Part shown: positions 1-47,207 of the stretch, piece by piece | How the letters are laid out: every line of letters starts with the position of its first letter | Numbering within the stretch: the first letter of the stretch is position 1 | Assembly: GCA_003599505.1 (NCBI GenBank) | Contig: QZKO01000017.1 | Location: 1-47,207, forward strand | DNA length: 47,207 bases | Direction: 5' to 3' | Source: Nitrospiraceae bacterium | GTDB taxonomy: Bacteria > Nitrospirota > Thermodesulfovibrionia > UBA6902 | Position numbers and translations under genes: made by a program | Notes under the pieces: model-generated | The model's database searches: none | Seen by the model: only the letters and a program-made list of their open reading frames with translations | What the model was told of the DNA's origin: nothing

Positions 1-342
1 TATAAGAAACGGATTGATAGTCTTTACCGCTTGCACAAAAAAGGAATCAAAACGTGGGTAAGCATCGAGCCATATCCGACTCCGAACATAATTGACCAGG
101 ATTTTGTCGACATCTTAGGATCTATTTCATTCGTGGATAAAATCATCTTCGGCAGGCTCAATTACAATGCGATGGTTACAAGGTATCCTGACTATAAAAA
201 TTTCTACAATGACCTGAGCCAGCAGGTAATAGAATTCTCTGAACGCAACAATAAAGAGTGTCATATAAAGAATGGGACGATGACAAATGGAGTGAGCAAA
301 AAAGATATTAGGGGAAATAGGTTGGTTGCGTGCGGGGTTTAA
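1..342 (+). CDS. C-terminal part of a probable radical SAM protein (5' end outside window)
   Basis: The reading frame is open from base 1 to a stop at 342, so the gene begins upstream of the window. The visible part has the look of the last strands of a radical SAM TIM-barrel: a KGIKTWVSIEPYP segment, where the strand carries a conserved S-x-E-P, followed by FVDKIIFGRLNYN. The CxxxCxxC cluster motif would lie upstream and cannot be seen. A TTG at 31 is unlikely to be the real start, because the ten codons before it continue the same sequence smoothly. The STAND-like NTPase gene starts 21 bases downstream on the same strand, so the two are probably co-transcribed. The family is inferred from the strand pattern alone and could be wrong. 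Confidence 0.5.
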   Translation, partial: YKKRIDSLYRLHKKGIKTWVSIEPYPTPNIIDQDFVDILGSISFVDKIIFGRLNYNAMVTRYPDYKNFYNDLSQQVIEFSERNNKECHIKNGTMTNGVSKKDIRGNRLVACGV

Positions 343-363
343 CTTCTGAAAGATTTAAATTAG

Positions 364-3300
364 ATGCAATATAAACCTATGCAAAAAAGCTTCCCATGGA
401 AGCGTTTCTGGTGCCCGCCTGAAGGCAAATTAGAACTGGATATGTCCGGTTTTTTGTCTGATCCTGAAGATGAGTTCTGGGGACATATAAAATCTGATGT
501 AGTTCCTTTTGAAGAAATTCATAATACTCCCTGCCTTATTCTCCTTGGAGAGCCAGGTATCGGCAAGTCGAATGCTATCAAGACGGAAAAAGAAGCCCTT
601 GAACAGAAGATTGACAGTAAGAATGAACTTATACTTTACAAAAATTTAAAGGACTACAACAGCGAAGATTCCCTGCGAAAAGATGTTTTCGAGTCCGGCC
701 AGTGGCAAAAGTTCAAGAAGGGAGACTTTAAGCTGCATTTTTTTCTCGATAGTCTGGATGAAGTCAAGATCAGGATTCATAATGTCACTCGGATAATTTC
801 AAAAGAGTTAAAAGAATCTCCCCGTGAATGTCTTTTCCTGCGGATAGCCTGCCGCACAGCCGAATGGCCGACAAGCTTTCGTTCGGAATTGAACAGTTTG
901 TGGAAAGAAAACGAAGTAAGAGAATATGAACTTGCCCCGCTGAGATTAAAGGATATAAGAGTTGCATCAGAAATTTCAGGAATAAACCCGGACGACTTCA
1001 TTAATGCTGTTAAAGAAAAAGATGCCGGTTCACTCGCTTCAAAACCCGTTACGCTTAATTTCTTGCTAAATCTTTTCAATAAGGATGGACAATTCCCGGA
1101 ATCGAGGTTTGAATTATACGAAAAAGGTTGTTTGCTTTTATGCGAAGAGCCGGACGTGGAAAGGCGAGAGAAGGAAGCGATAAATAAAGCATACGTAGGG
1201 AATCTCAGCACTGAACAAAGATTTGTTGTTGCCTCTCGTATAGCGGCAGCTCTGGCATTCAGCAGTAAGGTTGCTGTTCAGAGAGATTTCTTGCATTCGG
1301 AAACTCAACAAGAGGGATGCATAGCGGTTAATGAATTAAGCGGTGGAAAAGAAAATGTTGCTTCGGGAACTTTCGATATAACTGAATATGTTGTAAAAGA
1401 AGCATTGACAACAGGTCTCTTCACATCACGCGGACAAAATCTTTTTGGCTTTGCTCATCAAACCTATCAAGAATTTCTCGCAGCACGTTATTTGAAAGAC
1501 ACGCCGTTTGAACAGGTTAAAAGTCTTTTGTTTCATCCCCATGATGAAAACAGAATTGTTCCGCAATTGTACGAAACAACCGCATGGCTTGCCGGACAGA
1601 GACAAGATGTCTTCTCATGGACTGTTAAATCAGAGCCGGAGATTTTACTGCGCAGCGACGTTGCTGTATTAAATGACATCGTTAAAAAAGAGCTTTTAGC
1701 TGCGTTATTGGAAAAGTTTAAAAATGAGGAGATATTTGACGATTGGGATTTTTACAAGTATTACAGCAAGCTTAATCACCCTGAAATTTCCGAACAATTA
1801 AAGCCATTCATTACAGATAAAAACCTGTCTTTTATCCCCCGTCGTGCAGCTATTGATATAGCCGAAGCATGCAACATTAAGACCTTAAAGGAAGTTCTAA
1901 CCGACGTAGCTCTTGACCACAAAGAGCAATACGGGATAAGGACGCAAGCTGCTCATGCGGTCTGGAAAGTAGGTGACAATGAGGTCAAAGAAAGGCTTGA
2001 GCGGCTTGCAGAAGGAAAAGCTGGAGACGACCCAGATGATGATCTTAGGGGAATAGGAATGAGATGCGTGTGGCCTCAAAAGTGGAGTCTTTTGGAGCTT
2101 CTCGACAATATTACCTCTCCGCAAAAAGATTCTCTTAACGGCGCCTATAAATTTTTCCTGAAATACGAGGCGCCACCTCATATAACCCGGAAAGCTTTAG
2201 CCGATGAATTGCCCAAAGCACTATCAATTATCAAGAAGTGGAAAAATCTTGAGGCGTATGACGGATTATGGTATCTTGCGGAAATTTACGATGAGATTTT
2301 CAAATCGGCATGGACAATGATCCCTAACCAACAAATTATGGAAGAGTTATCAGAAATAATTCTGTTCAGGACTAAGGAATATCAGCCGATTTGCGGTGCA
2401 AGAGATAAGGAGATATGGAAGCAGCTATCAGGAGACACTGATAAAAGGCATTCGATAGTGAAGTATATAATCGAAAAAAACGGGATTGAGGGAAAAGAGA
2501 TAACGAGTCTTGCATCCCATGAAACTCGACTGGTAGAGGACAGCGACTTCATATGGCTCCTCGAAGAAACAGAAAAAACCGATCCAGGCCGACATGCTTT
2601 TTGGGCAGACCTGATTATGTGGGTATTGAGGGATGACTTTCCTGCAGATTGGATAAGCAAGTTTCTTGAAGTCCGTATGCGGATCCCGATTCTTCAGGAG
2701 AGATATTGTACATACTGGGAATTTGATTCCGAGCTTGCCAGAAATGGCAAAGCAAATTATTTGAAGCGGCTGCGATGGGAGAAAAGGGACGCCCCTAAAA
2801 AGCCATTTCCTCCAGTCTCAACACGAATAGAAGAAACCCTGAAAGAAATAGAAGAAGGCCATTTCGATAAATGGTATGACCTTGCTTATTATCTTTCGGT
2901 TGATCAGGAAACAGGTGAGCAGCAGGAAGTGCCTTCAAGTGTTCAAGAGACTGCCGGTTGGAAGATCTTAGACGAGCCAACTCGCAAGCTTGTTATAGAG
3001 GCAGCTAAAAATTTCCTCTTAAATTATGAGCCGCCGGAGGAGGATGGGTTTGGCAGAGGGTCATGGTCGAATATTGATATTTCGATTCATATTGCTATTC
3101 TGCTTATCTATGATACTAAAAGCATCGTTAATGAAATTCCAAACCATGTATGGCTAAAACTGATTCCTTATATGGTCGATTATTGTCTTGCCTTTGATCG
3201 CAGCGAACTATATTGTACATTGTTTAATGTGGCATATGAGAAAGCACCGGATGAAACTGGAAAATACTTCTCCAGGTTATTACAAATTAAAAACGAAAAA

Positions 3301-4569
3301 GACGGCAAAATCTATTTCATAGACTACCTTAAAGACTGCTGGCCTGTCGGATTGAATCCTTTAATTCTGGAGGAGCTAAATTCTCCCAATATAAAGCCCG
3401 GCAGCTTCGAAGACCTTGTAGAATTTTTGGCAGATAAAGGCGTTGCTGACGTTGAGGGGATAGTTGTTGAATGGTTGTCCTCTTTCAATGAAGGGGATGA
3501 TTTATCAAGGAAACTATTTATCAAAGCGGTAGAATTGACCTTAACATACTGGGGTGATAAGCACTGGTTTCAAGTAGCTGATGTGTTCCACAAATATCCG
3601 GGGATCACAAAAGACGTAATTGGGGGTCTCGCCGATACGAATAGACATATAGTTAAATGTTTAAACAATCTGAGTGAACCGAGATTGGCTGAACTCTACT
3701 GCCTGATCAGCAAGAGTTTCCCACCCGAAACAGATTCCCCGCGAGAAGGATTTCATATTGTCGGCACACGGGAACACATAAAGGATTTAAGAGAGACGAT
3801 ACTTACATGCCTTTTAAATAAATGTTCAACGGAAGCTTGTACTGCAATTGAATCGTTGATTGATAAACTGCCTAATCAGAAGCGCTGGATGCGATGGAAA
3901 TTAAATGAGGCAATAACCAATACTCTAAAAAAGACGTGGAGTCCGCCGACTCCGCCACAAATAATTACGATGTTACAGGACAGGCACAGGCGGTATGTCG
4001 AGAGTGAAGAGCAGTTGTTGACCGTCGTTATTGAGTCTCTTGAAAGGATGCAAAAGTTTGTTAAAGGAGAACTGTCTCCAGTTGACCGTTTTTGGAATGG
4101 GAATAAACCCAAAAAAGAAGAAAGATTATCAGACGAAATTGCAATATGGCTCAAAGATGATCTCAGTTCAGCAAAAGGCATTATCGTTAACAGGGAAGTC
4201 CAACCGAAACGGGGACAAAAGACGGATATATATGTTAATGCTGTTAAGTTGTCTCCTGAAAAAGATGAGGCCATTCAATCATTACGCATTGTAATTGAAG
4301 TCAAAGGCTGCTGGCATGCAGAAGTCCTGTCCGCAATGGATTCTCAACTATATGAGCGGTATATGAAAGAAAACAATATGTTATGCGGATTATATGTTGT
4401 AGGTTGGTATATGTGTAACCAATGGAGTGATCAAGATTCGCGGAAGGGGAAAACACCGAAAATGACGATTCAAGAATTAGAAAAGGAGTTAGAAAGGCAA
4501 GCAACTCAGTTGAATGAGCGAGAAAACGATAAAAATCTAAAATCATTTATTTTAGAACTGTCATTATGA
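364..4569 (+). CDS. Large NACHT/STAND-like NTPase with C-terminal PD-(D/E)XK-type nuclease; candidate antiphage protein
   Basis: A 1401-aa soluble protein. Near the N-terminus is a P-loop, GEPGIGKS (about residues 62-69), then a Walker B LHFFLDSLDE (124-133) and an ACR sensor segment, the arrangement seen in NACHT/STAND ATPases. The middle, about residues 450-1250, is helical and rich in W and L without any recognisable catalytic motif; it resembles the HEAT/TPR-like sensor arms of STAND proteins. The C-terminus carries D1288 and E1312-V-K1314 in a TDIY ... IVIEVKG setting, which matches the PD-(D/E)XK nuclease core, followed by a GLYVVGWY strand. In known Avs proteins the nuclease is usually N-terminal; here it is C-terminal. 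The A+T-richer base composition and the radical SAM gene upstream fit a defence island. A defence role is inferred, not shown. Confidence 0.7.
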   Translation: MQYKPMQKSFPWKRFWCPPEGKLELDMSGFLSDPEDEFWGHIKSDVVPFEEIHNTPCLILLGEPGIGKSNAIKTEKEALEQKIDSKNELILYKNLKDYNSEDSLRKDVFESGQWQKFKKGDFKLHFFLDSLDEVKIRIHNVTRIISKELKESPRECLFLRIACRTAEWPTSFRSELNSLWKENEVREYELAPLRLKDIRVASEISGINPDDFINAVKEKDAGSLASKPVTLNFLLNLFNKDGQFPESRFELYEKGCLLLCEEPDVERREKEAINKAYVGNLSTEQRFVVASRIAAALAFSSKVAVQRDFLHSETQQEGCIAVNELSGGKENVASGTFDITEYVVKEALTTGLFTSRGQNLFGFAHQTYQEFLAARYLKDTPFEQVKSLLFHPHDENRIVPQLYETTAWLAGQRQDVFSWTVKSEPEILLRSDVAVLNDIVKKELLAALLEKFKNEEIFDDWDFYKYYSKLNHPEISEQLKPFITDKNLSFIPRRAAIDIAEACNIKTLKEVLTDVALDHKEQYGIRTQAAHAVWKVGDNEVKERLERLAEGKAGDDPDDDLRGIGMRCVWPQKWSLLELLDNITSPQKDSLNGAYKFFLKYEAPPHITRKALADELPKALSIIKKWKNLEAYDGLWYLAEIYDEIFKSAWTMIPNQQIMEELSEIILFRTKEYQPICGARDKEIWKQLSGDTDKRHSIVKYIIEKNGIEGKEITSLASHETRLVEDSDFIWLLEETEKTDPGRHAFWADLIMWVLRDDFPADWISKFLEVRMRIPILQERYCTYWEFDSELARNGKANYLKRLRWEKRDAPKKPFPPVSTRIEETLKEIEEGHFDKWYDLAYYLSVDQETGEQQEVPSSVQETAGWKILDEPTRKLVIEAAKNFLLNYEPPEEDGFGRGSWSNIDISIHIAILLIYDTKSIVNEIPNHVWLKLIPYMVDYCLAFDRSELYCTLFNVAYEKAPDETGKYFSRLLQIKNEKDGKIYFIDYLKDCWPVGLNPLILEELNSPNIKPGSFEDLVEFLADKGVADVEGIVVEWLSSFNEGDDLSRKLFIKAVELTLTYWGDKHWFQVADVFHKYPGITKDVIGGLADTNRHIVKCLNNLSEPRLAELYCLISKSFPPETDSPREGFHIVGTREHIKDLRETILTCLLNKCSTEACTAIESLIDKLPNQKRWMRWKLNEAITNTLKKTWSPPTPPQIITMLQDRHRRYVESEEQLLTVVIESLERMQKFVKGELSPVDRFWNGNKPKKEERLSDEIAIWLKDDLSSAKGIIVNREVQPKRGQKTDIYVNAVKLSPEKDEAIQSLRIVIEVKGCWHAEVLSAMDSQLYERYMKENNMLCGLYVVGWYMCNQWSDQDSRKGKTPKMTIQELEKELERQATQLNERENDKNLKSFILELSL

Positions 4570-4586
4570 GTACGGCGTATGTGAAA

Positions 4587-4690
4587 CCTCCCCTACCCCT
4601 CCTTGTAAAGGAGGGGATTTCTACTCCTCCCCTTGCTAAAAGCGGGACCGGGTGGGGTTTCGATCTCCTCCCCTTTACAAGAGGGCTGGG
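4587..4690. repeat. CCTCCCC-type dispersed intergenic repeat with perfect hairpin
   Basis: The stretch between the NTPase gene and dinB is pyrimidine-rich and holds several CTCCCC / GGGGAG blocks on both strands. The clearest unit is a perfect inverted repeat at 4596-4616, with arms CCCCTCCTT and AAGGAGGGG around a GTA loop. Similar CCCTCCTT...AAGGAGGGG blocks recur at 4624-4685. The composition differs sharply from both neighbours. It could act as a stem-loop after the NTPase gene, or it may simply be a dispersed genomic repeat. Confidence 0.6.
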
Positions 4691-4697
4691 ATGAGTA

Positions 4698-5915
4698 ATG
4701 AACATCATCCTCTGCATAGACATGGACGCCTTTTTTGCTTCGGTGGAGCAGCAGGCGAACCCGAAGCTGCGCGGCAAGCCGGTTGCCGTTATCGGCTCCG
4801 GGCACCGGACAGTTGTAACAACGCGTTCATACGAGGCAAGGAAGTTCGGCGTGAAAACGGGGATGAACGTCTATGAAGCAAAGAAGCTTTGCCCTCATAT
4901 TATTTTTGTCGTGGGGGATAATGACAAGTACGCCCACACCTGCAGGGAGCTTTCGGAAATATACACCGCCTTCACGCCTGATGTGGAGATTTATTCAATA
5001 GACGAGGCGTTCCTCGACGTCACGACAACACATCACCTTTTCGGAGGGCCTGAGGCAATAGGCCTTGAGATAAAGAAAAAGGTGAAGAGTAAATTCGGCA
5101 TAAACTGCACTGTCGGGATAGCCACGAATATCCTCCTTGCAAAGCTTGCAAGCGACATCTCAAAACCTGACGGCTTGAGGTGGATCAAACCCGGAGACAC
5201 AAGCTCCGTGCTTGAGAATCTTGCCGTTGAAGAGCTCTGGGGAATAGGGAGGAAGCTCGCGGAAAAACTTGATCTCCTCGGCATAAAGACCTGCGGCGAG
5301 CTCGGAAACGCGCCCGCAAGCCTGCTGAGGAGTAAATTCGGGATTACCGGTGAAGCGTTAAAGATGATGGGACAGGGTATCTGTCACAGACCTCTCATCG
5401 TCAAAGAAAGCGGGCCGAAATCAGTCGGCCACAGCATGACCCTTCCTTATGATATATGGAAAGAGAAAGATATCGAAGCGTACACGTTGAAACTCTCCGA
5501 GATGGTAGGGAGGCGCGCCAGGAAATACAGGCTGACTGGAAACGTCATATGCGTGACCCTCAGGTACAAGAGCTTTGAGACTTTTTCAAGACAGTCAAAA
5601 ATAAAACAGCGCACCGGCGATACCCATGAAATTTACAACACGGCAATGAAGATAATCAAAGGCATAAAGCTCAGGGATTCAATACGGCTGATCGGCGTAA
5701 GCCTGTCAGGACTCGCGGAATCGGAAAACCCGGAGCAGTTACCCCTGATACAGGAATACGCCAGAAAACGGGATTTGCTCAAGGCAATGGACCACATCAA
5801 CGACAGGTTCGGAGATTTCACAATTTCCTGGGCAAGGTATATGCTCCACAGATCACGGCCCGCCGTCATCTCGCCTGCCTGGCGCCCGCAGGGTATTCGC
5901 AGGACCACGGTATAG
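4698..5915 (+). CDS. dinB: DNA polymerase IV (Y-family translesion polymerase)
   Basis: A 405-aa Y-family polymerase that copies past damaged template bases in the cytoplasm. The N-terminus has the metal-binding IDMDAFFASVE motif (D8, D10), and the second acidic pair is in YSIDEAFLDV (D102, E103). A helix-hairpin-helix thumb region (ELWGIGRKLAEKL) and a little-finger domain follow. Length is slightly above the usual 350-400 aa. The extreme C-terminus lacks an obvious QLxLF-type clamp-binding peptide, although PEQLPLIQEY at about residue 350 is a possible variant. ATG at 4698 puts the catalytic motif at the usual distance from the start. The gene stands alone, with no imuB/dnaE2-type partner nearby. 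No SOS box was recognised upstream. Confidence 0.95.
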   Translation: MNIILCIDMDAFFASVEQQANPKLRGKPVAVIGSGHRTVVTTRSYEARKFGVKTGMNVYEAKKLCPHIIFVVGDNDKYAHTCRELSEIYTAFTPDVEIYSIDEAFLDVTTTHHLFGGPEAIGLEIKKKVKSKFGINCTVGIATNILLAKLASDISKPDGLRWIKPGDTSSVLENLAVEELWGIGRKLAEKLDLLGIKTCGELGNAPASLLRSKFGITGEALKMMGQGICHRPLIVKESGPKSVGHSMTLPYDIWKEKDIEAYTLKLSEMVGRRARKYRLTGNVICVTLRYKSFETFSRQSKIKQRTGDTHEIYNTAMKIIKGIKLRDSIRLIGVSLSGLAESENPEQLPLIQEYARKRDLLKAMDHINDRFGDFTISWARYMLHRSRPAVISPAWRPQGIRRTTV

Positions 5916-5983
5916 AAAACTTCCTTTCTCAGTGCCCTCTGTGGTTAAAAAAATCTCTCGATTTAGGTTAGACTAAAACGACC

Positions 5984-7201
5984 ATGAACGATAAAGTCGT
6001 CATCACAGGATTTGGTCTCGTCTCTTCCCTGGGACTTACTGCGTCAGAGACATGGGAGTCCCTGCTCTCCGGTCAAAGTGGAATTCGCCCGGCGGAAGGC
6101 ACTGACATGCAGGGTTTCAACTGTAAGGCAGCCGCTCCGGTAAACGGCCTTGACCCTTCCGGACTCGGCATTCATCCCAGAGACGCGCGCATTATGGATA
6201 AACATTCCCACATGCTCATGAAGTGCGGGCAGGACGCGTATAAACACGCAAAGCTTGACACCGCGTCAATCCCGGCGGAAGAAACAGGATTTTATGCGGG
6301 CATGGGAATGATTGACTATAATATCAGCGACCTTTTGCCGGCAGTGTTAAAGTCACTGGACACGCGGAACAATCTGGACTATGACGCATTTTATTCAAGA
6401 GCATATCAGGAGATCCATCCACTCTGGCCGCTCTCCATGCTGAACAACATAAGTTTCTGCCAGGTCGCTATCAATCTCGGACTGAAAGGTGAAAATACCG
6501 TTTTCTCGCCCCATGCCGATTCAGGAGCCCAGGCGATTATTGAGGGAGTCAACTCGATAATTGAAAAAAAGGCGCAGGCAGTCCTTGCGGGCGGAGTCAG
6601 TGAAAAAATATCTCCCATGAGCCTGGCCCGCTCCTCATGGTTTGGCGGAACAGTCCCCGGAGAAGGCTGCGGAATCATCGCCCTGGAACTTTTGTCTTCC
6701 GCAAAAAACAGACAAACGTCCTGCTTCGCCGCGATTACCGGATACGCCTGTGCGTTTGAAAAAAGCGGAGGACCTCATGGCCCCTCTTCAACTGCTGTTT
6801 CAAACGCGATGGACCAGGCAATCTCCAGAGCCGGGCTCAGGCCTTCAGACATTGATTTAATCATCGCTCACGGCGACGGCACACACGCGGGAGACAAGAA
6901 TGAAATAGAAGCAATCAATAACACGTTTTCAGATTGCCTTGACAAGGTAAACGTATTTACCTCAAAAGGTGCGCTGGGACACCTGCTCGCGGCCGCTCCC
7001 GCTGTTGATATCATCCTGGGAATTTACATGCTCCGGGATGGTATAATTCCTGCGGTCTGTAACGCATCGCCCGTGGATAAAGACATCAGGTTTAAAGTCG
7101 CATGCAACGTACCGGTGAAAAAGGATTTGAAGCGTATATTGATCAACGCGTGCAGTTATGAAGGACAATGCGCGAGCTTGATAATAGAAAAGGTGGTCTG
7201 A
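5984..7201 (+). CDS. Beta-ketoacyl synthase-like protein lacking the active-site cysteine
   Basis: A 405-aa thiolase-fold protein with the FabF/KAS II layout: VVITGFGLVSSLG at the N-terminus, LIIAHGDGTH (H296) and SKGALGHLLAA (H333) in the C-terminal half. Where KAS enzymes have TAC-T/S-x-G, this protein has SPHADSGAQAI (175-185), so the acyl-accepting cysteine is replaced by Ala178 or His177 depending on alignment. It therefore cannot condense by the normal mechanism. Cys-less relatives include chain-length factors and malonyl-ACP decarboxylase-type synthases. A FabZ-like gene follows 95 bases downstream, so the pair may belong to a specialised acyl pathway or a degenerate one. No ACP or intact ketosynthase is visible nearby. 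No clear Shine-Dalgarno precedes ATG 5984. Confidence 0.85.
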   Translation: MNDKVVITGFGLVSSLGLTASETWESLLSGQSGIRPAEGTDMQGFNCKAAAPVNGLDPSGLGIHPRDARIMDKHSHMLMKCGQDAYKHAKLDTASIPAEETGFYAGMGMIDYNISDLLPAVLKSLDTRNNLDYDAFYSRAYQEIHPLWPLSMLNNISFCQVAINLGLKGENTVFSPHADSGAQAIIEGVNSIIEKKAQAVLAGGVSEKISPMSLARSSWFGGTVPGEGCGIIALELLSSAKNRQTSCFAAITGYACAFEKSGGPHGPSSTAVSNAMDQAISRAGLRPSDIDLIIAHGDGTHAGDKNEIEAINNTFSDCLDKVNVFTSKGALGHLLAAAPAVDIILGIYMLRDGIIPAVCNASPVDKDIRFKVACNVPVKKDLKRILINACSYEGQCASLIIEKVV

Positions 7202-7225
7202 TGTGTTGTGTAAATATATCGATGG

Positions 7226-7250
7226 ATGCCCGATTAAGGACTTCGGGCAT
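7226..7250. repeat. REP-like hairpin, copy 1 (ATGCCCGA / TCGGGCAT)
   Basis: A perfect 8-bp inverted repeat with a TTAAGGACT loop, followed by GACG, lies between the ketosynthase-like and FabZ-like genes. A second copy at 32255-32280 has different stem bases but keeps pairing, with nearly the same loop and the same GACG tail. This pattern is typical of a REP-type dispersed palindrome. Inside a probable transcript it could act as an RNA hairpin. Confidence 0.7.
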
Positions 7251-7296
7251 GACGATTATTCCATTGCACTCCCGATATTGCATAAAGATATAAAAA

Positions 7297-7734
7297 ATGC
7301 GATTCCTTTACTACGACAGGATAACAGACATCGAAAAAGGCAAATCGATAAACGGCGTCAAGACCTTTACGCTTTCAGAAGAATTCTTTAAAAGGCATTT
7401 TACAAAGAAGGCGCTTATCCCCGGTGTAATCTATATAGAGGCAATGGCGCAACTGCTCGGCTGGCTGGTGATTTATTCTCATGATTTCAGCCTGTCGGCA
7501 ATTATGTCCCTTGTTGAAGACGCGGACGTCTCTCCTGATCTGAGACCGGGGTTCAAGGCCGAAATACATGGAGAGCTTATCTCCACCTCCCGCAGGGATT
7601 CCCTCGGCAGGGCCTGGATTACCGTTGAGGGAGAGACAATCGCCTCGATGGACCGCATCATTTACAGCCATGTCCATAAAGTCGATCCGGAAGCGCTGCG
7701 CAATCTGTTTTATTATTACAGCGGGATAAAATGA
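7297..7734 (+). CDS. FabZ/FabA-like 3-hydroxyacyl-ACP dehydratase (hotdog fold)
   Basis: A 145-aa single hotdog-domain protein. The segment HFTKKALIPGVIYIEAMAQLLG (about residues 32-53) matches the FabZ active-site helix HFPxxPxxPGVLxxEAMAQ, with the catalytic His and Glu both retained. The rest (LRPGFKAEIHGELIS, ITVEGETIASMDRIIYS) fits hotdog beta strands. FabZ removes water from 3-hydroxyacyl-ACP in fatty acid synthesis. Because its neighbour is the Cys-less ketosynthase rather than lpxA/lpxD or fabF, this is more likely an accessory dehydratase than the housekeeping FabZ. Start ATG at 7297 is chosen for domain fit. No strong ribosome binding site is visible in the A-rich leader. Confidence 0.8.
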   Translation: MRFLYYDRITDIEKGKSINGVKTFTLSEEFFKRHFTKKALIPGVIYIEAMAQLLGWLVIYSHDFSLSAIMSLVEDADVSPDLRPGFKAEIHGELISTSRRDSLGRAWITVEGETIASMDRIIYSHVHKVDPEALRNLFYYYSGIK

Positions 7735-7841
7735 ACACATCCGGCCGGAGCGCGCCTGTCCTATAAAGTTATTTACACATCTTATCTTCATCGGGAATAT
7801 CCCCATAGATTAATTCAAATAGATTTATAACGATATTTTAA

Positions 7842-7869
7842 TTGACAATTTATTTAAATAACGTAAAAT
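7842..7869 (+). promoter_or_regulatory. Sigma70-type promoter of the 40-aa membrane protein gene
   Basis: TTGACA (7842-7847), a 16-base A/T-rich spacer and TAAAAT (7864-7869) lie about 45 bases before the ATG at 7912. The upstream DNA is very A/T rich. Confidence 0.65.
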
Positions 7870-7911
7870 TTAATCATTATAAATTAAAACCCTGAAGAAA
7901 GGAGTGAAGAC

Positions 7912-8034
7912 ATGCTGTTCTTGTTCGGTCTGATTATCGGCGGCCTCCTCGGTATATTCGTCATGGCATTATTTGCCGCCGGGAAAATGAGAAACCAGAT
8001 GGAAGAGATGTCAAATCCATTACTGAAATCTTAG
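7912..8034 (+). CDS. 40-aa single-span small membrane protein
   Basis: A short gene supported by a strong ribosome binding site (AAAGGAG, eight bases before the ATG) and its own promoter at 7842-7869. The product starts with a long hydrophobic, glycine-bearing stretch (MLFLFGLIIGGLLGIFVMAL), which should span the inner membrane once. A short charged tail follows (GKMRNQMEEMSNPLLKS) and would face the cytoplasm. It resembles the very short DUF3789-like membrane peptides, but this is only a resemblance in pattern. It is transcribed on its own between the FabZ-like and EF-hand genes, and its role is unknown. Confidence 0.7.
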   Translation: MLFLFGLIIGGLLGIFVMALFAAGKMRNQMEEMSNPLLKS

Positions 8035-8104
8035 TATGTATTTGATCTTCTCACTCAAATCCCTTCCTTTCATGGTCCGGATATATTCCGCAGGCCGCCC
8101 TTGC

Positions 8105-8121
8105 GTCCGTTTCAAACGGAC
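8105..8121. repeat. Perfect inverted repeat GTCCGTTT-C-AAACGGAC
   Basis: Eight-base arms around a single C, in the 210-base gap between the 40-aa membrane protein and the EF-hand gene. No T-run follows, so it is not an obvious terminator. An operator or a chance palindrome are both possible. Confidence 0.4.
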
Positions 8122-8247
8122 CAGCCTTTGAAACCCCGCGCGTCACTTTACGCTTCCTTTCCATACATCTTGTCATCCGTCGCAAAAGCGACTATAATTT
8201 GATATAAGAAACGTTTGCCCCCTCTTTGGAAAAGATGGGTGAAAAGC

Positions 8248-8691
8248 ATGGTGAAAAAACATATTGCCCTGAAATTTGTCTTATCTGTTTGTCTGGCCTT
8301 CTTGTGGACCGGCGCAACCAGTGCCGCGCACGACTTGTTCAGACAAATGGACGCGGACGGCGATGGAAGAGTTTCGCGGGAGGAGTTTACCCGCGACATG
8401 CAAAAGGACGCCTTTGACAGGCTGGACATTAATAATGACGGCATCCTTACTCCGGAAGAGTGGAAGAAGATGGGTTATATCAGGAAACATGACAGCCGGC
8501 AGGAAGTCTTCAGGCACGCCGACAAAAACGCCAACAAAAGAATCAGCTTGCCGGAATTCTCAAACTATGCCGAAAAATATTCAAACATTGAGGAGGCTTT
8601 TATGACCCTGGACAAAAATATGGACGGCAGCCTCTCTCCCGATGAAGTCACACTGCGTCCCCTCTTCAGGCTCATAACAATCCGTTATTGA
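8248..8691 (+). CDS. Exported EF-hand (calmodulin-like) calcium-binding protein
   Basis: A 147-aa protein starting with a signal peptide (positively charged MVKKH, hydrophobic core to about residue 22, likely cleavage near TSA-A). Four EF-hand loops follow: DADGDGRVSREEF (35-47), DINNDGILTPEEW (60-72), DKNANKRISLPEF (92-104) and DKNMDGSLSPDEV (122-134). The third loop has Asn/Lys where acidic or Gly residues are usual and may bind weakly. The protein is probably periplasmic and binds Ca2+; its partner is unknown. ATG 8248 is preferred over the upstream in-frame TTG at 8215, because it begins a normal signal peptide. Its 3' end overlaps the 3' end of the opposing AAA gene by seven bases. Confidence 0.85.
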   Translation: MVKKHIALKFVLSVCLAFLWTGATSAAHDLFRQMDADGDGRVSREEFTRDMQKDAFDRLDINNDGILTPEEWKKMGYIRKHDSRQEVFRHADKNANKRISLPEFSNYAEKYSNIEEAFMTLDKNMDGSLSPDEVTLRPLFRLITIRY

Positions 8692-9197
8692 CCTGTTTGA
8701 CTTTCTGCGGCTGGAAAATCCACGACAAACTGCATCCTGCGGATGAAGGCTTCATCAATACTTTTGCTGTGGCGCGTCGCCAGGACCACTATCCCGTCAT
8801 ACTCTTCTATTTTCCGCAGCAGGCATTTCACCTCCATACCGGCATAACGGTTATTTAAATCATCATCTTCAGCGCGTCTCCCGAAGAGGACGTCGGCTTC
8901 CTCAAAAAAAAGGAGGGCCTTCACGGAAGAAGCGGCCCTGAAGACACTGCTCAGATTCTTCTCCGTTTCATCAATATGCCTGTTCACGAGAGAAGAAAGG
9001 TCCGCCCTGTGCAATTGAAGTCCGAGCTCGGCGGCTATAATATCAGCGGCTACAGCTTCACCTGTCCCTGACGGATCGGAGAAGAGGACCGGGAAACTTT
9101 TGCCGGTATAAGTCTTGAAACGACGGATCAATTCCTCAAACCCCACGCTGCCGTATATTACTATTCTGGGGATTTTTTTCTGGCCCTTATCATCCAC
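8685..9197 (-). CDS. Short AAA-domain protein with degenerate Walker A (likely inactive ATPase)
   Basis: A 170-aa protein that aligns by eye with the core of FtsH/CDC48-type AAA ATPases that carry the DEAD-box-like FFDEAD. The signature residues are changed. The P-loop reads DPSGTGEA (41-48), with Glu47 in place of the essential Lys. Walker B is FFEEAD (97-102), with Glu for the first Asp. Sensor 1 is ATR instead of ATN. The distal Arg pair (R153, R154) is kept. The usual N-terminal region and C-terminal lid are missing. It is probably a pseudo-ATPase or a regulatory relic. The start is GTG at 9197, preceded by GGAGAG eight bases upstream, which indicates active translation. No AAA partner gene is adjacent. 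Confidence 0.75.
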   Translation of the reverse strand: MDDKGQKKIPRIVIYGSVGFEELIRRFKTYTGKSFPVLFSDPSGTGEAVAADIIAAELGLQLHRADLSSLVNRHIDETEKNLSSVFRAASSVKALLFFEEADVLFGRRAEDDDLNNRYAGMEVKCLLRKIEEYDGIVVLATRHSKSIDEAFIRRMQFVVDFPAAESQTGQ

Positions 9198-9291
9198 CGT
9201 GTCTCTCCGTCATGAAATTTTCATTGCGCGTCCATGGACAAATGTGATTATATATCAAAGCCAACCGCTTAATCCAGAAAGCGCTTGCCCC

Positions 9292-9319
9292 TTGACAGCA
9301 TATAGAAAGATGATAACAT
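9292..9319 (+). promoter_or_regulatory. Sigma70-type extended -10 promoter of glgB
   Basis: TTGACA (9292-9297), a 16-base spacer and TAACAT (9314-9319) preceded by TG (9311-9312), giving a TGnTAACAT extended -10. The glgB ATG is at 9354, with GGAGG at 9341-9345. Confidence 0.6.
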
Positions 9320-9353
9320 TTAATAATATTAATCACGCATGGAGGCATGACTT

Positions 9354-11291
9354 ATGACAATAACGAATTATAAAACAGGCGAACCGGTCAGACATGATAC
9401 AAGCAGCCTGACCGAGCATGACATTTATCTCTTCAAGGAAGGCAATCACTTCAGGCTTTACGGGAAACTCGGCGCGCATCTGATGGAAGTAAACGGCGTA
9501 AACGGCGTGCACTTTGCCGTATGGGCGCCCAATGCCGGGGAGGTGTCGGTTACAGGCGATTTTAACGGATGGGACAGGGGGTCCCATCAGCTCATGCCGA
9601 GGTGGGACGGGTCAGGCATATGGGAAGGATTTATAGCCGGCATGAAAAAAGGAGATATTTACAAATATCATATCGCCTCAAAATTCAATGATTACAGTGT
9701 TGATAAGGGCGATCCTTTCGGGTTCTTCTGGGAGCTGCCTCCCAGGACCGCGTCGGTCGTATGGGACCTGGAGTATGAATGGAATGATAAGGAATGGATG
9801 GCAAACAGGCGCAGGATAAATTCCCTTCACTCGCCCATATCCATATATGAAGTCCATCCCGGCTCGTGGAGGCGCGTCCCTGAAGAGGGGGACCGTTTCC
9901 TTACATACCGTGAGCTCGCCCATTACCTTGCGGCATACGTAAAAGAAATGGGGTTTACACACGTTGAGTTTCTGCCGGTCACTGAACACCCCTTCTACGG
10001 TTCGTGGGGATACCAGACCGTGGGTTATTTCGCCCCCACCAGCAGGTACGGGACTCCACAGGATTTTATGTACCTGGTCGATCACCTCCACCGGAACGGG
10101 ATCGGGGTAATTCTCGACTGGGTGCCGTCGCATTTCCCCTCTGACCAGTATGGCTTGTCCTACTTTGACGGCACCTATTTGTATGAGCATCATGACCCCA
10201 AAAAGGGGTATCACCCCGAGTGGAGCAGCTATATATTCAACCACGGCCGGAACGAGGTAAGAAATTTCCTCATAAGCAGCGCCCTGTTCTGGCTGGATTA
10301 CTATCATGTCGACGGCCTGCGAGTGGACGCCGTCGCGTCAATGATTTATCTGGATTACGCGAGAAAAGAAGGTGAATGGATACCCAATGTCTACGGCGGC
10401 AAGGAAAACCTCGAAGCCATAAGTTTCCTCAAGAGACTGAATGAAATGGTCTATGACGCCTATCCTGATGTGCAGACCTTTGCCGAGGAATCAACGGCGT
10501 GGGCCATGGTCTCAAGGCCCGTTTATGTCGGAGGTCTGGGTTTTGGAATGAAATGGAACATGGGATGGATGCACGATACGCTTGAATATATCTCGCATCA
10601 ACCCGTCCACAGAAAATTTCATCACGACCGGCTTACCTTCAGCATCTGGTACGCGTTCTATGAAAATTTCGTCCTCCCGCTTTCACATGACGAAGTGACC
10701 CACGGCAAAGGCGCCCTTATCGGAAAGATGCCGGGAGATGAATGGCAGAAATGCGCGAACCTCAGGCTCCTGTTCGGCTACATGTGGGGACATCCGGGCA
10801 AGAAGCTCCTGTTCATGGGGGGAGAATTCGCGCAATGGAGAGAATGGGTGCATGAAGAGAGCCTTGAATGGCACGCCCTTGAATACCCCTCGCATCAGGG
10901 CGTTCAGAAATGGGTGAAGGACCTGAACAGCTTTTACAGGAATGAACCGGCGCTTTATGAGCTGGATTTTTCAAACAACGGCTTTGAGTGGATAGACTGC
11001 CACGACTGGGAAGAGAGCGTCATCAGTTTTATCAGAAAAGGGAAGACCGCTGAAGATATTATCCTTGTTGTGTGCAACCTTACTCCGGTGCCGAGGTTTG
11101 ACTACAGGATAGGTATCCCGCGGGGCGGCTACTGGAAAGAGGTCCTCAACAGCGACGCAGAAATATACGGGGGAAGCAACCTGGGTAATTCAGGGGGCGC
11201 TATGGCAGAAGAAACGGCGTCACATGGAAGGAGCCATTCGCTCTCACTGACACTGCCGCCGATCGGGGTAATCTTTCTGAAAAGCGCGTAG
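9354..11291 (+). CDS. glgB: 1,4-alpha-glucan branching enzyme (GH13)
   Basis: A 645-aa cytoplasmic enzyme that cuts alpha-1,4 glucan chains and rejoins them as alpha-1,6 branches in glycogen. An N-terminal CBM48 module ([22 protein letters not shown], about residues 45-70) is followed by the GH13 barrel. Catalytic positions visible are the nucleophile D325 in DGLRVDAV, acid/base E378 in FAEEST, and H445-D446 in LSHDEV. The all-beta C-terminal domain ends at about 640. Length is normal for short-form GlgB lacking the extra N1 domain. Start ATG 9354 has GGAGG at ideal spacing and its own promoter. The GH57 gene downstream suggests a shared role in alpha-glucan metabolism. Confidence 0.97.
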
Positions 11292-11310
11292 CCTATTTTA
11301 TTAATAAACA

Positions 11311-11362
11311 AGGAGGCGAAAGGCAAATGGCAAAAGGCTAAGGGTACCATTGGCCTTATGCC
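11311..11362. repeat. GGCAAAAGGCTAAGGG-type low-complexity repeat
   Basis: Purine-rich AGGCGAAAGGCAAATGGC followed by AAAAGGCTAAGGG and a partial complementary GGCCTTATGCC. The motif GGCAAAAGGCTAAGGG occurs again at 34571-34586, where it is part of a larger inverted repeat. It lies between the 3' ends of glgB and the opposing membrane protein gene. Confidence 0.5.
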
Positions 11363-11366
11363 GGTA

Positions 11367-11786
11367 TTATTTCTTAACAACCGCCTTTTTAATGACAGCC
11401 CCGATAATATAAGAAATCGGGAGAATGAGGATCGTGTTCCACAGCGGCATGCCCATCAGCTTCATGGCGGACGCGGACGTCTCCGGATCTGAAAAGACCT
11501 TTAAATGCAAAAAAAAATCGAACAGAAAGACCGTCACGGCGGCGCACAGGGAGCCGTACAGGAACTTTCGAAAAAGTAATATCAATGCGTACGGAATAAA
11601 ACTCCAGATTAACAGGACGAGCGACATCGAGGCCGCTCCCGGGGATTCTATGAAGGCGGTCTCCGCGTGAAGCAAAAAGCCGAAAACAACCAGGACATAA
11701 ATTAATGTCCGGACCAGTGATCTGTAAAAATCACTATTTGATGTTTCCTGAGGCTTGTCCTGTCCCATTGAGTGTCTTATCATCAT
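11367..11786 (-). CDS. Small integral membrane protein, four predicted helices, unknown function
   Basis: A 139-aa protein with a polar N-terminus (about 22 residues) and four hydrophobic segments at roughly residues 26-45, 55-72, 74-93 and 112-134. It ends in a basic tail (IKKAVVKK). No catalytic or binding motif was recognised. It is transcribed alone and convergent with glgB. Two consecutive ATG codons (11784-11786 and 11781-11783) compete as start; the ribosome binding site is weak for both. A housekeeping or stress-related membrane role cannot be told apart from sequence. Confidence 0.6.
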   Translation of the reverse strand: MMIRHSMGQDKPQETSNSDFYRSLVRTLIYVLVVFGFLLHAETAFIESPGAASMSLVLLIWSFIPYALILLFRKFLYGSLCAAVTVFLFDFFLHLKVFSDPETSASAMKLMGMPLWNTILILPISYIIGAVIKKAVVKK

Positions 11787-11932
11787 ATCCGCTTGCGGCA
11801 GTAAAATACAAGCGTCATTCCCCTGAGAGGATTACGACGCCGGGAGGATTGTAATAGCGCCGCAATTTGATATTATTTTATTGGAATGCTTGTTTATAAG
11901 GTGAAAAACCGGGCCGGCAGCCTTTAATTAAT

Positions 11933-14359
11933 ATGATGGAAAAATACATCTGCATACACGGCCACTTTTACCAGCCTCCGAGAGAAAACGCCTGGCTTGA
12001 GGAAATCGAGCTCCAGGACTCTTCGTATCCGTACCATGACTGGAATGAAAGGATAACCGCGGAGTGTTATGCCCCCAATACCGCGTCCCGGATACTGGAC
12101 ACGGACGGCAGGATAGTCGAGATCATGAACAATTATTCAAAGATGAGCTTCAACTTCGGCCCCTCGCTGCTTTCATGGATGGAGCGGCACTGTCCGGAGA
12201 CATATCAGGCCGTCCTCGACGCCGACAGGCAGAGCATGGAGAATTTTTCAGGACACGGCTCGGCGATAGCGCAGGTCTATAATCACATGATCATGCCCCT
12301 CGCAAACAGAAGAGACAAATACACCCAGGTCATATGGGGCGTCAGGGATTTTGAGCACAGGTTCAGGCGACAGCCTGAAGGGATGTGGCTTCCGGAAACG
12401 GCAGTCGATCTCGCTACCCTTGAGATCCTTGTCGACCTCGGCATATCTTTTACCGTCCTTGCTCCGGTCCAGGCCCGCAGGGTGCGCGAAACAAGGCGCG
12501 GTTCCCGGTGGAAAGACGTCTCCGGCGAGAAAATAGACCCCACCACCGCCTATCTCTGCCGTTTGCCGTCAGGGAAGACCCTGTCTGTCTTCTTTTACGA
12601 CGGACCGGTTTCAAGGGACATCGCCTTTGGCGGACTCCTCAGCAACGGAGAGGAGTTTTCCAGGAGACTCATGAACGCCTTTTCAGAAGACAGGAAAAGG
12701 CCGCAGCTTGTCAATATCGCGACCGACGGCGAGTCCTACGGCCACCATCACAGGGGCGGGGACATGGCGCTCGCTTATTGCCTCCATGACGTCAAATCAA
12801 AAAATCTCGCGACGCTGACCAATTACGCCGAATTCCTGGAGAGGCATCCCCCGGCGCATGAAGTCGAAATATTTGAAAATTCATCGTGGAGCTGTATCCA
12901 CGGCGTAGAGAGGTGGAGGGACGACTGCGGCTGCAATTCCGGCGCGCATCCCGGCTGGACCCAGGGATGGCGAAAGCCGCTGAGAGAGGCGCTTGACGAA
13001 CTGAGGTTCCAGGCAATCACTCTGTTTGACAAAGGGACCGAAAAGTATCTCAAAAATCCGTGGAAGGCGCGGAACGATTATATATCGGTGATACTCGACC
13101 GTTCCGTGGCGAATATCGATAAATTTTTCCGTAAGCACGCTGTCAGGGAGCTTGAAAAGGAAGAGACGGTAAGGGCATTGAAGTTTCTCGAGATGCAGAG
13201 AAATGCCATGCTCATGTATACAAGCTGCGGATGGTTCTTTGATGAAATATCGGGAATCGAAACCGTGCAGATAATGCAGTACGCTTCAAAGGTCATGCAG
13301 TTGGCGGAGGACCTGCAGGGTGTTTCTCTCGAGGCCGATTTCATGGACGCCCTCGAAAGCTCCCCGAGCAACGTATACGAAAACGGCGCCAGACCTTATG
13401 AGCTGTTTGTAAAGCCCGCCATGGTGGACCTGCTGAGGGTCGGGACCCATTACGCAATATCATCGGTTTTCAATGAATACCGGGAACAAATAAAAATATA
13501 CTGTTACACGGCAATGAACGAGGAATTTGAGGTACGGGAAGCCGGCAGACAAAAACTCCTGATCGGGAAAGCGCGCATTATTTCCGACATAACCCTGGAT
13601 GAAGAGACAATCTTTTTTACGGCCCTGCACCTGGGCTTTCATGATATTATCGCGGGGGTAAACAGGTCCACAGGCGACGACGCCGGTCCGCGTATGAAAC
13701 CGGAGACCCTTCAGGCCTTCGAGAAAGGAAATATCCCCCTTGTCAAAGACCTTATACGCGCTCATTTCGGGGAAAACATATTTTCTCTTTCACATCTCTT
13801 CCGCGATGAGCAGAGAAAGATAATCCGCCTGCTGCTGCAACTGGCCTATGAAGGGATCGACGCTTCGTGCAGGGACATCTACGACAATTACCGGGAGACG
13901 ATGACCTTCTTTCAGTCGTTCAATATCCAGATCCCGAAGCCGTTCAAGGTATCTTCAGAGCATATTTTAAACAGGGATTTGAAGAAGATATTCGAGGCGG
14001 AGGAAATCGACGCGGAAAAACTTGAACAACTGATCGCGGAGGTCGTGAAATGGTCCCTCGATATCGACAGGGCGTCCATAGGCTTTGTTGCAAGCTCAAG
14101 GATAACCTCTCTAATGGAAAAGCTGTCCCGTCAGCCTGAAGATACGCCGCTTGTCGCCGGAATAGAAATTATCCTGAAGCTCATGAGTATGCTTCCCCTT
14201 GAACTGGACCTGTGGAAGGCGCAGAACATATACTTCTCAATAGGGCAAAAGTTTTATAAAACCCTCAGGGACAGGGCCTCGAAGGGAGAAAGCGGGCAGC
14301 AGAAATGGGTGGAAGCCTTCCGCAAACTCGGCTACTATCTGCGCGTCAAAATCGCGTGA
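11933..14359 (+). CDS. GH57-family glycoside hydrolase with DUF3536 region (alpha-glucan-active)
   Basis: An 808-aa cytoplasmic protein with no signal peptide. It opens with the GH57 strand HGHFYQPPREN (H9, H11). The GH57 nucleophile region is visible as GMWLPETAVD (E155), and the acid is likely D265 in IATDGESYGHHH. The second half, rich in helices (about residues 400-800), matches the DUF3536 extension found in bacterial GH57 proteins of uncertain specificity. GH57 members act on alpha-glucans as amylases, branching enzymes or 4-alpha-glucanotransferases. The glgB gene 640 bases upstream supports a glycogen role, with only the small convergent membrane gene between. The exact reaction is not determined by the sequence. 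Start ATG 11933 (or the adjacent 11936) lacks a strong Shine-Dalgarno. Confidence 0.88.
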   Translation: MMEKYICIHGHFYQPPRENAWLEEIELQDSSYPYHDWNERITAECYAPNTASRILDTDGRIVEIMNNYSKMSFNFGPSLLSWMERHCPETYQAVLDADRQSMENFSGHGSAIAQVYNHMIMPLANRRDKYTQVIWGVRDFEHRFRRQPEGMWLPETAVDLATLEILVDLGISFTVLAPVQARRVRETRRGSRWKDVSGEKIDPTTAYLCRLPSGKTLSVFFYDGPVSRDIAFGGLLSNGEEFSRRLMNAFSEDRKRPQLVNIATDGESYGHHHRGGDMALAYCLHDVKSKNLATLTNYAEFLERHPPAHEVEIFENSSWSCIHGVERWRDDCGCNSGAHPGWTQGWRKPLREALDELRFQAITLFDKGTEKYLKNPWKARNDYISVILDRSVANIDKFFRKHAVRELEKEETVRALKFLEMQRNAMLMYTSCGWFFDEISGIETVQIMQYASKVMQLAEDLQGVSLEADFMDALESSPSNVYENGARPYELFVKPAMVDLLRVGTHYAISSVFNEYREQIKIYCYTAMNEEFEVREAGRQKLLIGKARIISDITLDEETIFFTALHLGFHDIIAGVNRSTGDDAGPRMKPETLQAFEKGNIPLVKDLIRAHFGENIFSLSHLFRDEQRKIIRLLLQLAYEGIDASCRDIYDNYRETMTFFQSFNIQIPKPFKVSSEHILNRDLKKIFEAEEIDAEKLEQLIAEVVKWSLDIDRASIGFVASSRITSLMEKLSRQPEDTPLVAGIEIILKLMSMLPLELDLWKAQNIYFSIGQKFYKTLRDRASKGESGQQKWVEAFRKLGYYLRVKIA

Positions 14360-14381
14360 ATGATTTTAAACTGCTCGAGCC

Positions 14382-14416
14382 AAAAAAAAAGCTCCCCCCT
14401 TGCGGAGGGAGCTTTT
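14382..14416 (-). terminator. Intrinsic terminator after the cold shock gene
   Basis: On the minus strand a GC-rich stem (AAAAGCTCCCTCC / GGGGGGAGCTTTT) with a short GCAA loop is followed by a run of nine T. It lies ten bases past the cold shock stop codon. Read on the plus strand the T-run is only four bases, so it may also weakly terminate the GH57 transcript. Confidence 0.85.
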
Positions 14417-14425
14417 GTCATTTCA

Positions 14426-14626
14426 TTACAGTTTTACAACATTGATCGCCTTGGGACCTTTCGGGCCGTTTTCAGTATCAAAGCTTACTTTATCACCCTC
14501 GGCAAGGCTTTTAAAGCCGCTGCCCTGGATGGACGTATGGTGGACAAATGCTTCTGTTCCGTCGTCATTTGCGATGAATCCAAACCCTTTGCTGTCGTTA
14601 AACCATTTCACGGTTCCTTGTGCCAT
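14426..14626 (-). CDS. Cold shock protein (CspA family)
   Basis: A 66-aa OB-fold nucleic acid chaperone. Both RNA-binding motifs are present: KGFGFI (RNP1, residues 13-18) and FVHHTSI (RNP2-like, 27-33; more often FVHFSAI). The start ATG at 14626 has a strong AGGAGGA site and gives the exact usual length; longer upstream readings are not supported. CspA-type proteins keep mRNA single-stranded. The leader is about 110 bases long from the predicted promoter, and contains a terminator-like hairpin, suggesting control at the RNA level. A terminator follows the gene directly, so it is monocistronic. Confidence 0.95.
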
Positions 14627-14676
14627 TTCTTCTTCCTCCTTTTCTGTAAACTGGAATTTCAGAAGGTACGGATAAC

Positions 14677-14708
14677 AAAAAAGCCACAAAGTCAAAAGTC
14701 TTTGTGGC
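14677..14708 (-). terminator. Terminator-like hairpin in the leader of the cold shock gene
   Basis: On the minus strand a perfect nine-base stem (GCCACAAAG / CTTTGTGGC, loop of eight) is followed by six T. It sits about 50 bases before the cold shock ATG and downstream of that gene's predicted promoter, so it lies within the leader. It could attenuate csp transcription, or it could end read-through from the lipoprotein operon upstream. Confidence 0.7.
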
Positions 14709-14744
14709 CTCATCAACTTCAAAAACTTCCAAAATTCTGTAATC

Positions 14745-14774
14745 AATATAGCATGCCGCAACACAGTTCGTCAA
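14745..14774 (-). promoter_or_regulatory. Promoter of the cold shock gene
   Basis: Read on the minus strand: TTGACG (14774-14769), an 18-base spacer, and TATATT (14750-14745) preceded by TGC, giving an extended -10 TGCTATATT. The predicted transcript starts near 14738, leaving a leader of about 110 bases. Confidence 0.6.
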
Positions 14775-14836
14775 GAGTTTTTTTTCGATATCCAAACTGC
14801 TTATTGATATTTGAAACCGCCTTGCTCTGACTACCG

Positions 14837-15367
14837 TTATTTAACCAGCTTTCTCTTCTCTTCCAGCTCGATATCGAGATATTTCAGCCGTTCAAGCTTT
14901 TCCTTCATCTCTGTATTTTCCTTATCAAGCCGCGCGATCTCTTTCTTCATCTGCTCGGTTTTTCCCTTCAGATCTTCATTGGCGACTGTGTATGCCGCTA
15001 TCTCTTTCAACATCCTCAGGCGGTCCTGCACATAAGCCTGCTTTCCCCCTTCAGGATCAAGGGACGCATACTTCTCAAGCTGCCCGAGCGCCCTGGGATA
15101 ATCAGGAGAGGGATTTCTGTAATGAGAGTAAAGGAAGGCGAGTTGAATATGCGCCCTGGCCGCGTCAGGGGCCGCGGGCTTCTTTTGTATTATCCCCTGC
15201 AGTGTTTCAATCTTATTCTGAAATTCAGACGGCTGCAGGCTTTCGAATTCATAGTATGTAACATTAAAAAGATGGTCGTCCTTTATGACTTTCCCCGCGC
15301 ACCGGACTGTAAACAGGACGAGGGAAATCACCGAGACTATCTTTATAAACCGGGCAAATCTTTGCAC
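14837..15367 (-). CDS. Probable lipoprotein with TPR-like and coiled-coil regions
   Basis: A 176-aa product when started at GTG 15367, which has AAAAGGAG six bases upstream; the TTG at 15385 lacks such a site. The N-terminus is a signal peptide ending LVLFTVRC, a possible lipobox with an unusual Arg before Cys23. Residues 50-110 look like helical repeats (AARAHIQLAFLYSHYRNP ... ALGQLEKYASLDP), and about 120-170 form a charged coiled coil (LKGKTEQMKKEIARLDKEN). It probably sits on the periplasmic side of a membrane. It begins 15 bases past the GGDEF gene stop and is likely co-transcribed with it, so it may be a partner of that signalling protein. Confidence 0.65.
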   Translation of the reverse strand: MQRFARFIKIVSVISLVLFTVRCAGKVIKDDHLFNVTYYEFESLQPSEFQNKIETLQGIIQKKPAAPDAARAHIQLAFLYSHYRNPSPDYPRALGQLEKYASLDPEGGKQAYVQDRLRMLKEIAAYTVANEDLKGKTEQMKKEIARLDKENTEMKEKLERLKYLDIELEEKRKLVK

Positions 15368-15381
15368 TGTTCTCCTTTTCG

Positions 15382-16836
15382 TCAAGCCGGATAATTCCGG
15401 ACAATGCCGGTCTCATACGACTGACCCGGCTTTCCCGGAAATTGTACTATGTTCCCTGCCGGAGGCATCTGTCCGGTTTCCTGCCTTCTGTCGACAACGC
15501 AGACGCTCCCCGGCATGGACTTCGCGTACTCCTTGAGCTCCGCGGCTATCTCGCCTATGCGAATAGGGTCCATGATAACGCCCTCCCGGCTGGTAACCAC
15601 CGCTATGGAGACCGTCATAACCGGGAATTGCATTTCCTGCCCCTGGCGGTTCCTGCCGGTTATGAAGCCGTTTATCCGGTCTTCCTGTACATAGAACTCA
15701 ATGACGGTCTTATCAAACCGCTCGATAACGGCCCCGCAGATAAGGGAATAACGCTCCGGCGAAGTAATGACGACAAAATCGTCGCCGCCTATATGCCCGA
15801 TAAAATCTTCATGGGTCCCGGCGCCGGTGGCGGCCCCTTCTATTATACGCGCCGTCGCTTTAATCACCTCGCTGCCCAGGGCGTAACTGTAATGGTCGTT
15901 AAAGGCCTTGAAATTGTCGAGGTCGATGAAACAGAAGGCCGAGGGCGCGCCCGAGACGGTCCTCTTTTTTATCTCCCTTTCAATCGCGGAGCCTCCGGGA
16001 AGACGCGTCAGCGGGTTCGTATCGAGATACATCTCCTCCAGCAGTTTCAGCCTTTTCGCCATCTCGGTGAACGCGCGGGAAAGGTCCCCCAGTTCATCCT
16101 GTTTCCCTGTATCGGACTTATACTCAAACCTCCCCTCGGATATCTCCTCTGTAGCGTGTTTGAGCCGCCTTATTGAACGCGAAATGTTCCGGGTGATCAG
16201 GAGCGAAGCGCTGATACTAAGGATAATCCCGGCGCCGCATAAAATTCCGGTGACCCTGAAGGCCCTGTTCCCGATCCGTTCGGTCATGATCATTTTATTA
16301 TGCCGGGTGTCTTTCGCGCCTGAGGACACCTCCCTGATGAGCGAAATAAGCTCGTCCTGTTTCTGCTTGATCCTCGCGTTATGTTCTTCAGAGGGGGGCA
16401 TGGAGGAGGTTTCCGCAAACAGGTTATTGTACTCCGTGTGCATTGACGCAAGGCGGCCGGCAAACGCGGCGTATTCCCCTGAAAGCATACGGACCCTGTC
16501 CACCATCCTGTCGAATTCCCGGCTCCTTTCCCTGAATAACACGAGCATGTCCGGGCTGTTCAGGATAAAATAACGGCGGAAATAAAGCTCCTGCGCCAGG
16601 AGATTGTCGACCATCTTCTCGGTGATTTCAACCGCCTGGTCGTCTCTCCGGATAATGCTCTCATTGATTTTATTCAGTCTCTCGAGGCTTGAGAGGGCGG
16701 AAACCGAAATAATAACAATCAGCGCGGCAAGGGAAAAATAGCCGAAGAATATCTTCCTCACGATACTGGACCGGAAAAGGGAATGGATGAAGTTTTTAAA
16801 TAACGGGCCGCCGCTCTGTCCTGTTTCGTGTCCCAT
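15382..16836 (-). CDS. Membrane HAMP-GGDEF protein with variant GGDDF active site
   Basis: A 484-aa inner-membrane protein. Two transmembrane segments (about residues 29-50 and 195-217) flank a helical periplasmic sensor with many charged residues. A HAMP linker (217-268) and a GGDEF domain (270-440) follow. The family makes cyclic di-GMP from two GTP. Here the signature reads HIGGDDF (348-354), with Asp in place of the catalytic Glu, although FIDLDNFKAFND is conserved, so activity may be weak or absent. The last 40 residues are Pro/Gly-rich and unassigned. AAGGTGA lies before the ATG at 16836. It heads a two-gene unit with the TPR/coiled-coil lipoprotein. Confidence 0.85.
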   Translation of the reverse strand: MGHETGQSGGPLFKNFIHSLFRSSIVRKIFFGYFSLAALIVIISVSALSSLERLNKINESIIRRDDQAVEITEKMVDNLLAQELYFRRYFILNSPDMLVLFRERSREFDRMVDRVRMLSGEYAAFAGRLASMHTEYNNLFAETSSMPPSEEHNARIKQKQDELISLIREVSSGAKDTRHNKMIMTERIGNRAFRVTGILCGAGIILSISASLLITRNISRSIRRLKHATEEISEGRFEYKSDTGKQDELGDLSRAFTEMAKRLKLLEEMYLDTNPLTRLPGGSAIEREIKKRTVSGAPSAFCFIDLDNFKAFNDHYSYALGSEVIKATARIIEGAATGAGTHEDFIGHIGGDDFVVITSPERYSLICGAVIERFDKTVIEFYVQEDRINGFITGRNRQGQEMQFPVMTVSIAVVTSREGVIMDPIRIGEIAAELKEYAKSMPGSVCVVDRRQETGQMPPAGNIVQFPGKPGQSYETGIVRNYPA

Positions 16837-16887
16837 AGCAAATCACCTTATCATATTATAATCTATTTTCAGACGATGGCAATCATC

Positions 16888-17463
16888 CTATTCGAGTTTG
16901 GGTCTTTTGGCCCTGTGAAATATGTTCTGCGCGTGGGACACGCCCTTGTTCACTATAACGGTTATCGCCTCGGCCGCCTTCCCGATGGATTCCCCGATAA
17001 CCGGCTTTTCACGTCTGGTAAAATTTTTCAGCACATATTGCTCGACAGGAAGGGTGCCTGAGCGTCCGACCCCGATTTTCAGCCTGATAAAATCATTGGC
17101 GCCCAGCGCCCCGATGATCGATTCAACTCCCTTGTGACCGCCCGAAGACCCGGTCTTCTTTATCCTTATGACGCCGGTGTCGAGGTCGATGTCGTCGCAC
17201 ACGACGAGGACATTATCTATATCCTCATGCCTCTTCAGCGCTTCGGCAACCGCGATACCGCTCCTGTTCATAAAAGTAAGAGGCTTTATAAGGAGTATAC
17301 TCTTCTCCCTGATAAAGCCTCTTCCGTATATGTAATTTTTTGCCCTGCCTTTTAAAGGCAGGGAATTTTCCGCGGCCAGGGCGTCAATGACCATAAACCC
17401 GATGTTATGCCTCGTGCCTGCATACATGTCTCCCGGGTTGCCAAGGCCGACTACAAGCCACAT
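16888..17463 (-). CDS. pth: Peptidyl-tRNA hydrolase
   Basis: A 191-aa cytoplasmic enzyme that releases peptides from prematurely dropped peptidyl-tRNA. The sequence shows the family hallmarks: VVGLGNPGDMYAGTRHNIGF (N8 and catalytic H19 region), KPLTFMNRSG, VCDDIDLDTG and GSSGGHKGVESI. It sits nine bases after rplY, and the order prs - rplY - pth on one strand is a widely conserved translation-related cluster. ATG 17463 gives the normal N-terminus, although no strong ribosome binding site precedes it, so translation may be coupled to rplY. Confidence 0.97.
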   Translation of the reverse strand: MWLVVGLGNPGDMYAGTRHNIGFMVIDALAAENSLPLKGRAKNYIYGRGFIREKSILLIKPLTFMNRSGIAVAEALKRHEDIDNVLVVCDDIDLDTGVIRIKKTGSSGGHKGVESIIGALGANDFIRLKIGVGRSGTLPVEQYVLKNFTRREKPVIGESIGKAAEAITVIVNKGVSHAQNIFHRAKRPKLE

Positions 17464-17472
17464 AAGTTCAAG

Positions 17473-18159
17473 TTACTTTTCTTTCTTTTCCTTCTGTTCT
17501 TTCTGTGAAGCTTCTTCTTCAGCCTTGCCTTTGGCCTTTATCACTTCGGGTTCGGCTGCTTCCGCCTCGGCAACCGGCGCCGCAACCGCCTCTTCTTTCG
17601 GCGCGGTCACGGAAAGTATGACCTCCGAAGGGTCGGTAATTATCTTCACGCCTTCCATCAGGGGAATATCGCTTACATGCATGGCCCCCCCGATTTCAAC
17701 CGCGCCCGCGTCGATCTCTATCTTGTCCGGGATCTGCGTGGGAAGACATTCCACCTCGATTTCCCTCACGCGGTGCTGCATTATTCCGCCCATTTTAACG
17801 CCCGCGGGCTCTTTGCTTATCACGAGAAGGACCATGACCTTTATTTTCTTCTTGAGCGAAACTTCGAGGAAATCCACATGCAGCAGCTCGTCCGTAAGCG
17901 GCTCCCTCTGATAATCCTTTATAAGCACCGGATGCTCGGATGTCCCTGAAGCTCCCTCATTAAGCTCAAGGGTAATCAGTGCATGCTCCCCCACGCCGGT
18001 ATATATAAGCTTCTGAATTTCATTCCTGTCCAGCTTAAGCAGCATGGACTTCCCTTCGCCGTACATCACGGCGGGCAGCGCTTCCTTCCTCCTCATGCTT
18101 CTTGCGCTTCCCTTGCCGGTCTCGGTCCTCGTTTCCGCTTTGAGCAGTATTTTTTCCAT
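17473..18159 (-). CDS. rplY: 50S ribosomal protein L25 / general stress protein Ctc
   Basis: A 228-aa long-form L25 that binds 5S rRNA in the large ribosomal subunit. The N-terminal domain contains the RNA-binding segment RTETGKGSARSMRRKEALPAV and YGEGKS. The C-terminal beta domain of the Ctc type runs from about residue 95 to 185. An acidic/basic low-complexity tail (EKAKGKAEEEASQKEQ-like, about 190-228) ends the protein, as often seen in this family. The ATG at 18159 is preceded by GGAGG. It lies between prs and pth in the expected order. Confidence 0.95.
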   Translation of the reverse strand: MEKILLKAETRTETGKGSARSMRRKEALPAVMYGEGKSMLLKLDRNEIQKLIYTGVGEHALITLELNEGASGTSEHPVLIKDYQREPLTDELLHVDFLEVSLKKKIKVMVLLVISKEPAGVKMGGIMQHRVREIEVECLPTQIPDKIEIDAGAVEIGGAMHVSDIPLMEGVKIITDPSEVILSVTAPKEEAVAAPVAEAEAAEPEVIKAKGKAEEEASQKEQKEKKEK

Positions 18160-18206
18160 TTTTATAACCTCCGTGTCTCCGTATTTATTTCTATTTAAAA
18201 ACCCTT

Positions 18207-19148
18207 CTACATAAACAGCGAGCTGATCGATGATTCCTCGTGTATTCTTTTAATAGCTTCGCCCAGCAGCGGCGCCACCGAAAGCACCTTCAGCTTCCCG
18301 CATCTCTCCGTTTTACTGTCCATCGGGATCGAATTGGTCACAATTACTTCTTCAAGGTCGGATTTATTTATCCGGTCCAGCGCGGGGCCCGAAAGCACGG
18401 CGTGAGCGCAGGCGGCGACAACACGTTTTGCGCCGCTTTCTTTAATAGCCGACGCAGCCTGGGTAATGGTCCCGGCGGTATCTATCATGTCGTCGAAAAG
18501 GATGGCGTCCTTGCCCTTCACATCACCGATAACATGCATGACCTGGGACACGTTTGCCTTTTCCCGGCGCTTGTCGATAATAGCCAGCGAGGCGTTCAGC
18601 CGCTTCGCGAAGGCCCTGGCCCTCTCGACTCCGCCCGCGTCAGGGGAAACAATGACAACGTCGTTTAAATATTCCTTCCTTGCATATTCAGCGAGCACGG
18701 GAGATGAATAAAGATGATCGACCGGGATATTAAAAAAACCCTGAATCTGTCCCGCGTGCAGGTCTATCGTAAGCACCCTGCTTACCCCTGTCGCGGTCAA
18801 TAAATCCGCCACCAGCCTCGCAGAAATCGGCACCCTCGGCTGGGACTTCCTGTCCTGCCTGGCGTATCCGTAGTAAGGGATGACAGCCGTAATCCTGCCG
18901 GCGCTTGCGCGTCTCAACGCGTCTATCATCAGAAGCAGCTCCATAATATTGTTATTGACCGGCGTGCATGTGGACTGCACGACAAAGACATCCGCTCCCC
19001 TTACGTTCTCATTTATCTGGACCATTATTTCACCGTCGCTGAAGTTCGAAACCGCTGCTTCTCCGACGGGGATACGCAGGACGTCGGCGATCTCCGTTGC
19101 CAGCGCCCTGTTTGAATTTCCGGTGAACAGTTTTATGCCTGCGGGCAT
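18207..19148 (-). CDS. prs: Ribose-phosphate pyrophosphokinase (PRPP synthase)
   Basis: A 313-aa cytoplasmic enzyme making PRPP from ribose 5-phosphate and ATP for nucleotide, His and Trp synthesis. Visible family motifs include [16 protein letters not shown], the flexible-loop YGYARQDRK, the [11 protein letters not shown] metal/ATP region, and the PRPP-binding [10 protein letters not shown] and [12 protein letters not shown]. Length is that of class I Prs. The ATG at 19148 has a strong GGAGGG site. A tRNA-Gln gene lies 23 bases upstream on the same strand, so the mRNA and tRNA are probably cut from one transcript. Confidence 0.97.
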
Positions 19149-19171
19149 TTACCCTCCTCCTCTCGGTCTAA

Positions 19172-19243
19172 CTGGGGCGGGAGGATTCGAACCTCCGGAT
19201 GGGAGATCCAAAATCTCCTGACTTGCCGCTTGTCGACGCCCCA
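19172..19243 (-). tRNA. tRNA-Gln (anticodon UUG)
   Basis: On the minus strand the 72 bases fold as a full cloverleaf: acceptor TGGGGCG / CGCCCCA with discriminator G, D arm GAC-GTC, anticodon stem GGAGA / TCTCC around TTTTGGA (anticodon TTG), and T arm GGAGG-TTCGAAT-CCTCC. The 3' CCA is not encoded. It lies between ispE and prs on the same strand. A GC-rich stem-loop at about 19252-19281 sits just upstream and may be a processing or transcript boundary. Confidence 0.95.
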
Positions 19244-19284
19244 ATCTCCCATAACAGGGGCGGTTTTAAACCAGCCCCCGCAGA

Positions 19285-20163
19285 TTAATCTATAATCGTA
19301 CTCACTGCCGCCGTCCAGAAACCTTTAAAGGACCTGGATGCGTCTTCAGCTTCCTCCGGAGAATTAAATACCCCGAACACGGTTGAACCGCTTCCGCTCA
19401 TCAGTGAAAACACGGCCCCCTCCCTGACGAGTTTCTTTTTAATCTCAGCTATTACAGGGAAGCTCCTGACCGTCACAGACTCGAGATCATTTGAGATAAT
19501 TTCCGCCGCGTCTCTGAAGCCTGCTCTTTCAACCGAGCTGATCAAAAACTCAATATTATCAACTTTACCGGATTTGTTTGTCAACTCCGGAAGATGCCCC
19601 TGGATCTTTAACTTTGAATTTCTGAATTCCTTGTATACCCATGCTGTTGAAACGGGGAAAGGGGGCTTAACGAGCAGTAGATGCGCCGGCTTCCGCGCCA
19701 TACAGGGAGTAAGCCTCTCTCCCCTTCCCTGCGCAAAGGAAAGGGGGCCGCACAGAAAAAAGGGCGCGTCCGACCCGAGCTGTCCCGCGATGCCGCAAAG
19801 CTCCTCGCGGGTAATATCAAGCGACCATAATTCACTCAAACCCGCCAGGGCCGCTGCCGCGTCGCTGCTGCCTCCGCCCAGGCCGGCGCCGACAGGAATA
19901 TTCTTGTCCAGCCGCACACAGGCGCCTTTTCCGACGCCGTATGTGTCTCTCAGGAGTACGGCTGCTTTATATACAAGGTTCTGCTCCGGCGGAATCGACG
20001 CGTCTGTTTCCAGTATTAAATCCTTCGATGGAGTAAATGTGAGCACATCATACAGGGCGATCTTCTGCATCAGGCTCTGGATCTCGTGAAAACCGTCATC
20101 ACGCAATCCAAGGACATGCAAAAACCAGTTAATCTTCGCGGGCGCCTTTATGGTAAGCATCAT
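19285..20163 (-). CDS. ispE: 4-diphosphocytidyl-2-C-methyl-D-erythritol kinase
   Basis: A 292-aa GHMP kinase of the MEP isoprenoid pathway; it phosphorylates the 2-hydroxyl of CDP-methylerythritol with ATP. The N-terminus has APAKINWFLHVLGLRDDGFHEI (substrate site, K10 region), the glycine-rich ATP loop is PVGAGLGGGSSDAAAAL (about residues 91-107), and the third GHMP motif is SLMSGSGSTVFGVF near the C-terminus. Two ATG codons stand together at the start (20161-20163 and 20158-20160). It begins 16 bases after the TPR lipoprotein gene and is followed by tRNA-Gln and prs on the same strand. Confidence 0.97.
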   Translation of the reverse strand: MMLTIKAPAKINWFLHVLGLRDDGFHEIQSLMQKIALYDVLTFTPSKDLILETDASIPPEQNLVYKAAVLLRDTYGVGKGACVRLDKNIPVGAGLGGGSSDAAAALAGLSELWSLDITREELCGIAGQLGSDAPFFLCGPLSFAQGRGERLTPCMARKPAHLLLVKPPFPVSTAWVYKEFRNSKLKIQGHLPELTNKSGKVDNIEFLISSVERAGFRDAAEIISNDLESVTVRSFPVIAEIKKKLVREGAVFSLMSGSGSTVFGVFNSPEEAEDASRSFKGFWTAAVSTIID

Positions 20164-20179
20164 CAGTTATAGCAGTAAG

Positions 20180-21775
20180 CTACTTGCCGCTGTTTTCCAG
20201 GTCGTTCAGCTTTTTTTCTACCCTCTCCCTGGACCCCTCGTCTTTTTCATGAAATTCGAGGGACTTCCTCCAGGCCTCCCCGGCGGCGGCCTTATTGTCC
20301 ATTCGCAGGTAAATGTCGCCGAGGTGTTCAAAGATAACGGGGTCCCCTGTTTCCATCTCGGAAGCCTTTGTTATCTCGTTGAGCGCTTCCTGATACCGGC
20401 CCATCTTGTAATATACCCAGCCGAGGCTGTCCCGTATATAACCGCTCCCGGGCTCCAGGTCTATCGCCTTCCGAATCAGGGCCAGGGCCTCTTCAAGGTT
20501 AATGCCCTTTTCGGCATAGGTATAACCAAGATAATTAAGCGCCTGGACATGTTCCGGGTTTTTCTCAAGGGCCTTTCTGAGGAATAAAAACATCTCTTCG
20601 GGCCGTTCCGTCTTTTCGTACACCACTGCGATATTAAACAGCGCTTCAGCGTTGTCCGGTTCAACGGCAAGGACTTCCCTGAACTTCCCCTCTGCCGGGG
20701 CATAGTCCTTTTTCTGCAAGTATAATTGTCCGAATGTTATCAGCACTTCAGGGTTATCCGGAAGGAGCTGCTCCAGTTTCTCGAATTGTTCTACGGCCTC
20801 GTCGTATTTCTGCCGGATCCCGAGAGTCTTTCCGAGCATCAAAATCGCGTTGGCGTTCCCGGGCACTGCTGAAACAATAACGCGCAGCTCTTTTTCCGCT
20901 TCATCATATTTCTTTTCATTAAAATATATTTTTGCCAGTATCGCGTGCGCGTCGAGGCTGTCCGGCTCCAGCGCCAGTATTTTCCTGAGCTGTTCAACCG
21001 CCTCCCCGGTGTCTTCTTTTCTCAGATAAAAAAGGAGGGCCAGCCTTTTTCTTGCCTCGATGTTGTGCGCGTTCAGTTTTATGGATTCCTGATAGTTATG
21101 AATAGCCTTATCCACATTATCGAGCGATTCATATGCAAGACCCAGCAGGTTATACGCGTCCCACAGGTAAGGGTCGTCCTCGACCGTCTTCTGCAGCTCT
21201 TCAACCGCCTTGCCATATTCTTTCGTCTCTAAATAGATCCTTCCGAGCGCGTATCTCCCCATAATGCTGTAAGGGTCCGCGGCAAGCAACTTTTTTAACG
21301 CCTCTATCGCCTTTGCAAACTGGTTCTCCAGGGTATAAAGATATGAAAGATGTATGTAGTTCTGCGTCCTGTCCGGGTTAATCCTTGTCAATTTTTCATA
21401 TATGGAAATCGCTTTGCCGGTTTTTTTCTGGACTGAATAAATCTGGGCCAGCAGCGACAGCGCCGGTTCGTAATCAGGCGCCTGTCCCACGACTTCTTCG
21501 ACTGTCACGACAGCCTCTTCGATCCTTCTCATTTTCAGATACACCTGACCTTTTTCGGTCTTCAGATATGCCGAACCGGGGCTTGCCAGAAGGGCCAGGT
21601 CAAGCTGACTCAATGCCTCTTCCCAGTCTTCAGCGAGCTGGGCCTCGACATAAAGGATATAATGAAAGTCCGCTTCTTTTGAAGGCTCAGGTCCCGCCGT
21701 TTTCTGCAAAGCGGCGCATGACGCGAGGAGAAGAGCCAGGGCCGACACTGCAAAGAGTTTCATTTTCATGTTCAT
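20180..21775 (-). CDS. TPR-repeat lipoprotein
   Basis: A product of about 531 aa made almost entirely of tetratricopeptide repeats, roughly 14 units with the A..LG..Y...G...A pattern (for example LGRIYLETKEYGKAVEEL, LGWVYYKMGRYQEALNEI). The signal peptide MKLFAVSALALLLASC ends in a good lipobox, so the protein should be lipidated and face the periplasm. An ATG at 21775 (with alternatives at 21769 and 21763) begins this signal. The longer in-frame reading to 21856 would put an unlikely 27 residues ahead of it. Such proteins scaffold envelope complexes; the partner is unknown. A promoter at 21789-21817 drives it, with ispE just downstream. Confidence 0.85.
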   Translation of the reverse strand: MNMKMKLFAVSALALLLASCAALQKTAGPEPSKEADFHYILYVEAQLAEDWEEALSQLDLALLASPGSAYLKTEKGQVYLKMRRIEEAVVTVEEVVGQAPDYEPALSLLAQIYSVQKKTGKAISIYEKLTRINPDRTQNYIHLSYLYTLENQFAKAIEALKKLLAADPYSIMGRYALGRIYLETKEYGKAVEELQKTVEDDPYLWDAYNLLGLAYESLDNVDKAIHNYQESIKLNAHNIEARKRLALLFYLRKEDTGEAVEQLRKILALEPDSLDAHAILAKIYFNEKKYDEAEKELRVIVSAVPGNANAILMLGKTLGIRQKYDEAVEQFEKLEQLLPDNPEVLITFGQLYLQKKDYAPAEGKFREVLAVEPDNAEALFNIAVVYEKTERPEEMFLFLRKALEKNPEHVQALNYLGYTYAEKGINLEEALALIRKAIDLEPGSGYIRDSLGWVYYKMGRYQEALNEITKASEMETGDPVIFEHLGDIYLRMDNKAAAGEAWRKSLEFHEKDEGSRERVEKKLNDLENSGK

Positions 21776-21788
21776 ATGCACAAACTTT

Positions 21789-21817
21789 ATTATGTCATAA
21801 AGAGAAACTCTTGACAA
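21789..21817 (-). promoter_or_regulatory. Promoter for the TPR lipoprotein - ispE unit
   Basis: Read on the minus strand: TTGTCA (21817-21812), 17-base spacer, CATAAT (21794-21789). The predicted start is only a few bases before the first candidate ATG at 21775, so the leader is very short. A TTGACA on the plus strand at 21811-21816 overlaps it but has no matching -10. Confidence 0.6.
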
Positions 21818-21892
21818 TCCTGGAAGAAACCGCCAGTTGCCAAACACAAAGCTCAAATGCTAAATTTATTGTCAGCGAATTCTGAAGCAGGC

Positions 21893-22891
21893 ATGAAAGA
21901 TCTTTTTAAAAAATTTAAAAATACCGGCATACTCGTCATCGGCGACCTTATGGTGGACCAGTACGTCTGGGGCAAGGTAAAAAGGATATCGCCTGAGGCC
22001 CCTGTCCCTGTCGTGGAAGTAACGGATGAAAACCTGCTCCTCGGCGGCGCCGCCAACGTAGCGCATAATATCCTGTCTCTCGGGGGAAAAGTCCACGTCG
22101 CCGGGACCGTGGGCAGCGACGACGTCGGCAAGATACTGGTCAATAAATTCAGGGAGAGCGGGATCAACACCGACGGTATCGTTATAGACAAGGACAGGCC
22201 GACGACCGTAAAAACAAGAGTTATCGCGCACAGCCAGCAGGTGGTCCGGTTTGATAAAGAGATAAAATCGGACATAAGCCATGCAACGCAGTCCCTGGTC
22301 CTCGATTATGTAAAGGAATGCATTCCCAAAATCAAAGGCATCATTATTTCAGACTATTCCAAGGGGATGATAACAAAAACACTTGTCGCGAAAATCCTTC
22401 ATCTCGCGGGCCCCGGCGTATTCGTTGCCGTCGACCCCAAGATCGGTCATTTCGAGTATTACCGGGGGGTCAGCCTCATCACACCGAACATTAATGAAGC
22501 TTCTTCCGGCTCGGGAATCGATATAACAGATAAGGAAACCCTGGTCGCCGCGGGAGAAGCGCTTCTTAAAAAGATACATTGCAAGTCGCTTGTGATAACA
22601 AGGGGTGATGAAGGTATGACGCTTTTCGAACGGGGCGGCAGGATTACCCATATCCCGACCTGCGCCAGGGAAGTTTATGACGTCAGCGGCGCGGGAGACA
22701 CAGTAATAGCGGCGCTTACGCTCGCGCATTCAGCAGGCGCGCCTTTAAAGGACGCCGTGATAATTGCCAATTACGCCGCCGGGGTCGTAGTCGGCAAGGT
22801 CGGGACCGCTGTCGCCGCCCCGGAGGAGATACTGGAAAGCATGAAGGCATGCGCGTGCAAACCCCGTATAGAGAAAAGAGAGGTAAAATGA
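21893..22891 (+). CDS. rfaE1: D-glycero-beta-D-manno-heptose-7-phosphate kinase
   Basis: A 332-aa PfkB-type kinase matching the N-terminal (RfaE1/HldA) half of HldE; the nucleotidyltransferase half is absent. It phosphorylates heptose 7-phosphate at C1 on the way to ADP-heptose for the lipopolysaccharide core. Motifs: ILVIGDLMVDQYVWG (start of the fold), LLGGAANVAHNILSLGG (substrate site), ITPNINEA, and the catalytic/anion-hole DVSGAGDTVIAAL. ATG 21893 is preferred over 21857, since the family begins about 10 residues before VIGDLM. It overlaps aspC by four bases (ATGA), indicating coupled translation. This implies a Gram-negative organism with heptose in its LPS. Confidence 0.93.
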   Translation: MKDLFKKFKNTGILVIGDLMVDQYVWGKVKRISPEAPVPVVEVTDENLLLGGAANVAHNILSLGGKVHVAGTVGSDDVGKILVNKFRESGINTDGIVIDKDRPTTVKTRVIAHSQQVVRFDKEIKSDISHATQSLVLDYVKECIPKIKGIIISDYSKGMITKTLVAKILHLAGPGVFVAVDPKIGHFEYYRGVSLITPNINEASSGSGIDITDKETLVAAGEALLKKIHCKSLVITRGDEGMTLFERGGRITHIPTCAREVYDVSGAGDTVIAALTLAHSAGAPLKDAVIIANYAAGVVVGKVGTAVAAPEEILESMKACACKPRIEKREVK

Positions 22892-24084
22892 TGAGACTAT
22901 CGGACAGGGCGAAAGCGATCAAGCCGTCGCCGACGCTTGCGATGGACGCGAAGGCAAAGGCGCTAAAGGCCGCCGGAGAAGACATTGTCAATTTCGGCGT
23001 CGGTGAGCCCGACTTCGACACGCCTGAAAATATAAAAGAAGCGGCCATAAAGGCCGTCAGGGACGGTTTCACAAAATATACCCCTGTGGGCGGCATAGAT
23101 GAGCTCAAGACCGCTATTATTGAAAAGTTCAGAAAAGACAATAACCTCAATTACGAAAAACATGAAATCATAGTCTCGTGCGGCGCCAAACACAGCCTGT
23201 ACAATATCGCTGAAGCGCTTTTCGGGCCGGGTGACGAAGTAATTATTCCGTCTCCCTACTGGGTCACATATCCGGACCAGGTTATCCTTAATGACGCCGT
23301 GCCCGTTATCGCGAAAACAGACGAAAAAAATTCATTCAGGATAGATCTCAAGCTCCTCGAGGAAAAACTTTCGGACAGAACAAGGGCGCTTATACTCAAC
23401 AGCCCCTCGAACCCCACCGGACTCGCGTATGACGGAAAAAGCCTTGAGGCCATAGCCGGGATGGCGGTGAAGCATGACTTTTACATCATCTCTGATGAGA
23501 TATACGAAAAACTTACCTACGACGGTTTCAGCCATATCAGCATCGCCTCTCTCGGCGGGGAAATAAAGAAGAGGACCATCGTTGTCAACGGGCTTTCCAA
23601 GTCCCACGCGATGACGGGGTGGAGGATCGGGTTTGCCGCGGGGCCAAAAGAAATCATAGGGGCCATGACAAACATTCAGAGCCAGTCCACGTCAAATCCG
23701 GCGTCCATATCCCAGAAAGCCGCTGTAGAGGCGCTGACAGGACCGCAGGATTTTATCCCGAAGATGGTCTCCGAATTCGACAGAAGGAGGAAATACATGG
23801 TTGAACGGCTGAATAATATAAAAGGCGTTTCGTGCGTAACGCCGGTCGGAGCGTTCTATGCGTTCCCGGATGTCTCATCCTGTTACGGCAAAAGCTTCAA
23901 CGGCGCGGCAATTAATTCTTCCCTGGACCTTTCCGCTTATCTCCTTGAACAGGCAAAGACCGCCCTTGTTCCGGGAATGGCATTCGGCGACGACAGATAT
24001 ATAAGGCTCTCTTACGCGACCTCCATGGAGAACATCAAAAAAGGCCTTGACAGGATAGAGGAGGCGCTGGCGAAGCTTAAGTGA
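22888..24084 (+). CDS. aspC: Aspartate aminotransferase (class I, PLP-dependent)
   Basis: A 398-aa cytoplasmic fold-type I aminotransferase of the bacterial Ib subgroup. Visible: VNFGVGEPDFDTPENI (substrate loop), SPSNPTGLAYD (N for the PLP ring), ISDEIYEKLTYDG (D and Y contacting PLP), and NGLSKSHAMTGWRIGF, where the Lys holds PLP and the Arg lies near the cofactor phosphate. A late R in DRYIRLSYATS binds the substrate alpha-carboxylate. It interconverts aspartate/2-oxoglutarate and oxaloacetate/glutamate; prephenate use is possible in this subgroup. The start ATG overlaps the kinase stop as ATGA, with GAGAGG just upstream. Pairing with a heptose kinase is not an obvious pathway link. Confidence 0.93.
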   Translation: MMRLSDRAKAIKPSPTLAMDAKAKALKAAGEDIVNFGVGEPDFDTPENIKEAAIKAVRDGFTKYTPVGGIDELKTAIIEKFRKDNNLNYEKHEIIVSCGAKHSLYNIAEALFGPGDEVIIPSPYWVTYPDQVILNDAVPVIAKTDEKNSFRIDLKLLEEKLSDRTRALILNSPSNPTGLAYDGKSLEAIAGMAVKHDFYIISDEIYEKLTYDGFSHISIASLGGEIKKRTIVVNGLSKSHAMTGWRIGFAAGPKEIIGAMTNIQSQSTSNPASISQKAAVEALTGPQDFIPKMVSEFDRRRKYMVERLNNIKGVSCVTPVGAFYAFPDVSSCYGKSFNGAAINSSLDLSAYLLEQAKTALVPGMAFGDDRYIRLSYATSMENIKKGLDRIEEALAKLK

Positions 24085-24295
24085 AGCAGCCCATCAAATT
24101 TGGGAATGCTGCCTCCAGGATTAACAACAAACAGCTTGAATGGCTGATTGAATCGGTAAAAAACAGTTTTAAATTCACACCGGATGTGATAAGAAAAAGA
24201 GGCATTTTCGACTCGGTTTCAGTCGAGCGCCATAATGGCAACCCAGCATCTCATCCCAAGGTGAATGTCGGAACGGGTGCGCCGCATCAAAAATC

Positions 24296-25987
24296 ATGGA
24301 AAAGAAAAAATATATTATGTTTCTTTATGCAGTCTGCTCATTTACTCTATTGGTATTGGCAGGATGTGCAACAGTAGCTGACAGTTACAGATCGGCTGCG
24401 AGTAGAAATACAATCGAATCCTACGAGGAGTTTATTGCAAGGCACCAAGGTAGCCCTTACAGCATGGAGGCCAGAGAAAAACTTAAGTCCTTGAGAGCCG
24501 ATAAGGCTTTTAAGGAGGCCGAGCAAAGGAATTCTATTTCCGCCTATAGAGAATTCATACGGGCATACCCCGACAGCGTGCATATAGAGGAAGCGAAAAA
24601 AATATCCGGTGAGTCTGATGAAGAAGCGCTGGGCAGGACTTTCAATATTGGGACTCTGCAGGCCTTTCAAGGTTTTACTGAGAGTTATCCCGGCAGCAAA
24701 TATTTTGACTTAATCAAAGCCCGTATCGAATTTTTAAAGGCCACAGAAGCTGGAACGATAAATTCATATCAACAGTTTATATCACAATATCCTCACAGCC
24801 CCTTTGTACATGAAGCGAAAGCTTCTTTCCCTGTCCTGTGGCTTAAAGAATTGAATGGAAAGGTAGGAGTTGTAATAATAATTGATAACTTTATAAGCTG
24901 GAGGGGATTGCTGGCGGGGGGTAAGATTAATGAAGAAGAAGTCCGTCAGAAAATCTTCAATGAATTAAAGAAAACCCTTGAAGAGAGCGGCATAAAACCT
25001 TTACTCCTGAAAAGTATGGACGATCTTCAGGGTGCAGACATTTTGTTAACCATAAATTACAGCGAAAAAGAACAGCGTTATAAAGGTTCTGACGGGCCAC
25101 CGCCGCGTCAGTATGGTTATGTGACTGACACATTGAATCAGGCGGCCGCCGACAATCTGGCAACGGTTCTGGGGGGAGTTTTTCATAGGACTATTCAGGA
25201 GCTGCCGGTCTATACAATAAGTGATGCACGGAACGATTTCACTTATTATTTAAAAATTCCCAGCCTTATTAATAAAGCTCCGGAGACAGAAATAATAAAG
25301 GCATTGACGCTTTTTGGGGACAGATCTCTTCAGTCTTTGACTATTGCCTTATACAATGATGATTCCGATGTGAGACAGTATGCAGTTTATGTATTGGGCG
25401 AAACAAGGGATGACCGTGCGGTTGAGCTTTTAATAGGCGCTCTAAAGGATTACAGCTCAAATGTCAGGAAAAATTCGGCCGAAGCGCTTGGGAAAATGGG
25501 TGATGCCCGTGCAGTGGAGCCGCTTATCGCAGCTTTGAATGACATGAAATGGGAGGTTTGTTGGGAAGCGGCCAAGGCGCTGAGGAATTTAACCGGGAAA
25601 GACTTCGGTGAAAAAGTGCACGAACATAAAAGCATAGTTACAGACGCTTTGATGAACGGCGACGGGGTCAGAATATCCGGCACTGTCGTATCGGTGTCGA
25701 ACGACTCTGGTGTACAAGGTGATAATAGAACATGGAAGTCTATTGAGGTAATACAAAAATCCGGAGAAACTATCAGCCCTAAATTTAATTCATATGTGAA
25801 AATATACCGCAACAACCAGCCAATATATGACGGGCCAAACATGCGCAAATCTGTAATGGAGCAGATACAGGACCTGGAAAGGATTGTGGCAGCTAATTTA
25901 AAGAGCGGCGTTAAAGTTGATTTTCTACTTCGTAACGGAGATGGATGGGGAAATAATTACGTCCCTCTGATCAATATATCAGATTAG
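24296..25987 (+). CDS. Lipoprotein with repeated helical units and HEAT (PBS-lyase-like) repeats
   Basis: A 563-aa exported lipoprotein: the signal peptide ends in LLVLAGC (Cys near residue 24). Residues about 35-180 hold at least four repeats of the form S-Y-x-x-F-I-x-x-(H/Y)-P-x-S (YEEFIARHQGSPY, YREFIRAYPDS, YQQFISQYPHSP), resembling outer-membrane TPR-like units. Residues 180-320 are an unassigned mixed domain. Two HEAT/PBS-lyase-type repeats follow (about 355-435: YAVYVLGETRDDRAVELLIGAL and SAEALGKMGDARAVEPLIAAL). The C-terminal 130 residues look beta-rich. Base composition is A+T-richer than its neighbours, hinting at transfer. Start ATG 24296 has no clear ribosome binding site. Function unknown. 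Confidence 0.8.
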   Translation: MEKKKYIMFLYAVCSFTLLVLAGCATVADSYRSAASRNTIESYEEFIARHQGSPYSMEAREKLKSLRADKAFKEAEQRNSISAYREFIRAYPDSVHIEEAKKISGESDEEALGRTFNIGTLQAFQGFTESYPGSKYFDLIKARIEFLKATEAGTINSYQQFISQYPHSPFVHEAKASFPVLWLKELNGKVGVVIIIDNFISWRGLLAGGKINEEEVRQKIFNELKKTLEESGIKPLLLKSMDDLQGADILLTINYSEKEQRYKGSDGPPPRQYGYVTDTLNQAAADNLATVLGGVFHRTIQELPVYTISDARNDFTYYLKIPSLINKAPETEIIKALTLFGDRSLQSLTIALYNDDSDVRQYAVYVLGETRDDRAVELLIGALKDYSSNVRKNSAEALGKMGDARAVEPLIAALNDMKWEVCWEAAKALRNLTGKDFGEKVHEHKSIVTDALMNGDGVRISGTVVSVSNDSGVQGDNRTWKSIEVIQKSGETISPKFNSYVKIYRNNQPIYDGPNMRKSVMEQIQDLERIVAANLKSGVKVDFLLRNGDGWGNNYVPLINISD

Positions 25988-26008
25988 CCCTCAGTATTGG
26001 TCGGCGAT

Positions 26009-26470
26009 GCTTCAATATAACCTATGATCTAAGACGACATCCATCATCAAATGCATATCTCGTGGTCAGCACATTTCCTGGGGGGCGGATACAAAGAACT
26101 TATCCCGGCAAAGAGTCTCACAGAATCGTTGCGTATTCACCCATTACCCGCAGGGAAGCAGATGCACTTGCTAAACTCATTCAGGAGAATACGAAAAGGG
26201 GTATCGGACTCGGACTGTGAGAGTAACGCCGCATATTTGGGATGTCGCGGCGGGTTTCTCATATCTTTTTGTGCGTTTGCTGGTGGCTTTGCTATTCTCG
26301 GCAGCGTCAGTAATCACCTCTCTGAAACTATAGGCAGAAGGCGCGCCTGACCGCAGTCGGGCGATTTTACCTGCCGCTCATCATGCTCGACCGCACCCTT
26401 ATTCACCGGACACATTTTGAGGATATTACAAATCCGCCCGGCGGAATTGAAGAAGCCGCGTGTTACTCGG
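26009..26470 (+). pseudogene. Decayed coding sequence between the HEAT lipoprotein and the bifunctional nuclease genes
   Basis: The 600 bases from 25988 to 26585 hold no intact gene. One open stretch encodes YLVVSTFPGGR then SHRIVAYSPITRREADALA and stops at 26220; its only in-frame start is GTG 26062, giving 52 residues. Immediately after, HIWDVAAG is encoded in one frame and AGGFAILGS in another (26230-26310). Together they recall the WDxAAG...EAGG signature of inositol monophosphatase-family proteins split by a frameshift. Further in-frame pieces follow to about 26515 without a conserved motif. The best reading is the wreck of one or two genes; the family guess is weak. Confidence 0.35.
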
Positions 26471-26585
26471 GCAAATTGATCGAACCGGGATCAATACTCC
26501 GGATTGGCAGCTTTCACAGATGATAGAAAAATTTCCTATGATAAGGTATCATATTTATAACTTTTTAAACCCTGAGAGGTATCCC

Positions 26586-27041
26586 GTGGTACGTCAGATG
26601 AAAATCGAAGGACTGCTGTTTGATCCGAGAAGCAATATGTATATACTGCTTCTTAAAGAAATAGACGGCAATAATACTTTGCCGATCTGGATAGGCAAGC
26701 CCGAGGCGGACTCAATAGCCCTCGCGCTCGGGAAGATAGTCACGCCCCGCCCCCTTACGCACGACCTTATCAAGAACGTCATTCACGGCATGAAAATGAA
26801 GGTGACAAAGATAGTCATCACGGAGATCGTCGACAACACGTATTATGCCGGGATTTATGTCGACAAAGGCGACGGCTCGGAAATCTCGATCGACTCAAGA
26901 CCCAGCGACGCGATAGCCGTAGCGATCAGGATAAACGCCCCGATATTCGTGGACGAACATGTTATCGAGCACAGGAACAACGACGAGCTCGAAGACTGGC
27001 TGGAGAAACTGAAACCGGAAGACTTCGGCAATATCATGTGA
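26586..27041 (+). CDS. Bifunctional nuclease family protein (DUF151/BFN)
   Basis: A 151-aa protein dominated by the BFN domain: MKIEGLLFDPRSNMYILLLKE, LPIWIGKPEADSIALAL and LTHDLIKNVI, then DSRPSDAIAVAIRINAPIFV near the C-terminus. Plant and bacterial relatives have been reported as DNases/RNases, but many are unstudied. The start is set at GTG 26586, because GAGAGG stands six bases upstream. The in-frame ATG at 26598 is too far from that site, and longer readings run back into the decayed region. The gene is separated from recO by one base, so the two are an operon, possibly for DNA repair. Confidence 0.85.
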   Translation: MVRQMKIEGLLFDPRSNMYILLLKEIDGNNTLPIWIGKPEADSIALALGKIVTPRPLTHDLIKNVIHGMKMKVTKIVITEIVDNTYYAGIYVDKGDGSEISIDSRPSDAIAVAIRINAPIFVDEHVIEHRNNDELEDWLEKLKPEDFGNIM

Positions 27042-27042
27042 T

Positions 27043-27795
27043 GTGCTGACGAGAACGGAAGGCATAGTCCTCAGGACGCAGAAATACGGCGAAGCCGACC
27101 TCATAGCGACCTATCTGACTTCCGACAGGGGAATAATAAAGGCCTTCGCGAAAAGCCCGAGAAAAACCGGCAGCAGGTTCGGCAGCAGCCTCGAACCGCT
27201 GACCCACGCAAGAATATCCCTCTGGGGGAAAGAACAGGCGTCGCTGCCTAAAATCACCCAGTCCGACATCATCAATTCCTTTCACCGGATAAGAGAAAGC
27301 TTCCAGGACTTCATCAGCGCGTCAAGGCTCGTAGAGATACTGATCTCCCTCGTCCCGGAGGGAATTCCGAATAAGCGGCTGTTCTCCTTCTTCCTCAACA
27401 TACTGCATGCCGTCAGGTCTTCGGAGCAGGAGTCGAAAGATACGCTGCACCTCATAACCCTGGTCCGTCTTCTTGCCGCGGTAGGCTATGCCCCCGGGCT
27501 TGAAGGATGCGGGAAGTGCGGGGAGCGGAGCCTGGTTTTTTATCCCGACTCGGGGACCACGCTCTGCGGCAGGTGCGCGGGCCCGAAAACCGGCGCGGCA
27601 AAACCTCACATGCGGATTCACGACAATACCATACGCTTTTATACTCACAGCATCGAATGGCCGGTCCATATCTCGGACCGCCTCAAACCGGGCAGGGAAA
27701 TACTCGCCGAATTGTCCCTTCTGCTTGATAAACATATCACCTACCTGCTCAGCAGGAAGCTTATGTCTTCTGAATTTTCAGCGGGGACAAAGTGA
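27043..27795 (+). CDS. recO: DNA repair protein RecO
   Basis: A 250-aa RecFOR-pathway protein that anneals DNA and helps load RecA on SSB-coated single strands. The OB-fold N-terminus begins LTRTEGIVLRTQKYGEADLIATYLT, the standard RecO opening. A four-cysteine zinc finger is present at about residues 151-182 (CGKCGERSLVFYPDSG...LCGRC). The C-terminal helices follow. The start is GTG at 27043, one base past the bifunctional nuclease stop, so translation is coupled. Length is typical. Confidence 0.95.
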   Translation: MLTRTEGIVLRTQKYGEADLIATYLTSDRGIIKAFAKSPRKTGSRFGSSLEPLTHARISLWGKEQASLPKITQSDIINSFHRIRESFQDFISASRLVEILISLVPEGIPNKRLFSFFLNILHAVRSSEQESKDTLHLITLVRLLAAVGYAPGLEGCGKCGERSLVFYPDSGTTLCGRCAGPKTGAAKPHMRIHDNTIRFYTHSIEWPVHISDRLKPGREILAELSLLLDKHITYLLSRKLMSSEFSAGTK

Positions 27796-27816
27796 TTTCT
27801 TCGGACTGATTTATCT

Positions 27817-28851
27817 TCACGCTTCTTCCGTGTACATGTCAAAAAGGGAAAGGCAGAGCGCGGCAATCAGGGGCCCGAGAATAAACCCGAGGAACCCCAG
27901 AAACTTTATGCCGCCGAGGACGCTGAAAAAAACGAGGAGTGTATGGATCTTTGTCTTGCCCCCTATAATCAGCGGCTTCAGGATATTGTCCACGCTGCTT
28001 ATAATCAACGCGCCGAAAAGGAAGAGGCCGGTCCCCTTGCCGTAGCTTCCGGTAAGGACTAAAATGACGGACGCGGGGCCCCATATAAGGAATGTGCCGA
28101 CCAGGGGGAGAAATGATAAAATTGCCATGACCGTCCCCCAGAATACCGGCGATGAAATCCCCAGCGCCCAGAAAGCGGCCCCGCCAAGGGCCCCCTGGGC
28201 CACGCCCACTGAAAGCTGTCCGTATACTGCCGCTATTACGGTCTCCTTGACGCGCTCCGTCAGCCTTGCCTTCTGTTCTTCGGAAAAAGGGAGAAGCTTT
28301 TTAAGATATTCAGTCAGGGTCTCCCCGTCTTTGAGGAAATAATAGATCGTCAGACACATAATAATAAAATTAAACGCCAGGATAACCGCGTTTTTAAAAA
28401 AATCCGATACATGTTTGACAATATATTCTCCTGCTCCCTTCAGCGTGCTGACTATGCCCTCCTGGAGGTTGAAATCCTGCAGGACCCTGTATGAAGACAA
28501 CTGCCCGACCAGCTTTTGAAGAAAAGGATGAGACTGAATATTCGTAAGGGTCTCGATGCCCTCTTTTTCAATCGCGCTGTATATGTCGGTAATCTCTCCT
28601 GCGAGAGAGCTTATAATAAAAGAGAACGGTCCGAAGATGACAATCAGGATTATCAGGAGGGTAGAGAGGGAGGCTATCCATGACCGTCTGATAAATCTGA
28701 GAAATAACCTGTACACCGGATAAAAAGTAATGCTCATCACCATGGCCCACGCAATGGTCACAAGGAACGGGCTCATGACTTTGTAGAAAAGGTAAAAGAA
28801 GAGCAAGACGATCGCGAGATAAATTGTTGCTGAAAGACGCTCAGTTTGCAT
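27817..28851 (-). CDS. AI-2E family transporter (PerM/YdiK-like permease)
   Basis: A 344-aa integral membrane protein with about eight hydrophobic segments. The N-terminal pair (AIVLLFFYLFYKVMSPFLVTIAWAMVMS) and the central SVGVAQGALGGAAFWALGI and FLPLVGTFLIWGP segments are characteristic of the AI-2E exporter/UPF0118 family; a soluble helical insert runs from about residue 95 to 150. Members export autoinducer-2 or act as Na+/H+ antiporters, so the substrate here is open. ATG 28851 is chosen: AAGGGGCGGA stands just upstream, whereas the ATG eight codons earlier (28875) has no site. It is convergent with recO. Confidence 0.85.
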   Translation of the reverse strand: MQTERLSATIYLAIVLLFFYLFYKVMSPFLVTIAWAMVMSITFYPVYRLFLRFIRRSWIASLSTLLIILIVIFGPFSFIISSLAGEITDIYSAIEKEGIETLTNIQSHPFLQKLVGQLSSYRVLQDFNLQEGIVSTLKGAGEYIVKHVSDFFKNAVILAFNFIIMCLTIYYFLKDGETLTEYLKKLLPFSEEQKARLTERVKETVIAAVYGQLSVGVAQGALGGAAFWALGISSPVFWGTVMAILSFLPLVGTFLIWGPASVILVLTGSYGKGTGLFLFGALIISSVDNILKPLIIGGKTKIHTLLVFFSVLGGIKFLGFLGFILGPLIAALCLSLFDMYTEEA

Positions 28852-28917
28852 GGATTCCGCCCCTTTTCTGATCATGGGAATATGCCATTATACAATTTTC
28901 ATATAACAAATAAACTC

Positions 28918-30495
28918 TTATTTCAGGACCCGGCCCGGCAGGGCGCCTGTGACCTCGCCTTCGTAAACCACAGGGACGCCGTTTATGAACACGTGATGAA
29001 TGCCGCCGGGTTTATGAAACGGGTCGTTGAATTCCGCCCTGTCATTTATTTTTTCAGGATCAAAAACCACAAGATCGGCAAAGAACCCCTTCGCTATAAT
29101 CCCGCGGTCCTGAATACGGAATATTCCGGCAGGCAAAGCGGTCATTTTGTAAATCGCCTCGCTGAGCGCCAGGGTCCCGGATTCTCTCACATATTTCCCC
29201 AGCACCCTCGGGAAACTGCCGAACCCCCTCGGGTGGGGTCTCCCTTTTGCCGTAACGCCGTCAAAACTCCTCGCGCTGCTGTCGCTCCCTATAACGGTAT
29301 ACGGCTGTTTTAATATGGCCCTGAGATTGTCCTCGCTCATTGAGAAAAATATCGCCGCCACCTGCAATTCCTCTTCAACAAGGACATCGAAAAGGGCCTC
29401 CAGGACGGGTTTACCGGCAGAGTCTCCGACCAATGAAAGGCTCATTCCCTCCATCCATTTGTTCCTGTCTGAATTTACCGATGAAATCATGATCCTTTCC
29501 CAGTAAGACGGGTCCCCGTGTTCGTTGAGAATATCCTCCGCAAGCCTCTGCCTTTCGTTCACAAGGCGTTCAAGCTCCTTCTTGCGGCCCCCTTCAAAGG
29601 CCCATGAAGGAAGGACCGCGTCGAGGTCCGTGCCCGCGGCCGTATAGGGATACCTGTCGCATGTCAATGAAATGCCTTTCCCATGCGCTGTCCCGATCTT
29701 TTCAAAAACAGCGTCCAGCTTTTTCCAGTTCCTTTCCCCGCCTGTTTTCAGGTGTGATATATGCGCGCGCGCGCCGGTCCGCTCCGCTATGGTTATCACT
29801 TCATCGACCGCCTCAAGGAGCATGTCGCTTTCGCTTCTCATGTGCGTCGTGTAAATGCCGTTATATTTTTTTGCTTCACGCGCGAGGTCGATAAGCTCTG
29901 AAGTCCCGGAATAGATCCCCGGCGGATATATAAGTCCCGTCGAAAGACCTTTCGCGCCCGCGTCCATCGCGCCGGCGAGGAGCTCCCGCATTTTCTCTTT
30001 TTCAGATTCTGAAAGGGGCTTGTCCGTGTATCCCGCGGCTGACGCCCTGATATTTCCATGCCCGGCAAGTGTGATAAAGTTGACCGCGGACCCTTTTTTC
30101 CCCAGCAGGGCAAAATATTCAGGAAAGGTCTCCCACCTCTCTTTTATATCGAGTTCGTCAAGGTCTTTTTCCCGCTGTTCGAGGGCGGCCCCGTAAAGCG
30201 GCGCAGCCGACAAGCCGCAATTGCCGTTTATCTCCGTCGTTATCCCCTGGCATATCTTGCCCTCCGCCCTGCCGTCGGCAAGCAGCGTGAATTCAGAATG
30301 AGAGTGCGCGTCGATGAAGCCGGGACATACGCACAGCCCTCTCGCGTCGATAATTTTCCCTGCCTGTCTATCAGAAAAGTCCCCTATCCCGACGATGCGG
30401 TCTCCAGCGACCGCTATATCGGCTTCAACGGGCGCGGTGTCCTTTCCGGCGCCGTTTATGATAAAACCGTTTTTGATTAAATAGTCGATAGTCAA
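28918..30495 (-). CDS. N-acyl-D-amino-acid deacylase family amidohydrolase
   Basis: A 525-aa amidohydrolase of the D-aminoacylase/dihydroorotase-like group. It begins TIDYLIKNGFIINGAG, has the metal-binding PGFIDAHSHSE (HxH), ITTEINGNCGLS (Cys replacing a Lys ligand, as in D-aminoacylases), YTTHMRSE, and AHISHLKTGG, and ends with a composite beta domain (GFFADLVVFDPEKI...VFINGVPVV). Such enzymes remove the acyl group from N-acyl-D-amino acids using Zn2+. TTG at 30495 is favoured, since the family starts at this point; a TTG at 30540 would overlap the amidase gene by 32 bases. Lying behind a MurNAc-L-Ala amidase, it may help recycle D-amino acids from cell wall fragments. Confidence 0.88.
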   Translation of the reverse strand: MTIDYLIKNGFIINGAGKDTAPVEADIAVAGDRIVGIGDFSDRQAGKIIDARGLCVCPGFIDAHSHSEFTLLADGRAEGKICQGITTEINGNCGLSAAPLYGAALEQREKDLDELDIKERWETFPEYFALLGKKGSAVNFITLAGHGNIRASAAGYTDKPLSESEKEKMRELLAGAMDAGAKGLSTGLIYPPGIYSGTSELIDLAREAKKYNGIYTTHMRSESDMLLEAVDEVITIAERTGARAHISHLKTGGERNWKKLDAVFEKIGTAHGKGISLTCDRYPYTAAGTDLDAVLPSWAFEGGRKKELERLVNERQRLAEDILNEHGDPSYWERIMISSVNSDRNKWMEGMSLSLVGDSAGKPVLEALFDVLVEEELQVAAIFFSMSEDNLRAILKQPYTVIGSDSSARSFDGVTAKGRPHPRGFGSFPRVLGKYVRESGTLALSEAIYKMTALPAGIFRIQDRGIIAKGFFADLVVFDPEKINDRAEFNDPFHKPGGIHHVFINGVPVVYEGEVTGALPGRVLK

Positions 30496-30508
30496 GCTAT
30501 GCCGCGCG

Positions 30509-31663
30509 TTAAGGGGCCTCGCCCGTTCTCCCGGCAACAAGCGTCGACCGGGTCATGTAGGAATCGATCCCCGAGGCAATCGCCCCGGCTATTTTATTCC
30601 TGTATTTTTCGCTTGCGAGTCTTTTCTCCTCTTCCCGGTTGCTGATAAAGGCTATTTCAACGAGGACCGAGGGCATCTCCGCCCCCACGAGCACATAAAA
30701 CATGGCATATTTTACGCCGAGGTCTTCAACCCCGCTGTAAGACTCTTTCAGCGCGCTGACCATGGCATTCTGTACAGTTGAAGCAAGTTTCATCGACTCT
30801 TCGTTCTTGTTCTTCCTGGCAAGGTCTTCAAGTATCATCTGCAGGTCGCCCTGCATCTGTTCCATTTTCCTGAAAGATATCTTATTCTCCCGCGCCGCGA
30901 CCCTCAGGGCATCCTTATCATTGGTCCAGTTCAGGAAATAGGTTTCTATGCCCCTTGTATTTTTCCTGGGGCTCGCGTTGGCGTGGACCGAGATAAAAAG
31001 GTCCGCCTTTTTTGAATTGGCTATCTCCGTCCTTTCATTAAGGGGAATAAACACATCCTTATCGCGCGTATATATGATTTCCACGCCCGGCTTCTCCGCC
31101 AGGATGCTGCCGAGTCTTTTCCCGACGGAGAGAACAACGTCTTTTTCCATGAGGCCGCCCGGACCTATTGCTCCGGGGTCTTCCCCGCCGTGCCCGGGGT
31201 CTATCACGATCCTCGTTTTCCTGTCGATGTCCCGCTTAACGGCCCTGTCCTCTTTCATTGGAGGAGAAACATCACTGCCGGAGGCGTGGACGTCAATAAC
31301 GAGCCTGTGAGGGTTTTCCAGCATAAAGGCATAATAATTTCCGGACCTGCCGACATCGAGGACAATCCGCACGGTGTCTTTGTTGAACTGGGAAGCCCGC
31401 ACCTTTTTCAGAACGCCGTCTTCCATTGAAATTGACGATGACGGCCGTCCGGAGAGAACACAGTTTTTCAGGTCGAAATAGATACGGTCGGGATTGGCGA
31501 GTCTGTTTTGCGTGATTTCCACCGCGCCGTCCATATCGACGACGACCCTTGTGTGACTGTTATAGGATTTGGCGCGGAACCCTTTGACCGACGTATGCTT
31601 TACTGCGTGGATGTAACCCGTAAAAAGAAGAAATATGAAAGGCAGTAATAAAGCCTTTTTCAT
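30509..31663 (-). CDS. amiC: N-acetylmuramoyl-L-alanine amidase with AMIN domain (AmiC-like)
   Basis: A 384-aa exported enzyme that cleaves the bond between MurNAc and L-Ala in peptidoglycan, usually during cell separation. A signal peptide (first about 20 residues) is followed by an AMIN targeting domain (about 25-130; RVVVDMDGAVEI, VRIVLDVG) and an Amidase_3 zinc domain (150-365). Zn ligands appear in IDPGHGGEDPGAIG (His, Glu), LFISVHANA (His), and the catalytic Glu in PSVLVEIAFISN. It is upstream of the deacylase gene, 13 bases apart with the TTG start chosen there. No Shine-Dalgarno is evident before the ATG at 31663. Confidence 0.93.
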   Translation of the reverse strand: MKKALLLPFIFLLFTGYIHAVKHTSVKGFRAKSYNSHTRVVVDMDGAVEITQNRLANPDRIYFDLKNCVLSGRPSSSISMEDGVLKKVRASQFNKDTVRIVLDVGRSGNYYAFMLENPHRLVIDVHASGSDVSPPMKEDRAVKRDIDRKTRIVIDPGHGGEDPGAIGPGGLMEKDVVLSVGKRLGSILAEKPGVEIIYTRDKDVFIPLNERTEIANSKKADLFISVHANASPRKNTRGIETYFLNWTNDKDALRVAARENKISFRKMEQMQGDLQMILEDLARKNKNEESMKLASTVQNAMVSALKESYSGVEDLGVKYAMFYVLVGAEMPSVLVEIAFISNREEEKRLASEKYRNKIAGAIASGIDSYMTRSTLVAGRTGEAP

Positions 31664-31875
31664 GTTATATTTTTTAAATTAAATATACCTGAAATGTCAA
31701 CAGGCAAGCTTTATTACACCTCATCCCATAACGTTATTAATGACGTATCAGAGTTCATAAATGCGGCGACCGCTTTTATATGTTTACATTTAAGCGGGTT
31801 TGATTTTATTTTATTCAACCCGATAAGTCAATAAGGATACCCCGGCAGGTGAGGATGCGGCATGGCTGGACGCAA

Positions 31876-32070
31876 TTATTGCGGGCCCTGTCCCGGCAGC
31901 CAGCCCGCCTCATACCCTACTTCATAGTTACTGTGAAAACTCTGAAACAGTTGGGGATACCCCTCGATCAGTTCTTCCATGAGCCTGTTTTTCTCTTTGA
32001 TTGAAAGCTCGGTAAAAAAAGGAGATTCATCAAGAACAGATGAAAGAAAATCCCGTTTCGCAAATCTCAT
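31876..32070 (-). CDS. Small conserved-looking soluble protein, 64 aa, unknown
   Basis: Supported mainly by an excellent ribosome binding site (AAAGGAGG, six bases before the ATG at 32070). The product is acidic and helical (SIKEKNRLMEELIEGYPQLF) and ends in GYEAGWLPGQGPQ. It has no signal or membrane segment and no motif that I recognise. It stands alone between the amidase gene and the sigma54 activator on the same strand. The flanking gaps (31664-31875 and 32071-32332) hold no other gene; the second contains the REP-like copy at 32255. Confidence 0.6.
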   Translation of the reverse strand: MRFAKRDFLSSVLDESPFFTELSIKEKNRLMEELIEGYPQLFQSFHSNYEVGYEAGWLPGQGPQ

Positions 32071-32254
32071 TATTACCTCCTTTCAATTTTCTAGCAAGCA
32101 GCATGCCTATATAATTATCTCAAATTATCAACGTATTACAGATTTGTATTTCATGGAAAACTTAGACTGAGTGTAAATTTAATTTACATTCACGGGTTTT
32201 ATTTTACACTTTGCTGATTGGTTGGCAGAATAGTAGTATCTGTGAGGATACTGG

Positions 32255-32280
32255 ATTCCCGCTTAAAGGACTGCGGGAAT
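32255..32280. repeat. REP-like hairpin, copy 2 (ATTCCCGC / GCGGGAAT)
   Basis: Perfect 8-bp arms around TTAAAGGACT, preceded by CTGG and followed by GACGG. It matches copy 1 at 7226-7250 in loop and flanks but has different, still complementary, stem bases. It lies between the sigma54 activator and the 64-aa gene. Confidence 0.75.
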
Positions 32281-32332
32281 GACGGCAAGTTTGCTTTTCA
32301 CAGGAAAGCCTGCAGCAACAATAATTTATTGC

Positions 32333-33799
32333 TTAAATATTATATTTTTTCCTGAGAGTGTAAACAGAGGGCCTGCTTATTCCGAGGACCCTCGCGACCC
32401 TGGAAATATTATTGTTGCAGTGTTTCAATGCCTCCAGGAGCTTCTGTTTTTCAATAGTGTATCTGACTTCTTTCAGGGAGGTAACCTCTTCAATTTTCAA
32501 TGCGGACGCTGCCAGGTCAAGGTCGGCCGGCGTTATAACGGATTCCCTGGACAAGACCACCGCCCTCCTCACCTTGTTTATAATCTCTCTCACGTTGCCC
32601 GACCAGTCATAACTCTTCACCGCGTCGATCGCTTCAGGAGAAAATGTTTTTCCGAGGTTCATTTCCTTCGAAAACCTGTTCAGGAAATATCTGGCAAGTA
32701 TCGCCTTGTCTTCTCCCCGGTCCCTTACAGGAGGAAGATGCATATTAAAAACGTCCAGCCTGTAAAACAGGTCTTTTCTGAATGTTCCACGGTTGATAGC
32801 GGCCCTGAGATCATTGTTTGTCGCGGCGATAAACCTTACATCGACCTTTCTGCCTCCGCCGGCCCCTATCCTTTCTATGATCCTGTCTTCAAGGAACCTC
32901 AGAATTTTTGACTGCAGGCCGGGAGAAAGCTCTCCTATCTCATCAAGGAATAGAGTGCCGCCGTCCGCAACTTCAAATTTCCCCGCCTTCTGTTTATACG
33001 CTCCCGTAAACGCGCCTTTCTCATACCCGAAAAGCTCCGCTTCAAGAAGGTGCTCGGGTATCGCAGCGCAATTTATCGGAACAAACGGCTTATTTCTTCT
33101 CGGGCTCCTCTCGTGGATAGCCATAGCGGTCAATTCCTTGCCCGTGCCGCTTTCGCCGCTGATCAGGACCGGTATATCCGTCGGCGCTATTTTTCTTATC
33201 ATCGAAAAGACGTTCAGCATGGCCTGGCTCGACCCTACAAACTCTTCATTTATGTCGAGGTTCTTTCCAATTTTTAATACTTCTACGTCCACGAAATTAA
33301 GGACTTTATAAATGTCCTCAATGCTGAAGGATTCGCTCTTCATGGCAAATCTTTTAAAAAAAGATTCCTTCTCATGTTCAATGATATAGTCCTGGGCCTG
33401 AAAGTTCAGGTTCCACCCGCAGTTGCCGCATTTCCTCAGCTTCTGCGTGTTTGTTTTACCGCAGTAAGGACAGGCAGGCTCGTCCGTGATATTTTCCCTG
33501 AGATAGTCCCAGAGTTTTAACTTCGCGTCCCTGTTCAGGTTATAAAACCTTGCCGCGACCCCATTATCTTCAATACGCAGGATTTCTCCAAGGATTTCGA
33601 ATTCACCGTACCGCGGGAGATCGTAACGAAGCCCTACGATTCTGTTCGCGGCGCGTGGGGGTGTGAATTCCATGTATCCCCCTCCAAGACTCAGGGATGT
33701 AAACTTCGTCGTTGTCTCCGTAAATTTTCTGTCTTCGGCCCCATCAACAACCACATTAACCGGCAAATCAACCTTACACCTGACATCCAGTCTTGACAT
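32333..33799 (-). CDS. Sigma54-dependent activator with N-terminal PilZ domain and zinc ribbon
   Basis: A 488-aa transcription factor. Residues 1-105 look like a PilZ domain (RCKVDLPVNV, then SLSLGGGYMEF in place of the D/NxSxxG signature), which in other proteins binds cyclic di-GMP. A zinc ribbon follows (C110, C113, C124, C127: CPYCGK...CGNCGW). The AAA+ core runs from about 185 to 420, with GESGTGKE (216-223), ELFGYEKGAFTGA (the sigma54-contacting GAFTGA loop, 263-268), and GTLFLDEIGE (Walker B). A Fis-type helix-turn-helix closes the protein (NNISRVARVLGISRPSVYTL). There is no receiver domain, so the signal is probably cyclic di-GMP or redox/zinc state. GAGGGGGAG precedes the ATG at 33799. 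Confidence 0.88.
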   Translation of the reverse strand: MSRLDVRCKVDLPVNVVVDGAEDRKFTETTTKFTSLSLGGGYMEFTPPRAANRIVGLRYDLPRYGEFEILGEILRIEDNGVAARFYNLNRDAKLKLWDYLRENITDEPACPYCGKTNTQKLRKCGNCGWNLNFQAQDYIIEHEKESFFKRFAMKSESFSIEDIYKVLNFVDVEVLKIGKNLDINEEFVGSSQAMLNVFSMIRKIAPTDIPVLISGESGTGKELTAMAIHERSPRRNKPFVPINCAAIPEHLLEAELFGYEKGAFTGAYKQKAGKFEVADGGTLFLDEIGELSPGLQSKILRFLEDRIIERIGAGGGRKVDVRFIAATNNDLRAAINRGTFRKDLFYRLDVFNMHLPPVRDRGEDKAILARYFLNRFSKEMNLGKTFSPEAIDAVKSYDWSGNVREIINKVRRAVVLSRESVITPADLDLAASALKIEEVTSLKEVRYTIEKQKLLEALKHCNNNISRVARVLGISRPSVYTLRKKYNI

Positions 33800-33930
33800 G
33801 TGCTCCCCCTCTTACAAAAGATATTCAACTGACTGTTTTTATGTTAAAAAGATACATCACAATAACATATAAATATGTCCTTGTCAATATTTTTTACACA
33901 TACGTTTATAACGTCTTTTTATTGAACTCT

Positions 33931-34085
33931 AAAAAGCAGTTAGCCACAGATGAACACAGATAAGCACAGATAAAATAAAAAACATATTTATTTAATGCAG
34001 CACCCAAAAGGTAAACCATGAACTGCTTTCAACTCATTAAAAATCCGTGTCAATCTGCGTAGATCAGCGGCTAATTGCTGTTTTC
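33931..34085. repeat. MITE-like element with about 40-bp imperfect terminal inverted repeats
   Basis: The 500-base gap before the DUF1858 gene contains AAAAAGCAGTTAGCCACAGA at 33931, extending with TGAACACAGATAAGCACAGAT. Its imperfect reverse complement stands at 34041-34085 (ATCTGCGTAGATCAGCGGCT then AATTGCTGTTTTC). About 70 A/T-rich bases lie between. It has no coding capacity. This GCCACAGATxAACACAGAT type of sequence is common as intergenic repeats in environmental genomes. The rest of 33800-34295 shows no gene. Confidence 0.7.
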
Positions 34086-34295
34086 AGGATTAACTATCAA
34101 TGGCAAGGCATTGATGGGTTGCGGGTCGGGAAGCGCAGGCAGGGCCGGAGAAAAATTCAGTGCGAGGCATGAATAAGGACAGGAAGGCATTTTACGCATA
34201 CATACATCGACTTGCCTTTATATTGACATAAAAGCAGGACGACATCTTTACTCGTAATGCCGCAATTCAGGCACTTATAATCCATCACCGGCTCT

Positions 34296-34502
34296 CTATA
34301 AAAGTTTTTTAATCTCATTTACAATAGTTTCGGGGTCCATGTTATGCATGGCCGAGCCGAACGCTATTGTTTCCATGTTGATTCCCGGACATGTAAAACA
34401 GCCTGAACCGAAATATTTCTCTATCACCTGCCTTGCTCCGGGCACTGTTTTAATCACGTCTCCTATTATTGAATCTTTCGTGACTTCTACCTGTGTTGTC
34501 AT
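34296..34502 (-). CDS. DUF1858 small protein with CxxC (hybrid-cluster-associated type)
   Basis: A 68-aa soluble protein. The sequence around C35-F-T-C38 (GSGCFTCPGINMETIAFGSAMHNMDPE) is the DUF1858 signature, found free-standing or fused to hybrid-cluster (prismane) and Fe-S/redox proteins. The paired cysteines suggest a disulfide or metal site. ATG 34502 is chosen over a start five codons earlier, because GGAGGG stands eight bases before it. It is the last of three minus-strand genes with the heme-copper-oxidase-like and Nfu genes, pointing to nitric oxide or Fe-S chemistry, but no direct partner is known here. Confidence 0.85.
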   Translation of the reverse strand: MTTQVEVTKDSIIGDVIKTVPGARQVIEKYFGSGCFTCPGINMETIAFGSAMHNMDPETIVNEIKKLL

Positions 34503-34570
34503 TTTTATACCCTCCATGAATTTACATTAAACCGGAAAACAAATACGCGCCATGATGTTTATCATATATC

Positions 34571-34660
34571 GGCAAAAGGCTAAGGGCCAAGGGCAAAAGG
34601 TTATAGACAACGAGCGGGCAACTATTCCCTTTAGCCTTACGCCCTTTGCCTTTGGCCTTT
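34571..34660. repeat. Inverted repeat of GGCAAAAGGCTAAGGG type
   Basis: Left arm GGCAAAAGGCTAAGGGCCAA at 34571 (continuing GGGCAAAAGG), and right arm, roughly complementary, at 34628-34660 (CCCTTTAGCCTTACGCCCTT then TGCCTTTGGCCTT). The spacer is 27 bases. It stands directly after the heme-copper-oxidase-like stop codon and before the DUF1858 gene, so the RNA could fold into a long hairpin between them. The same motif occurs at 11327. Confidence 0.65.
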
Positions 34661-35049
34661 TAAACAGCCTTTATTGTTTTCAATATATTGACTGCGAACA
34701 AGACCACCGCCGCGAATGAAAGCAGAGCCGATATAATCAATAAAGATTCCGCCCTGCCGGTCTGAAGCGTCCAGCCCGCGGCCATTCCGATTAATCCGGC
34801 GTTCGCCAGCCAGAACTGCGCGTGCATGATCCCCGGACTGTATATGTTCCTTCCGCTGAATTTCGGCAATATATGATACCCTACTCCATAAATCATCATC
34901 GACATAAAACCGAGCAGGTTAAGGTGGGCATGCGCTGTTACATAGCGGCCCGACGTCTCCGGGTCCAGTATCATAATAAAACCGATAACGGCCCCGGCCA
35001 CAAAATAAACAATACTCATCCTCAGATACCAGACAACTATTTTTTCCAT
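34660..35049 (-). CDS. Four-helix heme-copper oxidase subunit I-like membrane protein
   Basis: A 129-aa protein with four hydrophobic helices (about 8-28, 42-60, 76-95, 101-122). The second holds TAHAHLNLLGFMSMMIYGVGYHILPKF, with H40, H42 and H59. It resembles a fragment of the CcoN/NorB fold, in which a comparable histidine binds low-spin heme. Short stand-alone relatives occur in bacteria that meet nitric oxide, but their role is unproven. The remaining eight helices and the binuclear centre ligands are missing, so it is not an oxidase by itself. It lies between the Nfu and DUF1858 genes on the same strand. Confidence 0.75.
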   Translation of the reverse strand: MEKIVVWYLRMSIVYFVAGAVIGFIMILDPETSGRYVTAHAHLNLLGFMSMMIYGVGYHILPKFSGRNIYSPGIMHAQFWLANAGLIGMAAGWTLQTGRAESLLIISALLSFAAVVLFAVNILKTIKAV

Positions 35050-35068
35050 GTTATAACCCCGTCAACAA

Positions 35069-35108
35069 TTACTTTCATTACTCATTATTCACTGCTCATT
35101 ATTCATTG
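35069..35108. repeat. ATTACTCATTATTCACTGCTCATT-type low-complexity repeat
   Basis: Near-repeats of (A/C)TCATTATTCA, A/T-rich, fill the gap between the Nfu stop codon and the heme-copper-oxidase-like start. The arrangement is like the short word-repeat families seen elsewhere in this window's gaps. Confidence 0.45.
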
Positions 35109-35113
35109 GTTTA

Positions 35114-35338
35114 TCAGACCTGCACCACGGATTTAATTTCAGGGACTTCCTTTTTTATGGTTTCCTCAATCGCGTTTTTGAGCGTCAACGTAGACATGGG
35201 ACATCCGGAGCAGGCCCCCGTAAGTTTTACCTTTACCACGCCGTCCTCCTGCACCTCCACGAGCTCGACGTCGCCGCCGTCTCTCTGGAGCAAAGGCCGG
35301 ACCTTTAACAGCACCGCTTCAACTTTTTCTTTCAGCAT
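35114..35338 (-). CDS. NifU-like C-terminal domain protein (Nfu-type Fe-S carrier)
   Basis: A 74-aa cytoplasmic protein consisting of just the NifU C-terminal domain: LLQRDGGDVELVEV and the cluster-binding GACSGCPMST (C43, C46), then LKNAIEETIKKEVPEI. Dimers of this domain hold a 4Fe-4S cluster and pass it to apoproteins. The ATG at 35338 has a strong GGAGG site; the longer reading from 35380 adds 14 unrelated residues. It is the first gene of the minus-strand run with the heme-copper-oxidase-like and DUF1858 genes, and is divergent from glyQ. Confidence 0.92.
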   Translation of the reverse strand: MLKEKVEAVLLKVRPLLQRDGGDVELVEVQEDGVVKVKLTGACSGCPMSTLTLKNAIEETIKKEVPEIKSVVQV

Positions 35339-35427
35339 TTTCTCCTCCCTGGAATCTGTTTTGATTTTATTATACAGCATAAAAAAATTTTATCTATGAC
35401 AATTATCATAAACCCGCGCGCTCCTGT

Positions 35428-35457
35428 TTGACAAACCCCCGCCCTTCCTTTTAAGAT
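35428..35457 (+). promoter_or_regulatory. Promoter of glyQS, predicting a nearly leaderless mRNA
   Basis: TTGACA (35428-35433), an 18-base spacer and TAAGAT (35452-35457) end only eight bases before the glyQ ATG (35466). No Shine-Dalgarno sequence fits between. Confidence 0.55.
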
Positions 35458-35465
35458 TTTACGCT

Positions 35466-36338
35466 ATGTACTTGCAGGACCTGATTTTAAGACTACACGA
35501 ATTCTGGGCAAAAGAAGGGTGCGTGATCCACCAGCCTTACGATATTGAAGTCGGCGCGGGCACCTTCAACCCCGCGACATTTTTCAGGGTGCTCGGACCG
35601 GAGCCCTGGAAGGCCGCGTACGTTGAGCCTTCAAGAAGACCTACCGACGGAAGGTACGGAGAAAACCCCAACAGGCTCCAGCATTACTACCAGTATCAGG
35701 TGATATTAAAACCTTCTCCTCCCGACACGCAGGAGCTTTATTTGAAGAGTCTCGCGGCCCTCGGCATTGACGCCCTGAAGCACGACATACGTTTTGTCGA
35801 AGACGACTGGGAATCGCCCACGCTCGGGGCGTGGGGGCTCGGCTGGGAGGTCTGGCTCGACGGGATGGAGATAACGCAATTTACATATTTCCAGCAGGTA
35901 GGCGGCATTGAATTAAAACCTGTGTCCGTGGAGCTTACTTACGGTGTTGAGCGTATCGCGATGTATTTGCAGGAAGCAGACAATGTTTATAATCTGAAAT
36001 GGAACAAAGACATCACGTACGGCGACGTCCACCATGAGTCGGAGGTTGAGTTCTCAAAATACAACTTTGACGAATCAGACGCGGACCTGCATTTTCTGCT
36101 GTTTGAAAAGTTCGAGAAAGAATCACTCGCCCTGCTGAAAAAAAGACTCGTGCTGCCCGCTTATGATTTCTGCCTGAAATGCTCGCACAGTTTCAACATG
36201 CTGGACGCGCGGGGGGCCATAAGCGTAACAGAGAGGACCGCGTACATAGCAAGGGTGAGAAACCTTGCGAGGAGATGCGCTGAAGGTTATCTGAAACTGC
36301 GGGAGGAGATGGGGTTTCCGCTGTTAAAAAAATCATGA
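35466..36338 (+). CDS. glyQ: Glycine-tRNA ligase, alpha subunit
   Basis: A 290-aa class II aminoacyl-tRNA synthetase subunit holding the catalytic core of the bacterial alpha2beta2 enzyme. It shows the family opening [74 protein letters not shown] (motif 2), and [14 protein letters not shown] (motif 3). ATG 35466 gives the normal N-terminus although no ribosome binding site precedes it. It overlaps glyS by four bases (ATGA). The use of the tetrameric form fits most Gram-negatives. Confidence 0.97.
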
Positions 36339-38374
36339 AAACATTTTTGCTTGAAATAGGCTCTGAAGAGATACCGGCCCGGTTTGTTCCCAGGGGGCTG
36401 GCCATCCTGAAAGACGCCCTTGTTCAGTTTCTGAATAACACTTCAATCGAATACGGGTCAATTTCCGGATACTCCACTCCGAGAAGGCTGACGCTGTACA
36501 TTGAGAATGTTGCGGAAATGCAGAAAGACAGAAAAACCGAGACCCTCGGTCCTCCCAAAAAAGTCGCGTTTGACGACAGGGGCAATCCGACAAAGGCGGC
36601 CGCCGGTTTCGCAAAGTCTCTGAACATCGGCGTTGAAAAACTCAGGATTGTCCGGACGGAGCGCGGGGAATATATCGCGGCCACTGTCGAAGAAAAGGGC
36701 AGGACAACAAAGGAAGTCCTGAGTGAAGGGTTGCCGAAAATAATCTCCTCCCTTCAACTTCCCAAAACAATGAGGTGGGGCGACGGCTCCCTGAGATTTT
36801 TCAGGCCGGTCCGCTGGATAGTTGCGATGTTAGGAGACGAAGTGGTCCCGTTTGACCTTGACGGGACCAAAAGCGGGGACATCACATACGGCCACAGGTT
36901 CCTGTCTCCCGGGGCCGTCAGGATAAAAGACCCTTCTGAATACCTGTCCCTCCTTTCAAAAGCCGGCGTAATAGCGGACCATGCCGGGAGGAAAACGGTC
37001 ATTTCCGAAGGCATAAAAAAGATTGAATCCGAGAAAAATATCAGGGTGCATGAGGATGAGGAGCTGATGGAGCATGTCACCTTCCTCGTGGAACATCCGA
37101 CGCCTGTCCTGGGAAGTTTTGAAGACAAATATCTTGAACTGCCCAAAGAGCTCCTCATAACGGTCATGAGGACGCACCAGAAATATTTTTCAACGGAAGA
37201 CGCGCAGGGGCGCATCCTTCCTCACTACATCGTTGTAAGCAACACAAAACCTGAAAACAATGCCGTCGTCAGGAAAGGCGCCGAACGCGTGCTTCGCGCA
37301 AGGCTCGAGGACGCCCGGTTCTACTTTATCGAAGACAGAAAAAAACCTTTGTCGGACTGCATAGAGAAACTGAAAAAAGTCACCTTCCAGGAAAAACTCG
37401 GGACTCTTTACGACAAGGTGGAGAGGACCAAAGCCTTATGCTCTTTCATTTCGGACAAACTGGATTTCCGGCAGAAAGAAAAACTGCTGCGGGCCGCGGC
37501 GCTTTCAAAGGCGGACCTTGTGACCGGGATCGTGAGGGAGTTCCCCGAACTCCAGGGTTACATGGGAATGATTTATGCCCTTGACGCCGGTGAAGATCCG
37601 GAAACCGCGACCGCAATCCATGAACATTATCAGCCTAAATTCGCGGGTGACGCTCTGCCCGCCGGTGAAATGGGTACTATAATATCCCTTGCGGACAAGG
37701 TGGATAACATCGTCTCATTTTTCCATCTCGGCCTGATCCCGTCAGGTTCCGAAGACCCTTATGCCCTGAGGCGGCAGGCAGCAGGGATAATAAATATTCT
37801 GCAGAATAAAGATTGGCCTCTCACAATTGACATGCTGACAGATAAAGCCTTTGAAGGGCTGCCGGCGTCTGCGGAGAATAAAGAAACCCTGTCTGAACAG
37901 ATATCGCAGTTTTTCAATCAGCGCCTCGAAGGCATGTTGCTGTCGCAGGGGTATGGTTACGACCTTGTCAACGCCGCGCTCGCGGTAAAGGGCCTGAATA
38001 TGAAAGATCTGAAGTCCGGGATCGAGGCCCTCTCGGAATTAAAAAAAGACCCGGCATTCCCGGCGCTCCTGACAGCGGCAAAGAGGGTTTACAACATCCT
38101 CTCGAAAGTCCGGCCTGAAACGGTGAATGAACACTTGTTTGCCGGACCGGAGGAGAAGGACCTCTTCAGCGCCGCTGTAAAAGCCGGAGACGGCGCGGCA
38201 AACAGAAATTTCAGGGCCCTCCTTGAGCTCGAAAAACCCATCAACACATTCTTCGACAGCGTGCTTGTCATGGACAAAGACGAGAAGATAAAAAACAACA
38301 GACTCGCCCTGCTCTTCTCTGTAAAAAGTGTCTTCGACAGTCTCGGGGATTTTTCAAAGATAGTGGAAACATGA
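36335..38374 (+). CDS. glyS: Glycine-tRNA ligase, beta subunit
   Basis: A 679-aa subunit that recognises tRNA-Gly in the alpha2beta2 glycyl-tRNA synthetase. The N-terminus [21 protein letters not shown] is diagnostic; [30 protein letters not shown] and [11 protein letters not shown] follow, then an HD-like region (VEHPTPVLG ... [11 protein letters not shown]), and a C-terminal anticodon-binding domain ([18 protein letters not shown]). The start overlaps the glyQ stop, so translation is coupled. It converges on the GGDEF-EAL gene with five bases between the stop codons. Confidence 0.97.
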
Positions 38375-38379
38375 GCCTG

Positions 38380-40878
38380 TCAGGCCGGAACTCTCCGGTC
38401 CTCCCGCAACAAGGCCTCCGCTGCCCCGGCCTCCAGCGGTTTTGAAATCAGGAACCCCTGCACGTATTCGCACTTTAAAGATTTGACCAGGGCAAGCTGC
38501 TCCTCTGTCTCCACTCCCTCCGCGACGACTTCCATGTTGAGGCCGTGGGCCAGGGTCGCGACCGCCCTGGCTATCACATGGTTATCTTTCTTGCCCGTCA
38601 TCCTGATGAAAGAGCGGTCGATCTTCAGTGCGTCAATCGGGAGCTGGTGCAGATAGCTCAACGATGAATAACCCGTGCCGAAATCATCGATGTGTATCTG
38701 GACCTGCATCTCTTTAAGTTTCGACAGCAGCGGCAAAACGGTCACGGCATTCTCCATCAGCATGCTTTCCGTGATCTCCAGCACCAGGCTTCCGGGCGCG
38801 GGCGCATACTGTTCAGTGACCCGCCCGACAAGCGTAACAAGATTAGGGAACAACTGCCTGCTGGAGATGTTGACGCTCATCGTCAAGGGAGGCCGGCCGG
38901 CGAATTTTTCCCGCCATATCCTCATTTGACGGCAGGCCTCGTTAAGCACCCACTCGCCTATGTGTATGATCAGCCCGGTTTCCTCGGCCAGGCCGATAAA
39001 CTCCGCGGGCGAGATCAGCCCCCTCTCCGGATGCTGCCACCTTACAAGGGCCTCAAATCCGCAAACGGCGCCGGTTTCCATCGATATAATGGGCTGGTAG
39101 TGGAGCCGGAACTCATTCAGTTTTATCGCCTGTCTGAGGTCCGTTTCAAGCTGGACCCTGGCCAGAGCGCTGGCATACATTTTTTTGTTGAATATCTCGT
39201 AGTGGCCATGTCCTCTGCCCTTGGCATAATACATTGCTATGTCTGCGTCGCGCAGGTAATGCTCCGGTTTTTCGCAGTCACGCGCGCAGAAAGCTATCCC
39301 GACGCTTGCGGAGGTGAATATCTCGCGGCCGCTGATTTCAAAGGGCCGCGCAATATTTCCCTGTAAATGCTCCGTAACCGGGACGGCCTCTTCTCTGCTT
39401 TTGAGGTTATCGAGGAGGATGACAAACTCATCTCCTCCGAAACGGGCGATAACGTCATGAGAACGGACGCTCTCTTTCAGTCTCCGGGAGATTTCCGTAA
39501 GCGCTACATCTCCCATGGAGTGTCCCAGGCTGTCGTTGAACACCTTGAAACGGTCTATGTCCAGAAACAGTACTGCAAAAAGATAATCCTCCTGACGCTT
39601 TCCACGGTCCATGGCATGCCTGAGATGATCAAAAAACAGGACGCGGTTAGGCAGTCCCGTCAGGGAATCGTGGAGCGAGTTGAAGATGATCTGTTCTTCC
39701 GCGGCCTTCCTTGCCTCCTCTGTATGTTTGCGGTCCGAAATGTCCCTGCTGTATTCGATAACATGCGAAACGCCGCCGTCCTTATTAAAAACAGGATACG
39801 TATAGATTTCCAGCCATATCTTTGTCCCGCCGTCTACAGTCAAGAGCTTCTCTTTCGCGCACGGGTCCTTGGACCTGAAGCTTTTTTCAACCACGCAGCC
39901 GCCACAGACTGAATTTCTTCCGTGCAGCGCCTCATAACAGTGCCTGCCCATAAAATCCGTCCCGGTGAGCCTTCTGGTCGCGACATATGCTTCATTGGCC
40001 CTTATTAATCTGTATTCGCTGTCAATAATGCAGAACGGGTCATGGATGCTGTCAAACATGCTATTTAAAAACCTCTCGGACTTTACAAGCGCCTCTTCCG
40101 TTTGTTTGCGGAACGCCATTTCCCTGTTGATTTTCTCGTATCCTTCCTTTATAGACGCGCTCATCGTGTTGAAATGTTTTGCGAGCTCCCCGAACTCGGT
40201 CCTGTCTTTACAGGAGACGTTAACGTCATAATCTCCTGAAGTTATCCTCCTGGTCGCATTTACAAGCTCCTTCACGGGACGGACAATAAAGCCTTTCAGC
40301 CTGAAGGCGATAACAACGCTGATGGAAAAAGTCGTAACAAGCGTAATTAAAATAATCATCCTGATTTCCTTTAATCTTCGCGACGCGCTGTTCGTTATAG
40401 TATCGATCTTTGCGCTCGCCTTGTGCGACATATCCGATGTGAGCAGCAGGACGCGGTCGCCGATTTCCGCCGCGGACTTTCTGAGCATGATTATCCGTTC
40501 TGAATTTGCCGACCCCGTCAGATAATAGCTTAGAGCGTCCCCGTATTCATCTATGCGGTTTTGAATGTCGATTAAACGCTCTTTCATCCCCGGCGCGTGA
40601 TGACAGGTAGTGCATACACCGGCTGATTTCTCAAGCTTTATCATGTTGTCCACGATAAAATCAATGTTACTGGTAAGGGGGGTATTGACTGTATAAAGAT
40701 CGTTCTGAACAGCCTGGACGTTTATGACCAGCGATTTCCTTAATTCCTCAACCTCGTGCATTTTGATAATACGGTTCAGTTCTCTTGTCGTATCAGTCAA
40801 ATACCGGACCGACACCAACGCGCCCGCAGTATAAAATATCAGGATCGCAAGAAGCGAAAGGAATACTTTTCTGTTCAT
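38380..40878 (-). CDS. Membrane PAS-GGDEF-EAL protein with periplasmic CxxCH heme-type motif
   Basis: An 832-aa inner-membrane protein. A first transmembrane helix (about 5-27) leads to a periplasmic domain with VCTTCHHAPG (C89, C92, H93), the binding motif for covalent c-type heme. A second helix (173-192), HAMP (193-250), a PAS domain (275-395, with NSVCGGC), GGDEF (about 400-565; RFGGDEFVIL intact), and EAL (575-825; GFEALVRW, LEITES, IHIDDFGTGYSS, VVAEGVET intact) follow. It could both make and degrade cyclic di-GMP, under control of a heme (redox, NO or O2) signal. AAAGGGA precedes the ATG at 40878. It sits ten bases behind a PhnD-type binding protein, probably a co-sensor. Confidence 0.92.
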   Translation of the reverse strand: MNRKVFLSLLAILIFYTAGALVSVRYLTDTTRELNRIIKMHEVEELRKSLVINVQAVQNDLYTVNTPLTSNIDFIVDNMIKLEKSAGVCTTCHHAPGMKERLIDIQNRIDEYGDALSYYLTGSANSERIIMLRKSAAEIGDRVLLLTSDMSHKASAKIDTITNSASRRLKEIRMIILITLVTTFSISVVIAFRLKGFIVRPVKELVNATRRITSGDYDVNVSCKDRTEFGELAKHFNTMSASIKEGYEKINREMAFRKQTEEALVKSERFLNSMFDSIHDPFCIIDSEYRLIRANEAYVATRRLTGTDFMGRHCYEALHGRNSVCGGCVVEKSFRSKDPCAKEKLLTVDGGTKIWLEIYTYPVFNKDGGVSHVIEYSRDISDRKHTEEARKAAEEQIIFNSLHDSLTGLPNRVLFFDHLRHAMDRGKRQEDYLFAVLFLDIDRFKVFNDSLGHSMGDVALTEISRRLKESVRSHDVIARFGGDEFVILLDNLKSREEAVPVTEHLQGNIARPFEISGREIFTSASVGIAFCARDCEKPEHYLRDADIAMYYAKGRGHGHYEIFNKKMYASALARVQLETDLRQAIKLNEFRLHYQPIISMETGAVCGFEALVRWQHPERGLISPAEFIGLAEETGLIIHIGEWVLNEACRQMRIWREKFAGRPPLTMSVNISSRQLFPNLVTLVGRVTEQYAPAPGSLVLEITESMLMENAVTVLPLLSKLKEMQVQIHIDDFGTGYSSLSYLHQLPIDALKIDRSFIRMTGKKDNHVIARAVATLAHGLNMEVVAEGVETEEQLALVKSLKCEYVQGFLISKPLEAGAAEALLREDRRVPA

Positions 40879-40888
40879 TTATGTCCCT

Positions 40889-41770
40889 TTACCTGTTTTC
40901 ATACCTGTAATTCAAGAGGTCAATGCCGGCTTTTTCAGAGAGTCTGAATACAGGGCTGTAATCGGCGGCCGCAGTTTCTATAAACCTTATGGCCCCGAAA
41001 TTTTTGAGCACTTCCCGCCCTTCGGGGTCTTGGTCCATATTTACAAGCGTTCGTCTTAACTTCTCTTTTATGGAAGGCGGAAGGTCTTTTCTGACGCCGA
41101 GCGAATTGGACGGAAAATCAGGTGATTTTGCAAGTATGGTCAACTCGGCAGCTAAGCGCGCGTCCTTCCCGGAGAGAGAATCAAAGATAGTATTTTTCGC
41201 GCAGCCGATCCGGGCTTTCCTGTCAAGTACCGCGTATATCGCCGCGTCATGGCTGCCTGTAAAAAAGTGTTCCCTGAAATATCCGTCGATATCACTTACG
41301 CCCCGCTCTTTTAAATAGGCTACAGGAAAAATATATCCCGCCGACGTCGCCTTGTCTACAAAGGCGAAGACCCTGTCTTTCATATCTTCCACTCCGGTTA
41401 TCCCGCTGTCTTTGCGGACAAAAATATAACCGCTGTATGTTGAAATCCCGTCGAGGTTGACGGGTCTTGCTACAGGCTCGACTCCGAGTTTTTTAACAGC
41501 CAGCGCCCCCGTGAAACTCCCCCAGAAGGCCGCGTCCATCTTGTCCTGATTAAACTTCTCGATAATATTCCCATACCTTGAAAGGACGGAAAACCTGATT
41601 TTTACGCCTGTCTTCTTTTCAATGTACTTTCCAAGAGGCTCATATCTCTTAAACTGTTTAAAAACATTCTGCTCCGGTATAAGGCCTATGGTAATGTCTT
41701 CCGCGTGCAATTCGCCTGAATATAATGAGATAAGAATTAAAAACAGGATAAAATTGTACGCTCGTCTCAT
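40889..41770 (-). CDS. PhnD-like periplasmic phosphate/phosphonate-type substrate-binding protein
   Basis: A 293-aa exported protein (signal peptide about residues 1-23, cleavage near LHA-ED). The body reads DITIGLIPEQNVFKQFKRYEPLGKYIEKKTG and MDAAFWGSFTGALA, then YSGYIFVRKDSGI and DKATSAGYIFPVAYLKERG, the pattern of the phosphate/phosphite/phosphonate ABC-transporter binding family. No ABC permease or ATPase genes are near. Instead it precedes the GGDEF-EAL gene by ten bases, an arrangement known for solute-binding proteins that serve as sensors for membrane signalling enzymes. The ligand is unknown. The ribosome binding site before ATG 41770 is weak. Confidence 0.85.
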   Translation of the reverse strand: MRRAYNFILFLILISLYSGELHAEDITIGLIPEQNVFKQFKRYEPLGKYIEKKTGVKIRFSVLSRYGNIIEKFNQDKMDAAFWGSFTGALAVKKLGVEPVARPVNLDGISTYSGYIFVRKDSGITGVEDMKDRVFAFVDKATSAGYIFPVAYLKERGVSDIDGYFREHFFTGSHDAAIYAVLDRKARIGCAKNTIFDSLSGKDARLAAELTILAKSPDFPSNSLGVRKDLPPSIKEKLRRTLVNMDQDPEGREVLKNFGAIRFIETAAADYSPVFRLSEKAGIDLLNYRYENR

Positions 41771-41879
41771 ATCAGCATTTTTTATACTGTTATACCGTTT
41801 CCTTTTATATCGGGATTTCTGCGGAAAAACTTGAGGTTAAGCGCCCTTGCAACCGGATATTTTCCATGATATTTTATGT

Positions 41880-41909
41880 TTGAATTTAAGGTTTAATTTT
41901 GTGTAGAAT
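41880..41909 (+). promoter_or_regulatory. Possible promoter of ppdK
   Basis: TTGAAT (41880-41885), an 18-base A/T-rich spacer and TAGAAT (41904-41909), about 60 bases before the ppdK start. The match is fair, not strong. Confidence 0.4.
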
Positions 41910-41970
41910 AACTAACTCTGTAAGTTTATTTAATTTTTAATTATAAACCATACATTTTGGGAGGATTAAG

Positions 41971-44805
41971 ATGGCGAAAAAATACGTATACTTTTTCGGC
42001 GCGGGCAAGGCCGACGGCAACGCGGGCATGAAGAACCTTCTCGGCGGAAAAGGCGCGAACCTTGCCGAGATGGCCGGACACCCTCAACTGAGACTTCCTG
42101 TCCCGCCCGGATTTACCATCACCACCGAGGTCTGCACGCTTTATTACGCGAACAACCGCAGATATCCCAGGGAATTAAAACCCCAGGTCGAAGCGGCCCT
42201 CGCGAAGGTCGAAAAGATCATCGGCAAGAAATTCGGCGATTCTAATGACCCTCTGCTCGTTTCAGTCCGCTCCGGGGCGCGGAGCTCCATGCCCGGCATG
42301 ATGGAAACGGTGCTGAACGTCGGCCTTACGTCAAAGACAATCCCCGGACTCATCAGCAAGACCGGCAATGAACGCTTTGTTTATGACGCGTACCGCCGCC
42401 TGATGATGATGTACTCGGACGTTGTTATGGAAAAGGCCGCCGGTATCGAGCCTGAAGACGGGCACGGGATCCGCCATAAGCTCGAACACGCGATGGACAA
42501 CCTGAAGAAATCAAAAGGCTGCAAGAGTGATACCGATTTGACCGTAGATGACCTGAAACAGCTTTGCGAACAATTCAGGGAAATAATCAGGAACTCATTA
42601 CTTAAAGAGTTTCCCGATAATCCTATGGAACAGTTATGGGGCGGCATCGGCGCGGTATTCCAGTCCTGGATGGGCAAGCGCGCCATCTCATACCGCAAGA
42701 TCGAAGGCATCCCCGGTGATTGGGGGACCGCGGTCAATGTCCAGTCGATGGTCTTCGGCAACACCGGCGATACTTCTGCAACAGGGGTCGCCTTTACCCG
42801 CAACCCTGCAACAGGCGAAAACATGTTTTTCGGGGAATGGCTTCCCAACGCGCAGGGCGAAGACGTCGTAGCCGGAATAAGGACCCCCAATCCGGTAAAT
42901 ACAGCAGGCAAGACCGAAGACACCATGCACCTGCATTCGCTTGAAGAGGCAATGCCGCACTTATACAAAGAACTGTTCACATACCAGAAGAGGCTCGAAA
43001 AACACTACACCGATATGCAGGACATAGAGTTTACCATTGAAGACGGAAAACTCTGGATGCTCCAGACAAGGGTCGGAAAACGCAATGGTCAGGCCGCGAT
43101 CCGCATGGCCGTTGAAATGGCGAAATCAAAATTAATCACAAAAGAGACCGCCGCCTTGCGCGTCAAGCCGGACCAGATCGACGAGCTCCTTCACCCGAGC
43201 GTTGACCCGATTGCCGAGAAAGACGCTGTCTTTCTCGCGAAAGGACTTCCCGCCGGGCCCGGGGGCGCGGTCGGAAAGGTCGTATTCACCGCGGACGACG
43301 CGGAGGCCTGGGCAAAGAACGGAGAGAAAGTAATCCTCGTCAGGAGCGAAACTTCCCCTGAAGACGTCCACGGCATGCACGCTGCGGAAGCCATCCTCAC
43401 TGCAAAAGGCGGCATGACAAGCCACGCGGCCCTGGTTGCGAGAGGCTGGGGCAAGTGCTGCATTGTAGGGTGCTCCGAGCTGCACATTGACGCCTCCAGG
43501 AAAGAGATCCACGTAAACGGCAAGCTCGTCAGGGAAGGCGACTGGGTCACCCTGAACGGGACAAAGGGCCGCGTGTACGAAGGCAAGCTGGGTCTCCTCC
43601 CCGCCGACCCTGAGCATAATCTGTGGTACAAGGAATTGATGAAATGGGCGGACAAAATCAGGACCCTGAAAGTAAGGACCAACGCCGACACGCCCCAGGA
43701 TTCCGAGACAGCCAGAAATTATGGGGCGGAAGGCATAGGGCTTTGCAGGACAGAGCACATGTTCTTCGGGCCTGACAGGATAAAGGCCGTTAGAGAGATG
43801 ATATTGTCCGACACGCTCGAAGGCAGACAGAAGGCCCTCGCAAAGCTCCTTCCCTTCCAGAAAGGTGATTTCCTGGGCATCTTCAGGGCCATGAAAGGTT
43901 TGCCGGTTACAGTCAGGCTGCTGGACCCGCCGCTGCATGAATTCCTCCCTCACACCGACAGTGAGCTTCAGGACCTCGCGAACGAGATGGGGGTCCCGTT
44001 TGACAGGCTGAACGCGAAAAACCAGTCGCTCCATGAATTCAACCCGATGCTCGGCCACAGGGGCTGCCGTCTCGGGGTAACATATCCGGAAATCTACGGT
44101 ATGCAGACACAGGCGATAATGGAAGCCGCCTGCGAGCTTGCAAAAGAAAAAATCAAAGTCATTCCCGAAATCATGATCCCGCTTGTGGGACATATAAAAG
44201 AGCTTGAGGCAATGAGAAACGTGGTCTTGTCTGTCGCAACAAATGTGCAGAAGGAATACGGCATGAAAGTCCCCTACACAATAGGGACGATGATCGAGCT
44301 GCCGAGGGCCTGCGTAACCTCAGACCAGATTGCCGGGGTCGCGGACTTCTATTCATTCGGCACAAACGACCTCACCCAGACCACCTACGGCCTTTCAAGG
44401 GACGACGCCGGGAGGTTCCTGCCTTTCTATGTTGAGAACAAGATACTGAATGACGACCCCTTCATCACCATTGACATCGAGGGCGTCGGAGCCCTGATGA
44501 AGATGGCTGTTGAAAAAGGAAGGGCGGTCAAAAACGGCCTGAAGATGGGCATCTGCGGCGAGCACGGCGGCGAGCCCCGGTCAGTGGAATTCTGCCATCA
44601 GATCGGTCTTGATTACGTCAGTTGTTCACCGTTCAGGGTCCCGATCGCGAGATTCGCTGCGGCCCAGGCTGTGCTGAAAAGCAGGGCGGAAAAGAAACCC
44701 GTTAAAAAGACCGCCCGCAAGGCTGCTAAAAAAACAGCCGGGAAGGTTTCCGGAAAGAAGGCCGGAAAAGCGGTAAAGAAGACGGTAAAAAAGAAGAAGA
44801 AATAA
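41971..44805 (+). CDS. ppdK: Pyruvate, phosphate dikinase with lysine-rich C-terminal tail
   Basis: A 944-aa cytoplasmic enzyme that interconverts pyruvate + ATP + phosphate with PEP + AMP + PPi. The nucleotide-binding N-terminal domain begins YVYFFGAGKADGNAGMKNLLGGKGANLAEM; the swivelling phosphohistidine domain shows GGMTSHAALVARGWGKCC; the PEP/pyruvate barrel contains RTEHMFF, LLDPPLHEFLPH, and GICGEHGGEP with the catalytic Cys. The fold ends at about residue 905. The last 39 residues (about 906-944) contain 18 Lys in KKTARKAAKKTAGK-like repeats, unlike any catalytic part and reminiscent of histone H1 tails. GGGAGG precedes the ATG. It may run toward PEP for gluconeogenesis/glycogen or toward ATP. 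Confidence 0.97.
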   Translation: MAKKYVYFFGAGKADGNAGMKNLLGGKGANLAEMAGHPQLRLPVPPGFTITTEVCTLYYANNRRYPRELKPQVEAALAKVEKIIGKKFGDSNDPLLVSVRSGARSSMPGMMETVLNVGLTSKTIPGLISKTGNERFVYDAYRRLMMMYSDVVMEKAAGIEPEDGHGIRHKLEHAMDNLKKSKGCKSDTDLTVDDLKQLCEQFREIIRNSLLKEFPDNPMEQLWGGIGAVFQSWMGKRAISYRKIEGIPGDWGTAVNVQSMVFGNTGDTSATGVAFTRNPATGENMFFGEWLPNAQGEDVVAGIRTPNPVNTAGKTEDTMHLHSLEEAMPHLYKELFTYQKRLEKHYTDMQDIEFTIEDGKLWMLQTRVGKRNGQAAIRMAVEMAKSKLITKETAALRVKPDQIDELLHPSVDPIAEKDAVFLAKGLPAGPGGAVGKVVFTADDAEAWAKNGEKVILVRSETSPEDVHGMHAAEAILTAKGGMTSHAALVARGWGKCCIVGCSELHIDASRKEIHVNGKLVREGDWVTLNGTKGRVYEGKLGLLPADPEHNLWYKELMKWADKIRTLKVRTNADTPQDSETARNYGAEGIGLCRTEHMFFGPDRIKAVREMILSDTLEGRQKALAKLLPFQKGDFLGIFRAMKGLPVTVRLLDPPLHEFLPHTDSELQDLANEMGVPFDRLNAKNQSLHEFNPMLGHRGCRLGVTYPEIYGMQTQAIMEAACELAKEKIKVIPEIMIPLVGHIKELEAMRNVVLSVATNVQKEYGMKVPYTIGTMIELPRACVTSDQIAGVADFYSFGTNDLTQTTYGLSRDDAGRFLPFYVENKILNDDPFITIDIEGVGALMKMAVEKGRAVKNGLKMGICGEHGGEPRSVEFCHQIGLDYVSCSPFRVPIARFAAAQAVLKSRAEKKPVKKTARKAAKKTAGKVSGKKAGKAVKKTVKKKKK

Positions 44806-44829
44806 CGGGGCAACATACCGGCAGGTTAT

Positions 44830-45294
44830 TTACTCGCTGAAGCAAACCTCAACGAAAAAGCTGCCTGCCGGGGTCTCAAACGGTATGCAGATTATCCGGC
44901 CGTCTGTTTTGTGGGATATGATATGGTGTTTCCCGATTATGGCCGCGGGGATCGCCATGTCGAATTTATATCCTTTTTCAGAGAGTATCTTCTTGGCGCC
45001 GCCGGTCACCATATTGGTAATCTCGCCGACGCAGTCGGCCACTGAACCGTCGACCTGTTGTATTTCTTCGCCGAGCATCTTAGAGGCTATATGCAATATC
45101 GCCGGCTCCGTAAAGGTGATCGCCAGGCTCCCTTTCGCCTTCTCCCCCATTAAACCGATGATGCCTGTAACATCCCCTTTTGCGCTCTTTTCAGTTTTTA
45201 AAAAAGGCCTCCCGGGTTTCGCTTCAGTGCCGGCCATTGTAGTCAGCACATTGATTATGCTTTCAAGGAATGGATTGATGAAGTCTGTATTCAT
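44830..45294 (-). CDS. cheX: CheX-like chemotaxis phosphatase
   Basis: A 154-aa single-domain protein of the CheC/CheX/FliY group. It opens MNTDFINPFLESIINVLTTMAG, has KGSLAITFTEPAILHIASKMLG, and the active-site helix DCVGEITNMVTGGAKKILSE, where E and N of the (E)xxN pair dephosphorylate CheY-P or other receiver proteins. ATG 45294 is chosen, as the family starts in this way; a GTG seven codons earlier (45315) is possible. Neither has a good ribosome binding site, and a perfect hairpin (45298-45315) fills that position. No che genes are nearby. It converges with ppdK. Confidence 0.85.
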   Translation of the reverse strand: MNTDFINPFLESIINVLTTMAGTEAKPGRPFLKTEKSAKGDVTGIIGLMGEKAKGSLAITFTEPAILHIASKMLGEEIQQVDGSVADCVGEITNMVTGGAKKILSEKGYKFDMAIPAAIIGKHHIISHKTDGRIICIPFETPAGSFFVEVCFSE

Positions 45295-45297
45295 AAT

Positions 45298-45315
45298 GTG
45301 AAAACAAGTTTTCAC
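45298..45315 (-). promoter_or_regulatory. Perfect palindrome at the translation start of the CheX gene
   Basis: GTGAAAAC-AA-GTTTTCAC (plus strand), 8-bp arms and two-base centre, ending three bases before the ATG of the minus-strand CheX gene. It occupies the place of the ribosome binding site. It may be a repressor operator or an RNA hairpin that limits initiation. Confidence 0.5.
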
Positions 45316-45610
45316 ACTTCTTTTCGGTAGTTGCCCGCAGAACTTTAATAAAGACAGCTATAAGCTGTAAGCTTTAAGCCGTCGTGGCGAATGAATGGCG
45401 GAGGGTGTGGCAGCTTACTTTTTTACGACCTTTATAACAGGAAATTACTTCTTGCCGTAAAGATTATCGAGCGGGCTTTTGGAAATATCCGTCATCTCTC
45501 TCATGACATGCGTGTAGATCATTGTCGTGGAAACATCGGAATGCCCAAGCAGTTCCTGCACTGTGCGGATGTCATAACCGTTTTCAAGAAGATGCGTTGC
45601 GAAAGTATTC

Positions 45611-46015
45611 AGCTATCAGCGGTCAGCTCTCAGCTTTTTGATAAATGATGCGAGCATTCGCTTGACCTCTATGACTTCATCTGCAAGCTTAGAATAATCC
45701 GGCTCATTTATCAAATTCAGTTCCCGAGTAAGTAGCAGCAAATATTCCAATTCACTGGCTGAACCCATCGATATTTCAAGGAAACGCGCAAGCTCAGCGT
45801 CACTATTCCTTCCACACCCTTCCGCTATGTTTGTAGGGACAGAAGCACATGCGCGTCTGATCTGGCTTGTCAGACCATACATCTCTTCACGTGGAAAGGT
45901 TGAAGCCGTCTGATAAATCTTTAAAGTCAACTGATGGGACTTTTTCCACACATTAAGTTCCTTAAAGTTTTTCATGGTCTATCCTTTTGTAGCTGAATGC
46001 TGACCGCTGATAGCC
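45611..46015 (-). mobile_element. Inverted-repeat-bounded element carrying a four-helix-bundle (S23/IVP-family) gene
   Basis: Ends are inverted repeats of 24 bases, 22 identical: GCTATCAGCGGTCAGC-TCTCAGCT at 45612-45635 and its complement AGCTGAAT-GCTGACCGCTGATAGC at 45991-46014. The only gene inside is the 119-aa four-helix-bundle protein; its last codons and stop lie inside the left repeat. The element sits in the middle of a tyrosine recombinase gene whose core is missing. No transposase is encoded and no clear target duplication is seen, so movement must use something else or be ancient. Confidence 0.65.
45616..45975 (-). CDS. Four helix bundle protein (23S rRNA intervening-sequence / IVP family)
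   Basis: A 119-aa soluble protein matching the family first found within 23S rRNA intervening sequences: FKELNVWKKSHQLTLKIYQ, YGLTSQIRRACASVPTNIAEG, and FLEISMGSASELEYLLLL, four amphipathic helices. Related proteins form pentamers that bind nucleic acid; the Avd accessory protein of diversity-generating retroelements has the same fold, but no reverse transcriptase is present here. AAAGGA stands seven bases before the ATG at 45975. The coding sequence fills the inverted-repeat element and ends within its left repeat (KKLRADR-stop). Its function is unknown. Confidence 0.9.
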   Translation of the reverse strand: MKNFKELNVWKKSHQLTLKIYQTASTFPREEMYGLTSQIRRACASVPTNIAEGCGRNSDAELARFLEISMGSASELEYLLLLTRELNLINEPDYSKLADEVIEVKRMLASFIKKLRADR

Positions 46016-46573
46016 GATTGCTTTTAACAACGCCTGATTTTGCGTGGCGGAGGATACACTCTTTTTCAGCGCTAAATAACTGAGATAGTCCCGCACATCC
46101 CCCGACCCTAAAGAAGCGGTACGGATGTCTTTCTTGCAGACATAACGTAACCGAAGAACCTTTTTACCCAATCAAGGTATGATTTCTCTGTCCTGTAGGA
46201 ATAATGCCTGATACGTATAGCTTCACGCATTTCCCGCAGGATTTGAGGAACATCCGCAGACTCTTTTGGCTGTCCGGTGCAGGATGCCGGAACCTTGCCG
46301 CCAAGAAAGTGATCGAAATACAACCGGACCGCATCCCCCGCCTGCCTGACCTGCCAATCGGCAATATTATTTTGAGAGCCTAAATGGTCAAGAAACTCCG
46401 CGACACGCAGCTCATGCGTGAGGCCTTCCCTGCCGTTTGAAAAAGCCAAGAATTTGCTTGACCAATACGCATAAAAAGCTATATACTTTTTGTTAACAAG
46501 GTCGTGGGCAAGCAGAAATTCCTGGAATTCAGGTAAAACGTTCCCGTTCATCTTGTCCCCTCAAATTGTAAGA

Positions 46574-46612
46574 ATTACACGGCTTTTACGAACTTCGTAA
46601 AAGCCGTGTAAT
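46574..46612. repeat. 39-base perfect palindrome upstream of the recombinase gene
   Basis: Arms ATTACACGGCTTTTACGAA and its exact complement around a single C. The inner 11 bases, ACGAACTTCGT, occur again at 46709-46719. It lies 23 bases before the recombinase start codon, where recombinase-binding or operator sites would be expected. Confidence 0.75.
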
Positions 46613-46780
46613 ACTATAAATTACGTACATTCATTTTTCAAGTTACTTTAGAAATTAGACAGTTGTATCTTGCCGGCTTTTTAACAGATGCAGAAAAGAC
46701 CGTAAAATACGAACTTCGTCTATTAATTGTTGGGCATTAACGATTCAGAGAATATTTGATTAATTTAATACCATATGTAG

Positions 46781-46798
46781 TATCATATTGATATGATA
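46781..46798 (+). promoter_or_regulatory. Inverted repeat TATCATAT-TG-ATATGATA spanning the PIN gene start
   Basis: Perfect 8-bp arms with the ATG (46793-46795) inside the right arm. Toxin-antitoxin genes are often repressed by their own products at such palindromes. The region is very A/T-rich, so chance cannot be excluded. Confidence 0.4.
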
Positions 46799-47207
46799 AA
46801 AACTAGGGTAGTTCTCGATACTAATGTATTATATGCTGGATTGTATTCCTCAAGTGGAGCCTCCCATCAGATTCTTAGAGCAATTGAGCGAGGGAGAATA
46901 AAGACAGTTCTATCAACTGCACTATTATTTGAGTATGAATATATCTTGCAGCGATATAAAACAGAATTGAGACTATCAGATCGGGATATTGAGAAGGTAT
47001 TAGATAACTTTTGCAGATTAAGCGAACATCAGAAAATATATTTTTTGTGGAGACCTTACTTGGTCGATCCCGAAGACGATCATATATTAGAGGTGGCAGT
47101 TGCATCGGAAACAAAAACGATAGTAACCCACAATATCAAAGATTTTAAGGGAGTGGATAAATTTGGAATTAGAGCGATACCACCGAAAAAATTATTGGAG
47201 GAAATAA
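46793..47207 (+). CDS. PIN-domain toxin-like protein (COG1569 family), 3' end outside window
   Basis: The frame is open from ATG 46793 through 138 codons to the window edge with no stop. The N-terminus VVLDTNVLYAGLYSSSGASHQIL is the hallmark of putative PIN-family toxins of the COG1569/TIGR00305 group. Acidic metal-binding residues are present: D in LDTNV, E in LFEYEYIL, DD in VDPEDDHILEVAVA, then VTHNIKDF. PIN proteins are Mg2+-dependent ribonucleases, often paired with a small antitoxin; none is visible upstream, so a partner may follow or be missing. The A/T-rich composition contrasts with the rest of the window. Its position beyond a recombinase remnant suggests it was acquired, possibly as a cassette. 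Confidence 0.85.
   Translation, partial: MIKTRVVLDTNVLYAGLYSSSGASHQILRAIERGRIKTVLSTALLFEYEYILQRYKTELRLSDRDIEKVLDNFCRLSEHQKIYFLWRPYLVDPEDDHILEVAVASETKTIVTHNIKDFKGVDKFGIRAIPPKKLLEEI

Follow-up and report, generated by a model that had tools for sequence, protein, structure and literature searches.

The window analysed here, 47,207 nucleotides in length, is the complete contig C15 of the source genome (G000; 2.64 Mb, 87 contigs) and opens inside a gene. Its first ORF is the 3' part of a radical SAM gene, the stop codon of which is followed after 21 bases, on the same strand, by the start of a gene for a 1401-aa protein with an NTPase core and a predicted C-terminal nuclease; a hairpin repeat and dinB lie beyond it (Table 1). 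The first-pass annotation had described these ORFs as a partial radical SAM-like gene and a STAND- or NACHT-type NTPase with a nuclease at its C-terminus, and both descriptions hold: full-length homologues of the 113-aa ORF contain PF04055 (43–47 bits, cut-off 29.5), and the larger protein gives NLR-fold matches at one end and, at the other, a restriction-enzyme fold with an invariant D/ExK. The hairpin could act as a terminator ending the transcript of the insert. An Rfam search of positions 1–6100 gave no match.

Table 1. Features at the left end of the window
Feature	Position	Strand	Basis
Radical SAM protein, TcmP-linked family, C-terminal 113 aa, cut at contig end	1..342	+	homologues; PF04055
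1401-aa NLR-like NTPase with predicted C-terminal nuclease, EruA/HyoA superfamily, separate clade	364..4569	+	NCBIfam profiles; collinear homologues in many phyla
NACHT/NLR core, residues 1-480 (predicted fold)	364..1803	+	AF2; Foldseek; NLRC4 match
Walker A	547-570	+	inside NACHT/NLR core
Walker B, FLDSLDE	742-762	+	inside NACHT/NLR core
HEAT-like alpha repeats, ~residues 490-600	1831..2163	+	Pfam HEAT_2; alphaRep/HEAT structure matches
Poorly conserved middle, putative sensor, ~residues 601-1100	2164..3663	+	per-block identity to homologues
Predicted PD-(D/E)xK nuclease core, residues 1252-1401	4117..4566	+	invariant residues; AF2 fold; structural matches
D1288	4225-4227	+	predicted nuclease active site
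E1312	4297-4299	+	predicted nuclease active site
K1314	4303-4305	+	predicted nuclease active site
Hairpin repeat CCCCTCCTTGTAAAGGAGGGG, REP type, between NTPase gene and dinB	4596..4616	+	only near-exact copy in the window
dinB (DNA polymerase IV), right border of the variable slot	4698..5915	+	68-70% identical orthologues; beside lexA in relatives

The lexA–dinB slot and the radical SAM neighbour

Four genomes of the family have lexA, a DUF6504-like gene and dinB side by side or almost so, with the slot empty, and what stands before dinB differs from genome to genome. In G003 and G009 the slot contains the TcmP–radical SAM pair with a Dam-type methyltransferase and an HNH nuclease, in G005 a methyltransferase and an HhH glycosylase, and in the source genome the TcmP–radical SAM pair with the NTPase gene; G348, like G003 and G009, has the radical SAM–TcmP pair there with other cargo. 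The earlier remark that an A+T-rich stretch here is typical of islands was right in substance, as the insert between lexA and dinB is of low GC (34–41% against ~50%). TcmP has 34%, the radical SAM part 39.5% and the NTPase gene 41%, compared with 52% for lexA and 51% for dinB, so that all three inserted genes look foreign. The variable slot, from lexA to dinB, can be seen across L077, L123, L124, L125 and L128-L131. Upstream, lexA has a perfect LexA box, TACTATAC-ATTT-GTATAGTA, which is conserved in relatives and overlaps the lexA promoter, and a search of the window for LexA boxes found none ahead of the NTPase gene or dinB. It is plausible that the insert is transcribed from the LexA-controlled lexA promoter, and the NTPase-nuclease may be SOS-regulated. 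This placement of the NTPase gene in an SOS cassette was found in the source genome only, its homologues elsewhere lying in unrelated places and on plasmids.

The 113-aa ORF is 84% identical to the full-length radical SAM protein of G003 (73–84% for the nearest homologues, in the matched part), and 15 further genomes in the phylum encode homologues, as full proteins or pieces. The first-pass annotation had proposed looking left of base 1 for the cysteine motif; the contig ends there, and the motif is found instead on contig C45 of the same genome, which ends, directly after a TcmP gene, with the first ~47 residues of a radical SAM protein including CSHGCLYPC. The two pieces on C45 and C15 probably belong to one radical SAM gene, interrupted where ~350 bases are missing from the assembly. 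The three-cysteine motif, together with the fold (PF04055 in the homologues), places the protein in the radical SAM superfamily. Its cysteine spacing, in L122:1-139 as in the homologues, is Cx3Cx3C and not the usual Cx3Cx2C.

The usual neighbour of this gene is TcmP (TIGR04474, methyltransferase-like), which directly precedes it in 11 of 15 loci. The proposal that the radical SAM protein makes or modifies something for the NTPase, as its conserved partner, is not supported: HMMs for TcmP and the radical SAM protein gave no match in 82 loci of NTPase homologues, neither gene was found in the other homologue loci that were read, and the pair of radical SAM and NTPase genes thus recurs in 0 of 82. 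Most probably the radical SAM protein is carried along as a passenger or is a neighbour independent of the NTPase. Elsewhere the TcmP–radical SAM pair adjoins restriction-modification or defence genes (L078:3811-10691, L081:5157-12315, L082:357-5405, L077:6415-10167 and L124:7873-10724), and in L089:2-10207 a radical SAM gene without TcmP is likewise found beside such genes. The genes near these loci include CcrM-like, Dam-type, Eco57I-type and MAD2-like methyltransferases, a ResIII helicase-nuclease, HNH, SIR2 and STAND genes, and the pair may be an accessory part of restriction-modification loci that has so far gone unrecognised.

Domain architecture of the 1401-aa protein

The motifs first read from the ORF, GEPGIGKS (residues 62–69), FLDSLDE (residues 127–133) and the triad D1288, E1312 and K1314, are all where they had been placed and are invariant in homologue alignments. 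In an alignment of 39 sequences the invariant NTPase residues are G62, P64, G65, G67, K68, D129, D132 and E133, and across 44 aligned homologues the invariant C-terminal residues are E1252, E1278, D1288, E1312, K1314 and Q1328; both the NTPase and the nuclease motifs are far above chance. Residues 1–650 were modelled by AlphaFold (AF2) with a pLDDT of 91. The top Foldseek matches of the NTPase half are NOD2, NLRPs and Avs4, and VIA-align ranks NLRC4 best for the N-terminal half (Z 19.8 across 412 residues), although Foldseek also finds a resemblance to ORC/Cdc6 and clamp loaders; in the VIA-align comparison AAA+ machines reach Z ~12. From this model, residues 1–523 are predicted to have the NLR fold. 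Profile searches were less informative: the Pfam NACHT profile did not match the protein at E up to 1, Pfam and PADLOC returned nothing over cut-off for either the 1401-aa or the 113-aa ORF, and searching solved structures with the whole 1401-aa protein gave weak P-loop matches only.

Behind the NTPase, HEAT_2 (Pfam) scores 17.7 bits, which is below its cut-off, and alphaRep/HEAT structures were matched at residues 468–546 by the A3 profile; no LRR domain was identified. Conservation is lowest across the middle (~600–1100), where median identity to homologues is 12–22% per 50-residue block, compared with 32–54% in most NTPase blocks and 40% at residues 1251–1350. Walker A is preceded by a median of only ~59 residues across the family, leaving no N-terminal effector.

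The C-terminus is a predicted PD-(D/E)xK nuclease. The structure prediction called for in the first-pass annotation, run on residues 1185–1401, gave a nuclease fold with restriction-enzyme elements (AF2, pLDDT 89), and its structural ranking is headed by EcoT38I and BamHI (Z 8.1), then Can2 and BstYI (these four at Z 7–8) and PaqCI. Foldseek found no match to this domain with E < 0.001, and a C-terminal profile found none among solved structures. A Z of 8 is by itself modest; the invariant residues add to the nuclease assignment, in that D and (D/E)xK both fall in the predicted restriction-endonuclease core.

A family with exchangeable C-termini

The nearest relatives have 29–34% identity and are collinear across the full length. 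A scan of genome contigs with the family alignment recovered 215 relatives, and 80 of them were retained. D, E and K are retained in 51 of 68 near-full-length members, a nuclease-bearing share that is inflated because one of the two scan patterns was the nuclease motif itself. Close homologues are spread patchily over at least ten phyla; those found include Bacteroidota, Bacillota, Cyanobacteriota, Acidobacteriota, Planctomycetota, Pseudomonadota, Myxococcota, Nitrospirota, Verrucomicrobiota, Actinomycetota and Chloroflexota, an ANME archaeon and others. Further members are carried by conjugative plasmids and by two viral contigs. One of these viral members, L214:7992-14997, belongs to an IMG/VR contig of 59 kb and has a portal-like gene (portal profile, 25 bits; cut-off 30) ~0.9 kb away, so phages may carry the NTPase-nuclease gene.

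In 15 family members the alignment ends at about residue 1205 and different C-termini follow. These non-nuclease tails were found in cyanobacteria and one acidobacterium: two members carry CHAT protease tails (46.3 and 36.5 bits, cut-off 24), a third (L177) is CHAT-like by appearance, five have a hydrophobic, membrane-like C-terminal segment and one has a weak hydrolase-like match below cut-off, the remaining tails having no assigned domain. In a tree of the NTPase part (a fast search, with branch support from SH-aLRT alone and some long branches unsure), the swapped tails are mostly within a cyanobacterial branch, nested among nuclease-bearing relatives, and the well-supported branches force at least four C-terminal changes. 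This swapping is the best evidence, and strong evidence, that the C-terminus would be an exchangeable effector module, at the end opposite to that in Avs and bNACHT proteins. The short N-terminus points the same way, and the earlier suggestion that the effector sits at the far end from that of Avs is thus supported.

The closest named proteins are labelled antiphage in NCBIfam. NCBIfam antiphage_EruA (NF058535) matches residues 126–1382 with 293.5 bits and antiphage_HyoA (NF058534) scores 195.3 bits; neither reaches its equivalog cut-off (1000 and 1200, respectively). Judged by these profiles, EruA and HyoA are distant sisters to the 1401-aa protein. Their antiphage status is taken from the NCBIfam names only; no relevant paper on either was found among those searched. 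With EruA it has in common an NTPase, a helical middle and a C-terminal D...ExK nuclease in the same order, with identical active-site residues. However, identity to EruA-type proteins is ~20%, compared with ~38% inside the clade of the 1401-aa protein, and they form a separate branch with a support of 100. HyoA aligns over the N-terminal and NTPase parts and over the C-terminal nuclease region (model positions 1139–1416), whereas its middle does not align. We propose a wider grouping, the EruA/HyoA superfamily, of proteins with an N-terminal NACHT-type NTPase and a C-terminal D...ExK nuclease in one polypeptide, to which the 1401-aa protein belongs. The first-pass annotation had suspected a new defence system; the grouping with named antiphage proteins favours defence, but "new" is too strong as EruA and HyoA already have this layout.

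The loci also differ: at four EruA loci of one genus a gene for a DUF4143 ATPase runs into the start of the EruA gene, and none is present at the 1401-aa locus. This conserved gene of 421–442 aa precedes and overlaps the EruA-type genes (L062:178-5546, L063:7771-13184, L064:4407-9730 and L065:7845-13276), was identified as DUF4143 with AAA_14 in the one that was scanned, and is a possible candidate for an EruA partner. In the same genus the EruA-type gene of L067 (G001:C85:10001-13909) has three in-frame stops and looks like a decayed copy.

Recent papers on bacterial NACHT and STAND immune proteins place the effector at the N-terminus and the sensor at the C-terminus (PMC12169576, PMC10907252). 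The clade 6 proteins bNACHT25 and bNACHT32 combine a NACHT switch with a PD-(D/E)XK DNase in one polypeptide (PMC12169576); their DNase is N-terminal and their sensor C-terminal, the reverse of the order found here. The 1401-aa protein has, by its predicted fold and its motifs, the NLR-fold NACHT module with Walker A and Walker B that marks a bNACHT, but its C-terminus is the predicted nuclease that relatives exchange, and not a sensor. It also has a STAND NTPase of the same predicted fold as Avs proteins (Avs4, Foldseek E 1e-6; AVAST5, Z 12), whereas Avs4 and Avs5 carry the effector at the N-terminus, where this protein has none, and the sensor at the C-terminus; no PADLOC family, the Avs models included, matched it at E up to 1. 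Animal NLRs (NLRC4, NOD2 and NLRPs) match the structure of the N-terminal half best, and differ in that the 1401-aa protein has HEAT-like repeats and a predicted C-terminal enzyme in place of an identified LRR.

Proposed function and competing explanations

We consider it fairly probable that the 1401-aa protein is a stand-alone, NLR-like abortive-infection receptor of reversed polarity with a predicted C-terminal DNase. Such a receptor would consist, in order, of an N-terminal NACHT-type switch, a helical sensor mid-protein and a C-terminal effector. At rest the NTPase would keep the receptor switched off. The trigger would come from the phage and would most likely be one of its proteins, recognised by the variable middle; it would lead to nucleotide exchange and presumably oligomerisation, and the C-terminal PD-(D/E)xK domains, once brought together, might cut DNA, so that the cell is killed or halted and the infection stopped. 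The gene would have entered the variable lexA–dinB slot with or after the TcmP–radical SAM pair. What was observed is the order of the domains, the conservation of the active-site residues, both folds as predicted, the dip in conservation across the middle and the C-terminal swapping, and the immune reading draws on the relation to EruA and HyoA, the NLR and nuclease folds, the effector swapping, the patchy spread, the plasmid and viral contigs and the restriction-modification genes of the slot. Against it, seven Nitrospira-like genomes stably have a homologue downstream of polA, a position that a housekeeping gene could also occupy; the modest nuclease-fold match and the antiphage label of EruA and HyoA, taken from names, weigh on the same side. 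A crude comparison gave no enrichment of defence genes (99 PADLOC families for the nearest 123 neighbours versus 90 for 123 distant ones).

If this reading is right, a widespread family with an exchangeable C-terminal effector (nuclease, CHAT protease, membrane or other) would widen the N-terminal-effector rule, and its members, as ready-made chimeras, would allow one to ask how a switch of the NLR type works on an effector attached at the opposite end. Most surprising is this reversed, exchangeable effector together with a defence slot within the SOS cassette, and the lexA–dinB placement makes a direct test of immune genes under SOS control possible.

If, on the other hand, the protein is a restriction machine sensing modification or foreign DNA, the NTPase and helices would read DNA and the nuclease would cut it, in the manner of McrBC or Hachiman. 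The resemblance of the nuclease to restriction enzymes, the methyltransferase and HNH nuclease in the slot of G003 and G009, and the ORC/Cdc6 and clamp-loader matches of the NTPase fold all agree with such a machine. We regard it as unlikely, since NLRs outscore AAA+ machines structurally and a restriction enzyme would have no use for a CHAT or membrane tail in place of its nuclease.

A three-gene system would have TcmP and the radical SAM protein place a modification on nucleic acid or on some other molecule, and the NTPase-nuclease would read this mark to distinguish self from non-self. Such a system would account for the 21-base spacing on one strand, the low GC common to all three genes and the recurrence of TcmP and radical SAM genes near methyltransferases and restriction genes elsewhere. 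It is nevertheless very doubtful: neither gene was found with the NTPase in the 82 homologue loci or in the others that were read, and in G003, G009 and G348 the radical SAM–TcmP pair shares the slot with different cargo.

Less credible again is a role in the response to DNA damage, with the nuclease-NTPase drafted into the lexA–dinB cassette for SOS repair or for programmed death after damage and not for immunity. The gene's location in the lexA–dinB slot, with a perfect LexA box upstream, and the polA adjacency in Nitrospira-like genomes would suit such a role, but the SOS-cassette placement is confined to the source genome, and effector swapping is typical of conflict systems. Least probable of all is a LexA-controlled defence slot working as one system, in which TcmP and the Cx3Cx3C radical SAM protein would write or erase a nucleic-acid mark read by the reversed NLR-nuclease, and in which SOS-inducing infections would both raise and arm the response.

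Follow-up and report, generated by a model that had tools for sequence, protein, structure and literature searches.

Why does a gene for a phosphonate-type periplasmic binding protein lie directly upstream of a gene for a membrane-bound cyclic di-GMP enzyme with a periplasmic CxxCH motif? The pair is found in the window (the whole stretch of 47,207 nucleotides that was analysed, from a Nitrospiraceae bacterium), and all of its features are on the reverse strand. We propose that the two genes encode a single receptor, made of a four-helix bundle with heme c and a docked PhnD-type binding protein, in which two inputs would set cyclic di-GMP turnover. We consider this reading probable, at somewhat better than even confidence.

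The gene pair and its genome

As an earlier note on this DNA had described, the gene for the binding protein (40889..41770; an open reading frame of 293 amino acids with a PF12974 profile match and, by eye, an N-terminal hydrophobic export signal) precedes the receptor gene, and the open reading frame coordinates put the gap between them at exactly 10 bases (40879..40888). From the reading frame, domain search, and hydropathy, the receptor (38380..40878, 832 amino acids) has the order TM-periplasm-TM-HAMP-PAS-GGDEF-EAL. The first membrane helix (residues 3-28, 40795..40872) was placed by hydropathy and is a helix in the predicted model; the second (residues 171-199, 40282..40368) was placed by hydropathy. 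Pfam matches locate HAMP (residues 196-244, 40147..40293) and PAS_4 (residues 275-384, 39727..40056). They also locate, together with patterns, the GGDEF domain (residues 402-557, 39208..39675, with GGDEF at 481-485 and the RxxD I-site at 472-475) and the EAL domain (residues 580-814, 38437..39141, with EAL at 609-611).

The note's claim of a periplasmic CxxCH with intact GGDEF and EAL motifs stands: CTTCH lies between the hydrophobic stretches, and by pattern the receptor carries GGDEF, the I-site, and every EAL motif that we searched for. These are EAL, N, E, DD, K, E, and Q, the set expected of a working EAL domain. Our strict patterns for the EAL residues are narrow, being satisfied by 31 of 50 GGDEF-EAL sensors, but none is missing from the window protein. 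Residues 397-832 align with the solved GGDEF-EAL protein 5m3c (E = 5e-114). A CxxC cluster in the PAS domain was rejected as a conserved feature (4 of 104 homologues by pattern).

The absence of transporter genes, also claimed earlier, was confirmed. By Pfam, the genes on either side encode glycyl-tRNA synthetase beta and pyruvate phosphate dikinase, and neither is an ABC gene. With the window binding protein as the query (E up to 1e-5), we found seven PhnD-type genes in the genome (2.64 Mb), and all seven precede a sensor-type gene. No ABC domain was found by Pfam in the twelve open reading frames beside the other six pairs, and a profile search of the genome gave no PhnE above the cutoff (weak matches only). 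Given seven such genes in 2.64 Mb, we roughly estimate the chance of a PhnD-type gene adjoining a sensor at well under 1%. We rejected phosphonate transport because there is no ABC domain in the neighboring reading frames tested and no PhnE above the cutoff. Instead, the PhnD-type protein would serve in sensing.

The family assignment of the binding protein is clear: it matches PF12974 at 8e-62 (209 bits, curated cutoff 27) and TIGR01098 at 172 bits (cutoff 112). Its score against the PhnD equivalog is 170 bits, below the cutoff of 261, which places it outside the PhnD transporter subunits. The model of the protein (pLDDT 93.8) is two-lobed, and the nearest solved folds are PtxB, ArrX, PhnD, and AioX; a model of TtrS matched it weakly (E = 0.006). 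A related question is which ligand it binds. The pocket of the arsenic sensor AioX is made of Tyr88, Cys106, Tyr131, Ser161, Ser163, His192, and Asp210, according to a part of PMC5908839. By eye, from an alignment, Tyr66, Tyr112, and His174 of the binding protein correspond to three of the AioX pocket residues; Cys106 and Asp210 are replaced by Gly84 and Lys192, and T142 and A144 differ too. Because of the replacement of Cys106 and Asp210, arsenite is not expected as the ligand, and given the differing pocket residues, we rejected sensing of arsenite as by AioX, ArxX, or ArrX. The ligand is perhaps of the small oxyanion class.

The periplasmic bundle and its putative heme

No Pfam family matches the periplasmic part of the receptor (residues 29-170, 40369..40794), for which a four-helix bundle is predicted. 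The model, which was made without heme, has helices at residues 2-62, 72-91, 96-121, and 126-213, and its periplasmic part consists of helices only. The top structural matches for the bundle are LytSN from XylFII-LytSN complexes (Z of 15.4 and 15.1), and the list of matches also has TorS-TorT and NarQ; a Z of about 15 is just slightly above the level of unrelated helical bundles. The CTTCH motif (residues 89-93, 40600..40614), followed by His94, would lie at the turn between helices 2 and 3. Met150 (40429..40431) is a candidate for the distal heme ligand, as it is conserved and, by helix count, should be level with this turn.

To follow these residues among homologues, we use 142 scanned loci. 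Two of these (L183 and L186) had no sensor start and were omitted. Collapsing the other 140 rows by identity over residues 61-200 left 104, among which there are still near-identical copies. CxxCH is present in 103 of the 104 distinct sensors and in 39 of 40 further homologues (L225 lacks the motif). Conservation of the motif in orthologues had been named beforehand as a test, and the motif passes it. Met150 is found in 57 of 57 sensors that are paired with a PhnD-type gene and in 38 of 39 that are unpaired, among those with a residue at that position. As the motif is in a segment that hydropathy and the position of HAMP place in the periplasm, we predict from the sequence that the periplasmic domain carries covalent heme.

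Another explanation for the motif is that it is a metal site or a disulfide rather than a heme c site. The near-invariant His94 directly after the motif would fit this, as would the one exception among the 104 homologues, L078, which has Cx3CH. We think that it is very unlikely. The motif lies between two hydrophobic stretches, its CxxCH spacing is exact in 103 of 104 sensors, Met150 is near-invariant, and the genome has two cytochrome c assembly proteins (PF01578) above the cutoff, all of which argues for heme.

A heme could also have no part in sensing and serve the bundle structurally or as a constitutive cofactor, so that the binding protein would be the sole input. We think this quite unlikely. 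Conservation of CxxCH is not by itself proof of sensing, and a covalent heme could just stabilize the bundle. To our knowledge, the four-helix-bundle receptors NarQ, LytS, TorS, and McpN, all of them among the structural matches listed for the bundle, carry no heme. Thus, heme is not needed for this fold. Also, in periplasmic receptors already described, the heme c reacts to redox or to NO (PMC8396549, PMC12889525).

Those receptors include the sCache_heme proteins (Tll0287-like, PF11845; Geobacter GSU0582 and GSU0935), in which passages of PMC12889525 and PMC8396549 describe a periplasmic CxxCH heme c domain before varied outputs, HAMP included. The window receptor likewise has its periplasmic CxxCH ahead of HAMP and of outputs that vary among homologues, but the fold is Cache in one case and predicted to be all-helical in the other. 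PF11845 was not matched by the window receptor at E up to 1 or by 10 relatives at E up to 0.001, and it was not among the best 25 of 57 families for 70 relatives (set A2); for NCBIfam, the best 25 of 59 families were listed for the receptor. Given the missing profile match in the window protein and the 10 relatives, we rejected sCache_heme membership. NO binding is reported for the Cache-type heme domain (a part of PMC12889525), and it should not be carried over to this receptor, because the model predicts a four-helix bundle and not a Cache-type heme domain.

Pairing with binding proteins among homologues

Related receptors are found in many Nitrospirota and in some other anaerobes. In the first set, 58 of 97 evaluable sensors have a PhnD-type gene no more than 600 bases upstream (7 of the 104 had less than 1 kb of upstream sequence and were left out); in the further set, 26 of 38 do (2 of 40 had too little upstream sequence). 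Most of the upstream genes in the first set (53 of 58) are within 100 bases, and 13 overlap the sensor gene. So, the pair is kept far beyond chance, which bears out one part of the expectation that it would be conserved. The other part fails: 39 of 97 and 12 of 38 sensors have no adjacent PhnD gene, and the binding protein is therefore an optional partner and not an obligate one. Pairing recurs in distant subfamilies of the sensor. The distance correlation was r = 0.69 (none of 2000 permutations was as high), which shared ancestry alone could also give. The outputs are swapped as well (GGDEF-EAL, kinase, or hybrid kinase), with 8 changes on a tree of 102 of the 104 rows, or 10 if two truncated rows are included; output classes in the tree were assigned by motif and length, with a Pfam check in 10 relatives and the window protein.

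If binding proteins dock on the bundle, then the docking surface might be more conserved in paired sensors. The candidate surface is the membrane-distal tip (residues 55-78, 40645..40716, and residues 114-133, 40480..40539, from the conservation analysis). The tip is relatively more conserved in sensors with an adjacent PhnD gene, where the measure is a relative one and the region was picked after the top columns were known. With labels evolved on the tree, and without one clade of 12 rows, 0 of 500 simulations gave a tip excess as high; with all rows, this occurred in 19 of 500 (tip third) or 1 of 500 (distal half). At the level of the heme there is no excess in paired sensors: the simulated value was at or above the observed one in 466 of 500 runs without the clade and, when all rows are kept, in 311 of 500. 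Near the membrane the direction is reversed, with more conservation in unpaired sensors (500 of 500 at or above the observed value, with and without the clade). A receptor signature of Q58, Y112, S117, and T121 is complete in 56 of 58 paired sensors vs. 16 of 38 unpaired ones. The 12-row clade, which is unpaired, accounts for the difference at Q58 and for most of that at receptor Y112, and an independent-pairs test on the four residues did not reach significance (median P = 0.125; of 8 pairs, on average 3.7 differed in the same direction, 0 in the other, and 4.2 not at all).

These data bear on a further possibility, that the receptor is a heme c sensor of redox or gas with heme as its sole input and that the PhnD-type gene is merely cotranscribed, for example as a leftover transport protein. 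CxxCH is retained in all 39 evaluable first-set sensors without an upstream PhnD gene; the PhnD gene is missing in 6 of the 20 evaluable sensors near glyS and/or PPDK; and neighboring binding protein and sensor genes whose products do not interact are described in Pseudomonas aeruginosa (in a part of PMC11113362). Even so, this seems unlikely because pairing is seen again in distant subfamilies and goes with tip conservation, because the top structural match is a domain on which a binding protein docks, and because, in this genome, the PhnD-type genes found all precede sensor-type genes and no PhnE exceeds the cutoff.

Known systems and the proposed receptor

The closest precedent at the level of the genes is NspS-MbaA of Vibrio cholerae, in which a free binding protein acts on a membrane cyclic di-GMP enzyme and sets the balance of cyclase and phosphodiesterase activities (from passages of PMC8967002). 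Both loci have a gene for a sensing binding protein beside a membrane GGDEF-EAL gene. However, NspS binds polyamines, whereas the window binding protein is of the PhnD/PtxB type and its receptor is predicted to have a heme c bundle. AioX-AioS, ArxX, and ArrX have a PhnD-fold sensing protein whose gene adjoins that of a receptor histidine kinase (a part of PMC5908839); the fold and its use for sensing are shared, but the output in the window is cyclic di-GMP enzymes. In TtrS and ThsS, a PhnD-like fold senses sulfur oxyanions (a part of PMC5408782). There, it is a domain of the kinase itself, not a separate protein as in the window pair. Finally, in XylFII-LytS and TorT-TorS a binding protein docks on a helical-bundle receptor (passages of the review PMC6321045). 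These are the best (LytS) or listed (TorS-TorT) structural matches of the predicted bundle, but they have other ligands and histidine kinase outputs. We know of no heme in MbaA or in XylFII-LytS and TorT-TorS.

In the two-gene receptor that we favor, the binding protein would dock onto the membrane-distal tip of the bundle, and ligand binding and the state of the heme (redox or a diatomic gas) would each alter the bundle. The change would pass through the second membrane helix and HAMP to PAS-GGDEF-EAL and shift the balance of cyclic di-GMP synthesis and breakdown. Pelotalea chapellei DSM 13688 (L147), a named strain, has the pair too, so it can be tested there.

More tentatively, and as an idea that we would not yet bet on, the bundle may integrate two signals within one molecule, with a heme c in its middle (redox or gas) and a removable binding protein at its tip (a respiratory oxyanion). 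It would then be a coincidence detector for a usable electron acceptor, plugged into cyclic di-GMP enzymes or kinases by domain swapping. The family, which has no name, would mean that heme c sensing arose a second time, independently of sCache_heme.

There are precedents for each half of the proposed receptor, in cyclic di-GMP enzymes driven by binding proteins and in periplasmic heme c sensors. In open-licence PMC full texts, we found no description of a receptor that combines a binding protein with heme c or of a family of heme c four-helix-bundle sensors with PhnD-type partners. If our proposal is correct, it would offer a direct route to ask how a single membrane receptor merges redox information with that on solutes. 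In Nitrospirota and other anaerobes, it would further give a sensing role to proteins that an automatic pipeline would label as binding proteins of phosphonate-type transporters.

The gene pair and the other PhnD-type genes of the genome

An earlier note on this DNA held that a PhnD-type gene lies 10 bases ahead of a CxxCH receptor with intact GGDEF and EAL motifs, and the gene coordinates, Pfam, and a motif search bear this out. The PhnD-type protein (293 residues, 40889-41770, minus strand) matches PF12974. The receptor encoded downstream (832 residues, 38380-40878, minus strand) contains HAMP, PAS_4, GGDEF, and EAL by Pfam; its GGDEF motif, its I-site, and every EAL motif residue that we searched for are present, and its enzymatic part can be aligned to solved GGDEF-EAL proteins. 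Receptor residues 1-195 had no Pfam match. Hydrophobic stretches at residues 3-28 and 171-199 enclose a segment with the motif CTTCHH (residues 89-94). (The cytoplasmic PAS domain carries a cysteine cluster, CYEALHGRNSVCGGC, at residues 314-328, positions 39895-39939; this pattern was found in only 4 of 104 relatives.) The pair is flanked by glycyl-tRNA synthetase beta (glyS) and pyruvate phosphate dikinase (PPDK), and directly past the PPDK gene is a gene for a CheX-type chemotaxis phosphatase (44830-45315; PF13690, 9e-23).

Homology to the window protein identified seven PhnD-type genes in the genome, and all seven directly precede a sensor-type gene. The partners are five histidine kinases, one short Cache-domain ORF near a contig end, and the window receptor. 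No ABC domain was found in twelve ORFs near the other six pairs (one of the twelve had no match of any kind), and no PhnE scored above its cut-off in this genome. In this genome, these PhnD-type proteins look like sensor inputs rather than parts of transporters. The ORFs near the other pairs include sigma-54 response regulators, plain receivers, and multiheme cytochrome-type proteins; a sigma-54 response regulator adjoins three pairs (loci L101, L105, and L106), which recalls AioXSR. The nearest paralogue of the window PhnD-type protein (40% identical) precedes a kinase whose periplasmic part is itself a distant version of the CxxCH domain.

The genome holds two further CxxCH-bundle sensors, both with histidine kinase outputs. 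One, with its own PhnD-type gene (L101, contig C19, 4768-7274), adjoins genes for a sigma-54 response regulator and multiheme cytochrome-type proteins. The other (L040, contig C80, 3742-5178) is so near a contig end that its pairing cannot be judged.

The heme motif and the predicted bundle

When the sensor region (receptor residues 1-254) was compared to 101 genomes, including its own, 77 had matches at E 1e-8 or better. By our count, 14 of these had weak matches only, mostly over HAMP, and 63 had a best E below 1e-20. Loci from the matched genomes were combined with 80 named loci (mostly Nitrospirota, with some Geobacterales, Desulfobacterota, Myxococcota, Acidobacteriota, and Pseudomonadota, as judged by title or tree label), and merging identical sequences left 104 sensors. 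CxxCH, whose loss in orthologues would by the earlier note have counted against its proposal, is present in 103 of the 104 and in 39 of 40 further homologues, mostly of lower profile score. Mean pairwise identity in the CxxCH-bearing domain is about 42% (57 paired sensors). The sole exception among the 104 is a paired sensor (L078, 4487-6802) with CANACHH, that is, Cx3CH spacing, which is a possible variant heme attachment site. Among the 40, the only row without CxxCH is a distant bundle homologue with no PhnD-type neighbour (L225, 277700-282200 of a contig from a related genome). Two cytochrome c assembly proteins scored above cut-off in the window's own genome.

The receptor domain is predicted to be an up-down four-helix bundle whose long first and last helices extend into the membrane (mean pLDDT 87.5). 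By residue count along the predicted helices, Met150 is level with the CxxCH turn, which makes it a candidate for the second iron ligand; it is conserved in 57/57 paired and 38/39 unpaired sensors that have a residue there. Heme c sensors with a Cache fold have been described (PMC12889525), Geobacter chemoreceptors (PMC8396549) being examples. Since the predicted fold differs from theirs and PF11845 had no match in the window protein or in 10 relatives, the window receptor would be a separate type of heme c sensor. In our searches of open-licence literature, we found no description of such a heme c four-helix-bundle sensor with a PhnD-type partner.

Pairing with the binding protein and possible docking at the bundle tip

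Conservation of the gene pair held only in part. Of the 97 sensors with enough sequence, 58 have a same-strand PhnD-type gene no more than 600 bases upstream, as do 26 of the 38 evaluable sensors among the 40 further homologues; the remaining 39 and 12 have no such neighbour. In 53 of the 58 paired sensors the genes are within 100 bases of each other (13 overlap). Near glyS and/or PPDK, 14 sensors have a PhnD-type gene, six have none, and three are not judgeable. Mapped onto a 102-sensor tree, pairing has to change 15 times over the 96 rows of known state, or 19 times if the six unknown rows are scored as not paired; at least 8 of these 19 changes are forced by well-supported branches. Thus, the pair is not obligate and the binding protein is optional. 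Unpaired sensors are common, yet all 39 evaluable ones in the first set retain the heme motif, which suggests that heme is the constant input and that the binding protein is the one that can be removed. In one Desulfuromonadales genome (L171, 2990-3751), a single case, a PF12849 binding protein 243 bases upstream of a heme-motif GGDEF-EAL receptor replaces the PhnD-type protein.

Do the two proteins act together? Adjacent genes for periplasmic binding proteins (PBPs) and sensors are reported not always to function jointly (PMC11113362). Pairwise distances among 57 sensors correlate with those among their PhnD-type partners (r = 0.69, with none of 2000 permutations as high), and shared descent accounts for part of this. 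The best of 957 aligned chains for the predicted bundle were LytS from XylFII-LytS complexes (Z of 15.4 and 15.1, rmsd 2.3-2.5 across 117-118 residues). Other matches included the TorS-TorT complex, NarQ, and McpN, and Foldseek's own top rows were NarQ. XylFII and TorT are described as binding proteins that act on these helical-bundle receptors (PMC6321045). The match is supportive of PBP docking on the bundle, not proof, because helical bundles reach high Z easily.

We also compared alignment columns that are over 85% uniform in paired sensors, leaving out a 12-row clade of unpaired kinases. The columns losing the most uniformity in unpaired sensors (62, 124, 121, 117, and 73) are all at the membrane-distal tip. 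The tip third, which was defined after those columns were known, is more conserved relative to the rest in paired sensors: in a control that evolved the labels along the tree, the observed value was reached in 0/500 simulations without the 12-row clade and 19/500 with all rows. For the distal half, the corresponding counts were 0/500 and 1/500. An initial run had given 0/300. This measure of conservation is relative, and the membrane-near part goes the opposite way, being more conserved in unpaired sensors. An independent-pairs test of four residues found no significant difference between paired and unpaired sensors. Together, these comparisons are moderate evidence that the PhnD-type protein docks at the bundle tip.

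Ligand, outputs, and proposed mechanism

The structures nearest to the model of the PhnD-type protein are those of PtxB (phosphite), ArrX (arsenate), PhnD, and AioX. We inspected the AioX alignment by eye, using pocket residues as given in PMC5908839. AioX Tyr88, Tyr131, and His192 correspond to Tyr66, Tyr112, and His174; in contrast, Ser161 is replaced by Thr142, and Cys106, Ser163, and Asp210 by Gly84, Ala144, and Lys192. Given these differences, an arsenite sensor is unlikely. Tyr66, Thr142, and His174 are invariant among 41 PhnD-type sequences. Our guess is that the ligand is a small oxyanion in a more basic pocket. The PhnD-like domains of TtrS and ThsS are reported to sense sulfur oxyanions (PMC5408782).

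Pfam annotation of ten relatives shows varied outputs, among them GGDEF-EAL, a lone GGDEF, histidine kinase, and a histidine kinase joined to a receiver. Three output classes, assigned by motif and length, require 8 changes on the tree among its 92 non-truncated sensors. Judging from these sequences, the sensing unit forms a cassette, of which the window carries the GGDEF-EAL form.

In NspS-MbaA, the state of the PBP is described as setting the balance of cyclase and phosphodiesterase (PMC8967002). A review on the sensing of c-di-GMP names SBP_bac_3 as the only PBP clan domain to have been studied in such networks (PMC8846402), although NspS-MbaA is an example in which the PBP is a separate protein. 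The best reading of the window pair, and a plausible one, is that it would follow the NspS-MbaA logic while also carrying a heme c within the bundle, so that the PBP's state would set the cyclase/phosphodiesterase balance. The earlier proposal of a dual input into cyclic di-GMP turnover, from a solute and putatively from heme redox state or NO, is plausible and better supported than before, with two corrections: the binding protein is optional, and the receptor domain is predicted to fold as a four-helix bundle.
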